64,000 nt of DNA from Daejeonella sp. H1SJ63 (GTDB taxonomy: Bacteria; Bacteroidota; Bacteroidia; Sphingobacteriales; Sphingobacteriaceae): positions 310,001 to 374,000 of the forward strand of contig NZ_JARKMZ010000028.1 of the NCBI RefSeq assembly GCF_029360775.1. Reading direction: 5' to 3'. Below the pieces are notes generated by a model. The model was not told the origin of the DNA. It did not search any database and was given only the letters and a program-made list of their open reading frames with translations. Position 1 is the first letter of the stretch; each line of letters opens with the position of its first letter. The translations under genes were made by a program, and so were the position numbers. Positions 1-64,000 of this stretch are shown piece after piece.

Positions 1-1
1 T

Positions 2-1390
2 TGGATGCCTGATCTGTTTATGAAAAGGGTAGAGGCTAATGGGGAATGGAGTTTATTCTGTCCGCATGAAGCTCCCGGACTGCATGAATGTTATGGAGAT
101 GAATTTGAGAACCTGTATCAAAGATATGAGGCAGAAGGGAGGGCCCGGAGGATTATTAAAGCCCAGGAATTATGGTTTGCGATACTGGAAGCTCAGATTG
201 AAACCGGTACCCCTTATCTTTTATACAAAGACGCTGCAAACAGAAAGAGTAATCAGCAAAACTTAGGTACCATTAAATGCAGTAATCTGTGTACCGAAAT
301 CATGGAATATACCAGTCCGGATGAAGTAGCAGTATGTAACCTGGCTTCCATCGCTTTGCCGCGTTTTGTAACAGATGGACAGTTTGATTTTGAAAAGCTG
401 TATGAGATCACCTATCAGGCAACAAAAAACCTGAATTGTATTATTGACAATAACTATTATCCGGTTGAAGAAGCCCGTAATTCCAACCTTAGACATCGTC
501 CGGTTGGACTGGGAGTGCAGGGTCTGGCCGACGCATTTATTCTGATGCGTCTTCCCTTTGAGAGCGATCTGGCAAAGCTGTTGAACAGGAATATCTTTGA
601 AACCATTTATTTTGCTGCTATGTCTGCCAGTAAGGATCTGGCTAAATTGCACGGACCTTATGAAACATTTGAAGGATCGCCTTTGTCAAAAGGCTTATTC
701 CAGTTTGATCTATGGGGCATAAAGCCATCTGACAGGTACGACTGGGAATCTCTCAGGGAAGAGGTGAAGCAGTACGGTGTGCGTAATTCACTGCTCGTAG
801 CTCCAATGCCTACAGCATCAACCTCACAGGTATTGGGTAATAATGAATGTTTTGAGCCTTATACCTCCAATATCTATACCCGCAGAGTATTAAGCGGAGA
901 GTTTATTATTGTGAACAAGCATTTGCTTAAAGATCTTGTGAACCTTGGGTTATGGAATAATGCAATGAAAGATCGGATCATTACTGCCAATGGTTCGGTA
1001 CAGCATATTGAAGAGATCCCGGCAGATATAAGAGAACTGTATAAAACGGTTTGGGAAATCAAACAGCGTAATTTAATAGATATGGCTGCCGACCGGGGTG
1101 CTTTTATCTGCCAGTCGCAGTCCCTGAATCTTTTTGTAGATAGTCCGAATACCGCTAAATTAACCTCTATGCATTTTTATGCCTGGAAAAAGGGACTAAA
1201 AACAGGTATGTATTATCTGCGTACACAGGCTGCCACAAAAGCAGTGCAATTTACTGTAGAGAAACAGGCAGGGAAAAGTATGGAACCGCTTGTCCCTCAG
1301 ATTGAAATTGTTCAAAACAATAATGAACCTGAAATGAACAATGGATTGAGCTGCAGTATGGAAGATGGTTGTGTTAGTTGTGGCTCCTGA
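2..1390 (+). CDS. nrdA: Ribonucleoside-diphosphate reductase alpha subunit, C-terminal part
   Basis: Large catalytic subunit of class I ribonucleotide reductase, which makes dNDPs from NDPs in the cytoplasm with the radical-bearing beta subunit. The gene enters from the left edge, so only about the last 460 residues are present. The active-site loop SNLCTEI (near nt 284-304) carries the Asn-x-Cys-x-Glu triad equivalent to N437/C439/E441 of E. coli. The partner cysteine of the substrate disulfide is in AVCNLAS. The motif [13 protein letters not shown] and the radical-transfer tyrosine pair in GMYYLRTQ are intact. The tail ends CVSCGS, the swinging cysteine pair that passes electrons from thioredoxin. 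nrdB is not downstream, so it is presumably to the left or elsewhere. A strong hairpin follows the stop codon. Identity is secure; the N-terminal ATP cone lies outside the window and cannot be judged. Confidence 0.96.
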
Positions 1391-1416
1391 TAGATTTGAT
1401 TATTTAATTACTGGCA

Positions 1417-1441
1417 GCCCGGGCAATGTCATTGTCCGGGC
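1417..1441 (+). terminator. Hairpin after nrdA
   Basis: Inverted repeat GCCCGGGCAATG / CATTGTCCGGGC (one G-T pair) 27 bases after the nrdA stop, followed by ATACTTTTC. The GC-rich stem fits a transcription terminator, although the T-run is short. Confidence 0.6.
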
Positions 1442-1474
1442 ATACTTTTCAAAATTTCAGTAAATACTCAGTTA

Positions 1475-1678
1475 ATGAATAAACATGAGATCATATCCTG
1501 CGAGCGTTGCCGTGCAAGAATGGAGTGCAAAGCTAATGCCTTCAACAAGTGCCAGTGCAGTACTGTTTATCTGAATCTGAATGAGGTGCAGTATGTCAGT
1601 GAAAATTTCGAAGGATGTCTTTGCGCTAAATGCTTAATTGAATTGAAAGAAGAATACCGTCAGATATTTAAATTATAA
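1475..1678 (+). CDS. Cysteine-rich CWC family protein
   Basis: A 67-residue protein with nine cysteines: CERC near the N-terminus, a lone Cys in MEC, CQC, and CLCAKC in the C-terminal half. The spacing and the CxC plus CxCxxC arrangement match the bacterial cysteine-rich CWC family (Pfam Cys_rich_CWC), a small presumed metal-binding protein of unknown role. There is no signal peptide or membrane segment, so it is probably cytoplasmic. It starts 34 bases after the nrdA terminator and probably has its own transcript. A second, N-terminally damaged copy lies at 12717-12899; the shared C-terminal part is nearly identical (KANAF, KCQC, LNLNE, QYVSE, FEGCLCA). Confidence 0.8.
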   Translation: MNKHEIISCERCRARMECKANAFNKCQCSTVYLNLNEVQYVSENFEGCLCAKCLIELKEEYRQIFKL

Positions 1679-1891
1679 TCTTTTGCCCTTTTCGCTGGTA
1701 TGAGCTTGCAGCTGGTGTCTTCCCAATCCTTGTACAATAGTCTTCATGATTTGTTTTTTCATAAATCTTGATTTTTGTCAATGTTTTTTCTTGTTTAAAA
1801 TCATCAGTATTTCTTGATCAGGGATATTGGTTCAGGGTATCAAATCATCGCAATTTTGTATTGTCAAAACCAACAATTAAAATAATTATTG

Positions 1892-2305
1892 ATGAAAAAG
1901 ATTTTAAAAGTAAATGAAGCTACAACTGCAACAGATATAGCAGTTTTGATTGCAAGAATAGGTATCGCAACTTTGATGTTAACCCATGGTATTCCTAAAC
2001 TGATGATGCTTATTTCAGGAGGGCCAATCATGTTTCCGCCGGTTTTTGGAATGAGTCCAGAAGTTTCTTTGGTACTCGCAGTTTTCGCTGAAGTAGTATG
2101 TTCTGTTTTATTATTAGCAGGTTTAGGAACCAGGCTGGTGCTTATTCCTTTATTTTTTACTATGCTGGTAGCGGCACTCCTGATTCATTCATCAGATCCT
2201 TTTGCTGTAAAAGAACCCGCTTTACTTTATTCACTGGTATTCGGAACCTTGTTTTTTACAGGTAGTGGCAGGTATTCTCTTGATTACTTACTTCAAAGAA
2301 AATAA
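1892..2305 (+). CDS. DoxX family membrane protein
   Basis: A 137-residue integral membrane protein with four predicted transmembrane helices: about residues 12-35, 50-75, 78-97 and 105-125. The LIARIGIATLMLTHGIPKL opening and the GRYSLDYLL ending are typical of the DoxX/MauE-like family. Members are linked to respiratory or redox membrane complexes, but the role of this one is unknown. ATG at 1892 is preferred over the TTG one codon upstream. The gene stands alone, with a terminator about 85 bases downstream. Confidence 0.85.
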   Translation: MKKILKVNEATTATDIAVLIARIGIATLMLTHGIPKLMMLISGGPIMFPPVFGMSPEVSLVLAVFAEVVCSVLLLAGLGTRLVLIPLFFTMLVAALLIHSSDPFAVKEPALLYSLVFGTLFFTGSGRYSLDYLLQRK

Positions 2306-2388
2306 GCATATCATGAGATGTGATACATCTGACATACCCCAAAATATGTTGGATTAAACTTCAGAATAAAAATACATTGAATTAATTG

Positions 2389-2434
2389 CTCCGTTGATGC
2401 AGGTTCCCGACCCGTGTCAGCGGAGTTTTTTTTT
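2389..2434 (+). terminator. Rho-independent terminator after doxX-like gene
   Basis: Stem CTCCGTTGATGC (2389-2400) pairs with GTGTCAGCGGAG (2414-2425), allowing G-T pairs. A run of eight or more T follows. Classical intrinsic terminator. Confidence 0.85.
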
Positions 2435-2802
2435 GCCCTTTACAGAAAAGGGTATTCTGCTTTAAGCTAATTTATTACTTTCCTGATTCTATATTCCTTA
2501 CCTGCATCATTATCAAAATGATCAAACAAATTGATATATTGAAAAATCAATTTGAGAGTTTGATTTAAAGAAATTAATTTTCAGATTATGGCATAATTGG
2601 TTGATAATCAATAATTTTTATTGGTTTTAAGGTCAGATATTCGTATGAATTAGAATGATGGAATGTAAGCCTTCTTTTGATAATGCCTTGTGATCAGTTG
2701 TTTTCAAAACAAGAGATGAGGGGTTTCATGGATTAACGCCTATAAAGAAATGCCTGATCTCGTTGATATACATTCATGTACAAATTTTGTAGCTGTAAAA
2801 TA
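2435..2802. other. Intergenic region, no gene seen
   Basis: About 370 AT-rich bases between the doxX terminator and the cupredoxin gene. No convincing open frame, RNA fold or exact TAnnTTTG element was found by eye. It presumably holds the promoter of the following operon. Confidence 0.4.
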
Positions 2803-3909
2803 ATGAAAGCTATTAACCTGTTATTATTTCTTTTCCTGTTTCACCTACAGTTACGTGCAAATCAACCGAATGATTCAGTAACTACCGTTTCTATTAAGGC
2901 CATTGCAGGAATGCAATTTGATGTGGTGCGCTTCAATGTTAAACCCGGAGCAAAAGTAAAGCTGATCTTTAGCAATGCCGATGATATGAGCCACAATCTG
3001 CTGATTACCAAACCGGGTGCGCGGATGGAAGTGGTAGATGCGGCTTTGAAATTAGGTGAAAAGGGGATAGCATTGAGTTATATACCACAACTTCCTTCGG
3101 TGCTATGGTCGATTCCTGTTATATCTCCGGGCGAGAGCATGACCATAACATTTACGGTGCCTGAAAAGCCTGGAATTTATCCTTTTGTATGCACTTATCC
3201 CGGCCATGGTTTTATCATGTATGGAGCTATGTATGTTACTGAGGAGGCTATGCCTCCTTTGAAGGATGATCAGAATATACCGCCCAACCGCAGAATGGAA
3301 ATGGATAAGGGAAGCACAGCAGGTCATAGCGCTCATTTGATGCAATCTCACCCGTATAAAGATGTGCCACCGTATTTGTACCGTACTTTTATTCAGGATT
3401 CAGGTCCGGCAGCCATTGCGGTAAGACTTCCTCAACGTTTATCTTATTTCTGGGATGCAGGGGAATGTCGTTTACGTTATGCCACCTCAGGGGAGTTTCT
3501 GGATATGAAAGAACTGTGGGCCGGTCACAGACAAGCTGTTGCCAGGAACCTTGGCCAGATTTTTTACAGGGATAAAACTGAATATCCACTCCGGACAGGT
3601 AGTCCGGGGAACATTCCGGAGGTTCAGTTTAAAGGGTACAAGTTAATAAACCGCTACCCTGAGTTTCATTATCTGATTAATGGTATTGATGTATATGAAC
3701 TGATTAAGGAAAAGACAGATGGCTCAGGTTTGCTGAGAACCTTCAGAATTCCAAAGGCAAATCAAAGCGTTTGGTTTGTTTTCAGCCCTGATGACGGTAT
3801 AGATTATGCATTTTCAGGAGGTAAATTATCTGACGGTAAATTGGAACTGAGTCCTGCAGGGGCAAGACAGTTTACAATAAGTATGACAAAGAATGGAGGG
3901 GCATTATGA
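2803..3909 (+). CDS. Secreted cupredoxin-domain protein
   Basis: An exported protein of about 368 residues. A Sec signal peptide (MKAINLLLFLFLFHLQLRA) is visible if translation starts at 2803; an in-frame ATG at 2776 adds nine residues ahead of it and is less likely. A plastocyanin/azurin-like domain follows, with the type-1 copper ligand set: His in DMSHNL, then Cys, His and Met in CTYPGHGFIM. The second half (from PPYLYRTF) is a separate beta-rich domain of the kind found beside PVC-type dehydrogenase proteins; it has no visible catalytic motif. Its stop overlaps the start of the next gene (ATGA), so the two are translationally coupled. Likely role: periplasmic one-electron carrier for the propeller protein. 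That is inference. Confidence 0.8.
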   Translation: MKAINLLLFLFLFHLQLRANQPNDSVTTVSIKAIAGMQFDVVRFNVKPGAKVKLIFSNADDMSHNLLITKPGARMEVVDAALKLGEKGIALSYIPQLPSVLWSIPVISPGESMTITFTVPEKPGIYPFVCTYPGHGFIMYGAMYVTEEAMPPLKDDQNIPPNRRMEMDKGSTAGHSAHLMQSHPYKDVPPYLYRTFIQDSGPAAIAVRLPQRLSYFWDAGECRLRYATSGEFLDMKELWAGHRQAVARNLGQIFYRDKTEYPLRTGSPGNIPEVQFKGYKLINRYPEFHYLINGIDVYELIKEKTDGSGLLRTFRIPKANQSVWFVFSPDDGIDYAFSGGKLSDGKLELSPAGARQFTISMTKNGGAL

Positions 3910-5399
3910 GACTACTATCAGGAACGCTTTTATGCGTATTACTTCAGATTTCCGGAAGTATCATCATGGGGGCCAGTGCCCAGAATAAACTACCTGGTTC
4001 TTCCTATTCAGTTGAATCTATCAGCATGCCCGAAGGGCTTAGTGCAGAGGTGGGAGCCATTGAATTTTTGCCGGATGGTACTTTGGTGACTTGTTTCCTC
4101 AGAGGAGAGGTGATGCTTTATTATCCAAAAACAAAAAAGTGGAAATTATTCGCAGAAGGCTTACAGGAGCCGCTGGGGATTTTACCGCTAAGTCATTCTG
4201 AATTTATTGTGATGCAACGCCCGGAACTGACCCGTATCAAAGATTTGGATGGAGACGGAAAGGCCGATTTATATGAAACTGTGACTGATGAATTCGGGAT
4301 ATCGGGTAATTATCATGAGTTTAACTACGGACCTGTAAAAGACAAAAATGGGAATCTGTTTATTGGTCTCAATTCTGCATCATCGGGTGGTGGTATTTTG
4401 AAAGAGGTCAGGGGAGTACTTGATTCAACAACGATGAAGCAAAAGGGACAAATGTTTTCACCGGTTCCATATCGAGGATGGATTATGAAGCTGACACCAC
4501 AAGGCAAATTGATTCCCTATGCAAGTGGATTCCGTTCACCAAATGGGCTTGGATTTGATCTTAAAGGAAATTTATTTGCTACGGATAATCAGGGTGATTG
4601 GGTGGGTACAAGTACTTTGTTTCATGTACAGGAAGGTAATTTTTACGGACATCCTTCGGCATTGGTATGGAAGAAATCATGGAAAGGTGAAAATCCCTTG
4701 ACTTTCCCGGTAGAGAAACTCGATAGTATGCGTACCAAAGCAAGTGTTTTGTTTCCTCATGGGATTATGGCAAATTCTCCGACTCAGCCTGTAAGTGATG
4801 CTACAAAGGGTAAATTCGGGCCTTTTGCCGGACAAATGTTTATCGGGGAAATGAACAGTGCCAGAATTGTGAGGGTGATGCTTGAAGAAGTTGCCGGAGT
4901 AATTCAGGGCGCTTGTATTCCATTTATAGACGGGAATGGCTTAAGGAAAGGAAATAACCGCCTGGCTTTTGCTCCTGATGGGAGTTTATGGGTTGGTCAG
5001 GCTGAGCATGGCTGGGCAGGTTCAAAAGGAATTCAACGAATTGTGTTTAACGGGAAGCTGCCTGCAGAAATTTACAGTATGAGTCTGACTAAGACTGGCT
5101 TTAAGCTTAAGTTTACTCAGCCGCTTGATATAACATCTGCTTCAGATCCTGCTAATTATAAGTTCAGGCATTATTACTATAATTACCATAAAAAGTATGG
5201 CTCTGACCAGGTTGATGTGCAGGTGGTACCTGTCACTGCGGTTAAACTTTCCACCGATAGGAAGGAAGTAATTGTTACACTTAATACTCTGAAGCCAGGC
5301 TATGTTTATGAGCTGTTGCTGGGTGATATTAAAACATCTCAGGGAGTACCTTTGGGTAATAAGTTGGTTTGCTATACGGTGAATGTACTTGCAGAATGA
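3906..5399 (+). CDS. Secreted beta-propeller protein (PVC-type/DUF7133-like dehydrogenase)
   Basis: A 497-residue exported protein with a signal peptide ending near GASAQ. It is a six-bladed propeller of the glucose/sorbosone dehydrogenase or PVC-type class: EGLQEPLGILP, an ELTRIKDLDGDGKAD calcium-like loop, GFRSPNGLGFD, TDNQGDWVG, FIGEMNSARIVR, LAFAPDGSLWVGQ. The C-terminal ~90 residues (from GKLPAEIYSM) form an Ig-like or Fn3-like extension. There is no CxxCH heme site in this chain. It is coupled by a 4-base overlap to the upstream cupredoxin, which suggests an oxidoreductase that passes electrons to copper. Substrate and cofactor cannot be read from the sequence. Confidence 0.75.
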   Translation: MRLLSGTLLCVLLQISGSIIMGASAQNKLPGSSYSVESISMPEGLSAEVGAIEFLPDGTLVTCFLRGEVMLYYPKTKKWKLFAEGLQEPLGILPLSHSEFIVMQRPELTRIKDLDGDGKADLYETVTDEFGISGNYHEFNYGPVKDKNGNLFIGLNSASSGGGILKEVRGVLDSTTMKQKGQMFSPVPYRGWIMKLTPQGKLIPYASGFRSPNGLGFDLKGNLFATDNQGDWVGTSTLFHVQEGNFYGHPSALVWKKSWKGENPLTFPVEKLDSMRTKASVLFPHGIMANSPTQPVSDATKGKFGPFAGQMFIGEMNSARIVRVMLEEVAGVIQGACIPFIDGNGLRKGNNRLAFAPDGSLWVGQAEHGWAGSKGIQRIVFNGKLPAEIYSMSLTKTGFKLKFTQPLDITSASDPANYKFRHYYYNYHKKYGSDQVDVQVVPVTAVKLSTDRKEVIVTLNTLKPGYVYELLLGDIKTSQGVPLGNKLVCYTVNVLAE

Positions 5400-5472
5400 G
5401 GCATAGGGTAGATACAACCCTTTTTAATTGATAATTAATAAATGAATCGCCGTAGTATTTGCTATGCATATA

Positions 5473-5502
5473 AAAAGCAACAGGAATTAACCTGTTGCTT
5501 TT
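5473..5502. terminator. Bidirectional terminator
   Basis: Perfect 12-bp stem AAAAGCAACAGG / CCTGTTGCTTTT with a six-base loop, A-rich on one side and T-rich on the other. It lies between the convergent propeller gene and TonB receptor gene and serves both. Confidence 0.9.
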
Positions 5503-5552
5503 TTATGTAGACTTAGATGTTCTGTCTTTTTTCGTTCTCTGTCCAATTGCAC

Positions 5553-8123
5553 TTAGAATGCGTACTTAAGCGTTAGTCCGTAGGTTCTTTGATCTCCAAG
5601 AACCCCGGCATAATGACCTGCATTGCCACCTGCCGGTAGTAATTGTTCGAAATAGTCTTTATTAAACAGGTTACGTCCCCAAACATAGGCAGATAAACCT
5701 TTGACTGCTTTATAACCAATTCGTGCGTTGACTAGAGTATAGCCATCAATATTCAAATATGCTGAAGGCGAAGGACTCGAAGAGAAAGAAGAGCGGTAAT
5801 ATGCATCAAAGGCAGTAAAGAATTTTGCATCTCTTTTGAAGAACTTTGCCGGGGTAGCATATTCAGTACCTAATGAACCAGCCCATTTTGAAATACCCGG
5901 CAAGTCTCCTTCCGAAATATCCTTAAATGCAACCTGAACTCCATTTACAGTTAAACCTGTTTCTTCAAGTGGAAGAGGAGCATTGGTGAAGCGTACATAT
6001 TTAGCATCTGTATAGGTGCCTGCAGCATAAAATGAGAAATTTTGATTAAACCTGATACTTGCGTCTAATTCAAGTCCTTTAACATTCACTTTCTCAGCAT
6101 TGGCAATATAACCCCGGTTTACACCTAATTGAGGTGATTGAACATTTGTCTGGTAGTCTTTGATATCTGAGTTGTGGAATGTAAAGTTTAACGTAAAGTT
6201 GTCAGCCGGTGTAGTTTTAATGCCAAGTTCATAGTGTTTTGTGTCCTCAGGTTTTATAACTGCAAGATCAGTAGCTGCTGCACCATTTACTGTAGGCAGA
6301 CCTGCAACATTAACGCCCACCGGTTTAAAACTGGTAGAATAAGTAGCAAAAGCATTAAGTCTGCTACCTGGTCTGTAAGCTGCGGTGAGAGAATATGTAA
6401 AATTCTGTTCGTCTGCATCAGCTACGTACGACTGACTGTTATATACTCCATTCTTGAGTGCAAGTAATGCAGGATCAGTAGTCTGAAGACCACCTTTTGC
6501 AACTCTGTTGTAGTCTACATTTTTTTGATCAAAATTGTAGCGAACTCCGGGCATGACATGAAAGCCTTTGGCTATTTCAAGATCAATACTTGCAAATGCG
6601 GCTGCACTTTGTGATTTGATGGAAGCATTTGTATAGATGCCGTAGCCTTCAAAAAGACCGGGAGTTCTCCATAGGTTGCTGGTTGAGCTTTGTGAAAAAC
6701 GCCACTGAGCTGAACCTGATTCTTCCGTGCCGTTAATTTTAACTTCCTGATCGATATAAAATAAACCGACAACACCGCTTAATTTCTCTGTCAGCTGACC
6801 TGCATAGCGCACTTCCTGGGACCAGTTACGATGTTCTGCAGGATTTTGTGATTTTGCCAGGGCCTGCAAACCAGTAAAGTCGCGGTCATTTGATGGATCC
6901 CAGTTCCAGTAGCGCCATGCAGTAGTGGATGTGAGTGTGCCGGGACCTAATTTAGTTTCAGCATTCAGTGAAATGCCGCCCAGCTCATTTCCCGAATTCC
7001 ATGGGGTGTCATGATCTATTTTACGGTCGAAAGCATTGCGGCTGGGAAGAGTATAGTTAAGGTCTGCAATGATGGCATCAAACTGGCGGTAAGCCGGGCG
7101 TTTAGTAGGTACAACTCCGGCTACTACCTGAGCATAGCCATCAGGTTGCTGATCAGAGGCATCTGCTGCCAGCGTAATGAAGGTATTGTCATTAGGTTTA
7201 TAGAGCAACTGACCGCGAAAACCAAGGTTATTAATATCATTAGTGTATTTTCCGGTTCGTACATTCTCAATCAAGCCATTTCGCTGCGTACCTGAAAATG
7301 AAAGGCGTGCAGCAATTTTTTGGCTTAAAGGGCCAGTAACAGAGGCTTTGGTCTGAATATATCCATAATTGCCAAAACTGGTCTCAAAACTATAATCAGG
7401 AGTAAAGCTGGCCTTGCGGGTTACGATATTAAAAGCTCCGGCACTGGTGTTTTTACCAAACAAAGTTCCCTGAGGTCCCCGTAATACTTCAATGCGATCA
7501 ATGTCTATAAAATCGAGGGTGGCTGCTGCAGGTCGTGCATAATACACTCCATCAACATAATACCCCACACCCGGATCAAGACCATCGTTTGTAAGGCCGA
7601 ACGGTGAGCCTATTCCCCTTATATTAACACCTGTATTTCTTGGATTGGATGTATACATCTGGACAGAAGGAATCAGTTCTTTCACTCTGCTTACGTTGAA
7701 TGAACCAGATTCTTCAATTTGAGAGCGGCCTACTACTGAGATGGGAATCGGGACATCCTGCAATACTTCTGAGCGACGTCTTGAAGTAACTACAATTTCT
7801 TCAAGCAGTGCATCATCTACAAGGGTTAACTGCAGAGCGGTCTTTTCAAATTTTAAGATCTGGAAATCCTGAGGCTTGAAGCCAACAAAAGTGGCTCTGA
7901 TAAAAAATGGAGGTTCCTGACTTACACTGAGTTTGAACTGACCTGTTGAATCTGCTTTTGTAAATATAGTAGTTCCTCTTACGGCTATAGTTGCGCCGGG
8001 AAGAGGCAAGCCCTTGGTATCTGTAACCACACCTGTGATTACCTGTTGAGCGAATGTAGATATACTTTGAATCAGGAAAAGTACTAAGATTAAATATTTT
8101 AACTTGTAAGATAAATGGTTCAT
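5553..8123 (-). CDS. TonB-dependent outer-membrane receptor
   Basis: An 856-residue receptor. ATG at 8123 gives a clean signal peptide (MNHLSYKLKY... ending STFAQ); an upstream in-frame ATG at 8192 adds 23 residues before it and is rejected. Next come a carboxypeptidase-regulatory-like domain (TGVVTDTKGLPLPGATI), a plug domain (VTSRRRSEVLQDVPIPIS, IEVLRGPQGTLFGKNTSAGA), and a 22-strand barrel ending in YGLTLKYAF with terminal Phe. The plug and barrel resemble the iron/siderophore or CirA/FecA-type receptor group more than SusC, and no SusD partner is adjacent. The substrate is unknown. A bidirectional terminator lies downstream. Confidence 0.92.
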   Translation of the reverse strand: MNHLSYKLKYLILVLFLIQSISTFAQQVITGVVTDTKGLPLPGATIAVRGTTIFTKADSTGQFKLSVSQEPPFFIRATFVGFKPQDFQILKFEKTALQLTLVDDALLEEIVVTSRRRSEVLQDVPIPISVVGRSQIEESGSFNVSRVKELIPSVQMYTSNPRNTGVNIRGIGSPFGLTNDGLDPGVGYYVDGVYYARPAAATLDFIDIDRIEVLRGPQGTLFGKNTSAGAFNIVTRKASFTPDYSFETSFGNYGYIQTKASVTGPLSQKIAARLSFSGTQRNGLIENVRTGKYTNDINNLGFRGQLLYKPNDNTFITLAADASDQQPDGYAQVVAGVVPTKRPAYRQFDAIIADLNYTLPSRNAFDRKIDHDTPWNSGNELGGISLNAETKLGPGTLTSTTAWRYWNWDPSNDRDFTGLQALAKSQNPAEHRNWSQEVRYAGQLTEKLSGVVGLFYIDQEVKINGTEESGSAQWRFSQSSTSNLWRTPGLFEGYGIYTNASIKSQSAAAFASIDLEIAKGFHVMPGVRYNFDQKNVDYNRVAKGGLQTTDPALLALKNGVYNSQSYVADADEQNFTYSLTAAYRPGSRLNAFATYSTSFKPVGVNVAGLPTVNGAAATDLAVIKPEDTKHYELGIKTTPADNFTLNFTFHNSDIKDYQTNVQSPQLGVNRGYIANAEKVNVKGLELDASIRFNQNFSFYAAGTYTDAKYVRFTNAPLPLEETGLTVNGVQVAFKDISEGDLPGISKWAGSLGTEYATPAKFFKRDAKFFTAFDAYYRSSFSSSPSPSAYLNIDGYTLVNARIGYKAVKGLSAYVWGRNLFNKDYFEQLLPAGGNAGHYAGVLGDQRTYGLTLKYAF

Positions 8124-8631
8124 TATGTAATATTTTATAGGGTTTGAAATGATTAAATGGAGAATAGAGTAGAGGCAGTAGTTGAACCACAACAGCGGTA
8201 TGTACAGTTTTTTAGGTGCACATGAAACATTGAATTTGGAATCTTTCTGATGAGTATTGTTTTTTTCATAATACCTTTTAAAAGTTATAGACTGTTTTTT
8301 TGCAATTATAATTAAAATCTACTAAATCCATAGACTATATATGAAAAAATAAAATAATTATCTCTATGCTATACTTTAGGCATAATTTGACCGGACTATT
8401 TGGTTAACAAGCCTGGCAGCAGGCTTCGATTTGTCGTCTGACTTAAATACTGAATTCTGTAGAACAGAATGACAGATTGATGGAGAGCAAAGCAACAGTC
8501 CCGCAGGAGTGTTTGAAAATTATATCCAATCATGTGATTGTTACATACTCGTTATTGTTGCGTATTTATCTGATTATCTTAATATTATGCGATTGTTTTT
8601 GGGATTGATCATTCAATGACTTCCCCTCAGG
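8124..8631. other. Intergenic region with two small hairpins, no gene seen
   Basis: Over 500 bases between the divergent TonB receptor and amidohydrolase genes. Two compact inverted repeats stand out: AAGCCT/AGGCTT (8409-8426) and ATTCTGT/ACAGAAT (8454-8470). No open frame longer than a few codons and no known RNA fold was recognised. Confidence 0.4.
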
Positions 8632-8662
8632 TTGTCGGGCCGTGAGTATTTTTCTATATTTC
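8632..8662 (+). promoter_or_regulatory. Possible Bacteroidota promoter of amidohydrolase gene
   Basis: TATATTTC (8655-8662) matches seven of eight positions of the Bacteroidota -7 element TAnnTTTG. TTGT lies 19 bases upstream in the place of the -33 TTTG. The start codon is 24 bases downstream. Found by eye only. Confidence 0.35.
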
Positions 8663-8686
8663 AGTAATTATTAAAAAAATCATCAA

Positions 8687-10078
8687 ATGAGAAAAAAGCT
8701 AGTTTTATTAGCTGTATTGTTTACACTTGGGATAAGTTCATGGGCTCAGCAGTCCGGAACTAAATCAGGTAAGCCTTATAGTTATATCATTAAAGGTGGT
8801 CATGTGATTGACCCGAAAAACAATATCAATGAGGTAATGGATATTGCGGTTACTGCAGGAACCCGTGCACAGGCTGCCCGTCCTGAAATTCCTGCACGTC
8901 CTGCTCAGAATGGTCGTCCTGCACGCCCGGCAATGCCTGCCCGTCCGGCAGTTCCTGCTACAGAAGGAAAGATTGCATTGGTAGCAAAAAGTATTAACCC
9001 TGATCTGGCAGATCAGATCATTGATGCTAAAGGCTTATATGTAAGTCCGGGACTGATCGATATTCATGTGCATTTCTTCTGGGGCCACGATGGAAGTTAT
9101 CTGAAAAATGCTAAAGCATCTTTACCCGCAGATGGATTTACCTTTCGTACCGGTGTAACAACGGTTGTTGATGCGGGTAGTCCGGGATGGAGAGATTTTG
9201 AGCTTTATAAAAAACAGACAATTGATGCTTCACAAACCAGGGTACTGACCATGCTGAACATTGTAGGAACCGGAATGGATGGAGATGGTGAAAATAATAT
9301 CGATGAAATGGATCCGCAGAAAACAGCTGAAATGGCTAAAAAGTATCCAAATGATATTGTAGGGGTTAAACTTGCACACTTTTCAGGTCGTACCTGGGTA
9401 CCTACTGATCGTGCAATTGAAGCAGGAAGGTTAGCTAATATTCCAATTATGGTCGATTTCGGTTCTGCAGATCCGTTTCTGCCACTTGATTCATTATTTA
9501 ACGTGAAATTCCGCTCCGGCGATATTTATACTCATACTTTCGGCGGTAATGGTACCGATAGCCCGAATGGCAGAGAATCAATTGTAGATATGAATGGCAA
9601 GGTAAAACCTTTTGTGTACAAAGCCAGAGAGAGAGGAGTGATTTTCGATGTTGGTTTTGGAGGGGCAAGTTTCCTTTATAATCAGGGTGTTCCTGCTATC
9701 AAAGCCGGGTTTTATCCAAATACAATCAGTACCGACCTTCATACAGGCAGTATGAACGGACCAATGAAAACAATGGATAATATCATGGGTTTGTTTATGG
9801 CTATGGGAATGCCGCTTAAAGATGTTATAGCCGCAAGTACCTGGAATCCTGCCAAAGTAATCAAGCGTGAAGAGCTTGGAAATCTGTCGCAGGGATCTGT
9901 GGCTGATATTGCCATATTTAAAATTAATGAAGGCAAGTTTGGTTGGCCGGTAAGAGGCGGTAAGTTTGCCGGTACTAAAAGACTGCAAACTGAGATGACA
10001 CTCAGGTCGGGTAACATTGTTTACGATCTGAATGGAATAGCACAGCCGGTTGGGCCAACTCCAGCGGCATCCCGCTAA
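8687..10078 (+). CDS. Secreted amidohydrolase/deacetylase-type metallohydrolase
   Basis: A 463-residue amidohydrolase-superfamily enzyme with a signal peptide (MRKKLVLLAVLFTLGISSWAQ), so it is periplasmic or exported. Metal-site motifs: IDIHVHFFWG (HxH), a Lys in VGVKLAHFSG as the likely carbamylated bridging lysine, His in YTHTFGG, and Asp in STDLHTGSMN. The sequence fits the amidohydrolase/deacetylase group related to dihydroorotase and N-acyl-amino-acid deacylases; the substrate is unknown. Odd feature: between the N-terminal beta strand and the HxH domain there is a stretch of about 30 residues made of Pro-Ala-Arg repeats (PARPA, GRPARPA, MPARPA, nt about 8872-8960), which looks like an expanded linker. 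It is monocistronic, with a strong terminator. Confidence 0.85.
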   Translation: MRKKLVLLAVLFTLGISSWAQQSGTKSGKPYSYIIKGGHVIDPKNNINEVMDIAVTAGTRAQAARPEIPARPAQNGRPARPAMPARPAVPATEGKIALVAKSINPDLADQIIDAKGLYVSPGLIDIHVHFFWGHDGSYLKNAKASLPADGFTFRTGVTTVVDAGSPGWRDFELYKKQTIDASQTRVLTMLNIVGTGMDGDGENNIDEMDPQKTAEMAKKYPNDIVGVKLAHFSGRTWVPTDRAIEAGRLANIPIMVDFGSADPFLPLDSLFNVKFRSGDIYTHTFGGNGTDSPNGRESIVDMNGKVKPFVYKARERGVIFDVGFGGASFLYNQGVPAIKAGFYPNTISTDLHTGSMNGPMKTMDNIMGLFMAMGMPLKDVIAASTWNPAKVIKREELGNLSQGSVADIAIFKINEGKFGWPVRGGKFAGTKRLQTEMTLRSGNIVYDLNGIAQPVGPTPAASR

Positions 10079-10100
10079 AAGTTATTGATTTTTGGTATTA

Positions 10101-10134
10101 AAGAACGCCTTCTAACCGGAAGGCGTTCTTTTTA
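10101..10134 (+). terminator. Rho-independent terminator after amidohydrolase
   Basis: Perfect 11-bp stem AAGAACGCCTT / AAGGCGTTCTT with an 8-base loop, followed by TTTT. It sits 23 bases after the stop codon. Confidence 0.92.
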
Positions 10135-10263
10135 TGAGTAATTTCAACTTTATTTTTTGCTAAACAAGATGATAATCGCTGTATTAATCATTTGTATTTT
10201 AACAGTTTTTTGAGCAGGTGCATGTTTTTGCAAAAATCTTATCCGGGTTTAAGGTATCAGCCT

Positions 10264-11508
10264 TTATTTTACTCCAAAAATTAAAGGGAATAAAAAGGTG
10301 ACGATTATTGTCCATAAGACATAAACAGGCAGATAGAAGGTAATGGTTTTACCCACCTCGTTAATGCTCATCTTATTGAAAATTACCCTGTAAAGCTGTC
10401 GGGTTACCAGCACAAGATTTATTAAAATCAAAACATTACTGCCCAAAACTGCTGTTCTGTTAGGCGTGATGCCCCATTCTGAGATCCTGAAAAGAATTGC
10501 AGACAGTGCAATGCCATTAATAATAATGGTTATAAGCGAGAGCAGCAGGAGAACCCAGATTTCTGCATGGCTTCGGGATGTTTTGGACGTTTCTGCAAGC
10601 GAAAAGAAAATTATGGCCATTACACCTATTAAGAGAGCATTAAATGTGAGTAAGAATTCCCGGTCATTGTATGGGTCTTTTCCTGAATATATTATCGCAG
10701 TCAGATAAATGACAAGCATGACTAATACCAGAGGACTAAATATTCGGGCAATTACCGGCGAAACTTTACCAACCAGCTGAGGATTCGTTTGTGTGAGGTA
10801 GGTGCCGATAATTGGAGCAGCGGCAAGTCCGAAAATTCCGAAATAATTAAAATAGAATTGCTTAATCTCCAAGCCGATCAGTGAGAAAAGGCCTAAAGTT
10901 ACGCCGGTCATGATTCCGCCTGCTATGAGGATAAGCGTTGTCATCACGATCAGGTCGCCGTTATATCTTAAATAGCCGAGACGCCTGTCATCGTTATTGG
11001 CGGTTCCGGAAACAAAAGTAAAACCTAATATCGACCACAGAAATAGGACTAAATGAATGCAGGATAAAATAAGGGTATCACTATCCTTTACATTGGGTAA
11101 TGAATTAATGAAAACCAGTCCGGTAATAGTTGCAACGATTATACCTGCAATTTTCTCTTTTGATAATTTGTTCTTCCAGACAAAATATGCTGATAGGGCA
11201 GGGAAAATGATAAAACCAATATTTCTGGAATAGAAAAACTCCTCTTCGATTGAGAATATTGCCGGTATTTTTGCAATCAACCCCGCCAGAAGAGAAGCAA
11301 TGATGATAAAGATTATCTCTTTTTTAGTACCTGTTTTAATCTCATCACTTTCGTAACTCAGTCTTTCATTCCAGAAATCAGCAAGCGCATTGCCCTTAAT
11401 CTCAGGATATAATTTGCTGAATTCCCGTCTGAAGGTTGTTTTATTATTCCGGTACAACTTTTCAAGTTGTCCGGGTTCATTTAAATGAGCTAATATTTCA
11501 TTTTTCAT
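10264..11508 (-). CDS. DUF4153 domain membrane protein
   Basis: A 414-residue polytopic membrane protein. The first ~65 residues are cytosolic and charged, followed by about ten to eleven hydrophobic segments. The C-terminal motif RISEWGITPNR is the hallmark of DUF4153 proteins, whose function is unknown. The gene lies in the same direction as, and 234 bases downstream of, the winged-helix regulator/membrane-protein operon. Such proteins are often neighbours in Bacteroidota, so joint regulation is plausible but not shown. Confidence 0.8.
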   Translation of the reverse strand: MKNEILAHLNEPGQLEKLYRNNKTTFRREFSKLYPEIKGNALADFWNERLSYESDEIKTGTKKEIIFIIIASLLAGLIAKIPAIFSIEEEFFYSRNIGFIIFPALSAYFVWKNKLSKEKIAGIIVATITGLVFINSLPNVKDSDTLILSCIHLVLFLWSILGFTFVSGTANNDDRRLGYLRYNGDLIVMTTLILIAGGIMTGVTLGLFSLIGLEIKQFYFNYFGIFGLAAAPIIGTYLTQTNPQLVGKVSPVIARIFSPLVLVMLVIYLTAIIYSGKDPYNDREFLLTFNALLIGVMAIIFFSLAETSKTSRSHAEIWVLLLLSLITIIINGIALSAILFRISEWGITPNRTAVLGSNVLILINLVLVTRQLYRVIFNKMSINEVGKTITFYLPVYVLWTIIVTFLFPLIFGVK

Positions 11509-11742
11509 GTTCTATGTTTTTTAATATCTATTCATTATGGGTTCGGATTTTTTAATCCATTAATTGCTGATTTGGTATAAATCCTGAGTTATTTTTCTTT
11601 TTTCTGATATTCTATAATAATGAACACTTTTGGAAAGAACTTTGTTTTTCAAAGTGTAAGAATAAAAAAATAAGTCAGTCTCAGGGCTTAAGGATAATAA
11701 TATTTTTATTCTGTGTATGTTTCAAGGCTTGTAATTATTTAA

Positions 11743-12042
11743 CTATTTTTGTGATTTGATTAGTCTTTCCAGACCTTTAAGATGATCATCAAATGCCTGT
11801 ACACCTTCTGTTGTCATAAAGTATTTGGTATTGGGTTTTTTGCCTACAAATGATTTTTTTACTCCAATAAAGTTCTCTTTTTCCAGAGCTTTCAAATGAC
11901 TTGCAAGATTCCCATCCGTCAGATCCAGATATTCTTTCAGTGAATTAAAATCAAGCATATCATTTACAGCCAGTGCAGACATAATACCCAGTCTGATCCT
12001 GCTCTCGAATGCTTTATGTAAACCTTCAATTAATATTTTCAC
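11743..12042 (-). CDS. Winged-helix transcriptional regulator
   Basis: A 100-residue DNA-binding protein of the ArsR-like winged-helix (HTH_34) type: ALAVNDMLDFNSLKEYLDLT, then a recognition helix in DGNLASHLKALEKENFI, then a wing containing KKPNTKYFMTTEG. GTG at 12042 is chosen as start because it overlaps the stop of the upstream membrane-protein gene by four bases (GTGA) and gives the family's usual N-terminus (KILIEGLHKAFES). A longer reading from 12156 would run in another frame through the upstream gene. It probably regulates its own operon. Confidence 0.85.
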   Translation of the reverse strand: MKILIEGLHKAFESRIRLGIMSALAVNDMLDFNSLKEYLDLTDGNLASHLKALEKENFIGVKKSFVGKKPNTKYFMTTEGVQAFDDHLKGLERLIKSQK

Positions 12043-12665
12043 TTTTCGTACTTGTATTGCATATAAATGCCATAAATAATATGAATTACTCCAAAGCCTA
12101 AAGCCCAGAATATTAAGCCATATTCTACGAAGTACGAGCTGATTAGTCCTAAGCATATCTGAACAAGACCCATTACTCTAACTTCCTGATAGGTAAAATT
12201 TCCTCCGCTGTAAAGCGCAAGGCCATAAAATAATAATGAAATAGGGGGAACATAAGCGATCATTCCTTTAGATATCAAAATCAGGATGAGAATTCCACCT
12301 GCAATGAGCGGTATAGTCATATTCATCAGAAGTCGTTTCGAAGTAGTATTCCAAAGCTTTTCTTCACGCTTATTAGCTGCTCTGTAAGAAACATAAACAG
12401 CAGTACCCAAAGCCAGGATTAATATGATTAGAGCTAACAGAACGATAAAGTAAAGATCAGGGTATGATGAGTTTTCTGAATTAATACTATTCCCGATTGT
12501 GCCCGGATTGAAATCATAAATCTTATAAGCTGCCAGAGCTCCTGCTAATGCATAAATACCTGCCATGATACCTGCCCAGCCCGAAAGCGAAAGAAATTTG
12601 GAAGACCGCTCCATCATCGAGCGGATCTCAGCAATATCCTGAATATAATCCTTTTCCTTTTTCAT
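12039..12665 (-). CDS. Membrane protein paired with winged-helix regulator
   Basis: A 208-residue protein of unknown function. A cytosolic N-terminus (MKKEKDYIQDIAEIRSMMER) is followed by five or six hydrophobic helices (about residues 25-47, 70-92, 110-130, 133-152, 160-180 and 182-203). The IAEIRSMMERSSKFLSLSGW opening recurs in Bacteroidota membrane proteins next to a small winged-helix regulator, as here. First gene of a two-gene operon with a GTGA junction. A good promoter match lies about 20 bases upstream. Confidence 0.75.
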   Translation of the reverse strand: MKKEKDYIQDIAEIRSMMERSSKFLSLSGWAGIMAGIYALAGALAAYKIYDFNPGTIGNSINSENSSYPDLYFIVLLALIILILALGTAVYVSYRAANKREEKLWNTTSKRLLMNMTIPLIAGGILILILISKGMIAYVPPISLLFYGLALYSGGNFTYQEVRVMGLVQICLGLISSYFVEYGLIFWALGFGVIHIIYGIYMQYKYEK

Positions 12666-12684
12666 TTAAAAGTACTTTTTATTT

Positions 12685-12715
12685 CAAAGTTAATAAAGAT
12701 ATGTCATTATGCAAG
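12685..12715 (-). promoter_or_regulatory. Bacteroidota-type promoter of membrane protein/regulator operon
   Basis: On the minus strand the -7 element TAACTTTG (12692-12685) matches TAnnTTTG exactly. CTTG (12715-12712), one mismatch from TTTG, lies 19 bases upstream, the expected spacing. The predicted transcript start is about 14 bases before the ATG at 12665. Confidence 0.5.
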
Positions 12716-12716
12716 A

Positions 12717-12899
12717 GTGATTTTATTTTTTTTTGATTTATTAGAGTATAAAGCCAATGCTTTCAGTAAATGTCAGTGCAGTATTGTAAAGCTGAATTTG
12801 AATGAGATGCAGTATGTGAGCGAATGCTTTGAGGGATGCCTCTGTGCCCGCTGCCTGAATGAATTGAAGGAAGAATATCGTTTATTTCTGAAATCTTAA
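12717..12899 (+). pseudogene. Decayed copy of CWC cysteine-rich gene
   Basis: From about 12744 the frame matches residues 17-65 of the CWC protein at 1475-1678 almost residue for residue (KANAFSKCQC, LNLNEMQYVSE, FEGCLCARC). The first 16 residues, including CERC, are replaced by an unrelated hydrophobic string (ILFFFDLL) encoded by a T-run, and the next Cys has become Tyr. Only six of nine cysteines remain (CQC, the extra Cys in SECFE, CLCARC). There is no good start signal, and the open frame overlaps the divergent promoter at 12685-12715. It is best read as a 5'-truncated duplicate, though a short translated product cannot be excluded. Confidence 0.6.
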
Positions 12900-12917
12900 A
12901 CTTATGCTCTATATTTG
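12885..12917 (+). promoter_or_regulatory. Promoter of the cobalamin riboswitch-metE transcript
   Basis: TATATTTG (12910-12917) is an exact TAnnTTTG -7 element. TTTCTG (12885-12890) lies about 20 bases upstream at the -33 position as a weak TTTG. The predicted start is near 12923, about 20 bases before the riboswitch. It overlaps the end of the decayed CWC gene. Confidence 0.55.
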
Positions 12918-12942
12918 CGCAAAGTTCTTTACTTTATTTTCA

Positions 12943-13116
12943 GCAGTCAGGTTTCTTTAGAAACTGAAGAATTAAAACAGGAACCGTGTGTAAATCACGG
13001 GCTGTCGCGCAACTGTAAGTAACTCAAAAAGTGTTGCCAAACACTGTCCATTGTCCGCCAGAGGCGAATGAGAAGGACGGTAACACTGTTACAAGCCAGG
13101 ATACTTGCCTCACTGC
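12943..13116 (+). promoter_or_regulatory. Cobalamin (B12) riboswitch
   Basis: Contains the conserved cobalamin core: GGAACCGTGTGTAAATCACG, then GGGCTGTCGCGCAACTGTAA, then the B12 box AGCCAGGATACTTGCC. The closing helix P1 can form between GCAGTCAGGT (12943-12952) and GCCTCACTGC (13107-13116). The 150 bases from there to metE would be the expression platform. Since metE encodes the B12-independent methionine synthase, the switch should turn metE off when cobalamin is plentiful. That implies uptake or synthesis of B12 and a MetH elsewhere in the genome. Confidence 0.93.
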
Positions 13117-13269
13117 CAGACCATGCTTTCGCGTAAAAAGCTGTAGTCAAAGATGAAGTTTATACAGGAATATATTTTTCTGTGTAGTCTTCTGCCTTTT
13201 ATTACAATTCCCGAAAGTGTACCGAAAACGTAAGGAACATTAATTTTCATTAATGTTTAAAAAAGTTTT

Positions 13270-15585
13270 ATGCGTATGCTCAAAAACAATCTGGGATATC
13301 CTCGTGCAGGTGCCCACCGTGAACTGAAAAAAGCCTGTGAATCCTTTTGGTCAGGCAAAACCGGCAAAGAAGACCTCCTTGTCACGTCAAGGAAGTTAAA
13401 AGAAGAAAACTGGACTACACAGCAGGATGCCGGTATTGATCTTATTCCCTGTAACGACTTTAGCTTTTACGACCAGGTACTCGACATGTCTTTATTGCTG
13501 GGAGTTATTCCGGAGAGATATAACCCTGTTGTTACTTCGGTAAAGGGCAATTCAGAACTTGATCTGTATTTTGCAATGGCCCGCGGATACCAGAAGGATG
13601 GCCTGGATATTACCGCTATGGAAATGACCAAGTGGTTTGATACGAACTATCATTACATAGTACCTGAATTTACTGCAAAGCAGCCATTCAGGGTTTTTTC
13701 GCAAAAGCTATTTGCAGAGTTCATTGCTGCAAAACAATTCATTGGCAGAGTGCCAAAGCCGGTATTAATAGGCCCTGTTTCTTACCTTCTGCTTGGTAAA
13801 GAAAAAGAGACCGGATTTGAAAAAATTGATCTGATCAAAAAATTGCTCCCGGTGTACATTGAGATACTGAAGAGCCTTAAAGGTTATGGAGCAGAATGGG
13901 TGCAATTAGATGAGCCTTTCTTAACGCTCGACCTCTCTGAAAAGGATAAAGAGGCTTTTATATATACTTATCGCGAGATTAATAAACAATGTCCCGGACT
14001 AAAAATATTGATAGCAACTTATTTTGAAGGGTTAACCGAAAATACAGAATGGGCATTGGATCTTCCCGTAAACGCAATTCACCTCGATCTGGTCAGAGCT
14101 CCTGAACAACTGAATTTCGTTCTTCGTCACGTGCCAGAAAAGTTGACCCTGTCACTTGGTGTTGTTGATGGCCGGAATATCTGGAAAAATGACTATGAAC
14201 AATCTGTCGGGCTCATTCGTAAAGCTATAAATGCAATTGGCAAATCGCGTGTGATGATCGCTCCGAGTTGTTCCCTGCTTCATACTCCATTTGACCTTGA
14301 CCTGGAAACCAGTCTGGAAGAGGAGGTTAAAAACTGGATGGCATTTGCTAAACAGAAACTAAATGAGGTCAATGAGATTGGGCAAATTATTGAGGGAAAT
14401 GAGGCTTTACTCGAAGTCAATAAATTGGCTATTGAAAGCCGTCGCTTGTCAAACCTTATTCATAAACCTTGTGTTAAACAACGTACAGCGGCAATTACCG
14501 ATGTTCAGGCTCAACGGTTAAGTATTTTTACAGATCGTCAGAAGATTCAGGATGAACAGTTTAAGTTCCCCCTGTTTCCTACAACTACTATTGGTTCCTT
14601 TCCTCAAACAGATGATATCCGCCAGTTAAGGGCGAGACTTAAAAAAGGTGAATTAACATCTTCTCAATATGACGAAGCCATAAAAAATGCCACTATTGAG
14701 GCCATTCGCTGGCAGGAGGAGATCGGTCTGGATGTACTGGTACATGGCGAATTTGAGCGGAATGACATGGTAGAATATTTTGGCGAGCAATTGGATGGAT
14801 TTCTATTCACCAAAAATGGCTGGGTACAAAGTTATGGAAGCCGTTGTGTAAAACCTCCGGTTATATATGGCGATGTAAGCCGCCCGGAAGATATGACCGT
14901 TAAATGGAGCAGTTTTGCCCAGGCAAATACAGATAAGCCTATGAAAGGAATGCTTACGGGCCCTGTAACTATACTTCAATGGTCTTTTGTGAGGAATGAT
15001 CAACCCCGGTCTGAAACTGCAAACCAGATTGCGCTGGCGATCAGAGATGAAGTGATCGCATTAGAAAATGCTGGAATAAAGATCATTCAGATCGATGAAC
15101 CGGCAATTAGGGAAGGTCTTCCTTTGCGGAAGAAAGAACGGGCAGCATATCTCGATTGGGCTGTGAAGGCATTCAGGATATCGGCCAGCGGTGTTCGCGA
15201 TGAAACTCAGATCCATACACACATGTGCTACAGTGAGTTTAACGGCATTATTGAACATATTGCTGCAATGGATGCAGATGTGATCACCATTGAAACCTCT
15301 CGCTCACAAATGGAGCTGCTGGAAGCATTTTCTGATTTTAAATATCCTAATGAAATTGGTCCCGGAGTGTACGATATTCATTCGCCCAGGGTGCCTGCTG
15401 TCGGGGAAATGGTCGACCTGCTGGAAAAAGCAGCAGCCATATTACCGGTCAGAAATTTATGGGTAAATCCTGATTGCGGGTTGAAAACCAGGAAATGGCC
15501 GGAAACAAAGGAAGCCCTGATGCATATGGTGAATGCCGCCAGGCAAGCCAGAGCACTCTTTGAAAACAGTATAACGATACATTAA
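13270..15585 (+). CDS. metE: Cobalamin-independent methionine synthase
   Basis: A 771-residue cytoplasmic enzyme that transfers the methyl group of 5-methyltetrahydropteroyl-triglutamate to homocysteine. Full family length with two (beta-alpha)8 barrels. The N-terminal barrel opens with NLGYPRAGAHRELKKA; the C-terminal barrel (from about residue 435, FPTTTIGSFPQT) holds the catalytic zinc site: His and Cys in HTHMCYSEF (about residue 650), Glu in TIETSRS (about 674) and Cys in NPDCGLKTR (about 733). It is preceded by a cobalamin riboswitch, so it is expected to be repressed by B12. A 10-bp hairpin separates it from the thioesterase gene. Confidence 0.97.
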   Translation: MRMLKNNLGYPRAGAHRELKKACESFWSGKTGKEDLLVTSRKLKEENWTTQQDAGIDLIPCNDFSFYDQVLDMSLLLGVIPERYNPVVTSVKGNSELDLYFAMARGYQKDGLDITAMEMTKWFDTNYHYIVPEFTAKQPFRVFSQKLFAEFIAAKQFIGRVPKPVLIGPVSYLLLGKEKETGFEKIDLIKKLLPVYIEILKSLKGYGAEWVQLDEPFLTLDLSEKDKEAFIYTYREINKQCPGLKILIATYFEGLTENTEWALDLPVNAIHLDLVRAPEQLNFVLRHVPEKLTLSLGVVDGRNIWKNDYEQSVGLIRKAINAIGKSRVMIAPSCSLLHTPFDLDLETSLEEEVKNWMAFAKQKLNEVNEIGQIIEGNEALLEVNKLAIESRRLSNLIHKPCVKQRTAAITDVQAQRLSIFTDRQKIQDEQFKFPLFPTTTIGSFPQTDDIRQLRARLKKGELTSSQYDEAIKNATIEAIRWQEEIGLDVLVHGEFERNDMVEYFGEQLDGFLFTKNGWVQSYGSRCVKPPVIYGDVSRPEDMTVKWSSFAQANTDKPMKGMLTGPVTILQWSFVRNDQPRSETANQIALAIRDEVIALENAGIKIIQIDEPAIREGLPLRKKERAAYLDWAVKAFRISASGVRDETQIHTHMCYSEFNGIIEHIAAMDADVITIETSRSQMELLEAFSDFKYPNEIGPGVYDIHSPRVPAVGEMVDLLEKAAAILPVRNLWVNPDCGLKTRKWPETKEALMHMVNAARQARALFENSITIH

Positions 15586-15592
15586 TATCATT

Positions 15593-15621
15593 ATGCCGTA
15601 CGGATTAATTTCGTACGGCAT
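15593..15621 (+). terminator. Hairpin between metE and thioesterase gene
   Basis: Perfect 10-bp inverted repeat ATGCCGTACG / CGTACGGCAT with a 9-base loop. It lies 8 bases after the metE stop and 16 bases before the next ATG. The flanking sequence is only weakly T-rich (ATTATCAT), so it may be a leaky terminator or a structure that limits translation of the next gene. Confidence 0.5.
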
Positions 15622-15636
15622 ATTATCATACCAATT

Positions 15637-16020
15637 ATGACAATTGAAGAAAAGATCCATAATTCTGAAACACGGCTTTTTAAGGCTGTTTTTCCTAATA
15701 CCACCAATCATTATGATACCTTATTTGGCGGAACAGCCATGCATCTGATGGATGAAGTAGCATTCATTACTGCGACACGCTTTGCCAGGAAAAAGATGGT
15801 TACAGTAGCTTCGGACCGGATTGATTTTACTAAGCCTATACCTTCCGGCACTATCGTAGAACTAATCGGCAGGGTTATTCATATAGGTAACACCAGCTTG
15901 AAAGTGCTGGTGGAGATTTATGTTGAAGAAATGTACTCAGACTACAGGCAAAAAGCAATTTCAGGAACATTTACCCTGGTTGCCATAAATAATCAGAAAG
16001 AACCAGTCAGCATTAGATAA
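15637..16020 (+). CDS. Acyl-CoA thioesterase (hotdog fold)
   Basis: A 127-residue cytosolic hotdog-fold protein of the YciA/acyl-CoA hydrolase type, which cleaves fatty acyl-CoA to acid and CoA. Diagnostic parts: VFPNTTNHYDTLFGGTAMHL (substrate loop and the central hotdog helix), MDEVAFITATRFARK, then VTVASDRIDFTKPIPSGT. It is shorter than two-domain thioesterases and probably acts as an oligomer. It follows metE by 51 bases with a hairpin in between, so cotranscription is possible but may be reduced. Acyl-chain preference cannot be read. Confidence 0.87.
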   Translation: MTIEEKIHNSETRLFKAVFPNTTNHYDTLFGGTAMHLMDEVAFITATRFARKKMVTVASDRIDFTKPIPSGTIVELIGRVIHIGNTSLKVLVEIYVEEMYSDYRQKAISGTFTLVAINNQKEPVSIR

Positions 16021-16090
16021 TGATGAGATTTAATAGGTAAATAAAAGCTTCAAATAATCAAAAATTGATCCTTACAATATGTTATAACTA

Positions 16091-16126
16091 AGAGGGGGCT
16101 TGCCTTTTTATAAGCAAGCCCTCTCT
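16091..16126. terminator. Bidirectional terminator
   Basis: Stem AGAGGGGGCTTGC (16091-16103) pairs with GCAAGCCCTCTCT (16114-16126) with one G-T pair. The 10-base loop is TA-rich. It lies between the convergent thioesterase and susD genes. Confidence 0.88.
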
Positions 16127-16139
16127 TAAAATATTCAAA

Positions 16140-17840
16140 TTAATACCCGGGATTCTGAATTAAGATATTCTTACCGCCCACTGTACTGTTAATAATTTCC
16201 GCCTGTGGAATAGGATAATATTCATTCAGCCCTTTTTTAAATGTAGCGCCGTTTAAATATGTCCGTTTTATTTTTTCTTTAGCCACATAGGTGTTTAAAA
16301 TTTGGTCAGCTATGCCCCAGCGTACCAGATCAAAAAACCGGTGACCTTCCATTCCAAATTCCAGCCTGCTTTCAAACTGTACTGCTTTACGGGCTGATAT
16401 CTGGTCAGTAAATGGGATCTGGTAGGTACTTATCACGTAATTAGCGGCGGGAGTGCCATCGGGCATTTTGACAAATCCAGCTGGGTTTGCTGCCCGGGTT
16501 CGCACCAGGTTTATCATGGTTCGCGCTTTTTCCAGATCATTTTCTTCTACAGCCACTTCTGCACGCCATAATAAAACGTGTGCCAGGCGTATCATGCGAT
16601 AATTATTAGAATTATTTCTGTTAGTTGCATGGGAAAAGCCTTTCGACCATACGGCTTTTTTAGGAGAATAAGGGCCTCCATAAGCCTGATCGCGAATCCA
16701 TGGTTTACCTGTATGAATACCATGATCCAGATAAGGAATACCCCTGCGACCAACAGTATGATCCAGACGGGGATCCAATGGGCCTGTGTGCGGTGTAAAA
16801 GGATCAGTTGAACTTAAACCTTCATCATTTTTTACATCCGTATTGTTATAGGTATCCAGTAATGGTAAACCATTGGAGGTCTGGAAGGCATTCACCAGAT
16901 TTTGAGCTGGCTGCTCAAAACCACAGCAATTCCAAGGACCGGTGTAGGGATAATTCAGGATATTACCGTTATTGCCGTTATTACCACCGGGGGAGCCATC
17001 GTTTACCGACATCTGCACTTCAAAAATAGATTCGGCATTATTATTAGTGGCCGCATTATAATTATCGAAAAATAATGGAACCAGAGTGTATTTATTACTG
17101 GCTATTATTTCATCCAGAAGCGGTTTGGCAAGGGCATACTTGCGTTGAAATAAATAGGCTTTAGCAAGATAAGCAGCAGCAGCATATTTAGTAACCCGTC
17201 CCTTTTGAGCTTGATTTACTGGCAATACATCGTAAGCCGCTTTAAAATCAGCTTCTATTTTTGGCCAAATGTCTTCAGTATTAGGAATTTTGGTGCTTTC
17301 AGGATTGCTGGGATCATAGATCTTTTCATCGATGTAAGGTACTTTATTCCACATTTTTTTGGCTTCAAAATGATAATGTCCCCTTAGAAAACGGGCTTCA
17401 GCTGTAACCTGCGCTTTTTCTGCCTGGGTCATGTCTGTAGCATTGGCCATCACCTGCAATACATCATTACAACGCGCTACGCCATCATACACATGGCGCC
17501 ATTTGCCCCGGAAATGAGTATTGGTAGGTAACCAGTTATAGGTTTCAATGAAGGTGATTTCGGGTTGGTCACCTGCATCAGTACCTTTATAGGTATCGTC
17601 AGAAGCTACGGCGCCATAAACCCAGTTAGTAACAGCGCTATGCCATGAGGTATTACCTGAACCAACTCCATCCAGCAATGAGTACGCTCCAATGAGCAAA
17701 GCGTCAACGCCTTGTTTAGTTTCCAACGCTTTTTGATTGATCACCCCTTTAGGCTTGGTTGTCAAAAATGAATCATCGCAGGCCGTGAGTAAAGAGCCGG
17801 CAACAAATAATGCGGCCAGGCTAAATATTTTCTTAGTCAT
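16140..17840 (-). CDS. RagB/SusD-family nutrient-binding lipoprotein
   Basis: A 566-residue outer-membrane lipoprotein with signal peptide and lipobox LTAC (Cys about residue 21, followed by DDSF). The typical SusD layout is present: an N-terminal LLIGAYSLLDG segment; TPR-like helices (RGHYHFEAKKMWNKVPYID, AYLAKAYLFQRKYALAKPLLD); and a C-terminal FESRLEFGMEGHRFFDLVRWG block ending in KGLNEYYPIPQAEI. It caps the SusC transporter and captures the ligand at the cell surface. It lies 21 bases downstream of susC in the same operon. No glycoside hydrolase, sulfatase or regulator adjoins it, so the ligand cannot be deduced. Confidence 0.93.
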   Translation of the reverse strand: MTKKIFSLAALFVAGSLLTACDDSFLTTKPKGVINQKALETKQGVDALLIGAYSLLDGVGSGNTSWHSAVTNWVYGAVASDDTYKGTDAGDQPEITFIETYNWLPTNTHFRGKWRHVYDGVARCNDVLQVMANATDMTQAEKAQVTAEARFLRGHYHFEAKKMWNKVPYIDEKIYDPSNPESTKIPNTEDIWPKIEADFKAAYDVLPVNQAQKGRVTKYAAAAYLAKAYLFQRKYALAKPLLDEIIASNKYTLVPLFFDNYNAATNNNAESIFEVQMSVNDGSPGGNNGNNGNILNYPYTGPWNCCGFEQPAQNLVNAFQTSNGLPLLDTYNNTDVKNDEGLSSTDPFTPHTGPLDPRLDHTVGRRGIPYLDHGIHTGKPWIRDQAYGGPYSPKKAVWSKGFSHATNRNNSNNYRMIRLAHVLLWRAEVAVEENDLEKARTMINLVRTRAANPAGFVKMPDGTPAANYVISTYQIPFTDQISARKAVQFESRLEFGMEGHRFFDLVRWGIADQILNTYVAKEKIKRTYLNGATFKKGLNEYYPIPQAEIINSTVGGKNILIQNPGY

Positions 17841-17861
17841 TTTTCTATTATCTAAAATTTA

Positions 17862-20800
17862 TTAAAAACTAACATTTACTCCAAACAGAATATTTTTAGC
17901 TGTAGGATAAGCACCTTCATCTACGCCGAGTTGCCGGTCGTTGCCATCTCCGTAACCTCTGAGATTAATTTCAGGATCAAGACCTGTATATTTAGTGAAA
18001 GTAAAGAGATTTTGTCCCTGAATGTATATATGAGCAGTGCTCATACCTGCTTTCGAGATCAAACGTAAAGGCAGGTTATATCCTAACTGGATATTTTTGA
18101 TTCGCAGGTACGAGCCGTCTTCAAGGAAGTAAGAAGATGGTACGCTGCTGGCAGCATCGCCGGAAAGCAGCATAGGCAATTTGGCATCGGTTTTGCCCGG
18201 CCGCCAGGAGTCGTATAGCATACGCGTACTGCGATTTCCCTGGAAAGTCTGGAAATCGGTCCAGTAACGCACATAATTAAACAACTGATTGCCCTGCACA
18301 CCCTGAGCAAAGGCCGTAAAGGTGAAATTTTTAAACGAAGCATTCAGGTTCAATCCATAAGCAAAATCGGGATGAGGGTTACCTATAAAGCCCTGGTCAG
18401 CGGCATTAATTATTCCGTCGCTATTCACATCGCGGAATTTAAAACGGCCGGCTATGTTATCTACACCATTGCGTTGCTTGGCGTGGGCTGCCGCTTCAGC
18501 ATCTGTCTGGAAAATACCATCAATTGTATATCCGTAGAAAGAAGAAAGAGGACTGCCCTGCTGTGTAGCTGTTACGGCCGGTATGCGCAACCCAAAGCCG
18601 GTATAAATGGTCTTTGGATCACCATTGGTTTTAACTACTAAATTCCGGTAGGTCGAGAAATTAGTTCCAACACTAAACTTTAGCTGTTTGGAAAATGCAG
18701 TGCCATTGTAATTAATACCGACATCAACTCCTTTATTATTCATCTCGCCGATATTTACAAAAGGATTAACAGCTATACCCTGGGTTAGCGGAACTTCAAC
18801 AGGAAACAGCATATCAGTAGTGGTACGGGTATACCAGTCAAAAATGATGTCAAAACGTCCCTCTAATAATGCAGCATCAAAACCTATGTTGGTACTGCTG
18901 GTGGTTTCCCATTTGGCATTGGCATTACCAAACTGGTTCCGGTCATAACCGATTACTACTGAATTGCGGGTACCATTAATGTCGTAGTTAGAACGGTCAG
19001 AATTAGATTCAAAAGTAGAGGCAAAGTTATAGTTGCCTATTTCCTGGTTACCGGTTTGTCCCCAGCCGGCACGCAATTTAAGATCACTAATAAAAGAGAG
19101 ACCCTCCATGAACTTTTCCTCGGTGATACGCCAGCCAATACTTAGTGCAGGGAAAACAGCATTCCGGAATTTAGGAGCAAAACGTGAAGAGGCATCCCTT
19201 CGAACGGTTCCTTCCAGAAGATATCTATCATTGTAAGAATAGTTCAGCTTACCAAAATAAGAAAACAAACGCCAGTCGTAAGCGCCTCCGCCATTAGCCG
19301 GCGCCAGAGCACCTGCATTTAAATAACGAAAATTCAGGTCATCTACAAAAAAACCACTCCGGCTGCCGAAGAAATTCTCACCATAAGCTTTAATGGATTC
19401 GGCACCTCCTAAAACATTAAGGCGGTGACGTTCTCTGAATGTTGTATTATAGGTTAGGGTATTCGACCATGTCCAGTTACGATCGTAAGCATTATTGGTA
19501 CTTAAACCATTTGTTTGAGCAGCCTCAGCCGATTCTATATCACGCACGGTGAAGGTCCTGTTATTATATAAATTATAATCCACACCAAAACTTGTGCGGG
19601 CTACCAGGTTCTTTAGCACATCTATTTCGGCGAATGCATTGCCAAATAAGCGAACATCTTCGTTTTTATTATCCTTGCCACGTACAAGTAATGCTACAGG
19701 GTTTCGTGAATTACCCAGGCCGCCACCCTTGGTGCCTGCAAAATTGCCATTTATGTCATAAACCGGAATTATCGGCTGCATCCGGTAAGCCATAGAAATA
19801 GGATTGCTTTCGTTATTATTACCAGCTACCTGACCGACCCGCTCACCCAAAGCTATCTGCATATTTTCTCCTATGCGTATCCGGTTTTTTACTTTAAATT
19901 CTGTGTTTGCTCGTATGGAGTAACGCTTATAATAGGTTTCCTTCAGAATACCGTCCTGGTTTTGGTAATTAACAGAAAACGCATACACACCCTTATCTGT
20001 GCCACCAGCCGCACCTATTTGATAGTTCTGCATTGGCGCTGGCCGGAAAATCTCTTCCATCCAACGAGTACCTTCTTTATTGGCCGGGGTGATCAAAAAT
20101 TTAGTTTTATTAAATGCCGGATCATCAATGTTGTTTGTATAATTGGCAGCCGCCACCCGCGGATCGTTCGCAAATGCTCCGGTAGGAAAAATAAAATCAG
20201 GAATTACCGGCTGTGTACCATTGCCATACTGAGGATTGGAAGGGTTAAGATCGGGTTTGCCACTACTAATAAGTTTATTCTTTTCACTTTCCCAGGTAAG
20301 TTGAGCCAGTTCATTGGTATTTAACAGGTCGAGCACTTTTCCGCGCTGCTGAGTACCATAATACGTGTCAAATGTAATTTTAGGTTCGCCACTTTTACCT
20401 TTTTTAGTGGTTATGATAACTACCCCATTACCCGCCCGGGCACCATAGATAGAGGCCGAGGATGCATCCTTCAGGATTTGCATCGACTCGATATCGTTCG
20501 GGTTCAGTGTATTCAGATTTCCCTTGGTTGGTACACCATCAATAACATACAAGGGCGAGTTATCGTTGATGGTGCCAAAACCGCGTACCCTAACCATGGC
20601 GCCTCCACCCGGGCTATTTTCATTGCCCACGGTAACTCCAGCGGCTCTGCCTTGCAAAGCCTGCGCCACGTTGGTAGCCGGTGCCGATAGTAAATCTTTT
20701 GCCGAGACGGTTGTAACGGCGCCGGTAATATCTTTTTTCGCCTGTGAGTTATAACCAGTTACTATCACTTCCTGAAGTGATTTAGAATCGGGATTCATGG

Positions 20801-21176
20801 TAATATTTACCGTCCCGCGTCCACTAAAGGTTTTTTCCTGCGAGATGAATCCGATAAAGGAAAATACCAGAGTGCCTGCAGTTTCCGGTACATTTATAGT
20901 GTATTTTCCATCCATGTCGGTAGTAACACCTGTGGTAGTTCCTTTAACTAATACCGTTACTCCAGGTAATGGTTCGCCGTCAGTGGAAGTAACACGCCCG
21001 GAAATGGGCCAGGTTACTATACTGTTAAAAATTTTAGCATTTGCAAGATAACTCGTGGTATTCATTTTAACATTAAACGCAGCAAAAGCAGGATTGACTG
21101 GATTTGCACTAAATACGCAAGCTAAAACAAATCCACCGACCTTCATTTGCCAGTGATGTGCAAGTGTTTTTTTCAT
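17862..21176 (-). CDS. SusC/RagA-family TonB-linked outer-membrane transporter
   Basis: A 1104-residue SusC-type transporter. A signal peptide (about 33 residues, ending NPAFA) leads into a carboxypeptidase-regulatory-like domain (ISGRVTSTDGEPLPGVTVLV), then the SusC signature LQEVIVTGYNSQAKKDITGA, a plug (LQGRAAGVTV, VRVRGFGTINDNSPLYVIDG, DASSASIYGARAGNGVVIIT) and a barrel ending VNVSF. There is no STN domain, so it is not of the anti-sigma-coupled class. First gene of a susCD operon. It takes up oligomers (glycan or peptide) with its SusD partner; the substrate is unknown. A -7-like TAATTTTG lies about 53 bases upstream. Confidence 0.95.
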   Translation of the reverse strand: MKKTLAHHWQMKVGGFVLACVFSANPVNPAFAAFNVKMNTTSYLANAKIFNSIVTWPISGRVTSTDGEPLPGVTVLVKGTTTGVTTDMDGKYTINVPETAGTLVFSFIGFISQEKTFSGRGTVNITMNPDSKSLQEVIVTGYNSQAKKDITGAVTTVSAKDLLSAPATNVAQALQGRAAGVTVGNENSPGGGAMVRVRGFGTINDNSPLYVIDGVPTKGNLNTLNPNDIESMQILKDASSASIYGARAGNGVVIITTKKGKSGEPKITFDTYYGTQQRGKVLDLLNTNELAQLTWESEKNKLISSGKPDLNPSNPQYGNGTQPVIPDFIFPTGAFANDPRVAAANYTNNIDDPAFNKTKFLITPANKEGTRWMEEIFRPAPMQNYQIGAAGGTDKGVYAFSVNYQNQDGILKETYYKRYSIRANTEFKVKNRIRIGENMQIALGERVGQVAGNNNESNPISMAYRMQPIIPVYDINGNFAGTKGGGLGNSRNPVALLVRGKDNKNEDVRLFGNAFAEIDVLKNLVARTSFGVDYNLYNNRTFTVRDIESAEAAQTNGLSTNNAYDRNWTWSNTLTYNTTFRERHRLNVLGGAESIKAYGENFFGSRSGFFVDDLNFRYLNAGALAPANGGGAYDWRLFSYFGKLNYSYNDRYLLEGTVRRDASSRFAPKFRNAVFPALSIGWRITEEKFMEGLSFISDLKLRAGWGQTGNQEIGNYNFASTFESNSDRSNYDINGTRNSVVIGYDRNQFGNANAKWETTSSTNIGFDAALLEGRFDIIFDWYTRTTTDMLFPVEVPLTQGIAVNPFVNIGEMNNKGVDVGINYNGTAFSKQLKFSVGTNFSTYRNLVVKTNGDPKTIYTGFGLRIPAVTATQQGSPLSSFYGYTIDGIFQTDAEAAAHAKQRNGVDNIAGRFKFRDVNSDGIINAADQGFIGNPHPDFAYGLNLNASFKNFTFTAFAQGVQGNQLFNYVRYWTDFQTFQGNRSTRMLYDSWRPGKTDAKLPMLLSGDAASSVPSSYFLEDGSYLRIKNIQLGYNLPLRLISKAGMSTAHIYIQGQNLFTFTKYTGLDPEINLRGYGDGNDRQLGVDEGAYPTAKNILFGVNVSF

Positions 21177-21228
21177 TTTAAATTAGTTTAGTTGTTTAGT
21201 AACAAATTAATTACATTTTAAATATTAT

Positions 21229-21236
21229 CAAAATTA
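21229..21236 (-). promoter_or_regulatory. Possible -7 element upstream of susC
   Basis: TAATTTTG on the minus strand fits TAnnTTTG exactly. No clear TTTG is seen 19-21 bases further upstream, so the call is tentative. The rest of the roughly 310-base susC-thiS divergent gap before the riboswitch shows no gene. Confidence 0.3.
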
Positions 21237-21485
21237 TTTATTCAAAAGTGCATAGCTGACCGAAGAAAAGGCTGATAGTAAAAGGGGGTAAATTTTAAGG
21301 GTTTATTGCAGAAGCTTTCGGAATGCGCCATAGATGTACATGGAGCTGCAATTTTTATAGAATGTTCACAGGTTTCTGATCAGGCGATAAATCTTCCGGC
21401 TCGGTAAATCTTTGTTTTATTACTTTTCCTGACAACAGAGAATCTTTTTCTTACAATTATCTTTTAATTTTTTACATTTACAAAA

Positions 21486-21556
21486 ACTTTAGGGGTGCCT
21501 TGTGCTGAGAAAGACCCTTTGAACCTGATGCAGTTAGTACTGCCGAAGGGAAAAGT
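21486..21556 (+). promoter_or_regulatory. TPP riboswitch (THI element)
   Basis: Clear thi-box: AGGGGTGCC ... CTGAGAAAGACCCTTTGAA, then CCTGATGCAGTTAGTACTGC and CGAAGGGA. P1 can close ACTTT (21486-21490) with AAAGT (21552-21556). It heads the thiS-thiC operon and should reduce its expression when thiamine pyrophosphate is plentiful. A TACATTTA at 21473-21480 is a plausible -7 element six bases before the RNA. Confidence 0.96.
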
Positions 21557-21626
21557 AGAACAAATTCGATTTGTTTTCCATTCCTTAAAACAGGACCATT
21601 CCTATTGTTAAATATTGCCAGATAGG

Positions 21627-21830
21627 ATGGAAATTACCGTAAATCAACAAAGTTATTCCGTAACTGAACATTGCTCACTGCAGCAACTGCTTTCTGTTGT
21701 CATTCAGCAACCCATAAAGGGCATAGCTATAGCTGTTAATGAAATAATTATTCCTAAGACCAACTGGGAAACGTACCTGTTGAAAGTGGGTGATCAAATC
21801 ATTCTGATTAAGGCAACCCAGGGCGGATAA
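21627..21830 (+). CDS. thiS: Sulfur carrier protein ThiS
   Basis: A 67-residue ubiquitin-fold sulfur carrier for the thiazole ring of thiamine. It starts MEITVNQQSYSV and ends TQGG, the di-Gly tail that is adenylated by the ThiF/MoeB-like enzyme and then thiocarboxylated. ATG at 21627 is preferred to the TTG at 21615, which would add four residues. First gene after the TPP riboswitch. A 170-base gap with a repeat element separates it from thiC. Confidence 0.93.
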   Translation: MEITVNQQSYSVTEHCSLQQLLSVVIQQPIKGIAIAVNEIIIPKTNWETYLLKVGDQIILIKATQGG

Positions 21831-21913
21831 TCTTAAAAAACAAATTATATACAGATGAAGCGCACATGATTTTGCCAAAACCCGCAGGGGTATGATTATT
21901 AAATCATGATCGC

Positions 21914-23884
<1,971 letters not shown>

Positions 23885-23887
23885 ATA

Positions 23888-24496
23888 ATGGAGCTGATTA
23901 TTATTTCAAGCCCGGATCAGGTGAATGACGAAACCAAAATCATTAACAAACTATTTGAATCGGGTTTGGAATACTTTCATATACGCAAGCCGGCAGATAC
24001 TGGGGAACAGGTAAGAAAATTGATTGCCGGTATAGAACCAAACTATTATCCCCGCCTTTCATTGCATCAGCACCATTGTTTGGCAGAGGAGTTTGGAATA
24101 AAGCGCCTGCACTATACTGAAAATGAGCGGGGCAAATTGAAAGATAATACGTTGGAAGGGCTTATCAACAATGGATTTATATTAAGCACCTCTGTGCATG
24201 ATCTGTCCTTATTAGCTTCCTTAAATGAATATCAGTATGTTTTTTTCGGGCCCGTTTACAATAGTATTTCAAAGCAAGGCTACAAAAGTGTTTTACCGCC
24301 GGGATTTAAACTTAACAACAGGGAGTCTTCACCCCTGATTATTGGCATAGGCGGCATCGAGGCAAAGCACATTGATAGTATAAAAAAAATGAATTTTGAC
24401 GGAGCAGCAATTTTGGGCAGTATCTGGAAAAATGATGGACAAGCGTTGGAAAATTTTAAAATCATACAACAATGTATCAGGAGCGCCCATACGTAG
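23888..24496 (+). CDS. ThiE/TenI-like TIM-barrel protein
   Basis: A 202-residue member of the thiamine phosphate synthase/TenI superfamily. It has the barrel framework (FFGPVYNSISKQGYKS, IIGIGGIEAKHID, AAILGSIW) but lacks the IQLRIK and [17 protein letters not shown] motifs of the true ThiE encoded at 25230. It may be a thiazole tautomerase (TenI role) or a divergent synthase; sequence alone does not decide. It follows thiC by three bases and overlaps the start of thiD by 25 bases. Confidence 0.8.
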   Translation: MELIIISSPDQVNDETKIINKLFESGLEYFHIRKPADTGEQVRKLIAGIEPNYYPRLSLHQHHCLAEEFGIKRLHYTENERGKLKDNTLEGLINNGFILSTSVHDLSLLASLNEYQYVFFGPVYNSISKQGYKSVLPPGFKLNNRESSPLIIGIGGIEAKHIDSIKKMNFDGAAILGSIWKNDGQALENFKIIQQCIRSAHT

Positions 24497-25227
24497 TCAG
24501 TATTGCCGGTTTTGACCCAAGCGCAGGTGCAGGACTGATGGCGGATGTGAAAACATTCGAACAGCATCGGGTTTATGGATTTGGTGTTTCCACGGTATGG
24601 ACGGTTCAAAATGATTCTGATTTTTTAGCAATGGAGTGGATGGAACCTGCTTTCATTATAAAACAGCTTAAACCATTGGTTTCAAAATTTGACATTAAGG
24701 CATGTAAAATTGGCCTGATTCAAAATCCTGAGGTATTATTTGAAGTAATATCCTTTCTTAAATCAAATAATCCTGAAATCAAAATAGTATTAGATCCTGT
24801 TTGGAAAGCAAGTGCCGGCTACGAGCTCAATAACTGGAATACAGACCAGTCAATATTAAAACAATCTCTTAAGAAAATTGACCTGGTTACACCCAATCTT
24901 GCGGAAATGCAATTCTTAGGCGGGAGTCAGGATGTGATATCGTCTGCCCGAACATGGGCTGAATATTGCCCGGTACTGCTGAAGGGTGGCCATAATGATA
25001 AAAATCATGCTCAGGACCTGTTGTTCGAAAGGAATGATTTTTATGAAATTACACCGGCAAATATTTCTTTATACTCTAAGCATGGTTCGGGTTGTGTCTT
25101 ATCTTCAGCAATAGCATCTAACCTGGCCCTGGGTTTTCCACTGCTGGAGGCCTGTAAGAAAGCAAAATTATATATCGAAGAATATCTGAACAGTAACCCA
25201 ACACTATTAGGATACCATAAAGCATAA
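24472..25227 (+). CDS. thiD: Hydroxymethylpyrimidine (phosphate) kinase ThiD
   Basis: A 251-residue ribokinase-fold kinase that phosphorylates HMP and HMP-P to HMP-PP. Motifs: SIAGFDPSAGAGLMADVKTF (substrate site), IKACKIGLI, VLDPVWKASAG, VTPNLAEMQFL, LLKGGH, and the anion hole/catalytic KHGSGCVLSSAIASNLA. The start ATG lies inside the end of the tenI-like gene (25-base overlap), so translation is probably coupled. Confidence 0.93.
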   Translation: MYQERPYVVSIAGFDPSAGAGLMADVKTFEQHRVYGFGVSTVWTVQNDSDFLAMEWMEPAFIIKQLKPLVSKFDIKACKIGLIQNPEVLFEVISFLKSNNPEIKIVLDPVWKASAGYELNNWNTDQSILKQSLKKIDLVTPNLAEMQFLGGSQDVISSARTWAEYCPVLLKGGHNDKNHAQDLLFERNDFYEITPANISLYSKHGSGCVLSSAIASNLALGFPLLEACKKAKLYIEEYLNSNPTLLGYHKA

Positions 25228-25229
25228 TT

Positions 25230-25880
25230 ATGATTGATAAGTTACACTATATTTCTCAGGGGAAGGAAACCAGCTCTCAGCTCGATGCAATTAAAAATGC
25301 CCTTGATGCAGGTTGCGGATGGATACAGTTAAGGATTAAAAATCAGCCTGAATCTGTGATCTTAAAATCTGCCCTTGAAGCAGCTAAACTTTGCGAAAAG
25401 TATAAGGCCAGATTGATCATTAATGACCATCCTCATATTGCCCTTGAATCGGGAGCATATGGGGTGCATTTAGGGCTTAATGATATGGGAATTGCAAAAG
25501 CCAGGGAAATAATTGGTAAAGAGATGATTATCGGCGGCACTGCAAATACCTTCGAACATATCAGGCAAAGAGTGAATGAGGGAGCCGATTATATAGGACT
25601 TGGACCTTACAGGTTTACTACTACCAAACAAAACCTGAGTCCTGTAATAGGTTTGGAAGGATATAAATTGATTATGCAGCAAATGTTTGATAGTAATATC
25701 AAAATACCTGTAATTGCTATTGGGGGAATTACATTGCCGGATATTTCTTTAATTATGCAAGCTAAAGTATATGGTGTGGCTATTTCGGGGGCATTAACAA
25801 ATAATCCTGACAAGAAGAAAACAATTGAAGCTATCTACCGGCTTGTCGGTAATACGGGATCTGAAGTGATTAAAAATTGA
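25230..25880 (+). CDS. thiE: Thiamine phosphate synthase ThiE
   Basis: A 216-residue TIM-barrel enzyme that couples HMP-PP with thiazole phosphate. It carries the standard motifs: [28 protein letters not shown] with [32 protein letters not shown] (pyrophosphate loop) and [12 protein letters not shown]. It therefore appears to be the catalytic ThiE of the operon, in contrast to the tenI-like paralogue at 23888. It begins two bases after thiD. Confidence 0.93.
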
Positions 25881-25884
25881 AATT

Positions 25885-26649
25885 ATGTTGAAAATAGCTG
25901 ATAAAATATTTAATTCCCGGTTATTTACCGGCACGGGTAAGTTCAGTTCGTCTGAATTGATGGAAGAGGCACTGCTGGCATCAGGCTCTGAGTTGGTTAC
26001 AGTTGCCCTTAAGCGTGTGGATGTAAATGAAAAGAATGATGATATATTAATTCGTTTGAAGCATCCGAATCTGAATTTATTGCCAAACACATCAGGGGTG
26101 CGCAATGCCAGGGAAGCGGTATTCGCAGCTCAGTTAGCGCGTGAAGCATTGGAGACCAATTGGATAAAACTGGAAATACATCCGGACCCGAAATATTTAA
26201 TGCCCGATCCTGTTGAAACCTTAAAAGCAACGGAGGAGCTGGCTAAACTGGGCTTTGTGGTTCTGCCTTATATTCATGCAGACCCGGTTTTGTGTAAGCG
26301 CCTGGAGGATGCGGGTACATCAGCTGTAATGCCTTTAGGTTCGCCCATTGGGAGCAATAAGGGTTTAAAAACCATTGATTTTTTAGAGATTATCATTAGC
26401 CAAAGCAATGTTCCGGTAATTGTGGATGCCGGAATAGGTTCTCCTTCTGATGCAGCATGGGCACTTGAAATTGGGGCCGATGCAGTATTAGTCAATACAG
26501 CCATAGCGGTATCAGGCAATCCGGTACAAATGGCCAGAGCTTTTAAACTTGCAGTTGAAGCAGGGCGCTTAGCATTTGAAGCCAGATTAGCATTGTCAGT
26601 TCCTCATGCTGTTGCCAGCAGCCCCTTAACCTCTTTTTTGAATGAATAG
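25885..26649 (+). CDS. thiG: Thiazole synthase ThiG
   Basis: A 254-residue TIM-barrel enzyme that forms the thiazole phosphate from DXP, dehydroglycine and ThiS thiocarboxylate. Opens [14 protein letters not shown]; the Schiff-base lysine lies in [18 protein letters not shown]; phosphate-binding parts are [12 protein letters not shown] and [17 protein letters not shown]. It overlaps thiH by eight bases. Confidence 0.96.
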
Positions 26650-27751
26650 TTTTTGGGACATATTTCAGACCTGTGATTGGGACGAAACCAAACAAAGCAT
26701 CTACACCAAGACAAGTGCTGATGTAGAGCGGGCTTTAGAAAATCCAAAAAGAAACCTGGAAGATTTTAAGGCGCTGATCTCGCCGGCAGCTGCCCCATAT
26801 CTGGAACAGATGGCACAGATCAGCCAGAAATTAACACTCAAACGTTTCGGTAAAGTGATACAGATGTATGTTCCCCTTTATCTTTCCAACGAATGTAATA
26901 ATATCTGTACTTACTGCGGCTTCAGCTATGAAAATAAGGTGAGGCGCAAAACGTTGTCTCCGATGGAAATTATGCAGGAAGTGTCGGTCATTAAAGATAT
27001 GGGATATGAGCATGTGCTGTTAGTGACCGGCGAAGCAAACCAAACAGTACATGTTGATTATTTTAAGAAAGTACTTGACTTAATTCGTCCGCACTTTGCA
27101 CATATTTCTATGGAAGTGCAGCCGCTTGATTTGGAAGACTATCAGCAATTAACACCCTATGGTCTAAACACCGTGCTGGTTTATCAGGAGACTTATCATC
27201 AGGATGATTACCGTAAACATCATCCTAAAGGGAAAAAGTCGAACTTTCAATACAGGCTGGAAACGCCCGACAGGCTAGGACAGGCAGAGATACATAAAAT
27301 GGGTTTAGGCGTGCTGATCGGCCTGGAAGACTGGAGAACAGATTCTTTTTTTACCGCCATGCACCTAAATTACCTGGAGAAAAAATACTGGAAAAGCAAG
27401 TACAGTTTATCCTTTCCAAGACTAAGGCCTTTCAGCGGGGGGCTGGAACCTAAGGTTGAAATGAATGATCGCGAGCTTGTACAACTGATCTGTGCGTATC
27501 GTTTGTTTAATGAAGAACTGGAATTATCCATCTCTACACGTGAATCTCCTGATTTCAGGAATAACATTATTAAACTGGGCATCACTTCCATAAGTGCCGG
27601 TTCAAAAACAAATCCCGGAGGGTATGCCGTTGAACCGCAGTCTCTGGAACAATTTGAGATATCTGATGAGCGCAGCGCTCATGAAATTGCACAGGTCATA
27701 TCTTCGCAAGGGTATGAGCCTGTTTGGAAAGACTGGGACAGATGCCTTTAA
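26642..27751 (+). CDS. thiH: 2-iminoacetate synthase ThiH
   Basis: A 369-residue radical-SAM tyrosine lyase that supplies dehydroglycine (2-iminoacetate) to ThiG. The cluster motif [10 protein letters not shown] (CxxxCxxC, about residue 85) is intact, as are [28 protein letters not shown] and the C-terminal [18 protein letters not shown]. Choice of ThiH rather than ThiO suggests an oxygen-independent glycine-imine route using tyrosine and SAM. Confidence 0.95.
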
Positions 27752-27757
27752 ACAAAC

Positions 27758-28816
27758 ATGAAAATGCTTGATAGCCAGGAGTTAAACAGATATAAAAGGC
27801 AAATTATTCTTCCGGAATTAGGAATAGCAGGTCAGCAAAAACTAAAAAATGCAAGGGTATTAATGGTTGGTGCCGGCGGACTTGGCTGCCCTGTTCTGCA
27901 ATACCTTGTAGCTGCCGGAGTAGGCTTCATCGGGATAGTGGACGACGATACCGTTGATGAAACTAATCTGCACCGGCAAATTCTATATTCAGCAGAAGAT
28001 ATTGGGAAAAACAAGGCACAGGTTGCCGTTGAAAAACTTAGTGTTATAAATCCGCATGTTAAGTTTTCTGCCTATCCGGTTCGGCTAAGCATGCAGAACG
28101 CAGATCAATTATTCAGGACCTATGATCTGGTAATTGACGGCTCAGATAATTTTCCGACACGATATCTGGTTAACGATACCTGTGCTGTGCTGAATCTGCC
28201 TCTGGTTTTTGGTTCCCTGTTTAAATTTGAAGGCCAGGTATCAGTCTTTAATTATTGTGGAGGACCCGATTATCGCAGTATTTTTCCTGAACCTCCCGGT
28301 ATTGATGAGGTACCCAATTGTGCTGAAATTGGAGTGATTGGCGTATTGCCCGGAATTATAGGCACTTACATGGCTAACGAGGCTATTAAAGTGATTTGCG
28401 AAATGGGGGAGGTGCTATCCGGCAGATTATTATGTATAAATGCCCTGGATGGCACGAGTAATATATTTAAGATTGCTAACAGTTCAGGTTCTGAACAGAA
28501 AAAGCATTCAATACAAGCCGGAACAATAAATAAGACAGGAGATGAAATTACAGCCGAAGAACTGATTCATTTACAAAATAACAAAGCTGAAGAAGTGTAT
28601 TTGGTGGATGTTCGCGAAAATTATGAATTTGAAGATCATAATTTAGGAGGAGTAAATATTCCCCTGTATGAACTGCAGGATCGTATCAATGAATTGCCTG
28701 AAGACATGACGATTGTTTTTTACTGCCAGACAGGTCAGCGTAGTAAAATGGCAGTTCAGCTATTGAAAGAAATTTTTAAGGCAAAGGTTTATAGCTTAAA
28801 GGGGGGAATGAAGTAA
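27758..28816 (+). CDS. ThiF/MoeB-type adenylyltransferase with rhodanese domain
   Basis: A 352-residue E1-like enzyme expected to adenylate the ThiS C-terminus. The ATP site is GAGGLGCPVLQYL (about residue 37), followed by DDTVDETNLHRQ and DGSDNFPTRYLVND. The C-terminal rhodanese domain (from about residue 275; YLVDVRENYEF) has its persulfide cysteine in FYCQTGQRS (about residue 323), so sulfur delivery is fused to activation. Oddity: the paired CxxC zinc ligands usual in MoeB/ThiF are missing. The first site reads DYRS, and no second CxxC follows. The conserved PNCAEIGVIG cysteine remains. Last certain gene of the thiamine operon. Confidence 0.9.
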   Translation: MKMLDSQELNRYKRQIILPELGIAGQQKLKNARVLMVGAGGLGCPVLQYLVAAGVGFIGIVDDDTVDETNLHRQILYSAEDIGKNKAQVAVEKLSVINPHVKFSAYPVRLSMQNADQLFRTYDLVIDGSDNFPTRYLVNDTCAVLNLPLVFGSLFKFEGQVSVFNYCGGPDYRSIFPEPPGIDEVPNCAEIGVIGVLPGIIGTYMANEAIKVICEMGEVLSGRLLCINALDGTSNIFKIANSSGSEQKKHSIQAGTINKTGDEITAEELIHLQNNKAEEVYLVDVRENYEFEDHNLGGVNIPLYELQDRINELPEDMTIVFYCQTGQRSKMAVQLLKEIFKAKVYSLKGGMK

Positions 28817-28817
28817 A

Positions 28818-28925
28818 ATGTCATTCGTCCGGAGTTTTCGCTATAAAAAGCAGGTGCAAAATCATCAGCCTCCCGCAGACATATTTAGTGGTGATCATGC
28901 TGCTTATTTAAGTGATAGGATTTAA
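28818..28925 (+). CDS. Possible 35-residue small protein
   Basis: An ATG one base after the thiF/moeB stop opens a 35-codon frame that fills the whole gap up to the convergent PepSY gene. It begins MSFVRSFRYKKQ and ends YLSDRI. No homologue is recognised and there is no hydrophobic segment. The tight spacing to the operon is the only support; it may be chance or a gene remnant. Confidence 0.2.
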   Translation: MSFVRSFRYKKQVQNHQPPADIFSGDHAAYLSDRI

Positions 28926-29561
28926 TTAAAGCATTCCCAAAATGAACAAAAAGTATATAACCACAGCAAAACCTGTAATTAAAACAATTGTTCCCCAGCG
29001 ATAGCTTTTTCGGATATTATACCACATTATCCAGCTGCTTATACAAAGATAGATAAGGCCGATTGCAATCGCATCCATCGAGAAGATCCATATCTTACTT
29101 ACCAACCAGTTTGCTCCTAAAGCAGGATTTTCTCTGTTAGCAGCATTGAATGTGTGGAGTGTTTTAATTTTGCCCCAAAAATTGTATCTCAATTCATTCT
29201 GAATGCAGATACCTTTATTGAAATCAACATGTAAATTTCTGATGTGACCAGGGACGGATACACGAAAATCCACACTATCCGGTGTCATTTTCAGATTACT
29301 TATCTCTCCCGATATATTAAGGTTAAGCATGATCTTTTTTACTGTTTGTAAAGAATCAAGTCCTTTTGGAACAGAAATATTGGAAACTGTTTTAGTTTCC
29401 TTCCTCTGTTCCCAGAAACTTGCAAAATCCCAACTGCTATGATTTAAGAGCAAACCTGAAAAAGAAAAAAGCCAGATAAATAAGAGTAAAAATAAACCAA
29501 TATGGATGTGGAGACGACGGTTCCAGTAAGCCAGGCCTTTAAAAAAGACTGAGTATTTCAT
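28926..29561 (-). CDS. PepSY-associated transmembrane protein
   Basis: A 211-residue inner-membrane protein. It has an N-terminal helix after RRLHIHIGLFLLLFIWLFSF ending in a GLLLNHS turn, a periplasmic PepSY-like domain of about 100 residues, then two C-terminal helices (about 155-175 and 185-208). This is the short form of the PepSY-associated TM family, often linked to reduction of iron taken up by TonB receptors. It is a paralogue of the gene five bases upstream. No receptor adjoins it here, so the substrate link is only by family. Confidence 0.75.
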   Translation of the reverse strand: MKYSVFFKGLAYWNRRLHIHIGLFLLLFIWLFSFSGLLLNHSSWDFASFWEQRKETKTVSNISVPKGLDSLQTVKKIMLNLNISGEISNLKMTPDSVDFRVSVPGHIRNLHVDFNKGICIQNELRYNFWGKIKTLHTFNAANRENPALGANWLVSKIWIFSMDAIAIGLIYLCISSWIMWYNIRKSYRWGTIVLITGFAVVIYFLFILGML

Positions 29562-29566
29562 CGATT

Positions 29567-30175
29567 TTATTTAAAAAGTAAAAATAAAAGGCAGGCAAAT
29601 GATATTACTCCAAGTATGATGGCATATATTCCCATTGATCTTTCCGCTTTCAGAAAATACCATAAAAAGATTCCGCTTGCTGAAAGAAATATTAACAGAT
29701 ATACAAATGCATCTGCCCAAATTGTCCAGTTTTTTATTAATTCAGAATTTCCTCTGATTTTCACATTATGCGGTCCGGGCATTTTATGGAGATAGCCTGT
29801 TACACGTAATGAGCCTTCGTTTTGCCGCGTGATTAAAACTTCATTTGTATGTTGGTCTACTTTTACTATTGATCGTAGTCCGGGTAAGCTAACAGGAAAA
29901 GAAATCTGATCTGCATTTCTTTGAATATGCTCTATCTCACCTTTGATTCCCAATTTTGCAATAATGAGCTTAGCTGTTACAAGATCTGAAGTATCATTAG
30001 GAATACTGTCTAAATGAGTTTGTGTATCGGGTAACACTCTTACAGGGCTGACCTGCTTAAGGAACTCTGTATGGTTTAATACCAAAACACTAATGCTGAA
30101 GATGATAATAAGCGGACTTAGGAATAAACCAATATATAAATGCAGTGTGCGAATATGGGGAAAGTATTTGTTCAT
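29567..30175 (-). CDS. PepSY-associated transmembrane protein
   Basis: A 202-residue paralogue of the next gene, with the same plan: RTLHLYIGLFLSPLIIIFSI, then a VLVLNHTEF turn, a periplasmic domain with repeated beta strands (KGEIEHIQRNADQISFPVS), and two C-terminal helices. The IGLFL...LNH signature marks the family. First gene of a two-gene operon, five bases between the genes. The pair may act as a heterodimeric membrane unit; this is inference. Confidence 0.75.
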   Translation of the reverse strand: MNKYFPHIRTLHLYIGLFLSPLIIIFSISVLVLNHTEFLKQVSPVRVLPDTQTHLDSIPNDTSDLVTAKLIIAKLGIKGEIEHIQRNADQISFPVSLPGLRSIVKVDQHTNEVLITRQNEGSLRVTGYLHKMPGPHNVKIRGNSELIKNWTIWADAFVYLLIFLSASGIFLWYFLKAERSMGIYAIILGVISFACLLFLLFK

Positions 30176-30311
30176 TTGTTTTGGTAGAAAGTATGATTTA
30201 CATCCCCTGGTTAAACTAACCTGGCGCTTTCGTTTTTGAGAAGAGGTAATTTAAGCTTTCGGGACATGAGTTGAAGATATAAAAAAACGCTTTTTGAGAC
30301 CTTGATATCTT

Positions 30312-31091
30312 TTAACTTTCCCACCATCTCAGCGGCAGCTCAATTTTATCAATTGAACTGCAAACCATATCCGGTTTAAAAGCATAATTGCTCAGATCTT
30401 CTTTCTGTGTAATTCCTGATAATACCAGTATGGTTTTATAACCCATTTGTACACCTCCCTGAATGTCGGTCTCCATGGTATCACCAATAACGGTTGTACC
30501 TCCTGTTTCCAGACCTAAATATTTGCGTGCAGAGCGCATCATAACCGGACTTGGTTTTCCGGTAACGAAGGCTTTGCGACCTGTCGCTTCCTCAATCATT
30601 GCCGTTGTGGCTGCTATTCCCAAATTATTCCATCCGGGTTTCTTGGGTGATGGATCCCTGTTAGTTGTAATGAATTTTGCGCCGGCTAAGATCATGTCAA
30701 CGGCACGCTGAACCATTTCCAGTGTAAAGTTTCTGCCTTCGCCTAATACAACAAACTCCGGGTCGGTGTTTACCAGGGTAATTCCGTTTTCGTGCAAACT
30801 TGTCAGTAAACCTCCTTCACCTAAAACATAAGCTGTACCATTGGAACCCTGATCCCCTAAAAATTTACCGGTTGCCATGGCACTGGTATACACATGATCC
30901 ACACTGATATTAATTCCTAAATGTTTCAACTTACGTACAACCTCAAGCCTCGTACGCTGACTGTTATTGGTCATGAATGTAAAAGGTATATCCTTTTTAA
31001 TCAGGCTATTGATAAATTTATCAGCCCCGTTAATCAGTAATTCACCACTGTAAATTACCCCGTCCATGTCAATTAAAAGTCCTTGTTTCAT
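30312..31091 (-). CDS. HAD-IIA family phosphatase (NagD-like)
   Basis: A 259-residue cytosolic HAD hydrolase of subclass IIA. Motif I is LLIDMDGVIYSG (nucleophile and acid Asp), motif II is FMTNNSQRTR, the lysine is in FVTGKPSPVMM, and motif IV is VIGDTMETDIQGG. The C2 cap lies between motifs II and III. Such enzymes dephosphorylate nucleotides or sugar phosphates; the substrate is not evident. Transcribed alone, 136 bases before the PepSY pair. Confidence 0.9.
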   Translation of the reverse strand: MKQGLLIDMDGVIYSGELLINGADKFINSLIKKDIPFTFMTNNSQRTRLEVVRKLKHLGINISVDHVYTSAMATGKFLGDQGSNGTAYVLGEGGLLTSLHENGITLVNTDPEFVVLGEGRNFTLEMVQRAVDMILAGAKFITTNRDPSPKKPGWNNLGIAATTAMIEEATGRKAFVTGKPSPVMMRSARKYLGLETGGTTVIGDTMETDIQGGVQMGYKTILVLSGITQKEDLSNYAFKPDMVCSSIDKIELPLRWWES

Positions 31092-31135
31092 AAGAATTGA
31101 TTTTAACTCAAATTTGCATAAAAACTATTTCTTAT

Positions 31136-31351
31136 ATGCTATACTTTGTTGTTAAGATATTTTTTTGCTTACTGTTCAATAAGCGTGATAAAGACTTTGC
31201 CTGTACTGAATGTAACCCACATAAACCATATAAGGTGGAGAGGCATGCACCAGCATTTCCTTACAATCATAAAACTATGAATATATCGGTACGACTTGTT
31301 CATAACTTCCGGAAGGATCTGGATTATCCGAAATTATTTGCTATTGTTTAA
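31136..31351 (+). CDS. Hypothetical short protein, doubtful
   Basis: A 71-residue frame divergent from the HAD gene (an ATG at 31097 would extend it by 13 residues). It begins with a hydrophobic run (MLYFVVKIFFCLLF), followed by a CTEC pair and a basic tail. No family recognised and no ribosome-binding site seen. It could equally be chance in an AT-rich spacer. Confidence 0.2.
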   Translation: MLYFVVKIFFCLLFNKRDKDFACTECNPHKPYKVERHAPAFPYNHKTMNISVRLVHNFRKDLDYPKLFAIV

Positions 31352-31427
31352 ATCTGAAAAATAAATATCTTAGCTCGTTGGTTAGTGTGTTACAGCCAAT
31401 GTAAGTGGCTGTGTACTTTCCATATTT

Positions 31428-31565
31428 ATGAGTAAGCAATTTGAACTTTTGGCCTTGTGTAAATTAGTAAGACTTCCGCTTTCTCCTGATAGATCCCTTC
31501 TTATCATAAACCACGTACAACAAACGAATAACGGTAAAAAGGAGGGGATACCTGAGGATTTTTAA
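31428..31565 (+). CDS. Possible 45-residue small protein upstream of hybrid kinase
   Basis: An ATG opens 45 codons (MSKQFELLALCKLV ... GIPEDF) in the 350-base gap before the hybrid kinase. No homologue recognised. The rest of the gap shows only a 7-bp hairpin CCGCATT/AATGCGG (31669-31689) just before the kinase start. Confidence 0.2.
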   Translation: MSKQFELLALCKLVRLPLSPDRSLLIINHVQQTNNGKKEGIPEDF

Positions 31566-31721
31566 TTCCATAGAATTTTACACACTGAAATGGTATTAAC
31601 GTAGGTAATTATCCTGAAGAACATAAGCTTCTTAAAAAAATCATAATATTCATTTAGCAAAACCATTGCCGCATTTTTTCCTAATGCGGATCATGACAAA
31701 AACAAATTGCAGAGACAGGAT

Positions 31722-34700
31722 ATGGATACGAACAGATCAGATGAGTTAATCAATGCTGCCAAAGAACTTACCTCACAAAATAAAGAGAAGGAAAAGAGGG
31801 AGGCAGAACTGATTATTGCTAATCAGGAGCTTAATCCATCAGCAGAGCTCCTTCAGAAAAATTTAAAGGAAATATCCTATTATAAGTATGCATTGGACGA
31901 ATCCTCTATAATAGCCATTACTGACCAAAAGGGGATTATTAAAAAGGTAAACAGCAATTTTTGTAAAATAACAAAGTACAGTGAGGAAGAACTGATCGGA
32001 CAAGACCACCGCATTATTAATTCGGGTTATCATTCTAAAGAATTCATCCGTGATTTATGGGTAACTATTGCCAACGGGAAAATATGGAAGGGAGAATTTA
32101 AAAACAAAGCAAAAGACGGAGTTTTTTATTGGGTGGATACTACCATTGTTCCTTTTCTGGACGAACAGGGAAAACCCTATCAATATCTCGCTATCAGGGT
32201 TGATATTACCGGTCGCAAAGAAGCCGAAGAGTATCTGATACAGCGTACTGCCCAATTGGAAACAGCTAACAAAGAACTTGCCTTTCAAATCGAAGAGAAC
32301 GAAAAACGTGCAGCAGAATTAATCATTGCCAACAAACTTGCAATTCAAAATGAAGAGAAAGAAAAACGGGCTGCAGAGCTGGTCATTCTTAACGAAGAAC
32401 TTGCCTTTCAAATTGAAGAGAACGAAAAACGGACAGCAGAATTAATTATTGCTAATAAAGAAAAGGAAGAGCAGAACTGGCTTTTAAAAGGAAGAGCCAT
32501 TCTTGATGACAGTATACGCGGGGATCAAAGTATCAGTTCATTGTCCCAAAAAATTATTAAACAGATATCTAAATATGTGGATGCCCACGTAGCCGCAATT
32601 TATATCTCTGATGAAAAGGATGGAACTTTGCGTTTATCAGGAAGTTATGCATTCCGGTTTCCTGATGGGAACAATAATATAATTAAGCTGGGAGAAGGAA
32701 TGGTTGGACAGGCAGCTTTAGATAAAAACAGGATCGTCTTTACCGATGTTCCGGCCAATTATGTAAAAGTATGTTCTGCATTAGGTGATATTACTCCGCA
32801 TACTATACTGGTTCAGCCATTTTTATATAATGGAAACGTAACAGGTGTTATTGAGTTTGGATTTGTTACGGAGCTGACTCAGCTTAAAATGGATTTTATA
32901 ACTATGGTTCTGGATAGCTTGGGTGTTGCAATTTATACTGCACAGGCCCGGTTTCAGTTAGATAATTTATTGGAAAAAACACAACAGCAGGCCGAAGAAT
33001 TAGAAACACAGCGGGAAGAAATTCAAACTATTAACGATAGCCTGCTGGCTCAAACCTATACCTTACAAGCATCTGAAGAAGAACTGAGAGTTCAGCAGGA
33101 AGAATTAAGACAGATGAATTCTGAGCTTGAAGAAAAGGCTGAACAACTGGAAGAAAAGAATAAATCTATTGAACAGACTCATGAAGCAATGAGCTTTAAG
33201 GCTTTGGAATTAGAACGGGCCAATAAGTATAAATCAGAATTTTTAGCGAATATGAGTCACGAATTAAGAACTCCGCTGAATAGTATTTTAATTCTGGCCC
33301 GTATTTTAAATGATAACAAAGCCGGAAATCTAAACGATGAACAACTCAAATATTCGGACGTTATTTATAATGCAGGCAGTGATCTGCTTGAATTAATCAA
33401 CGATATTCTTGATCTGTCTAAAATAGAATCTGGTAAAATAGATTTGAGCATTGAGGACGTAAAAGTAGATTCTGTAAAAACCGACCTTGAATTATTATTT
33501 AACGAGGTGGCAAACAAAAAGAAAATCGATTTTCAGGTCAGGGTCGAAAAAACTGTTCCGGAAATAATAATAACTGATCGTATGAGACTGCAGCAGATCC
33601 TGAAAAATCTGCTTTCAAATGCTTTTAAATTCACCTCTCAGAATGGATCGGTTTCTGTTAACATAAGTTTGGTAAATGGCAATACTCAGTACACTACTGA
33701 AAATCTCAGATTAGTAAAGGGTAAGGAGGTTTTGCAATTTGAAGTTAGGGATTCGGGTATAGGTATCCCACCTGAAAAACAAAAGGTAATTTTCGAAGCC
33801 TTTCAACAAGCCGACGGATCAACAAGCCGAAAATATGGCGGAACTGGTTTAGGTTTATCAATCAGCCGTGAACTGACTAATATTTTAGGTGGCGAGATAC
33901 AGTTGGAGAGTAAATCGGGTGAGGGTAGCTCATTTTCGCTCTATATTCCTGTAGATTTCAGCAGGGAATATGTTCTCCAACCTTTAACAGATTCTGAAAT
34001 CGAACCGGTTAAACCGGCTTTAGGATTTTCGGATAACCCTAAATCTGAGCCGGCACAATTTTCAGATCCCCAAAAGGAACATGTAATGCTTATTATTGAG
34101 GATGATGAAAATTTTGCAGAAGTTTTAAAAGATTATGCTATTCATCGTGGATATAAACCCATACTGGCCTACCGGGGGGATACAGGCTTGGAAATGGCCA
34201 TGCAACATCAGCCGGATGCAATTGTGCTGGATATTATGCTTCCTGTAATGGATGGCTGGGTGGTTTTAAAGAAGCTAAAGGAAAATCCGGAGACAAAGGA
34301 TATTCCGGTGCATATGATGTCTGCCGGAGACGAAAAACAGATCAGGGCACATCAGCAGGGAGCTATTGGCTTCTTGAAAAAGCCGGTTGAAAAGAAAAAG
34401 CTGGATGAAGCATTTGATAAACTGATCAGAAATGCAGAATCTAAACTGACCAAAGTTTTAATTATTGAAGATCATGAAATCCAGAGCGAAAACCTGTGCC
34501 GTCAGTTAACCGAACATTCTGTTGAAGTAAAACAGGCTTTTAATGGAAAGCAGGCCATGGATATCTTAGAATCAGATAATTCTTTTGATTGTATTGTTCT
34601 GGATATCAATCTTCCTGATATTTCAGGTTTGGAACTGTTGGATAAAATTAAGCGGAATGAGAATCTTGTAAACATTCCGGTAATTATTAATACTGCTATG

Positions 34701-35264
34701 GAATTAGATAGAGACAGTATGACCCGCGTATTAAAGCATACGCATGCCATGATTCTTAAAAATAATAAATCGAACGAGAGATTGCTTGATGAAGTAAATC
34801 TCTTCATGAATAAATTAAACCTTCCGGCAAAAAAAGAAGATGCTAAAAGTCCTCTGGTAATTACAAAAAGTGCCCTGACTTTAGAGAAATCATTAATGGG
34901 CAAGAGGATATTGATAGTTGATGATGATATGCGCAATATTTTTGCCTTATCCAGTGCATTACAGGAATATAATATGCAGATAGAAATTGCCAATAACGGT
35001 TTGGAAGCACTGAAAAAACTGGATGAGAGCCCTGAAATTAATTTAGTATTAATGGATATTATGATGCCTGAGATGGATGGTTATGAGGCTATGCAGGAGA
35101 TCAGAAAGCAAAAACGTTTTTCAAAATTGCCCATTTTAGCTCTAACTGCGAAGGCTATGAAAGATGACAGGAAAAAATGTATTGACGCCGGGGCAAATGA
35201 TTATATTTCAAAACCTGTTGATGTATATAAGTTGATTTCCTTGATGCGGGTTTGGCTTAGCTGA
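31722..35264 (+). CDS. Hybrid sensor histidine kinase, PAS-GAF-HK-REC-REC-REC
   Basis: About 1180 residues, apparently soluble (no transmembrane segment). Domain order: PAS (about 55-170; ITDQKGIIKKVNSNFCKIT), a coiled coil of about 21-residue repeats (about 180-260; KELAFQIEENEKRAAELI three times with variations), GAF (about 265-405), a second coiled coil, HisKA (about 506; NMSHELRTPLN), HATPase (NLLSNAFKF, DSGIGIP, GGTGLGLS), then three receivers with phospho-Asp near residues 836, 960 and 1111. ATG at 31722 is chosen; a TTG at 31707 is the alternative. First gene of a signalling operon with cheR, cheB and a second hybrid kinase. The final receiver (MDIMMPEMDG) is the most canonical. Confidence 0.93.
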   Translation: MDTNRSDELINAAKELTSQNKEKEKREAELIIANQELNPSAELLQKNLKEISYYKYALDESSIIAITDQKGIIKKVNSNFCKITKYSEEELIGQDHRIINSGYHSKEFIRDLWVTIANGKIWKGEFKNKAKDGVFYWVDTTIVPFLDEQGKPYQYLAIRVDITGRKEAEEYLIQRTAQLETANKELAFQIEENEKRAAELIIANKLAIQNEEKEKRAAELVILNEELAFQIEENEKRTAELIIANKEKEEQNWLLKGRAILDDSIRGDQSISSLSQKIIKQISKYVDAHVAAIYISDEKDGTLRLSGSYAFRFPDGNNNIIKLGEGMVGQAALDKNRIVFTDVPANYVKVCSALGDITPHTILVQPFLYNGNVTGVIEFGFVTELTQLKMDFITMVLDSLGVAIYTAQARFQLDNLLEKTQQQAEELETQREEIQTINDSLLAQTYTLQASEEELRVQQEELRQMNSELEEKAEQLEEKNKSIEQTHEAMSFKALELERANKYKSEFLANMSHELRTPLNSILILARILNDNKAGNLNDEQLKYSDVIYNAGSDLLELINDILDLSKIESGKIDLSIEDVKVDSVKTDLELLFNEVANKKKIDFQVRVEKTVPEIIITDRMRLQQILKNLLSNAFKFTSQNGSVSVNISLVNGNTQYTTENLRLVKGKEVLQFEVRDSGIGIPPEKQKVIFEAFQQADGSTSRKYGGTGLGLSISRELTNILGGEIQLESKSGEGSSFSLYIPVDFSREYVLQPLTDSEIEPVKPALGFSDNPKSEPAQFSDPQKEHVMLIIEDDENFAEVLKDYAIHRGYKPILAYRGDTGLEMAMQHQPDAIVLDIMLPVMDGWVVLKKLKENPETKDIPVHMMSAGDEKQIRAHQQGAIGFLKKPVEKKKLDEAFDKLIRNAESKLTKVLIIEDHEIQSENLCRQLTEHSVEVKQAFNGKQAMDILESDNSFDCIVLDINLPDISGLELLDKIKRNENLVNIPVIINTAMELDRDSMTRVLKHTHAMILKNNKSNERLLDEVNLFMNKLNLPAKKEDAKSPLVITKSALTLEKSLMGKRILIVDDDMRNIFALSSALQEYNMQIEIANNGLEALKKLDESPEINLVLMDIMMPEMDGYEAMQEIRKQKRFSKLPILALTAKAMKDDRKKCIDAGANDYISKPVDVYKLISLMRVWLS

Positions 35265-35279
35265 TAATTTGGATCTGAC

Positions 35280-36104
35280 ATGCTGACTGCGAAATTAATA
35301 AGCCTTGAACAGGTAGAAGAGATCATTGGCCTTGTTGCTAAAGTGTATGGGTTTGATTTTAGCGGCTATTCACGTGCGTCGATAAAGCGACGCATAGTTC
35401 GGATTATGTTAATGAAGCAGGTTACAGTATTTGAGCTGAAATCACAGATTATCAATGACAGCGGTTTTTTTGAAGAGTTTTTGCAGGAAATAACTGTAAA
35501 TGTGACAGAGATGTTTCGCGATCCCGGCTTCTTTAAAGCGCTGAGGGAAAAGGTACTTCCATACCTGTCCACTTATCCGCGAATTAAAGTTTGGAATGCA
35601 GGATGCTCTACAGGCGAAGAATTATATTCTTTTGCTATTTTACTGGCCGAAGAGAATTTGTATGACCGTTCTTTTTTGTATGGAACAGATATTAACCCAT
35701 TAGTCTTGGAAACTGCTAAAAGAGGTATTTATGATCTTAAAAAAATGAAGCAAAATTCTGAAAATTATATTGCTTCGGGGTCAATAAGGTCATTGGCTAA
35801 TTATTATGTAGCGCATTACGATGCAGTTTCGATTAATAGCTCTTTGAAAAAGAACACGCTATTTTCAATGCATAATTTGGTAACTGACGGTGTTTTTAAC
35901 GAATTTCAGATTATTTCCTGCAGAAATGTGTTAATCTATTTTACTGTTGAACTACAGGAAAGAGTGCTGAATCTTTTCTATGAAAGTTTGTGCCCGTTGG
36001 GTTTTCTTTGTTTAGGTTCTAAAGAATTTCTCAGAAATGAAGAGCTTGCCCGTAAGTTCAGGGTAATTGATAAAATTGAAAATATTTATCAGAAAATTGA
36101 ATAA
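35280..36104 (+). CDS. cheR: CheR-type glutamate methyltransferase
   Basis: A 274-residue SAM-dependent methyltransferase. The N-terminal CheR helical domain (GFDFSGYSRASIKRRI, VNVTEMFRDPGFF) is followed by the catalytic domain with the SAM motif AGCSTGEELYSFA, the acidic GTDINPLVLE, and ISCRNVLIYF. No methyl-accepting receptor lies in the window. In Bacteroidota, CheR/CheB pairs beside hybrid kinases probably modify the kinase coiled coils or act outside chemotaxis. It lies 15 bases after the hybrid kinase and overlaps cheB. Confidence 0.92.
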   Translation: MLTAKLISLEQVEEIIGLVAKVYGFDFSGYSRASIKRRIVRIMLMKQVTVFELKSQIINDSGFFEEFLQEITVNVTEMFRDPGFFKALREKVLPYLSTYPRIKVWNAGCSTGEELYSFAILLAEENLYDRSFLYGTDINPLVLETAKRGIYDLKKMKQNSENYIASGSIRSLANYYVAHYDAVSINSSLKKNTLFSMHNLVTDGVFNEFQIISCRNVLIYFTVELQERVLNLFYESLCPLGFLCLGSKEFLRNEELARKFRVIDKIENIYQKIE

Positions 36105-36714
36105 GGAGGCTCTCTATATCGTCAGTAAAATAAAAATCGCTGAAATATTACTTATCGGTTGTTCTGCGGGTGGTTTTTCTATCATTTATGATTTGGTATT
36201 AAATTTTCCGGAAAATTTCCCATTACCCGTTCTGATTGTAATACACCGCAGCCGTAAATACAAATCGCTTATTGAAGAGCAATTAAATTTAAACAGTAAG
36301 CTAAAGGTAAAGATGGCTGAAGATAAGGAGCAGATAAAAAAGGGCATTGTTTATTTTGCCCCTCCAGATTATCATTTGCTGGTAGAAGAGGGTGGTTCAT
36401 TGTCGTTGGATTATTCAGAACCGGTACTCTTTTGCCGTCCGGCTATTGATGCAACGTTTCAGAGTGCAGCTGATGTATATAAAGAAAAGGTAATTGCGGT
36501 ATTGCTTTCGGGGGCAAATGAAGATGGCGCCGAAGGAATTGCATATGTTTCTGAACTAAATGGATTAACGGTTGTACAGGATCCTGATTTTGCTGAAATG
36601 AGAACTATGCCCCAGGCTGCAATTGAAAAAGCAAATGTTGATCTGATTTTGAATAATCTTCAGATTACAGAATTGATGAATGAAATAAATCAGGTTAAAA
36701 ATCTATTAGAATAA
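36097..36714 (+). CDS. CheB-type methylesterase, catalytic domain only
   Basis: A stand-alone CheB esterase domain of about 200 residues without the usual receiver. Catalytic triad: Ser in GCSAGGF, His in VIHRS, Asp in SGANEDGAEG; substrate loop RTMPQAAIEKA. The start is unclear: no ATG or GTG lies near the domain. TTG at 36097 (overlapping the cheR stop) or TTG at 36067 are possible. A strong AAGGAGG at 36103-36109 points to a start near 36118, where the in-frame codon is ATC. It acts opposite CheR in the same operon. Confidence 0.88.
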   Translation: MNKEALYIVSKIKIAEILLIGCSAGGFSIIYDLVLNFPENFPLPVLIVIHRSRKYKSLIEEQLNLNSKLKVKMAEDKEQIKKGIVYFAPPDYHLLVEEGGSLSLDYSEPVLFCRPAIDATFQSAADVYKEKVIAVLLSGANEDGAEGIAYVSELNGLTVVQDPDFAEMRTMPQAAIEKANVDLILNNLQITELMNEINQVKNLLE

Positions 36715-36717
36715 GTT

Positions 36718-38337
36718 ATGAACCAAATTGAAGAAGATCCGATAAACATTTTAATTGTTGATGACCGGTCTGAAAATATTATTTCTTTAGAAGCACTTTT
36801 AAAAAGTGATCATGTAAATCTGATCAGTACAACCTCTCCTAATGAAGCGTTAAAACTATGCTGGGAAAATGAGATTTCTATTGCTTTGGTAGATGTTCAA
36901 ATGCCCGAGATGGATGGTTTTGAACTGGTTGAGATTTTAAAAAGTAATCCGAAAACAAAGGGTATTATCGTAGTTTTTGTAACCGCCATATCCAAAGAAA
37001 CCAGATATGTGATCAGGGGGCTTGATTCGGGAGCTATAGATTATTTGTATAAACCTCTCGACCCTTATGTAACTACAGCCAAAATCGATTCCTTACTTGC
37101 TATTGTAAGAGCCCAAAGGGAAATTAAACAGAAAAACTTTGAATTGGAATGTTCTCAAAAACAACTTATAGCTGCTAAAGAACTGTCTGAACATGAGAAA
37201 AGAATTAAGGAAAATTTCCTGGCCAATATGAGTCATGAGATCAGAACACCCATTAACGGTATCATTGGTCTGACGCATTTGCTTAAAAATACTACTTTAA
37301 ATAGTGAACAGGCTTATATGATTAATTTACTGGATGTATCCTCTAAATCCCTTTTGGGAGTTGTAAACGATATTCTGGATATTTCTAAAATTGAGGCCGG
37401 TAAATTAAAAATTGTGCGATCTGAAACTAATATTTATGAATTAGGCGAGACTGTTACCGCATTAATGAAATATCTGGCTAACGAAAAGGGAATTGATCTG
37501 AATCTGCAAATCGATTCCTGTATTCCGAAAATAATTCTGGCAGATTCATTACGCCTGAACCAGATATTGACGAATTTGCTGAGTAATGCGATCAAATTTA
37601 CAAAAACAGGTAGCGTGGCTCTCAATATCCGGATATTGGATAAAAAACAGAGTACAGTAGATCTTGAATTTTCTGTTAGTGATACTGGGATTGGTATTGC
37701 GGCTGAATCTATTGATAAAATTTTTAATTCATTTGAACAGGCAGAAGATCATACAGCTCAGAAATTTGGGGGTACAGGCCTGGGTCTTTCCATCGTTAAA
37801 AGACTGGTTGAACTTAAGGGCGGTATTTTATCAGTAACAAGTGAATTGAATAAGGGAAGTGCCTTTTCATTTACAAACAGTTATCAATACCTTAATGAAA
37901 AAACTACAGAAACGAGCCCATTGGATAAAGATGAACCCTTGCTTAATAATCTCTCAATATTGGTAGCCGAGGATGACAGTATAAACCAGTTTATGATCAC
38001 CAAAATCCTTAAAAACTGGGGAATAAACGTAACCGTAGTGGATAACGGAAGCAAAGTTCTGGAAAGCTTACAAAATGAAAATTATGATCTTATCCTGATG
38101 GATTCACATATGCCGGTTATGAACGGATTGGAAGCCACCCGCAGGATCAGGATGGAATTTGATGAGCCTAAGAAAAACATTCCTATTATTTCATTGTCTG
38201 CATCCGTTATGGAAGAGGAACAAAATGCAGCTTTGGAAGCCGGAGTAAATGACGTTATAGGCAAGCCTTATGATTTGATCGTTCTCCGGCAAAAAATTAT
38301 TGCTTTGGTTCGGAAATGTCCGATGGTGGTATCCTGA
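36718..38337 (+). CDS. Hybrid histidine kinase, REC-HK-REC
   Basis: A 539-residue soluble kinase. The N-terminal receiver (LIVDDRSEN; Asp about residue 56 in LVDVQMPEMDG) is followed by a coiled coil, HisKA (NMSHEIRTPING, His about 169), a full HATPase (LLSNAIKF, DTGIGI, GGTGLGLSI) and a C-terminal receiver (VAEDDSINQFM; Asp about 460 in LMDSHMPVMNG). It starts three bases after the cheB stop and closes the four-gene operon. The input receiver may be phosphorylated by the first kinase, giving a relay; that is inference from domain order. Confidence 0.93.
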   Translation: MNQIEEDPINILIVDDRSENIISLEALLKSDHVNLISTTSPNEALKLCWENEISIALVDVQMPEMDGFELVEILKSNPKTKGIIVVFVTAISKETRYVIRGLDSGAIDYLYKPLDPYVTTAKIDSLLAIVRAQREIKQKNFELECSQKQLIAAKELSEHEKRIKENFLANMSHEIRTPINGIIGLTHLLKNTTLNSEQAYMINLLDVSSKSLLGVVNDILDISKIEAGKLKIVRSETNIYELGETVTALMKYLANEKGIDLNLQIDSCIPKIILADSLRLNQILTNLLSNAIKFTKTGSVALNIRILDKKQSTVDLEFSVSDTGIGIAAESIDKIFNSFEQAEDHTAQKFGGTGLGLSIVKRLVELKGGILSVTSELNKGSAFSFTNSYQYLNEKTTETSPLDKDEPLLNNLSILVAEDDSINQFMITKILKNWGINVTVVDNGSKVLESLQNENYDLILMDSHMPVMNGLEATRRIRMEFDEPKKNIPIISLSASVMEEEQNAALEAGVNDVIGKPYDLIVLRQKIIALVRKCPMVVS

Positions 38338-38558
38338 TAAAAAATTGCTGAATTTTTAAAAAGGACATTTTTGAAATGTATTCCCACAGATTTTTTTACT
38401 TCTTCTTTTAATTCATTCGGGCTTTAACCTAGACTAAGGTAGCAATTTCAATTTTTTGCAGAATTTTTTGGTTTAAAAAAAAACGCTAACTTAATAAAGT
38501 ATATACACACTGTTTCGGTGTGATATAGCATTTTCTTATGCATCATGATATTTAAAGT

Positions 38559-39221
38559 ATGACACAGATTAAAATGGCAGGCAGGACAAAAAAAGAATTG
38601 CTATTGCTATTGAATGCATATCAGCAAGCCATTGATTTTTATATCATTTGTTCAATTACAGATATTAAGGGGACCATCCTTTTTGTAAATAAAAGATTCT
38701 GCGAAATTTCGAAATATTCGGAAGAGTACCTTTTAGGAAAGAATCACAGAATATTAAATTCAGGGTTTCATTCCAGAGATTTTTTTAAAGTAATGTGGAA
38801 GACTATTGGAAAAGGGTTTGCCTGGAACGGTGAAGTAAAAAACAAAGCAAGTGATGGTACATTTTACTGGGTTGAAACCGTAGTGTTGCCCATTAAGAAC
38901 AAGGATGGGAAAATAGTCCAATACCTTTCGTTAAGAATACCAATTGACGATAAGAAAAATGCAGAAAATGAAAAACGAAAATATTTAACAGCATTGGAAG
39001 ATATGCTGTTTATGACTTCGCATGAAGTAAGAAAGCCATTAACATCCTGTATGGGATTAATGAATCTTGTAGAAGGCGAAGCGCCTTTAAGCCAGTTGGA
39101 ACTTTGGGATACGATTAAACATCTAAAATCAAGTGCATTGGAACTTGATGAGTTTACACAAAAACTAACAATTTTTATGCATAGAATGAAACAGGAATTC
39201 GGAACGAAAAACTGGTCATAA
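38559..39221 (+). CDS. PAS protein with phosphoacceptor helix domain but no ATPase
   Basis: A 220-residue protein. The PAS domain (about 20-135; ITDIKGTILFVNKRFCEIS, YSEEYLLGKNHRILNSGFHS, FYWVETVVLPI) is strikingly close to that of the hybrid kinase at 31722. A DHp-like helical hairpin follows, with the motif FMTSHEVRKPLTSCMGLMNL (His about 152), and then the stop codon. There is no N, G1 or G2 box. It cannot be an autonomous kinase; it may accept phosphate from, or heterodimerise with, another kinase. The stop is not caused by an obvious frameshift. Confidence 0.8.
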   Translation: MTQIKMAGRTKKELLLLLNAYQQAIDFYIICSITDIKGTILFVNKRFCEISKYSEEYLLGKNHRILNSGFHSRDFFKVMWKTIGKGFAWNGEVKNKASDGTFYWVETVVLPIKNKDGKIVQYLSLRIPIDDKKNAENEKRKYLTALEDMLFMTSHEVRKPLTSCMGLMNLVEGEAPLSQLELWDTIKHLKSSALELDEFTQKLTIFMHRMKQEFGTKNWS

Positions 39222-39322
39222 CACTGCCGGCCATACAAGCTTATATCTGCAGAGCTAACCGGTCATATTTTAAATTCAAAAATCTGTTTTTATATTTTAG
39301 ATTATCAGGTTGGGATGATCAT

Positions 39323-39336
39323 GGGTATATATACCC
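39323..39336. repeat. Perfect 14-base palindrome in convergent spacer
   Basis: GGGTATATATACCC lies between the convergent PAS gene and isomerase-like gene. It is immediately followed by a run of C, and a matching GGGGGT lies about 25 bases on (ACCCCCGAGA ... TCTC-AGGATA-GGGGGT), so an imperfect longer stem is possible. No T-run follows. Role unknown. Confidence 0.35.
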
Positions 39337-39472
39337 CCGAGACTTAATTCTCAGGATAGGGGGTGATTTTCATTATAAATCAGTTGATCATCATCGTCAG
39401 AATGGTTTTCGGGATATTCTGGCAACTGCTCCTATCCTGATAGATCAAGCGTGCATTATAACATATTAAAAC

Positions 39473-40387
39473 TCATAATTTAAAATGCTCTTTCATTACT
39501 TTGGGAAAATCAGCCAAAGCTATCTCCGGCTCAGCAATTTCCGGATGCCATAATTTTTCCCATTCAAAGCTGTAATACCCTTTATATCCGTCTTTATACA
39601 GGAGATCTATTGCTTCAAATATAGGTACATCACCCTGACCAAGAAGGGTATACGCTAATTTATCCCCTGATAGTTTTGCATCTTTCAGGTGGGTATGGCG
39701 TATATATTTTTTGAGTTTTTGGTATACCAGGGATGGAGATTCTTTTGTGATGGTCCACATGTTTGCAATATCCCAAACCAGTGCAATGTTAGGATGTGAT
39801 ACAGCCTTCATGACTTTCAGGATATCATCAGAGCCAGAGAAATCACCATGTGTTTCCAATAGGACGGTAACATTTCGATCTTTGGCATATTTGCCCAGAG
39901 TTAAAAGATTTTCAGCAACCGTGCTGATTGTTTGATCTTTCGTTCTGTCTTTGGGAAATTTATTGGGGAATACTCTTACATAGGGGCAGTTAATCTTTTG
40001 TGCCAGATCAATAAAGGATTTGGCTTCTGCCATGCTTTTTTCCTTATCCGGTCCCTCATGAAAATGCATGTTTGCTGATGCTCCAAGGTTTATGAACTTC
40101 AAACCTTTTTCTTTCATCATTGAGAGCGTTTCATTGATCTTTTCCTGACTGCTGAATTCATCGCATTTTGTAAGGTCCATCTGCCGTTTTATACCGCGTA
40201 ATTCCAAACCTGAATATCCATGAATGGCTGCAAAATCTACAATTTGCTTAAAGTTCCAGTCAGGACATCCAATTGTTGAAAAGGCCAATACAGGCTTATA
40301 CTTTCCAAAACTAAATGCAGAACTTGTTAATGCTGCTGTCATTAAAATGGCTGAATTTTGCAGGAATTTTTTTCTGGTATACGGCAT
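39473..40387 (-). CDS. Exported sugar-phosphate isomerase/epimerase-like TIM barrel
   Basis: A 304-residue protein with an N-terminal export signal (RKKFLQNSAILMTAALTSSA). The xylose-isomerase-like TIM barrel (AP endonuclease 2 superfamily) follows: ELRGIKRQM, VLLETHGDFSG (metal Glu), LVWDIANMW, IRHTHLKDAK (metal His) and YYSFEWEKLW (metal Glu). Members act on sugars or inositols, and secreted forms are common in Bacteroidota. The substrate is unknown. It stands alone; the gene to the right, for the phosphopantetheinyl transferase, runs the same way but is separated by about 130 bases. Confidence 0.82.
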   Translation of the reverse strand: MPYTRKKFLQNSAILMTAALTSSAFSFGKYKPVLAFSTIGCPDWNFKQIVDFAAIHGYSGLELRGIKRQMDLTKCDEFSSQEKINETLSMMKEKGLKFINLGASANMHFHEGPDKEKSMAEAKSFIDLAQKINCPYVRVFPNKFPKDRTKDQTISTVAENLLTLGKYAKDRNVTVLLETHGDFSGSDDILKVMKAVSHPNIALVWDIANMWTITKESPSLVYQKLKKYIRHTHLKDAKLSGDKLAYTLLGQGDVPIFEAIDLLYKDGYKGYYSFEWEKLWHPEIAEPEIALADFPKVMKEHFKL

Positions 40388-40516
40388 AAAAATCTGATTA
40401 ACAATTTCTATAAAAATGAGAAAAGCATTTCATTTGTGCTAATCAATTTTTAAATTTTTGATTATAGAACGATAATCAGGAAAGGGATGAGATCCTGAAT
40501 CAGTTCAATAATTGAT

Positions 40517-41164
40517 TCAGGTTTTAAGATAGCAGAGTGAAATAAGCTGATTCTGTGCCAAAGTCCATTCGATCTCAGCATTTTCCAGTGATAAATCAGG
40601 GTAACCTTTGCTTTGTATACTGAGTAATATTTTTTCTTCTGCAATTTTTATCTCTACGTCATTAAATTCCAGAAATCTTGCCGTTAAGGGGAACTGAAAT
40701 TTATAAAAACTTTCCTTTGCAGAAAATAACAGGGTGGTATAAGTCTTTTGGTCTGCTTCGCTGAGCGACCTAAGGAACTCCTGCTCAGAATTGGTGAATA
40801 AGATGTCCCACATTTCTGCTTCAATACCACCAATTGTTTCAATGTCTAAGCCTACAGATATTATATCACTGTTTTTTGCTGCAACAGCTCCGGTCATATA
40901 TTTTGAATGACTGATTGATCCGCTAAAACCTTCAGGCCATGCAGCTTGTTTATCTTCCTTCATTAAGATAATTGCATTGCCAAGGCCAAATTTTTCTAAT
41001 GCTTTTCTGGCACAAAAGCGTCCGGTACTGAAATCAATTTGTCTTTTTGCTGCTGTACCGGCAATGAAGGGTTCTTCATCCGGATATAATTGTTCGATAC
41101 CTTTAAATTCATCTGTACAGTATTGTGAGATCAGATCAGAAAGATTGGGAAAGGGCAGATACAT
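40517..41164 (-). CDS. 4'-phosphopantetheinyl transferase (Sfp/EntD-like)
   Basis: A 215-residue enzyme that moves phosphopantetheine from CoA to carrier proteins. Motifs in order: RQIDFSTGRFCARKALEKFG, WPEGFSGSISHSKYM, the magnesium site VGLDIET, and LLFSAKESFYKF. It belongs to the EntD-like (secondary-metabolism or broad-range) group. No polyketide or peptide synthase gene is present nearby. A TAAATTTG (minus strand, 41176-41169) is an exact -7 motif but so close to the ATG that the transcript would be nearly leaderless. Confidence 0.9.
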   Translation of the reverse strand: MYLPFPNLSDLISQYCTDEFKGIEQLYPDEEPFIAGTAAKRQIDFSTGRFCARKALEKFGLGNAIILMKEDKQAAWPEGFSGSISHSKYMTGAVAAKNSDIISVGLDIETIGGIEAEMWDILFTNSEQEFLRSLSEADQKTYTTLLFSAKESFYKFQFPLTARFLEFNDVEIKIAEEKILLSIQSKGYPDLSLENAEIEWTLAQNQLISLCYLKT

Positions 41165-41340
41165 AAATCAAATTTAACAGAGCTAAGCATATTGATGATG
41201 AATTTTTGAAAAAAAAATGAGATTCCGAATTTATACAGTTCAACAGACTGATGAGAAAATTATATTTCAAATGTGGCAAATTAGATCTAATACTTTCTAA
41301 ATTGTAATATTATATAATCAGAGGGTTTTTAAAAATTAAA

Positions 41341-42552
41341 ATGAACAGAATCACAAAGAAAATTGCTCCATTAGTATTTTTAGTATTTACATTCTGGAGT
41401 TTATTCCCGGTTCGTGCACAGGAGAAACTTGTATCCAAAGGTCATATCCCAATTCTTGGATGGTACAGTATTCCTCCGGATCAGGCTACGGTAGCCCGTT
41501 ATAAGGAAATGAAAGAAGCCGGTTTTGACATCAGTTTCTCATTTTTAGGGAGTCCTGAAGATGTTCAGAAAACACTTGATGCAGCACATCAGGCAGGTAT
41601 TAAGATTGTGATCAGCTGTCCGGAACTGAAGTCGCAAACAGAGATCATCGTTAAACGTTTTATGAAGCATCCCGCTCTGGCCGGATATTTTTTGAGAGAT
41701 GAACCTCCGGTAGAGGGCTTTGCAGATCTTGGCAATTGGGCAAGAAAAGTAAATGCTGTAGACCCTGAACATTTTTGCTATGTCAATCTGTTTCCTAATT
41801 ATGCCACACCGGCTCAGTTAGGTGCTGCAGATTACAGAGATTACGTCAGCAGATTTGCCAAAGAAGTTCCCCTTCATTTTCTTTCATTCGACTCTTATCC
41901 GCTCACCTCAGCCGAGGGAGTTTATGTTAAATGGCATCAGAATCTCGAAATATTTTCAGGTGAAGCAAAAAAAGCCGGAAAGCCATTCTGGGGTTTTGCT
42001 CAATCTATTTTGTTCGACAACTTACATGAAGACCCTTCATTGGCTACTATGCGTGTTCAGATGTTTACAAATCTGGCTTATGGTGCTCAGGGACTTCAAT
42101 ATTTTACATATTGGCAGCCTGTATCACCGGCAGAAGATTTTCGAGGCGGACCAATAACCCTGGATGGAAAGAGATCTACTGTTTACGATCATATCAAAAC
42201 ACTTAATCAGGAAATCAAAAATCTTTCGGGTGTTTTTTACGGTTCAAAGGTCAGATTACTGCAATATACCGGTAAGCAAATACCATTGGGTACCATGCGC
42301 CTGACTAAATTACCTGAACCACTTCGTTTGCTGGAAACAGCCGGTAAGTCAGCATTGGTATCTGTACTTGAAAATGAAAATCAGCGTTTTATAGTAATTG
42401 TGAATATGGATTATAAGGAAAAGATGAGCTTAACTTTACTTGGAGATGATTCATTGAAGCGGGTACTGAAGGATGGCAGCATTGTCCCTGCTTCGGTTTA
42501 CGCCAATACCATAGATGTGGAAGCAGGGGATATGGTGGTTTACACTTATTAA
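41341..42552 (+). CDS. Secreted TIM-barrel glycosidase-like protein
   Basis: A 403-residue exported protein (signal peptide about residues 1-26, ending VRAQ). The body looks like a clan GH-A glycosidase barrel: LGWYSIPPDQ, AGFDISFSFLG, GYFLRDEPPVEGF (candidate acid/base Glu), HFLSFDSYPL, GLQYFTYWQP. The last ~90 residues form a small beta domain (ETAGKSALVSVLENENQRF). It resembles beta-galactosidase-like GH42/GH35-type barrels, but no family is recognised with certainty and the nucleophile is not clear. It is monocistronic and unlinked to SusCD. Confidence 0.6.
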   Translation: MNRITKKIAPLVFLVFTFWSLFPVRAQEKLVSKGHIPILGWYSIPPDQATVARYKEMKEAGFDISFSFLGSPEDVQKTLDAAHQAGIKIVISCPELKSQTEIIVKRFMKHPALAGYFLRDEPPVEGFADLGNWARKVNAVDPEHFCYVNLFPNYATPAQLGAADYRDYVSRFAKEVPLHFLSFDSYPLTSAEGVYVKWHQNLEIFSGEAKKAGKPFWGFAQSILFDNLHEDPSLATMRVQMFTNLAYGAQGLQYFTYWQPVSPAEDFRGGPITLDGKRSTVYDHIKTLNQEIKNLSGVFYGSKVRLLQYTGKQIPLGTMRLTKLPEPLRLLETAGKSALVSVLENENQRFIVIVNMDYKEKMSLTLLGDDSLKRVLKDGSIVPASVYANTIDVEAGDMVVYTY

Positions 42553-42654
42553 CGTTTTAATTGATTTGTCAGGAGATTTTCATAAGAAACAGATTATGAC
42601 GTTTTAAATGAATTCCTCTGCCTTTTTTGTATTTTTATCTAAAATAAACGTGAT

Positions 42655-43176
42655 ATGAAAAACTTATTCAGAATAATTCTTTTGCTCTGTTTTGTCGCTC
42701 CTGGAGTGATGCAGGCACAAACAAAACTAAAGGCCGGAGACAAAGCTCCTGATTTTGTATCCAAAGATCAGAACGGAAAGACCGTAACCTTAAAGCAGTT
42801 TAAGGGGAAAAAGCTGGTACTTTATTTCTATCCTAAGGATAATACTTCAGGATGTACGGCACAGGCCTGCAGTCTTCGTGATAATTTTCAAGCTTTAAAG
42901 AAGGATGGTTATACCATTCTTGGAGTCAGTGTTGATGATGAGGCTTCGCACCTGGATTTTATCGCAAAAAACAATCTGCCTTTTTCGCTTCTGGCTGATA
43001 CAGATAAATCTATTGTTACAAAATACGGCGTCTGGACAGAGAAGGAAAGAAATGGTGTTAAAGCTTTCAGCACTACCCGTACTACTTTTCTCATTAATAA
43101 AGATGGATACATTAACCGTGTAATCACCGAGATTGATACAAAGAACCATGCTTCTCAAATTCTGGGGACGAACTAA
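42655..43176 (+). CDS. Exported thioredoxin-dependent peroxiredoxin (Bcp type)
   Basis: A 173-residue peroxiredoxin with a signal peptide (MKNLFRIILLLCFVAPGVMQAQ), so it acts in the periplasm, unlike most Bcp proteins. The AhpC/TSA fold is clear: KAGDKAPDFVSKDQNG, LYFYPKDNTSGCTAQACSLR with the peroxidatic Cys and a resolving Cys five residues later, GVSVDDEASH, and TTRTTFLINKDG. It reduces hydroperoxides, with electrons probably from a periplasmic thioredoxin-like protein. A 20-bp terminator lies downstream. Confidence 0.92.
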   Translation: MKNLFRIILLLCFVAPGVMQAQTKLKAGDKAPDFVSKDQNGKTVTLKQFKGKKLVLYFYPKDNTSGCTAQACSLRDNFQALKKDGYTILGVSVDDEASHLDFIAKNNLPFSLLADTDKSIVTKYGVWTEKERNGVKAFSTTRTTFLINKDGYINRVITEIDTKNHASQILGTN

Positions 43177-43196
43177 GAAAGGAATCCGTTCCTGAT

Positions 43197-43248
43197 CCGG
43201 CTAAAAAGATGCACATGCGTAATTAAGTATGTGCATCTTTTTAGCCGG
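43197..43248. terminator. Long bidirectional terminator
   Basis: Perfect 20-bp stem: CCGGCTAAAAAGATGCACAT (43197-43216) with its complement at 43229-43248, separated by a 12-base loop. A-run and T-run lie inside the stem on either side. It lies between the convergent peroxiredoxin and M20 peptidase genes. Confidence 0.88.
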
Positions 43249-43310
43249 AAATGGTGTTCTGAATGATTTACAGGACTGCAAATTTTTATTTTCAAACTTT
43301 CCTCGGGATT

Positions 43311-44600
43311 CTAGTTCAGCCCTGCCTCTGCTACCAACAGTAAAAGTCCAAACTGAATAGCTTCTGCACCTTTCTCATTGACCCACCATTCATCCAGTGA
43401 ATGTGCTGCACCGCCTTTACCGCCGCGCCCGATGGTGATGCTGGGAATTCCAAGCGAGATCGGAATATTGGAATTGGTTGATCCGGCACTAACTGAAGTT
43501 TTGTAGCCAAAGTGTTCAATTACGGCTGCTGTTCTTTTGATCAGCGGGAGTTCATCGCCGAGATCACCAGAAGGTCTTTCACCAATTTTTTCAGCTGAAA
43601 GGCTCAGTTTCTCACCCTTTTTAACTCCATTATTATAATCATCCAGGCCTCTTTTCATTTCCCTGAGAAGGATTTGCTCTATGCCTTTTAGTTTTTGGGG
43701 GCTCAGGGAGCGCATATCCACCTCAATCCAGCTTTCAAAAGGGATGGAGTTTACTGAAGTTCCGCCACCCATACGTCCAACATTGAAGGTAGTTTTCGGT
43801 CCCTCATTTACATAGGCCGTAGCCGCAGTGCTGAAGTAGTCGATTGCCTTGGCCATTGCGTGATGAGGATTGGCAAGTCCGAATGCACCCCAGGAATGCC
43901 CTCCCGGACCTTTGAATGTAATTTTATAACGAATGGAACCCAGACCTTTTGTAACCAGATAGCCGATATTTCCGCCATCAATTGCAATGTGTGAGTTTAT
44001 TTTCAGATTTTTTTGATTGAAAATATGCTTGATACCTCTCAGATCACCCAGGCCTTCCTCGCCAACCGTTCCGGCAAATAAAATGTCAGATTCGGTATTG
44101 ATCTGCGCCCTGTTCATTGCCTTAACGATAGTAAGGAGCATGTTCAGTCCGCGGGTATCATCTCCAATTCCCGGAGCTACAAGCGTATCTCCTTTGAATT
44201 TTACCTTAACATCGGTTTCAAGCGGAAAAACTGTATCAAGGTGTGCTTCAAAGAGTACAGTTTTACCATTACCCTTACCTTTTCTCAGAGCCATTACATT
44301 GCCTGCATCATCAATCCAGATTGAATCGATTCCTGCATCCTGAAGCATTTTTTTAAAATGTTCAGCCCGTTTTTGTTCCATGAATGGGGGAGCAGGGATT
44401 TCTGTAAGTTCAATCAGCTCTTTCATGGTTTCCGGTTCCAGATCCTGAATAATCTCAAAGGCTGTTCTGACTTTCTTATCTGTACTTAGATTATGAACCT
44501 CCTTTTTATAGGAGAGATTAGTACTGACTGATTTTTCTTCCTGTGCCCGGGTAAGCAGTATGGAAAAGATGAGCAGGAATAAAAGGATACTTTTTTTCAT
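43311..44600 (-). CDS. Secreted M20 family metallopeptidase
   Basis: A 429-residue exported peptidase (signal peptide MKKSILLFLLIFSILLTRAQ). Zinc and catalytic motifs: LFEAHLDTVFPL, PGIGDDTRGLNMLL, GTVGEEGLGDLRG, and a C-terminal His in KGGAAHSLDEWW. The lid/dimerisation domain carries GPGGHSWGAFGLANPHHA. It is related to tripeptidase/carboxypeptidase members of M20. It probably trims peptides in the periplasm. Monocistronic. Confidence 0.92.
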   Translation of the reverse strand: MKKSILLFLLIFSILLTRAQEEKSVSTNLSYKKEVHNLSTDKKVRTAFEIIQDLEPETMKELIELTEIPAPPFMEQKRAEHFKKMLQDAGIDSIWIDDAGNVMALRKGKGNGKTVLFEAHLDTVFPLETDVKVKFKGDTLVAPGIGDDTRGLNMLLTIVKAMNRAQINTESDILFAGTVGEEGLGDLRGIKHIFNQKNLKINSHIAIDGGNIGYLVTKGLGSIRYKITFKGPGGHSWGAFGLANPHHAMAKAIDYFSTAATAYVNEGPKTTFNVGRMGGGTSVNSIPFESWIEVDMRSLSPQKLKGIEQILLREMKRGLDDYNNGVKKGEKLSLSAEKIGERPSGDLGDELPLIKRTAAVIEHFGYKTSVSAGSTNSNIPISLGIPSITIGRGGKGGAAHSLDEWWVNEKGAEAIQFGLLLLVAEAGLN

Positions 44601-44631
44601 GAAATACGTGCTGAATAATTAATGAATTCAG

Positions 44632-44639
44632 CAAACGTA
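44632..44639 (-). promoter_or_regulatory. Possible -7 element of M20 peptidase promoter
   Basis: TACGTTTG on the minus strand matches TAnnTTTG exactly, about 32 bases before the ATG. A TTTG is present upstream but only 14 bases away rather than 19-21. Confidence 0.35.
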
Positions 44640-44756
44640 AATATATAATTCGGCAAATTGAAAATACATTTTACCTGAAAATGAGGAGGGAGTATCGGAT
44701 TATTTTTTTGAGGTCAAAATGTGTGGGACGGTCTGTTTTATCAAACTATCTGAAGC

Positions 44757-44783
44757 AAAAACGGACCATTTAAGGTCCGTTTT
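44757..44783 (-). terminator. Terminator of tatA
   Basis: Stem AAAACGGACC / GGTCCGTTTT with a short loop, directly after the tatA stop on the minus strand, giving a T-run in that direction. Confidence 0.85.
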
Positions 44784-44784
44784 A

Positions 44785-44970
44785 TCAGCTCTGATTTGCT
44801 ACAGGAGCCGGTTTGTTTTCTTCATTTTCGCTTTTACCGTCTTTGGCATCTTTGAACTCTTTCATGCCTCTGCCTAATCCACGCATTAATTCAGGAAGCT
44901 TTTTCCCTCCGAACATTAATAATACTACTACCAGAATCAGAATGATTTCCGGACCGCCTAAACCTGCCAT
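44785..44970 (-). CDS. tatA: Sec-independent translocase subunit TatA/E
   Basis: A 61-residue twin-arginine translocase component. One N-terminal membrane helix ([15 protein letters not shown]), the hinge [16 protein letters not shown], an amphipathic helix with [10 protein letters not shown], and an acidic tail are all present. Encoded alone with its own terminator; tatC is not in the window. It is relevant to the DUF1501 protein at 54481, which has a twin-arginine signal. Confidence 0.93.
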
Positions 44971-45304
44971 ACTATTTTATTTAAATTTTAATAAAGGTTG
45001 TAAATAAACAACTCAATATAAAACAAAATATGTCTTCATCATATTTTTTTTACAATCAGTTTATCATTAGAGCTTTATCATCAGGCATTAGAGATTGATT
45101 TATGATGTAAAATACCAGTTGGGATAATGTATATACCTGATCCGTATCTGTCTTTCTACTATTTCAGGAAGAGCGAGAAATCGCAGCAGTACAATAAAGA
45201 AATGCAAATTTTAAATGCAACTTCCATTGTAAATCGCAGATTCATATTTCTGAGTATTATAAATAACCGACAAGAGTTACAGAGGAATTTTCATAGTTTC
45301 GTAT
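44971..45304. other. Divergent spacer, no gene seen
   Basis: About 330 AT-rich bases between tatA and the DUF4838 gene, which point away from each other. No supported frame, RNA fold or exact promoter element was recognised. Confidence 0.4.
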
Positions 45305-47575
45305 ATGCTAAAGGGCGGCGAAATAAAACCGTATTCATGTTACATACTTAAAGGTATTTCCCTGTTTTTGTTAATCTTACTGAGTGCCATGAATTCCTTT
45401 TCATTAACCCTTGTTGAGAATGGAAAATCATTATATACTATTATTGTATCCGGTAATGCCGGCAAATCTGATCTGAAAGCTGCTGAAGTATTGCAGCAAT
45501 ATATCCGGGAAATGTCGGGTGTACTTATCCCGGTCAAGGATGACAGTAATTCTGAAAGTCCGTTTGAAATTCTTTTGGGCAGTACTCAGCGGACTTCACG
45601 TTCAAACTTTGAAGGGGTAATTAATGATGGTTTTATAATTGAAACCCTGGGGAATAAATTGCAGATCAGCGGTAAAGAAAAGGGAACATTATACGGAGTG
45701 TATACCTTTCTTGAAAAATACCTTGGATGCCGGAAATATACATCTGATTATAAGTTTATTCCAAAGAAAGAATTGATTTTAATCCCAGCTATTTCTGATT
45801 TACAGAACCCTCAATTCAAATTCAGATCACTTCATTATTATGATGCCGAAACAGATCAGGAGTATCTTGACTGGCATAAACTGAATCGTATAGAAGACCA
45901 GTGGGGGCTATGGGGGCATACTTTTTTTAAACTTCTTTCTCCGTCAGAATACTTTGACACGCATCCTGAATATTTTAGTCTTGTTCATGGTAGGCGTAAA
46001 GCAATGCAATTGTGTCTAACTAATCCCGATGTACTTAAAATTGTTGGTGATAATCTCCAGAAACTGATGCTTAATGAACCGGATATGCAGATCTGGTCGG
46101 TCAGTCAGAATGATAATACAGGTGCATGCGAATGCGACAATTGTTCGTTATTAAACAACAAATTTCAAAGTTACCAGGGCTCATTACTGAGTTTTGTGAA
46201 TAAGCTTGCCGAACGCTTCCCGGATAAAACTATTTCTACAATGGCTTATACATTCTCGCGCAAACCTCCTGTGGGTATTAAGCCTTTAAAAAATGTAAAT
46301 ATTCTTTTTTCAACCATAGATATTAATCGCGCAAAACCTGTTCAGGATGATCCCAGATCTGAACTTTTCAGAAAGGAGCACGAAGCCTGGTATAACCTTG
46401 GTTCAAACATTATTGTTTGGGATTATGTAGTTCAATTCTCTAATTATTTCAGTCCGTTTCCTAATTTGCATACTCTCAAACCTAATTTAAACTATATCAG
46501 CAGCTTTAATCCTGCCGGTTTATTTATTCAGGGTAGTGTTGAAGTGCCCGGCGAGCTTGCCGGGCTCAGGACTTATATTCTGGCTAAATTACTCTGGGAT
46601 CCTCAAACGGATACTGAAGCAATAAAGGAAGAGTTTCTGGATGCTTATTACGGGAAGGCCTCAAATCATGTTAAGGAATATCTGAACCTGATTCATCAAA
46701 ATGCAGGTAAATCATGGAAACGGATGGATATTTACGATAATCCGGTGACACCTTTTAATACTTACCTTAAAAAAAGCAATCTCAGGAATTATCTTGAAAT
46801 ACTGGAGAGGGCCTCTGAAGTCGTTAGAAATGAACAGCATTTGTACAAAAGAGTACAAATCATAAGTCTTCCGCTACATTTTGCTATTCTTCAACAGGCA
46901 AAATTCTATGGAATAGATGATTATGGAGTATTTAGTCTTGATGGTAAAAAATGGCTTGTTAATCAGGATATAAGAGATCGTCTTGAAAAATTTATTGCTC
47001 TTCTTAAGCAATATGGTATTAAACAACTGAATGAATCGGGCTTAACCCCTGATCAATATCAGTCAGAATGGGAAGAGATATTTAAATTCGGTCCGGATCT
47101 GCATAAAGCATTGCATAAACCGGTTAAACTGATTACCGCGAATCAGAATGATTTTAGCGGCAAGGGACCGGAAACTTTAGTGGATGGGACTGCGGGTGCA
47201 AAAGATTTTCAGTTCAACTGGCTTGGATGGTATGGTGATAATATGGAAGTACTTATAGATCTGCAGGAATTAACAAAAATAAGCAGAGTCAGGATGTCGT
47301 TTCCGGAAAATCAACGTTTTTATACTTTTTTGCCTGTTTCAATCCTTATTGAAGTGTCTGATGATGGGAAGAAATTCAGGCAGGTGGCTGTTATGAATAT
47401 TCCTGGGCCGGTTGAAAGTGCTCAGGAGTCAATCAGGACTTTTGATCTTGATTTCAGAAAAACAAAGACACGTTATGTCAAAGTTACTGCTGTCAATCAG
47501 CCGTCACTTCCCGAATGGCGTTTCAGAACTGATCGTAAATCCTGGATAATGACTGATGAGGTAATGATTTACTAA
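45305..47575 (+). CDS. DUF4838/GH67-N-like secreted protein with discoidin domain
   Basis: A 756-residue exported protein (hydrophobic signal ISLFLLILLSAMNSFS after a 16-residue basic/polar start). An alpha-glucuronidase N-terminal-like domain (about 30-150; AAEVLQQYIREMSG, GTLYGVYTFLEKYLGCR) is followed by a DUF4838 catalytic-like TIM domain (about 190-450; WGLWGHTFFKLLSPSEYF, WSVSQNDNTGACECDNCS, TMAYTFSRKPP). The C-terminus is an F5/8 type C carbohydrate-binding domain (from about 607; GPETLVDGTAG, VRMSFPENQ, RYVKVTA). Probably acts on complex glycans. It has no SusCD or other CAZyme neighbours. Confidence 0.83.
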   Translation: MLKGGEIKPYSCYILKGISLFLLILLSAMNSFSLTLVENGKSLYTIIVSGNAGKSDLKAAEVLQQYIREMSGVLIPVKDDSNSESPFEILLGSTQRTSRSNFEGVINDGFIIETLGNKLQISGKEKGTLYGVYTFLEKYLGCRKYTSDYKFIPKKELILIPAISDLQNPQFKFRSLHYYDAETDQEYLDWHKLNRIEDQWGLWGHTFFKLLSPSEYFDTHPEYFSLVHGRRKAMQLCLTNPDVLKIVGDNLQKLMLNEPDMQIWSVSQNDNTGACECDNCSLLNNKFQSYQGSLLSFVNKLAERFPDKTISTMAYTFSRKPPVGIKPLKNVNILFSTIDINRAKPVQDDPRSELFRKEHEAWYNLGSNIIVWDYVVQFSNYFSPFPNLHTLKPNLNYISSFNPAGLFIQGSVEVPGELAGLRTYILAKLLWDPQTDTEAIKEEFLDAYYGKASNHVKEYLNLIHQNAGKSWKRMDIYDNPVTPFNTYLKKSNLRNYLEILERASEVVRNEQHLYKRVQIISLPLHFAILQQAKFYGIDDYGVFSLDGKKWLVNQDIRDRLEKFIALLKQYGIKQLNESGLTPDQYQSEWEEIFKFGPDLHKALHKPVKLITANQNDFSGKGPETLVDGTAGAKDFQFNWLGWYGDNMEVLIDLQELTKISRVRMSFPENQRFYTFLPVSILIEVSDDGKKFRQVAVMNIPGPVESAQESIRTFDLDFRKTKTRYVKVTAVNQPSLPEWRFRTDRKSWIMTDEVMIY

Positions 47576-47577
47576 GG

Positions 47578-48714
47578 TCAGTTGGCTTGTGGCAGGCTAA
47601 TCCGGTAAGTTAGACCCTCTTCCTGATTTTGCCGGTACTCAAATTCACCATTCATATTTTCTACTAACTCTTTTGTTAAATTTAACAAAGAACTACCAGG
47701 CATAGCATGCGTTTCTTTTGGAGTTTTACTATTCACCGAAATATGAAGAATATTACCATCCGGTTTAACACTGAGGTCGAGATCAATTGTAATTTCAGTA
47801 CCTGAGCGGCTGAGTTTTATTACACTTGAAACCGGGGTAACAATGGTTTGAAGGATTTTTTTTCTTGAAAAAGGGATATGATGTTTGTCGGGATTTACTT
47901 TAAGATTTAGTGTTATTTCTTTTCCTTTTGCTAAAGGCATGAAATGCTGACTGATACGTTCGGCTAAAGTTTGCAGATTAAAAGTGCTATAATGTTCCAG
48001 CTGATTATTGTTGAGTTCAGCAAATACAGAGTCTGCGATCTCAAGAATTGATTTACTGCTGCTATTGATCAGATTGACAAATTCATTGATTTCATCATCA
48101 GTATGTGTTTCATTTTCATCAATAATAAGATCAGATATTCCAATGATTCCCGCTAAAGGATCTCTCAGATTATGGGTAATCTTTCTCTGCATTTTAATAG
48201 CATCTGAAAGGTCGTGCTGCAGGATATTGATAGTATGAAATGCTTTAAACTTATTGGTAAGCTCTTTGCCAATTAACTTGAAAAGCTCAATTTTTTCAGG
48301 ACTTAGCTTCTTGTTTTCCCGGTCCATTACACAAATAGTGCCAATATTTACACCCTCACTTAGTACCAGCGGAATTCCAAAATAATATCTTAAGTGAGGT
48401 GCATTACGTACATAAGTCATATTTTTGAATCGGTCGTCTGCAGTCAGATCCTCAACTTCGAAGTAATCGGTTCCTGCAATAGTATAGTGGCAGATACACT
48501 CTTCTCTGGGCATAGAGGAAATCTGAAATCCGTGCCGTGCTACCGTCCATTGGGTAAGAGAATCCACCAAGTTAATTAAGGTTACATCCATGTTCGTAAT
48601 CTTTGAAGCCATTTCAGTAAGAACTCCAAATTCAGATTCGAGTTCACTGTAATCAATCTCAAGATTAGACAGACTTAATAACCTTTCATATTCGTTTCTT
48701 GAAAAATCTTTCAT
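47578..48714 (-). CDS. GAF domain histidine-kinase-like protein with degenerate ATPase
   Basis: A 378-residue soluble protein. The GAF domain (about 20-160; WTVARHGF, MPREECICHYTI, YYFGIPLVLSEGVNIGTICV) is followed by a DHp-like helix pair with KITHNLRDPLAGIIGISDL (His about 180) and a domain in the position of HATPase. The ATPase boxes are eroded: the N box reads TIVTPVSSVIKLS without the asparagines, the G1 box has no DxGxG (SVNSKTPKE), and GTGLGL is replaced by GSSLLN. It probably cannot bind ATP normally. It is divergent from the receiver gene at 48888, with a 173-base shared regulatory gap. Confidence 0.8.
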   Translation of the reverse strand: MKDFSRNEYERLLSLSNLEIDYSELESEFGVLTEMASKITNMDVTLINLVDSLTQWTVARHGFQISSMPREECICHYTIAGTDYFEVEDLTADDRFKNMTYVRNAPHLRYYFGIPLVLSEGVNIGTICVMDRENKKLSPEKIELFKLIGKELTNKFKAFHTINILQHDLSDAIKMQRKITHNLRDPLAGIIGISDLIIDENETHTDDEINEFVNLINSSSKSILEIADSVFAELNNNQLEHYSTFNLQTLAERISQHFMPLAKGKEITLNLKVNPDKHHIPFSRKKILQTIVTPVSSVIKLSRSGTEITIDLDLSVKPDGNILHISVNSKTPKETHAMPGSSLLNLTKELVENMNGEFEYRQNQEEGLTYRISLPQAN

Positions 48715-48825
48715 TTTCAGTTTGCAGTAAATAATTGAGTAAATATACTTAGTTTAAGGGATTAATTTAAGTATGTTTTTTGGGGCTTAAGAAGCGAACC
48801 GGTTAACTTAATCTTCAAATAAATG

Positions 48826-48833
48826 TATTTTTG
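48826..48833 (+). promoter_or_regulatory. Possible -7 element upstream of receiver-HEAT-GT2 operon
   Basis: TATTTTTG is an exact TAnnTTTG match 54 bases before the ATG at 48888. The -33 position is not a clear TTTG. Confidence 0.35.
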
Positions 48834-48887
48834 TAAATTGCTTGGTCATTTTTTAAATGATCAGACTATTAGATTAATCTACCCCGA

Positions 48888-49241
48888 ATGAAAATTTTAA
48901 TTGCTGAAGATGATGAATTGATGCTGAAGACTCTCGAGTTTCGTTTGAAGAGAGATGGGCATCAGATTTTGCTGGCGAAAGATGGCAGACAGGCACTTGA
49001 AATCATTGAAAATGACCTCCCTGATTTAGTTATAACAGATATTATGATGCCTTATTCAACAGGTCTGGAGATTGTTGGATCAGTAAAACAAAAATTCGGA
49101 GATAAAATTAAGGTGATTATACTTTCAGGAATGGGACAGGAAAGTGTGATATTGGAAGCTTTTCGATTGGGTGCCGACGATTATATAACAAAACCATTTA
49201 GTCCGAATGAACTTTCTGTTCGTGTAAGCCGCTTTAAATAA
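48888..49241 (+). CDS. Single-domain response regulator
   Basis: A 117-residue stand-alone receiver: acidic pair in LIAEDDELM, phospho-Asp about 53 in LVITDIMMPYSTG, Thr/Ser in VIILSGMG and Lys in YITKPFSPNE. There is no output domain, so it must act by protein contact or as a relay step. First gene of an operon with a HEAT-repeat membrane protein (19 bases on) and a GT2 synthase. It probably controls polysaccharide synthesis post-translationally, an inference from position. Confidence 0.9.
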   Translation: MKILIAEDDELMLKTLEFRLKRDGHQILLAKDGRQALEIIENDLPDLVITDIMMPYSTGLEIVGSVKQKFGDKIKVIILSGMGQESVILEAFRLGADDYITKPFSPNELSVRVSRFK

Positions 49242-49260
49242 GAAATCTCAATCTTGTGTC

Positions 49261-50391
49261 TTGATTAGTTACCTCGAACAATATATTCATAATTTTTTGC
49301 CGGGGTTTAATCTGCCTCTTCTGGGAGCTGCATTTTTTGCTATTCTGATTTTTATTTTAGCTGTATACATTCTTATTTATCAAAGATTAATAAGAGATAC
49401 AGAGGCTAAGTATAAACGCTGGGATTTTATTGCAGATCATACCATAAGGGATGCTATTTTTTTTGATGAGAGCACTTCAAATGATACCGATGCATTATCT
49501 GTTCCTGAGTCTGAAAAACTGAATATACCTGACAGGCTGAAAAGACTTTTGAAGAATAAGAAATTCAGATTTCGTTTGATGAAAAAAATTCTTTATGCCA
49601 AAAGTGATGTTTCAGGTGAGGCAGGAGAGAATTTAACCAATCTGTACCGTCTGCTGGAATTGGATAAGGGCATTGATAAAATGCTGCAAAGTAAGTCATG
49701 GTATTTGAATGCGATGGCGATACAAGCTATAGGAGTACTTGAATTGAAAGAATTCAGAGATCATGTTTTTCGTTTTGCCAATAATAAAAGAGGTTTAATT
49801 AGGGTTGAGTCTCAAAATGCAATGATCAAGTTTGATGGATTTGAGGGACTTCGTTTTCTTGACACGGCAACTTATCCGATTACTGAATGGCAGCAAATCA
49901 AGCTTCTTGATGAACTTTCTCATTTGCCAGACGAACATTTTACGGGTATTGAAATCTGGCTTAAGTCAGTGAACGATACTGTGGTAATTTTTGCCCTTAA
50001 GCTTGTTCGTACCTATTACCGTTTTGAACTTTATGATCAGATTCTGGAATGCCTTAAACATAAAAACCAGGAGGTTAGAAGACAGGCGATTCTGGTACTG
50101 AAAGAATTGCCTAATCCACAGACAGCTCCAATATTGATTTCACTATATCCGGGTGAAACAGGTAAGAATCAGATTCTGATTCTTTTTGTAATGTCTTTTG
50201 TTAGTTCTGATGAAGATATACCATTTTTGATGAATCTGCTTAATGATGAAAACAATGAAATTAAGATAAATGCAGCCAAAGCAATTGCCTCGCTTGGCCC
50301 GTATGGTATGGACATGCTGGAGTCACATCCAAATGTTAATGCTGAGCCCCTTAGCCAGATTATTGCTCAGATAAAGGAGGAGTCAAAATGA
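49261..50391 (+). CDS. Membrane-anchored HEAT-repeat protein
   Basis: A 376-residue protein with one N-terminal membrane helix (about 18-40; LLGAAFFAILIFILAVYILI), then a cytosolic-looking alpha-helical solenoid. HEAT-like repeats are clear in the last 200 residues (NAMAIQAIGVLELKEFRDHV, NQEVRRQAILVLKELPNPQ, NNEIKINAAKAIASLG). It starts at TTG 49261; no ATG/GTG lies between the preceding stop and the helix. Its stop overlaps the GT2 start (ATGA), so the two are coupled. It may link the response regulator to the synthase as a scaffold. Confidence 0.8.
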   Translation: MISYLEQYIHNFLPGFNLPLLGAAFFAILIFILAVYILIYQRLIRDTEAKYKRWDFIADHTIRDAIFFDESTSNDTDALSVPESEKLNIPDRLKRLLKNKKFRFRLMKKILYAKSDVSGEAGENLTNLYRLLELDKGIDKMLQSKSWYLNAMAIQAIGVLELKEFRDHVFRFANNKRGLIRVESQNAMIKFDGFEGLRFLDTATYPITEWQQIKLLDELSHLPDEHFTGIEIWLKSVNDTVVIFALKLVRTYYRFELYDQILECLKHKNQEVRRQAILVLKELPNPQTAPILISLYPGETGKNQILILFVMSFVSSDEDIPFLMNLLNDENNEIKINAAKAIASLGPYGMDMLESHPNVNAEPLSQIIAQIKEESK

Positions 50392-51815
50392 GTCTGCAGG
50401 ATATATTTAACGTTGCGATAAGCTCACTGTTTCTGGGTTATTCACTGTTTTTGATGTGCGGGTATATTTTTATTGGTTTGTATTCTATTGGTGAATTAAA
50501 AAAATACCTCCGCAAAAATAGTTTTACCAATTATCGTCTGCTGGCAAACTCAGCCGAAGCGCCGAAGATCAGTATCATAGCACCTGCATATAATGAGGGG
50601 GCAAATATTATTGAGAATGTACGCTCTCTTATGTCAATTTATTACAGTAACCTGGAGATTATTATTGTTAATGATGGGAGCAAGGATGACTCTCTGGAGA
50701 AACTCATTAATTCCTATGAGCTTTATAAAGCAGAGTTTTTCGTCAATGAGCAGATTCCAACCAAAAGCGTTCGGGGTGTGTACAAAAGCAGGAATAGTAT
50801 CTACAGTAAGCTTTTGGTAGTGGATAAAGAAAACGGGGGTAAGGCGGATGCTTTAAATGTCGGAATCAATGTTTCCAGAAATGATTATATTGTTTGTATA
50901 GATGTGGATTGTATTCTGGAACAGGATGCAATTCTCAAACTTGTAAAGCCCTTCCTTGAGACCAATAAATTCAGAGTGATTGCAACAGGCGGAGTGGTAA
51001 GAATTGCCAATAGCTGTGAAGTGGTTGATGGCAGGCTGGTAAAGGTTCATCTCCCAAAGCAATTATTGCCAAGGTTACAAACTCTGGAATATATTCGTGC
51101 ATTTCTTCTCGGCAGAATGGCATGGAGTCGTTTGGGAGGTCTGATGCTTATTTCAGGAGCATTTGGTGCTTTTGACAAAGAGATTGCAATTAAATGTGGA
51201 GGATACAATCATAAAACAGTGGGTGAAGATATGGAGCTGGTGGTAAGAATGAGGCGTTATATGGAAGAAAACCGAATTCCATATCGTGTGTCTTTTATTC
51301 CTGATCCTCTTTGCTGGACAGAGGCCCCCTCAACATTTCAAATTCTTGGCAGACAGAGAAATCGCTGGACGCGTGGGACTATAGAAACTTTAAAAATGCA
51401 TAAGGTGATGTTTTTTAACCCTAAATACCATTTGATGGGTATGCTGAGTTATCCTTACTGGTTTGCATTTGAATTTCTGGCGCCCATCATTGAGTTTGTT
51501 GGATTTATTTACTTCAATCTCTTTATTTTATTTGGGGAGGTCAATGTTAAATTTGCGCTTTCATTGTTGTTAATGGTTTACTCTTTTGGGGTATTATATT
51601 CTGTATTTGGTATCCTTATGGAGGTTCGTACTTATAATCAGTATAAAGACCGGAAAGATACATTGAAATTGTTGCTGGCAACTCTGATAGAACCATTAAT
51701 TCTTCATTCTTTTGGTGTATGGCATGCGATTATGGGTAATATTGATTTGCTAAGAAAAAAATCATCATGGGGTGAAATGACCAGGGCAGGGTTCTCTACT
51801 CCAAAGAAGAAATAA
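50388..51815 (+). CDS. Processive family 2 glycosyltransferase
   Basis: A 475-residue membrane GT2 of the cellulose/hyaluronan/poly-GlcNAc synthase type. An N-terminal helix (IFNVAISSLFLGYSLFLM) precedes the GT-A domain: PKISIIAPAYNEG, IIVNDGSKDDS, ENGGKADALNVGI, the DxD in VCIDVDCIL (about 169), acceptor motif TVGEDMELVVRM (about 274) and RQRNRWTRG (R/QxxRW, about 321). Three to four C-terminal helices follow. Such enzymes polymerise and extrude polysaccharide at the inner membrane. With the YaiO-like barrel nearby, it defines an exopolysaccharide locus; the sugar is unknown. Confidence 0.92.
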   Translation: MSLQDIFNVAISSLFLGYSLFLMCGYIFIGLYSIGELKKYLRKNSFTNYRLLANSAEAPKISIIAPAYNEGANIIENVRSLMSIYYSNLEIIIVNDGSKDDSLEKLINSYELYKAEFFVNEQIPTKSVRGVYKSRNSIYSKLLVVDKENGGKADALNVGINVSRNDYIVCIDVDCILEQDAILKLVKPFLETNKFRVIATGGVVRIANSCEVVDGRLVKVHLPKQLLPRLQTLEYIRAFLLGRMAWSRLGGLMLISGAFGAFDKEIAIKCGGYNHKTVGEDMELVVRMRRYMEENRIPYRVSFIPDPLCWTEAPSTFQILGRQRNRWTRGTIETLKMHKVMFFNPKYHLMGMLSYPYWFAFEFLAPIIEFVGFIYFNLFILFGEVNVKFALSLLLMVYSFGVLYSVFGILMEVRTYNQYKDRKDTLKLLLATLIEPLILHSFGVWHAIMGNIDLLRKKSSWGEMTRAGFSTPKKK

Positions 51816-51866
51816 GCCATATCTTACTAATTCCTGAATTTGAGTTTGTATTCCCGATAGTTACCT

Positions 51867-53039
51867 TTAATGAGATCTTTTGGCTGATATCCTGTTTTGA
51901 GTATATTTAATGAGAATATTTGTCATCATTGGCCGATAAAAATTCCAGAAAAAACTGGCTCTTTCCATCGGATTTCTGGAATCATAGAACAGCCACTTGA
52001 AATTGCCTATTCCTTTAAAATAAGAAGTGTTCAGTGATATAGGGTTATCGCAAAAATCACCAGAGAAATAATAGAATTGATAATCATCTTCATCATGATA
52101 GGTGATTGCCGGGAAAGTTGCAGGAATTCCATGTTTTTTTAATTCAGAAAGCCCTTTCTGGTTGGTGCTGATTTTGAAATCAGCAGCAGATTTGTTCACA
52201 TTTTCGTCAAAAGTGATGATATCGAACCAGAAAGGGTATTTTACATTTTCGGGGAGCTCAAGTTTTGTACGTCCTTCCTGATTGCTAAGAATTTGTGGCA
52301 TTGGATTCGACAGATGGGTGCTATCTTCCAGAATGACTAAACTTTCATCACTGTGCACGAAGATTACACCTGCTTTTTTGAAAGGCCATTGATTGTTGTT
52401 TTGCTTTTTGTAATTATTGATGAGCCAATGCGGCAGATCGCCATTTGCAGTGGTATCCAGACTCTCAAAATGTTTAACCGTCCAGCCTGTCCATTTAAAA
52501 TGAAATATTTCTTCAAACTTTTTTCTTTCCTCCTCTGCTGTTGGAGAGCCTATGGTATTGAATTCAGCAATGATCAGTTTCTTTTGTTCCTTCATCAAAC
52601 CTGCCATTTGTACATCATTGGCACTTAAGCCTCCATACAGCATTTTAGATTGTTTCATCTTATCCTTTTGCCTGTACCAATCATTATAATAAATACCATA
52701 TGTATCGGTAATGTAAAACAGATCAGAATTCTTACTCAATTCTTTTAGCTTGTCTGAAGAAAATTGCTCGAGTCCGCTGATGTTGAACTTTTCATCATCT
52801 AAGGGGAAAAAGCCATAGTAATCACTACTGACCTGATAGGATTGATCCTTGTTGTTTGTGAAGCGTTCATGATTAAGCACCCAATTCAGTGAAATATGTT
52901 CCTGCCCGGCATTAGTTAAAGTGCTCTTGTCAACAATTACAGCAATGAGTTTAGTCTCAGGTGTTAAAAACCATACAAGAAATAAAATCAAGGGCAGGAA
53001 AGTAATGATGATTATACCGTACAGAAGTTTTTTGATCAT
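51867..53039 (-). CDS. Membrane-anchored periplasmic protein of unknown function
   Basis: 390 residues. One N-terminal anchor (KKLLYGIIIITFLPLILFLVWF) is followed by about 360 residues with no other hydrophobic helix, so it is probably exposed to the periplasm. The opening strand KLIAVIVDKSTLTN, the repeated aromatic motifs (DTYGIYYNDWYRQ, HFKWTGWTVKHF) and the ending WNFYRPMMTNILI do not match a family I recognise. The alternating beta-alpha segments with ITDTYG and AEFNTIG suggest a Rossmann- or deacetylase-like barrel. It starts one base after the YaiO-like stop, so the two are an operon. A role in polysaccharide modification or export is likely only from context. Confidence 0.7.
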   Translation of the reverse strand: MIKKLLYGIIIITFLPLILFLVWFLTPETKLIAVIVDKSTLTNAGQEHISLNWVLNHERFTNNKDQSYQVSSDYYGFFPLDDEKFNISGLEQFSSDKLKELSKNSDLFYITDTYGIYYNDWYRQKDKMKQSKMLYGGLSANDVQMAGLMKEQKKLIIAEFNTIGSPTAEEERKKFEEIFHFKWTGWTVKHFESLDTTANGDLPHWLINNYKKQNNNQWPFKKAGVIFVHSDESLVILEDSTHLSNPMPQILSNQEGRTKLELPENVKYPFWFDIITFDENVNKSAADFKISTNQKGLSELKKHGIPATFPAITYHDEDDYQFYYFSGDFCDNPISLNTSYFKGIGNFKWLFYDSRNPMERASFFWNFYRPMMTNILIKYTQNRISAKRSH

Positions 53040-53040
53040 A

Positions 53041-54306
53041 TTAAAAGCGGATCATATAGGAAATGCCAAATTCAAACTGATTGCCTTTGGTATCTTTCAA
53101 ATATTCCTGATTTTCAAGAGATGCTCTTAAATGAATGATATTTGAAGTACCGATTGATCTTCTGTATCCCAGAGATAAATTACTTGATTTAAGACGGTAG
53201 GTATTCCCATTGTTAAACAAAAGGTTATTTCTTGGGTTGTCAGGAGAGATTCCCTTGCCTGCACCTATTGTCAGATAGTCGTCGGCTCCGCCAAAATAAT
53301 AACGAATATTCAAGGAACCCGATTGTGATACAGAGCTGTTTGAGGGGGTGATATAACTTCTGATGTTAAACCAGAAATTCTTGTAGTACTTGCCAACAGC
53401 GGCAGTATATACCCAGGTCTGATCATCATAACTTAATACCCTGAATCCACCTTCCGCTTCAAATGCGGACGGAAGATTGGCATAGAGCGAAAAACCTGCT
53501 CTGTATTCAGGAAAAACCTCTGTATTTGAAGAGTAGCCACCGCTCAGGTAAGCATATAGGGTGTTGGATATGCGAGGGTAAAAATCAAGTTCGTATTGTG
53601 TTCCTCCTGTATTAAATCTGTTAGCAAGATTGATTCTTCCGGTTATTGATGCTGCTTTGGTCTGACGGCTATATTCGATGTTAGCCATATGCCAGGGATC
53701 ATCGAATTGCTTATCGAAATAAACATAACTGTATCCAACGCCAATCTTGTTATTTGCACCAAGTTCACCCGATTGTCCGGATAAAGCACGGGCTTCTGTT
53801 AATCCCGGATTTATTTTAAGCAGGTTGTTAAGAGTATTAGTTGATTCATCAAAGCGTCCCAGCGAATTAAGAACTTTCACTTTCAGTAATAGTAAATCTT
53901 CTGATTTTTGATTGTATTTGAGTCCGGCTGAAATAATATCAAGAGCGGTTTCAAATTCATCATTCCAGAACTCCAGTGAGCCATAAGCAAAGTACGCATC
54001 TTCGTATTCCCTGTTTTTTTCAATCACCCTTTTGAACTCAGTGCGGGCACTGTCTGGCTTATTAGTCCAGCTGTATAAACGTCCTAGGAAGATTCTGATA
54101 TCAGCATAATCAGGACTCTTGATTAATGCTTTTTTACTTAAGCTTATCGCTTCTGTATAGTTTTTATCATCAAATGCAAGCCTTCTTGCTTTTTCAAATA
54201 ACTCCTCGGGTGTATCACCAGTCTGAGCGCATAAATTCGCAGGTATAAATCCAAGCAAGCTGAAGAAAATAATTAATGAACATTTATTTAAGATGGCCCT
54301 GGTCAT
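53041..54306 (-). CDS. TPR / YaiO-like outer-membrane beta-barrel
   Basis: About 421 residues from ATG 54306, which gives a signal peptide (MTRAILNKCSLIIFFSLLGF, ending ANLCAQ); an in-frame ATG at 54336 would add ten residues. TPR repeats (about 25-160; AISLSKKALIKSPDYADIRI, EYEDAYFAYGSLEFWNDEFE) are followed by a barrel of about 16 strands (VGYSYVYFDKQFDDPWHM, DDYLTIGAGKGISP) ending MIRF with terminal Phe. This TPR-plus-YaiO plan occurs in exopolysaccharide export (YaiO, PgaA-like). It is transcribed with the unknown anchored protein and converges with the GT2 operon. Confidence 0.85.
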   Translation of the reverse strand: MTRAILNKCSLIIFFSLLGFIPANLCAQTGDTPEELFEKARRLAFDDKNYTEAISLSKKALIKSPDYADIRIFLGRLYSWTNKPDSARTEFKRVIEKNREYEDAYFAYGSLEFWNDEFETALDIISAGLKYNQKSEDLLLLKVKVLNSLGRFDESTNTLNNLLKINPGLTEARALSGQSGELGANNKIGVGYSYVYFDKQFDDPWHMANIEYSRQTKAASITGRINLANRFNTGGTQYELDFYPRISNTLYAYLSGGYSSNTEVFPEYRAGFSLYANLPSAFEAEGGFRVLSYDDQTWVYTAAVGKYYKNFWFNIRSYITPSNSSVSQSGSLNIRYYFGGADDYLTIGAGKGISPDNPRNNLLFNNGNTYRLKSSNLSLGYRRSIGTSNIIHLRASLENQEYLKDTKGNQFEFGISYMIRF

Positions 54307-54480
54307 AAGATTAGTCAGATATAAGAATTTGCTCATCCGGATCTAGCAGGCTCTAAATCTATTTCTGCTTATGAATGACCTGACTAAATTAGGGAATTTA
54401 AATCCTATTAAAAATGATCTGTGTCAGGAATAAGTTCTGTTGATTGTGATTGCTTAGTTTTAAGAATTTCAGGCAGTAAT

Positions 54481-56070
54481 TTACCTCACCAGCAGCATAG
54501 TTCTGATCTGCTGTATATTATTGTTTTGCAGACGGGCATAATAAACTCCCGGAAGATATCCCTCGTTTTCGAAAGTTACCTTATGTGTGCCTGCATTCAT
54601 TTCCATATCAACCAGCGTTTTGATCAGTTTACCTTCGGTATTAAATACCTGAATAAGAGCATGACCTCCGAAAGTTTCATAAGAAATGGTAGTAGAGGTC
54701 TGGAATGGATTCGGATAATTGCTGATGATGTTTTTGCCTGCATTGGCATTGATGATTTCCGGATTGGATGATATACATGGTGCAGTTTTCTTGATTACCT
54801 GTAAACTTTGAAAGTTTTTCAGCATTACATTTTCCAGTGTGGTGTCAGGAACACAGAACCATTGCTTTAATATGGAGGCGTATACCGACCGGAAATCGTA
54901 CTGCATCGGAATATTATCTGATGTTCCGGTAGTGATCGGGATAACCGGACTTGCACCCAGTACATCATTTTGTGCATAGTGCCCAAACACAAATAGTGGA
55001 GCTGCAGCACCATGATCTGTGCCTCCGCTTGAGTTTGATTTAATCCTTCTCCCAAATTCTGAGAAAGTCATTCCAATGACTCTTTTTTCAGAGTTCAAAA
55101 ATTTTAAATCATCCATAAAGGCCTTTATTCCCTCAGATACTCTTTGCAAGAGGTTTGCATGATTGCCGGTTTCAGTGGCATTGGCATTCACCTGAAGGGA
55201 GTGTGTATCAAACCCTCCAATACTTACCATATAAATTCTTGTCTTCAGGCCTCCTGCAATCAGGCGGGCAACAATCTTTAACTGGTCGGCAAGACTATTT
55301 CCTGTAGGATAGGATGACTGCTTGGTAACCTTTGCAGCAGCAGCTTTAATTACATTGCCATATTGTTGTGTTTGCTGTGCAATTTGTCGGATATAAGTCA
55401 GCTCCTTACCTCCGCGTGTATTGGGAGCAGTTCCCTGTATTCCGTTTATCAGATTGTAAAAGTTTACAGGATCTGAAATAGCCATACCCATATTCACGGC
55501 CGGTCCCTGCATTGCAGGTGAAACGAATGATCCGATTTGTATAGCCAGTGGGTCGGGCATCACACTGTTTGGATAGCCGATTGGGAAATTGCTGTATTCT
55601 TCATTCAGATACCTTCCAGCCCAACCTGAATTAAGTGTCTGATTTGAATCTGATGCCGTCATCCAGATATCTGTTGCCCTGAAATGAGAGAAATTAGGCT
55701 GCGGATAACCTACAGACTGAATAATCTGCAATTTTTCGTCATTAAATAATTTTTGTAAGCCTGTCATGGATGGATGTAAACCGGTAAAGCTGGTTCCATT
55801 CAATTTCAGGATCTTGTTTTTGGGAATGATAATGTTCGATCGGGCATTCGCCAGATTATCGTACTGATCAAATGGAATCACCATGTTGAGCCCATCATTA
55901 CCACCATTAAGCTGAACAATAACAAGTACATGGTCAGTTTCTGTTGGAGCCTGTGTTAACGCAGAAACCAGCGGCGATTCTGCATAAGCCTTAAAAGTAA
56001 AGCCATTGATCAGTGCCGGAAAAACAATTCCTGCAGGAGCCGTTTTGCGTATAAAATCTCTCCTTTTCAT
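54481..56070 (-). CDS. DUF1501 protein with Tat-type signal and T9SS tail
   Basis: 529 residues. The N-terminus KRRDFIRKTAPAGIVFPALI is a twin-arginine signal followed by a hydrophobic core and an AYAE cut site. The DUF1501 (sulfatase/phosphatase-like) domain spans about 40-430: VLVIVQLNGGNDGLNMVIP, GLHPSMTGLQKL, SIGGFDTHSLQ, MTFSEFGRRIKSNSSGGTDHG. The last 80 residues are a type IX secretion sorting domain (NYPNPFQTSTTISYE, GKLIKTLVD, GVYYARL, ending MLLVR). The product is thus predicted to cross the inner membrane by Tat and the outer membrane by T9SS. It overlaps the DUF1800 gene by four bases. Confidence 0.9.
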   Translation of the reverse strand: MKRRDFIRKTAPAGIVFPALINGFTFKAYAESPLVSALTQAPTETDHVLVIVQLNGGNDGLNMVIPFDQYDNLANARSNIIIPKNKILKLNGTSFTGLHPSMTGLQKLFNDEKLQIIQSVGYPQPNFSHFRATDIWMTASDSNQTLNSGWAGRYLNEEYSNFPIGYPNSVMPDPLAIQIGSFVSPAMQGPAVNMGMAISDPVNFYNLINGIQGTAPNTRGGKELTYIRQIAQQTQQYGNVIKAAAAKVTKQSSYPTGNSLADQLKIVARLIAGGLKTRIYMVSIGGFDTHSLQVNANATETGNHANLLQRVSEGIKAFMDDLKFLNSEKRVIGMTFSEFGRRIKSNSSGGTDHGAAAPLFVFGHYAQNDVLGASPVIPITTGTSDNIPMQYDFRSVYASILKQWFCVPDTTLENVMLKNFQSLQVIKKTAPCISSNPEIINANAGKNIISNYPNPFQTSTTISYETFGGHALIQVFNTEGKLIKTLVDMEMNAGTHKVTFENEGYLPGVYYARLQNNNIQQIRTMLLVR

Positions 56071-57707
56071 GACAACTGATATTCAGGAAGGTTCATGAGA
56101 TATTTAAACATTGATTGCAGGCGTGTCAGTACTATGGTTCTGTTTACCACAATACCGGTATTGCTTTTATAAGTAAGCCATGCTGCAGTCCAGTATGAAT
56201 CTGTACTCTGGCCTGAAAGAAGAATACTTTTCAGAAAATCTTTTACTGATTGAGTAACTTCGATAGAATAAATAATTGACAGACTGTCATTAATAAGTTT
56301 GTTCGGATCAGAAGGATCAGATAATGAGTCGGCAAAAGTCAGAATATCTATATTGATCTTTTTTCCGTTCCTTGTATATCCATTCCCAATCATGATATCG
56401 CTGAACTGGTTACGTCTTGGTAAAGTATCTGCATTTATCCAGAGTTCGTGGAACTGAGGTTCCTGATAATACGCTGACCAACCTGCTACACTTGGCGGAT
56501 CGCCTAAGTTTTGCTGCATATTTGATGCCTGGGTACGGATGTAATCATGCATATAATATTGATTGACATAGTCAGTAGCAATGGGGAACAGGATATTGTA
56601 TTCACGACATAAACCAACACAGAAATCTACCGGACTTTTAATCATACAAGCTCTGTTCAGCGGATCAAAAAAGTGTTCACTACTGAATAATGCCCTGAGA
56701 ACCGGTTTAATCTCATAATTGCTGTTTCTGAACGTTTGGGCAAGAGGGGCAATTACGTTAGTTTCAGTAGCCTCATCGATTTCATAATAAACGAAGAACC
56801 TGTAAAGCCGGCGGCATATATAAAGAGCAACCTCTTCCTGCTGGAATATCATATTCAGCAGCTGATCCATTTCCAAAGCACCATTGGTGCCCGTTTGTCC
56901 GTTGATTACCGCATTCTTATAGAAGGATGAAAATTGTTTATTACTTGTGTCGTGCCGGTTTGGGTCAAATGAAGATGATATTGTTGTAGCATTAACAGTA
57001 TATCCGGTAAGGACTTTAGCTGCTGCTTTTACGTCTGATTCAGTATAATTTGACTTCGGTCCTTTACCTAAAGTGAATAATTCCTGCAGCTCACGGGCAT
57101 AATTTTCATCAGGCGAGTTTTTATTGTTAAGATAGCCGTTCAGGTACCTGAGCATAGCCGGATCAAGACTGATTTCTTTTACAAGCTGCTTGAAATTTCC
57201 CAGCGCATGCGTTCTCAGTAATGCATTATGCTTATAAATATAGCGTGCATCATTGATGTCTACAGTTTCAGTGGCAAAGTGATTATGCCAGAAGAGAACC
57301 ATTTTTTCGTGTATGCTGGTCTCTTGGTGCAGCATCAGACCTGTCCACCATGATTTGAAAGAGCTTATTCTCCTGCCATTAGCATTTCCATCATAGACAG
57401 CTTTAACCCAGGTTTGTCCTGCAGGAACATTAGGGTCGGTAAAATTGGAATCGTTATAGTTGTTTACAGGTGGCAAAGGCTCCGGACTTGCTGTGAGCAA
57501 TAAGTCTAAAGCTTCATTAATACCTTTGCCATTGAGCATGTCTATATCTTTTTTGTTGACACCAAATAAGGTACGCTTGAGTAAATGGTGAATCCCGGCA
57601 TTCTCCAGTATAGGCGAATATTTTCTTAATCCTGATGAGGTTCGATAAACAACCGGATTAGCTTTTATTTCAGATTTAAGGCTTCTAATAAATTTGCGTC
57701 GGTCCAT
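56067..57707 (-). CDS. DUF1800 domain protein
   Basis: 546 residues of DUF1800: HHLLKRTLFGVNKKDIDML, KSWWTGLMLHQETSIHEKMV, LFWHNHFATE, PDENYARELQELFTLG, AAKVLTGYTV, FFDPLNRACMIKSPVDF, GDPPSVAGWSAYYQ. These proteins are found beside DUF1501 across bacteria; biochemical role unknown. It starts MDRRKFIRSL, a twin-arginine-like pair, but no hydrophobic segment follows, so it lacks a normal export signal. Four-base overlap (ATGA) with the downstream DUF1501 gene means coupled synthesis. It might be carried out together with DUF1501; that is inference. Confidence 0.88.
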   Translation of the reverse strand: MDRRKFIRSLKSEIKANPVVYRTSSGLRKYSPILENAGIHHLLKRTLFGVNKKDIDMLNGKGINEALDLLLTASPEPLPPVNNYNDSNFTDPNVPAGQTWVKAVYDGNANGRRISSFKSWWTGLMLHQETSIHEKMVLFWHNHFATETVDINDARYIYKHNALLRTHALGNFKQLVKEISLDPAMLRYLNGYLNNKNSPDENYARELQELFTLGKGPKSNYTESDVKAAAKVLTGYTVNATTISSSFDPNRHDTSNKQFSSFYKNAVINGQTGTNGALEMDQLLNMIFQQEEVALYICRRLYRFFVYYEIDEATETNVIAPLAQTFRNSNYEIKPVLRALFSSEHFFDPLNRACMIKSPVDFCVGLCREYNILFPIATDYVNQYYMHDYIRTQASNMQQNLGDPPSVAGWSAYYQEPQFHELWINADTLPRRNQFSDIMIGNGYTRNGKKINIDILTFADSLSDPSDPNKLINDSLSIIYSIEVTQSVKDFLKSILLSGQSTDSYWTAAWLTYKSNTGIVVNRTIVLTRLQSMFKYLMNLPEYQLS

Positions 57708-57949
57708 TAGGGATGTTCATTTTTCGGCAAACACATTATAAATATAAAATAAAGCATTTAAGAATTTAGGGGTATAATTGTTTTTATTGATGTCTTTCAT
57801 CTGAATACATTATCGATACTTTAAGTAGTTATACTTAAAATCTATCTTATTGTTCGGTTATAATAGATAATATTGAAGGTGCCGCAAAATCAGGGTATTT
57901 TGAAATAGTTCATCATGGATTCTTCGATTTATATTTTTTAAATTTAAGG

Positions 57950-60900
57950 ATGATTGCTGATAAGAGTTTCTTTCAAATATTTAAGACCTCTCCTCTTCCG
58001 GCTGCGATCTTGTCGCCAGAAAGATCCGATTGTTTTGTTCTGGGATGTAATGATGCCTTTCTGTCTAAGTTTGAGGTCTCAGACTTCAATAATTCCGGAT
58101 CTAAATTGTCAGATATTTTAAGGACAAGCAAATTTGAATTTAGTGATGATTTTTATGCTCAGTTAAAGAAGATAATAAGCAGGGTAATCAAAGTCAAAAA
58201 GCCGGATAGCTTTGGGTACACTTGTCTTAAGTGCTTGGAGGTTCAGGGAAATGGCCTTTCTCAACTTTATTGGACAATAGAGCTGGTTCCCATTATTGAT
58301 GAACTTAACAAGGTATCTGATATTGTTCTTTATCTGCATCTTAATAGTTATACAGAGGAGTCAGATTACAAGTTTTTGATTAACAATATGGAGGAGTCCT
58401 TCGTATTTGTTGATAGGAACTTAAAAGTTGTATCTTTCAATAATCAGTTCAGAGCACTATACAATATTTGTTTCAAGACAGATGTAAATGTCGGTGATTA
58501 TGTCATTGAAAGGGTAAGGCCAGACAGGAAAGTTCATATACAGGAAATATTTAAATCAGTATTTTCAGGACAGGTGGCTGAATCAGAAACTGAGTTTATA
58601 TCATCCAATAATAGCGTCGTAACATTATCAATGCATTATAAACCTGCCTTTGACTACTCAGGCAGGGTTATAGGTGCATTAATAACCATTGTAGATATAA
58701 CTGAAAAGAAAAGGCGCCTTCAGGTGCTTAAAGACTCTGAAGAGAAATATCGGCACCTTTTTCAGTTTAGCCCTCTTCCTCAATGGATTTATGAACTGGA
58801 GAGTTTTAGGATAATAGATGTAAATGAAACTGCAATTAAACATTATGGTTACAGCAGGGAAGAATTTCTGAGTATGACTTTGATGGATCTTCGTCCTGAA
58901 ACGGAAATTCATAAATTGATGGCTGCACATCAGAATATTCATTCTATAAATGAAGTAAGGAATTTTGGAGTTTTTTTACATCGTAAAAAGAATGGTGATT
59001 TGATACGAGTAGATGTCTCTGCTTATCCGCTTAATAACAATGGCAAAAAAAACATCATGGCAATCTACAACGATGTCACTGAAAAGTATAATGCATTTCA
59101 AAGGTTAAAAGAAAGTGAAGCTAAACTGCAGGCATCTCAAAAAATTGCACATATAGGCTATTTTGAACTTAATAATGAAACTCAAAAGCTTTACTGGTCT
59201 GACGAGATATTTAATATCTGGCAACTTGAGCCACAAAAAAATCAGCCTGACTTTGATTATATCATTAAACACATCCACCCTGATGACAGGGATGAAGTTG
59301 TTAAAATGATGAACTCAGAAAGTAGGGGTGAAGGTGATAGCGAGTCGATACACCGGATAGTTCTTGATGATGGAACACTCAAGTGGATTCAGCTAAGATG
59401 GAGCAGGGTTATGCACGACAATAAGCTTGTGCTTGTTGAGGGAACTGTTCAAGATATCACTGAATCGAAACTTGAGTTTGAGAAGTTACTTCTTAATGAG
59501 GTTAGGTATGAATATATAATGGAGGCAACCTCTGATGCGATTTGGGACTGGGACCTTATTTCTGACAAAATCCATTTGGGCCAAGGATTTCAAACTCTGT
59601 TTGGTTATAAGGTTGGGGAAGAAAACTCCGGTCATGAATTTTGGAAAAAAAATATCCATCATTCAGATTATCAAAGAGTTACTGGTAATCTGAATGAAGT
59701 AACAAAGAGATTCGAATCAATCTGGAAGATCGAATATAAATTAAGAAAGAATAATGGTGATTATGCTTATGTTTCTGACAAAGGTATCCTGATAAGAAAT
59801 GAAGATAATGAGATTACGAGGATGATTGGAGTAATCCAGGATATAAGTATTGAAAAAAATAAAGAACTACAAAAATCCTTAATTGCTGACCTTAGCCTCA
59901 CTTTTAGTAATCTAGAGGCATCGCTTGAAGAAATATTAAATGAATTTCTTAAAAGGATCATTTCTTTTGGGAACTTCAGTATTTCTGAAATATGGCTTTT
60001 AAATGAGGATAAGTCCAAATTAAACTTAATTTCCAAAGCTACTATCAGTAAGGAACTGGATGTATTTTATAATAAAAGTACTGACTTTATAAGTTTTGCC
60101 TCTGGAGAAGGAATTCCCGGAAAAACATTTCAAACAGGGACAAATCAAACTTTTTTTGATATTGATAAAAACCCTGAATTTATGCGTCATGATGCAGCCA
60201 GAATTGCAGGTTTGGTTACAGCATATGGCTTTCCAATAAAAGTTAAAGATGAAGTTATCGGAGTTTTTGTGCTGGGATTGCGGGCTAATGAATACGACCC
60301 GTTTAAAATTGCAGCACTTGATGAAATTTTTTTAAAGGTTCTTAGTTCCGAAATTGAACGTAAAATCGTACATGATGCACTCATAGATTCTGAAAAACAA
60401 TATAGTACCCTGTTTCATTTGAACCCTGAACCAATGTGGGTTTATGATATTGAAACACTTAAATTCCTTGATGTTAACAAGGCTGCTGTCGACCAGTATG
60501 GATACAGCAGAGAAGAGTTTTTATCTATGACAATCAAGGATATCCGTCCTAAGGAGGATATTCCATTATTGAAAGAATCAATAAAATGGGCAAAAGAGCA
60601 TCGTGAGATGGGTTTCGATAGCAAATTCAGACATTTGAGGAAAGATGGCTCAATTCTTATTGTTGAGATCAAAAACAATATAATCCGTCATCAGGGACGT
60701 GATGTGAAATTAATACTTGCCCATAATATTACTGAGCGGGTTAATTACATAAAAGCCATTGAGGAGCAGAATTTAAAACTCAACGAAATTTCGTGGATGC
60801 ACTCGCATATTGTGCGGGCACCGGTTTCAAAACTTATGGGATTGATCAATCTGATCAAATCAACTTCGCCGGAAGATGATTTGAGAGAAGAGTTATTTGG

Positions 60901-61012
60901 CTATGTGCTTGAGTCTGCCAATGAACTTGATGCTGTGATCAGGAAAATTACAGAAAAAGCAGAGGAGATTCATTTGAAAAATCCAGAATTCAGGACCTGG
61001 AGAAAAGAATGA
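57950..61012 (+). CDS. Multi-PAS/GAF sensor protein ending at the DHp domain
   Basis: 1020 residues, soluble. Reading along: two divergent PAS domains (about 5-120 and 130-255), PAS (263-385), PAS (395-510; WSDEIFNIWQL, IHPDDRDEV), PAS (515-640; ATSDAIWDWDL), GAF (645-805; GEGIPGKTFQTG), PAS (814-935), then a DHp hairpin EISWMHSHIVRAPVSKLMGL (His about 950) and stop. The PAS domains at 263 and 814 are near-duplicates (YGYSREEFLSMT in both). No HATPase follows. This HSHxVRAP ending recurs in Sphingobacteria PAS proteins from memory. Likely a phosphoacceptor or modulator of other kinases. No gene partner is close. Confidence 0.85.
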   Translation: MIADKSFFQIFKTSPLPAAILSPERSDCFVLGCNDAFLSKFEVSDFNNSGSKLSDILRTSKFEFSDDFYAQLKKIISRVIKVKKPDSFGYTCLKCLEVQGNGLSQLYWTIELVPIIDELNKVSDIVLYLHLNSYTEESDYKFLINNMEESFVFVDRNLKVVSFNNQFRALYNICFKTDVNVGDYVIERVRPDRKVHIQEIFKSVFSGQVAESETEFISSNNSVVTLSMHYKPAFDYSGRVIGALITIVDITEKKRRLQVLKDSEEKYRHLFQFSPLPQWIYELESFRIIDVNETAIKHYGYSREEFLSMTLMDLRPETEIHKLMAAHQNIHSINEVRNFGVFLHRKKNGDLIRVDVSAYPLNNNGKKNIMAIYNDVTEKYNAFQRLKESEAKLQASQKIAHIGYFELNNETQKLYWSDEIFNIWQLEPQKNQPDFDYIIKHIHPDDRDEVVKMMNSESRGEGDSESIHRIVLDDGTLKWIQLRWSRVMHDNKLVLVEGTVQDITESKLEFEKLLLNEVRYEYIMEATSDAIWDWDLISDKIHLGQGFQTLFGYKVGEENSGHEFWKKNIHHSDYQRVTGNLNEVTKRFESIWKIEYKLRKNNGDYAYVSDKGILIRNEDNEITRMIGVIQDISIEKNKELQKSLIADLSLTFSNLEASLEEILNEFLKRIISFGNFSISEIWLLNEDKSKLNLISKATISKELDVFYNKSTDFISFASGEGIPGKTFQTGTNQTFFDIDKNPEFMRHDAARIAGLVTAYGFPIKVKDEVIGVFVLGLRANEYDPFKIAALDEIFLKVLSSEIERKIVHDALIDSEKQYSTLFHLNPEPMWVYDIETLKFLDVNKAAVDQYGYSREEFLSMTIKDIRPKEDIPLLKESIKWAKEHREMGFDSKFRHLRKDGSILIVEIKNNIIRHQGRDVKLILAHNITERVNYIKAIEEQNLKLNEISWMHSHIVRAPVSKLMGLINLIKSTSPEDDLREELFGYVLESANELDAVIRKITEKAEEIHLKNPEFRTWRKE

Positions 61013-61069
61013 ACTATTCGCTCATCAAATTATACTCCATCTGGTTCTCTGAGCAGGTAAATTAATTTG

Positions 61070-61234
61070 TCAGATGCTTTCATCCTTGCCTTTTTTAGCC
61101 TCAGGTACAGTGCTTTCTTTATTCATATCTTCTTCAAAGGTCTTTTCATCCTTGTTATTACGGCGGATTATAAATACAATCAGTGCAATAGCAATTACCA
61201 ATACAATCCCTACGGTTAAGAAATTAATTTCCAT
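61070..61234 (-). CDS. Small single-pass membrane protein (54 residues)
   Basis: MEINFLTVGIVLVIAIALIV begins one membrane helix, followed by basic FIIRRNNKDEK and an acidic/lysine-rich cytosolic tail (EEDMNKESTVPEAKKG). The clear helix-plus-charged-tail plan makes a real gene likely. Function unknown. It is convergent with the multi-PAS gene, 57 bases from its stop. Confidence 0.65.
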   Translation of the reverse strand: MEINFLTVGIVLVIAIALIVFIIRRNNKDEKTFEEDMNKESTVPEAKKGKDESI

Positions 61235-61442
61235 TTCAGTTTAGTTTAATTCTGATTCAATTTTACAATTAAAGGTAAGATTGTAATTCGTAAAGTTGAG
61301 CATTCCGGGACGGATAATTGTTAATTTTTATAATAATTAACCCTATATTAATCTTGTTTATGGTAAAGGCAAGAATTATCAATTTAAAGTTTAATATATA
61401 GTTTGTTTTATCTTAATTAGTTTTTCTTTATTCCGAAAATAC

Positions 61443-62951
61443 ATGAAATATTTTTATTTGAATATCTTTCTGGCGATCTCATTCCTGTATTTTATATGGT
61501 TGAAACCTGATCCGTCTTTATCGGTGCAGACAACCGATAATTTACAGGGGGGGACACAGTATACAGTTGTGGCGTCCGGATTAAATATACCCTGGGAAAT
61601 TGTCTGGGGCCCGGATCAGAAAATCTGGCTGACAGAACAAAAAGGATATGTATGCAGGGTTGATCCACTGAATGGTAAAAAAGATACGCTGCTCAAGCTG
61701 GATGATGTTTGGTATTTAAGAACAACCGGGTTGCTTGGAATGGCTTTACATTCTGATATGAAGAAAAATCCATATGTGTTTCTTAATTACACTATACAAA
61801 AGGACAAGAAATATATGACCCGGCTGGTTCGGTATACCTGGCAGAAGGATACTCTGATCAATGCTAAAACTTTGATGGAGATACCTGCTGCAAACGGGCA
61901 TAACGGATCCAGGCTGACAGTGCATGAAGGTATTTTGTATTGGGCAACCGGCGATGCACTTAGTTTAACGGATTCTCAGAATCCGCAAACTCCCAACGGT
62001 AAAATCCTGAGGATGAATATTGATGGTTCTGTGCCGGCTGATAATCCGATGAAGGGTAATCTGGTTTGGGCATGGGGGTTCCGTAATATTCAGGGCATGG
62101 TTTTTTCTAAAAGCGGACTTTTATATACATCTGAGCATGGTGATGCAAATGATGATGAAATCAATCTGATTCAAAAAACCAGAAACTATGGCTGGCCAAC
62201 AGTTCAGGGTTTTGCTGAAAGTGTTGAAGAAAGCAGTTTTAAAGGGCTGCATCAGACTGTGGATCCATTGAAAGCATGGACTCCGACAATTGGTCCTGCC
62301 GGGCTTGATTATTACGCTTCAGATAAGATTCCGGAAATGAAAAACTCCTTGCTTCTTGTAACATTAAAAGGGAAAAGTTTAAGGTCTTTGAAACTTTCTG
62401 CCGACGGGAAGCAGATTCTGAGTGAAAGCATATTTTTTGAGAATAAATTCGGCCGCGTCCGCGACCTGTGTGTTTCTCCTGCAGGAGATATTTATATTTC
62501 TACCAGTAACCGCGACTGGAATCCTGTTGCAGGTTTTCCAATGCCTGAAGATGATAGGATTATTAAGATTTCAAAACTTAGTAAATCTGATCCTCAGAAT
62601 TCCCTTTCCTCTATGCCTCCGGGATCTAAACCGGCGGCACTTTATCAGCAATATTGTGCTTCATGTCACAAAGATGATGGTATGGGAGTAAAGGGCGTGT
62701 TTCCTCCATTACAGGGTTCGCAAACAGTAGTTATAAATCCGAAGGTTTTAATCAGGAAAGTGTTGACCGGTTCATCCGGGCCGGCAACAATCAACGGAGT
62801 GAATTATGAGGCCCAAATGCCATCATTTGCATTTCTTAAAGACGAAGATATGCTTGAGATTTTAGGCTATGTTCGTTCTCTGGGCTCAAATCATGCAATT
62901 CCAATTAAACCTGAGACTGTAAAAGAAGTAAGAGCTTCACTGAATAATTAA
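61443..62951 (+). CDS. PQQ-dependent sugar dehydrogenase-like protein fused to cytochrome c
   Basis: 502 residues. An N-terminal signal/anchor (YFYLNIFLAISFLYFIWL) is followed by a six-bladed glucose/sorbosone dehydrogenase propeller (about 30-370): GLNIPWEIVWGPDQKIWLTE, NGHNGSRLTVHEGILYWATGD, VWAWGFRNIQGMVF, TSEHGDANDDEINLI, GRVRDLCVSPAGDIYISTSN. A C-terminal cytochrome c domain (from about 395) has YCASCHKDDGMG (CxxCH) and a Met ligand candidate in AQMPSF. Oxidation of a sugar is thus joined to electron transfer in the periplasm. The next gene, a partial secreted protein, follows by 23 bases. Confidence 0.9.
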   Translation: MKYFYLNIFLAISFLYFIWLKPDPSLSVQTTDNLQGGTQYTVVASGLNIPWEIVWGPDQKIWLTEQKGYVCRVDPLNGKKDTLLKLDDVWYLRTTGLLGMALHSDMKKNPYVFLNYTIQKDKKYMTRLVRYTWQKDTLINAKTLMEIPAANGHNGSRLTVHEGILYWATGDALSLTDSQNPQTPNGKILRMNIDGSVPADNPMKGNLVWAWGFRNIQGMVFSKSGLLYTSEHGDANDDEINLIQKTRNYGWPTVQGFAESVEESSFKGLHQTVDPLKAWTPTIGPAGLDYYASDKIPEMKNSLLLVTLKGKSLRSLKLSADGKQILSESIFFENKFGRVRDLCVSPAGDIYISTSNRDWNPVAGFPMPEDDRIIKISKLSKSDPQNSLSSMPPGSKPAALYQQYCASCHKDDGMGVKGVFPPLQGSQTVVINPKVLIRKVLTGSSGPATINGVNYEAQMPSFAFLKDEDMLEILGYVRSLGSNHAIPIKPETVKEVRASLNN

Positions 62952-62974
62952 TCTAAACATTTTAATTTTTTTCC

Positions 62975-64000
62975 TTGAAACTAATCCGTATTATTCTTTT
63001 ATTAAGCTGTTCTGTTCTTTCTTTAAATGCTCAGAATATTAAGGGGCGTTTAACTAATCTTGGGCCGCAAATTTATGCTTCTGTTATTCAGGGAAGTACT
63101 TTCCTGCAGGATAAAAATGGTCGTCAGCTTGTTTATACGGTAGTCAGGGGCAATCCGGCCCGATTGCTTGCATATACCATTGATACCCGCCAAATGGTAT
63201 TGAATGAGGCTCTTCCAGGTACAGATGGTGCATGGGATATGGCTGTTTCTTCAGATGGATGGCTTTATGTTCCGGGAGCAAAAGGTATGCTTTACAGACA
63301 TATGCCGGGTACAGAAACTGTTGAAAATCTCGGTCTGGTATTGCCTGAGCAAACAACAGTATGGAATCTGGCGGCTGGTAAGAACGGTGAGATGTTTGGA
63401 GCTACCTATCCCGGATGCCGCGTATTCCGTTATCACCCCAATGATGGCTTTGCAGATATTGGAAAGGGACCGTTAGTTGAAACTGAGAATTATGTCAGAA
63501 GTCTGGCTTATTATGAAAAGACCGGGAAATTATATGCCGGCGTAGGATCGCATGCAGAACTTATTGAGCTGGATCCGAAAACCGGGTCAAAAAAGTCAAT
63601 TCTTCCTCAGGAATTTAAGAATAAGGAGTTTGTTTACAGTATTGAGATCATTAAAGGTTCTTCGGGTGCTGACAGAATGCTCACATTAATCACTAATGGC
63701 AGCTTTACACTGGTTTATAATCTTCAAACCGGGAAGTTTGATTATCAGATTGATGAAATGGATATGAAAGCCCTTAGTCAGGAAAATGAGAATGGCAGGA
63801 TGTATTATACTTTCAAATCCGGTTTGTACAGCCGTGATCTGGCGAAACCGCAGCAAGCACCGGTAAAGCACTATGATGAAGCCGGATCAGCAAATGCGAT
63901 GCTAATCAGGAAAGAAAAACTTTATATTCTGAATTCAGATGCAGTTCTTTTGGTGAAAGATCTGAAAAGTGGGAAAGTGGAGACACATAAACTGGAAATA
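62975..64000 (+). CDS. Secreted beta-propeller-like protein, truncated by window edge
   Basis: An open frame of at least 342 codons runs off the right edge. It starts with TTG at 62975 followed by a signal peptide (KLIRIILLLSCSVLSLNAQ). The rest shows repeated propeller-like strands (AWDMAVSSDGWLYVPGAKG, TVWNLAAGKNGEMFGATYPG, SLAYYEKTGKLYAGVGSHAE). No family is certain; it may be a lyase- or hydrolase-linked propeller. It lies 23 bases after the sugar dehydrogenase and is probably in its operon. Confidence 0.7.
   Translation, partial: MKLIRIILLLSCSVLSLNAQNIKGRLTNLGPQIYASVIQGSTFLQDKNGRQLVYTVVRGNPARLLAYTIDTRQMVLNEALPGTDGAWDMAVSSDGWLYVPGAKGMLYRHMPGTETVENLGLVLPEQTTVWNLAAGKNGEMFGATYPGCRVFRYHPNDGFADIGKGPLVETENYVRSLAYYEKTGKLYAGVGSHAELIELDPKTGSKKSILPQEFKNKEFVYSIEIIKGSSGADRMLTLITNGSFTLVYNLQTGKFDYQIDEMDMKALSQENENGRMYYTFKSGLYSRDLAKPQQAPVKHYDEAGSANAMLIRKEKLYILNSDAVLLVKDLKSGKVETHKLEI

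Follow-up and report, generated by a model that had tools for sequence, protein, structure and literature searches.

A gene cluster of Daejeonella sp. H1SJ63, lying within the 64,000-nt stretch of DNA analysed here (the window), is probably one copy of a widespread and apparently undescribed Bacteroidota machine that makes and exports a surface sugar polymer. For the scheme as a whole we favour synthase-dependent polysaccharide secretion in which a receiver and a HEAT-repeat protein gate the synthase. More tentative is the specific proposal that the lone receiver, once phosphorylated, acts by way of a membrane-anchored HEAT clamp to gate a processive GT2, in a mechanism that would be widespread in Bacteroidota and would replace the c-di-GMP/PilZ control of cellulose, PNAG and alginate systems; we advance it as a serious candidate only. 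Searches of the open-licence literature (YaiO; HEAT with glycosyltransferase and receiver; LTA synthase in Bacteroidetes) returned no description of the locus, which is weak evidence of novelty.

ORF checks and domain scans placed all five genes of the preliminary description, with their domains, where it had put them, in two convergent sets whose stop codons lie 51 nt apart (51,816–51,866). On the forward strand a single-domain receiver (48,888–49,241) is followed by an N-terminally anchored, probably cytosolic HEAT-repeat protein (49,261–50,391; TTG start; PF13646, 2.6e-12) and by an inner-membrane GT2 polysaccharide synthase (50,388–51,815; PF00535 and PF13641), the last two genes overlapping by 4 nt. 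On the reverse strand a gene for TPRs followed by a YaiO 16-kDa-type barrel (53,041–54,336; PF19413, 4e-71; TIGR04390; TPR_19) leads into the gene of the protein listed as unknown (UNK; 51,867–53,039), which starts 1 nt after it. The barrel is real, although its longest ORF begins at 54,336 and not at 54,306, the latter being an internal ATG that yields a better signal peptide. The receiver, said to be fused in operon to the HEAT protein, is encoded by a separate co-oriented gene, and neither a receiver–HEAT nor a receiver–GT2 fusion was seen among about 135 loci. Also missing from the original gene list was a reverse-strand gene divergent to the receiver (47,578–48,714), which encodes a GAF-DHp protein, a degenerate histidine kinase (Pfam HisKA, 2.7e-6). 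Promoter and terminator scans gave results at or under chance level.

The GT2 has the D, DxD, (T/G)ED and QxxRW motifs and the transmembrane segments that define processive GT2 synthases. The motif residues D96, D172xD174, E280-D281 (GED281) and Q323-R-x-R-W327 (QRxRW) are invariant in 88/88 aligned homologues. The barrel scores well above both family cut-offs (PF19413, 239 versus 23.9 bits; TIGR04390, 201 versus 32 bits). The idea of a synthase working with an outer-membrane barrel is supported. The GT2 would polymerise sugar from cytosolic UDP-sugar and extrude the chain across the inner membrane, and the TPR-YaiO protein, a candidate outer-membrane export channel and the putative pore, would take the polymer through the periplasm and the outer membrane.

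The nearest named locus is yaiP-yaiX-yaiO of E. coli, where a GT2 and a YaiO barrel, both uncharacterised, also share one gene group. However, the E. coli GT2 is only 24% identical over 243 aa to that of the window, BLASTP gives no alignment between the two YaiO proteins, and the E. coli stretch, in which no receiver or HEAT protein is annotated, has in their place a deacetylase and an acyltransferase pseudogene. The PNAG systems (pgaABCD/ica) are similar in joining a PgaC-type processive GT2 to a TPR-barrel outer-membrane protein, but the best NCBIfam match of the window GT2, PgaC_IcaA (TIGR03937), reaches 140.2 bits against an equivalog cut-off of 422.3, and a receiver-HEAT set takes the place of the c-di-GMP input.

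This arrangement is conserved across Bacteroidota families. The YaiO domain occurs in 69 and UNK in 11 of 296 evenly drawn Bacteroidota genomes. Full reading of 49 strong YaiO loci, the weakest YaiO matches having been left out, showed a GT2 in 45, a HEAT profile in 40 and a lone receiver in 38; five more have a HEAT gene by position, four of these genes giving HEAT_2 matches, one under the curated cut-off. The core set is accordingly present in about 44 genomes, or ~15% of the evenly sampled Bacteroidota, and is far more widespread than UNK. A lack of co-occurrence in other genomes, named beforehand as the result that would speak against the proposal, is clearly not what we found. Where the upstream neighbour is visible, 104/105 GT2 genes of the family are immediately preceded by a HEAT-type gene, a count that takes in unlabelled genes of 330–540 aa at that position, and 50 of the 104 pairs show the 4-nt overlap. 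A lone receiver is present in 91/105 loci: in 74 its gene immediately precedes HEAT, and in the other 17 it has a different place in the locus. Since many loci were gathered via UNK or YaiO, these counts hold for this family, not for GT2 enzymes in general; neither HEAT nor receiver genes were found within 1.5 kb of the seven other PF13632 GT2 genes of this genome.

The remark that no PilZ or GGDEF domain is seen could be extended from the locus to the whole genome, where searches for these two domains found neither. Among 45 carrier genomes GGDEF occurs in three and PilZ in none. The synthase accordingly lacks the PilZ domain, or PilZ protein in the genome, expected of a c-di-GMP-controlled cellulose synthase. 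Bacteroidota are prominent among the environmental bacteria that form biofilms and polymers. With most carriers devoid of GGDEF and all of them devoid of PilZ, this locus offers a concrete candidate for the switching of synthase-type polymer secretion. The gene set also names further parts, namely a sulfatase-fold transferase and a GATase/GIFT-like periplasmic protein.

The receiver (117 aa; PF00072, 3e-27) has no output domain and possesses the acidic pair E7 and D8 as well as the phospho-acceptor D51 and K102, as expected of a response-regulator receiver. In the alignment of homologous receivers above the score cut, the phospho-Asp is found in 93/94 and the Lys in 94/94. Exceptions occur among more divergent receivers. 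In L029 an Asn replaces the Asp, and a diverged receiver-like protein of 115–117 aa adjoins HEAT in Gramella/Christiangramia/Gillisia loci (L062, L071, L075, L078, L080, L081 and L082), with the Asp kept and the conserved Lys lost. Lineages with such degenerate receivers may run without phosphorylation. In the HEAT protein the PF13646/PF02985 repeats follow one N-terminal transmembrane helix (residues 21–39). Because the C-terminal flank of this single helix is positive, the solenoid should be cytosolic. Its AlphaFold model is an alpha-solenoid (mean pLDDT 87) whose Foldseek matches are HEAT-like and armadillo solenoids.

An output-less receiver encoded beside a membrane-anchored cytosolic scaffold and a synthase makes direct phospho-control of the synthase the best reading, as judged from sequence. 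As the receiver has no output domain, its phosphorylation state would most simply be read by the HEAT scaffold, which would contact the GT2 and switch it on or off; both this contact and the direction of control we infer. The tie of HEAT to GT2 is, on the other hand, tighter than that of the receiver, and in some loci (L085, L094, L115 and L184–L190) the receiver stands with a kinase and YaiO, away from HEAT. These points fit an alternative in which the genes still belong to one polysaccharide locus, with a receiver that does not act on the synthase but serves as a phosphate sink or as a diffusible signal for targets elsewhere (motility or transcription), and with HEAT as no more than an assembly factor of the synthase. 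We consider this rather unlikely, given that the receiver is kept in the locus in most lineages, mostly right before HEAT, and that an output-less receiver needs a protein partner, the constant partners being HEAT and GT2. For direct phospho-control the nearest mechanism is found in Myxococcus xanthus, where the phosphorylated single-domain receiver EpsW activates the EPS enzyme EpsZ post-translationally (PMC12802240). There a lone receiver acts directly on an EPS enzyme, as the receiver of the window, encoded next to HEAT and GT2, may do. EpsZ, however, belongs to a Wzx/Wzy pathway, in which it is the phosphoglycosyl transferase, whereas in the window the enzyme is a processive GT2 and a HEAT protein stands between it and the receiver.

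Many related loci have hybrid kinase, Hpt or receiver-Hpt genes beside the receiver. In the window this place is held by the GAF-DHp protein, which, when aligned with homologues whose catalytic parts are complete (L059, L069, L079 and L103), retains the His (KITHNLRDPL) but proves to have lost all three boxes (N, G1 and G2) required of a catalytic sensor histidine kinase; its HATPase match, at only 15.9 bits, is under the cut-off. The same degenerate form, with the His kept and the ATP-binding boxes lost, occupies the same position in three loci of the genus (L037, L038 and L041); its close relatives from Pedobacter and Desertivirga are catalytically complete. Judged by these motifs, the protein probably serves as a phosphotransferase, phosphatase or adaptor and not as the kinase. 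Having lost the ATP-binding motifs, it cannot bind ATP in the normal manner, and the receiver's phosphate would have to come from elsewhere: it would be supplied by a remote kinase, and GAF-DHp would pass on or remove the phosphate in a Spo0B/ChpT/Hpt-like manner. The loss of these boxes throughout the window's group, together with the absence of the phospho-His as well from the homologues of L043, L060 and L067, could also mean that in the window lineage the receiver arm is not driven by phosphorylation at all, GAF-DHp being a pseudokinase adaptor and control being exerted by a GAF ligand. This seems improbable to us, as the His persists in the window, L037, L038 and L041, D51 and K102 of the receiver are intact, and an Hpt protein fills the same role in other loci. 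Farther along the window (57,950–61,012) a PAS-rich sensor of 1020 aa stops soon after an H-box-like motif (MHSHIVRAPVSKLMGL), as read by eye. It seems to have no ATPase domain and would be another possible kinase near the locus that is devoid of its catalytic part.

UNK is a membrane-anchored periplasmic protein of 390 aa, and its listing as unknown holds in so far as it matches no Pfam or NCBIfam family; a profile search against the sequences of solved structures gave chance matches only. A fold and regular partners, YaiO and the transferase, can nevertheless be assigned. Its AlphaFold model is confident (pLDDT 90.5, pTM 0.90) and has a GATase1-like/GIFT-like fold, with VIA Z scores of 13 to 15 over 205–228 residues; Foldseek alone is weak (best E 8e-5). 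The best VIA scores are 15.0 to 2gk3, 13.5 to Agd3 (6nwz) and 13.1 to an OST subunit (6s7t_G), and kin by VIA-align (Z 12 to 15) comprise GATase1-like proteins, GH42 middle domains, the polysaccharide deacetylase Agd3, ThuA-like proteins, IFT52 and the OST48-type oligosaccharyltransferase subunit. We also considered a class I glutamine amidotransferase and rejected it for want of a conserved nucleophile Cys: none of the columns conserved in >=97% of 92 homologues is a Cys, and glutaminase activity is therefore unlikely. Invariant in 92/92 homologues are D37, K38, W53, E159, N161 and E176, residues that suggest a carbohydrate site. In 79 loci UNK is the gene that immediately follows YaiO, and a protein of this fold, anchored in the inner membrane, may bind or process the chain in the periplasm.

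The five genes had been taken for the whole system, whereas the fuller form adds a gene that the window has lost. In most related loci there is also a gene for an LtaS/OpgB-like membrane protein that contains a sulfatase fold (PF00884). With 26–50 versus 572 bits and 22–43 versus 970 bits it remains far under the cut-offs of the NCBIfam equivalogs LtaS and OpgB (LTA synthase and phosphoglycerol transferase I), and its fold relative is VP1736 (3lxq; 2e-19). Residues E290, T330, D523, H524 and H561, which by analogy with LtaS we take to be the nucleophile and metal ligands, are kept in 88 to 94 of 94 sequences. Fusions join the transferase to GT2 in 16 loci, to TPR in ten and to GT2 and TPR together in two, and they argue for one trans-envelope complex. 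Among strains that can be cultured, Daejeonella lutea DSM 22385 and Pedobacter insulae DSM 18684 have the full set. In most relatives it would add a phospho-group (phosphoglycerol or phosphoethanolamine) to the chain, a step that would be lost at the window.

Although the transferase nearly always accompanies UNK (51/53 full loci), it is absent from the window locus. A tree of the GT2 proteins puts the window together with L041, a Daejeonella MAG with the complete set, and with L037 and L038 of the same genus, which would place it in Daejeonella or close by. L041 has a 681-aa sulfatase-fold transferase gene at the position of the convergent junction, and no remnant of the transferase C-terminus was seen in the 51-nt gap between GT2 and UNK of the window. 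The loci of L037 and L038 have neither transferase nor UNK, and UNK is absent from both whole genomes. Loss of the transferase inside one genus is the simplest reading, and the genus thereby provides a natural series: L041 with the full set, the window without the transferase, and L037 and L038 without both transferase and UNK. A distant transferase homologue elsewhere in the genome (C21:231343; 26% identity) was rejected as a stand-in.

The relationship of the transferase to the LtaS/phosphoglycerol transferase type would also suit a surface glycan or teichoic-acid-like polymer held on lipid, in place of a free exopolysaccharide. We regard such a product as very improbable, as the QxxRW processive signature and the constant TPR-barrel partner point to free-polymer export and the window has no transferase. 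For a free polymer modified on its way out, the cellulose (Bcs) system with BcsG is comparable: synthase, TPR-barrel export and, in relatives of the window only, a putative chain phospho-transferase outside the inner membrane. It differs in that none of the 45 carriers has PilZ, that the GT2 scores 44 bits against CelA, far under the cut-off of 699, and that the window lacks the transferase. Phosphoethanolamine cellulose offers the closest precedent for the modification of a synthase product by a transferase (PMC11470070).

YaiO, UNK and transferase are found without the GT2 set nearby in 10/53 full loci. Loci L049, L052, L053, L058, L073, L083, L090 and L106 are of this kind, with no receiver-HEAT-GT2 within 10 kb. 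The three genes can be seen as an export/modification module able to live apart from this synthase.

Some neighbouring genes may bear on the polymer itself. GH16, Hpt, receiver and UNK genes stand in a row in L026 (10,073–11,783) and L119 (4,724–7,645). GH16 enzymes cleave beta-glucans and galactans, and an endo-glycanase beside the switch hints at the identity of the polymer. A recurrent neighbour and possible accessory in the window is a glycosidase-like protein with DUF4838 and F5/8C domains by domain scan (45,305–47,575, forward strand). A DUF4838 gene is also present at the locus in L038 (4,350–6,599) and directly downstream of YaiO in L163 (5,826–8,051), and the DUF4838 and F5/8C protein of the window, its genus and L163 is a candidate glycosidase for the polymer. 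Finally, YaiO of the window is adjoined by a DUF1501 (with a T9SS sorting tail) and DUF1800 pair at 54,481–57,707.
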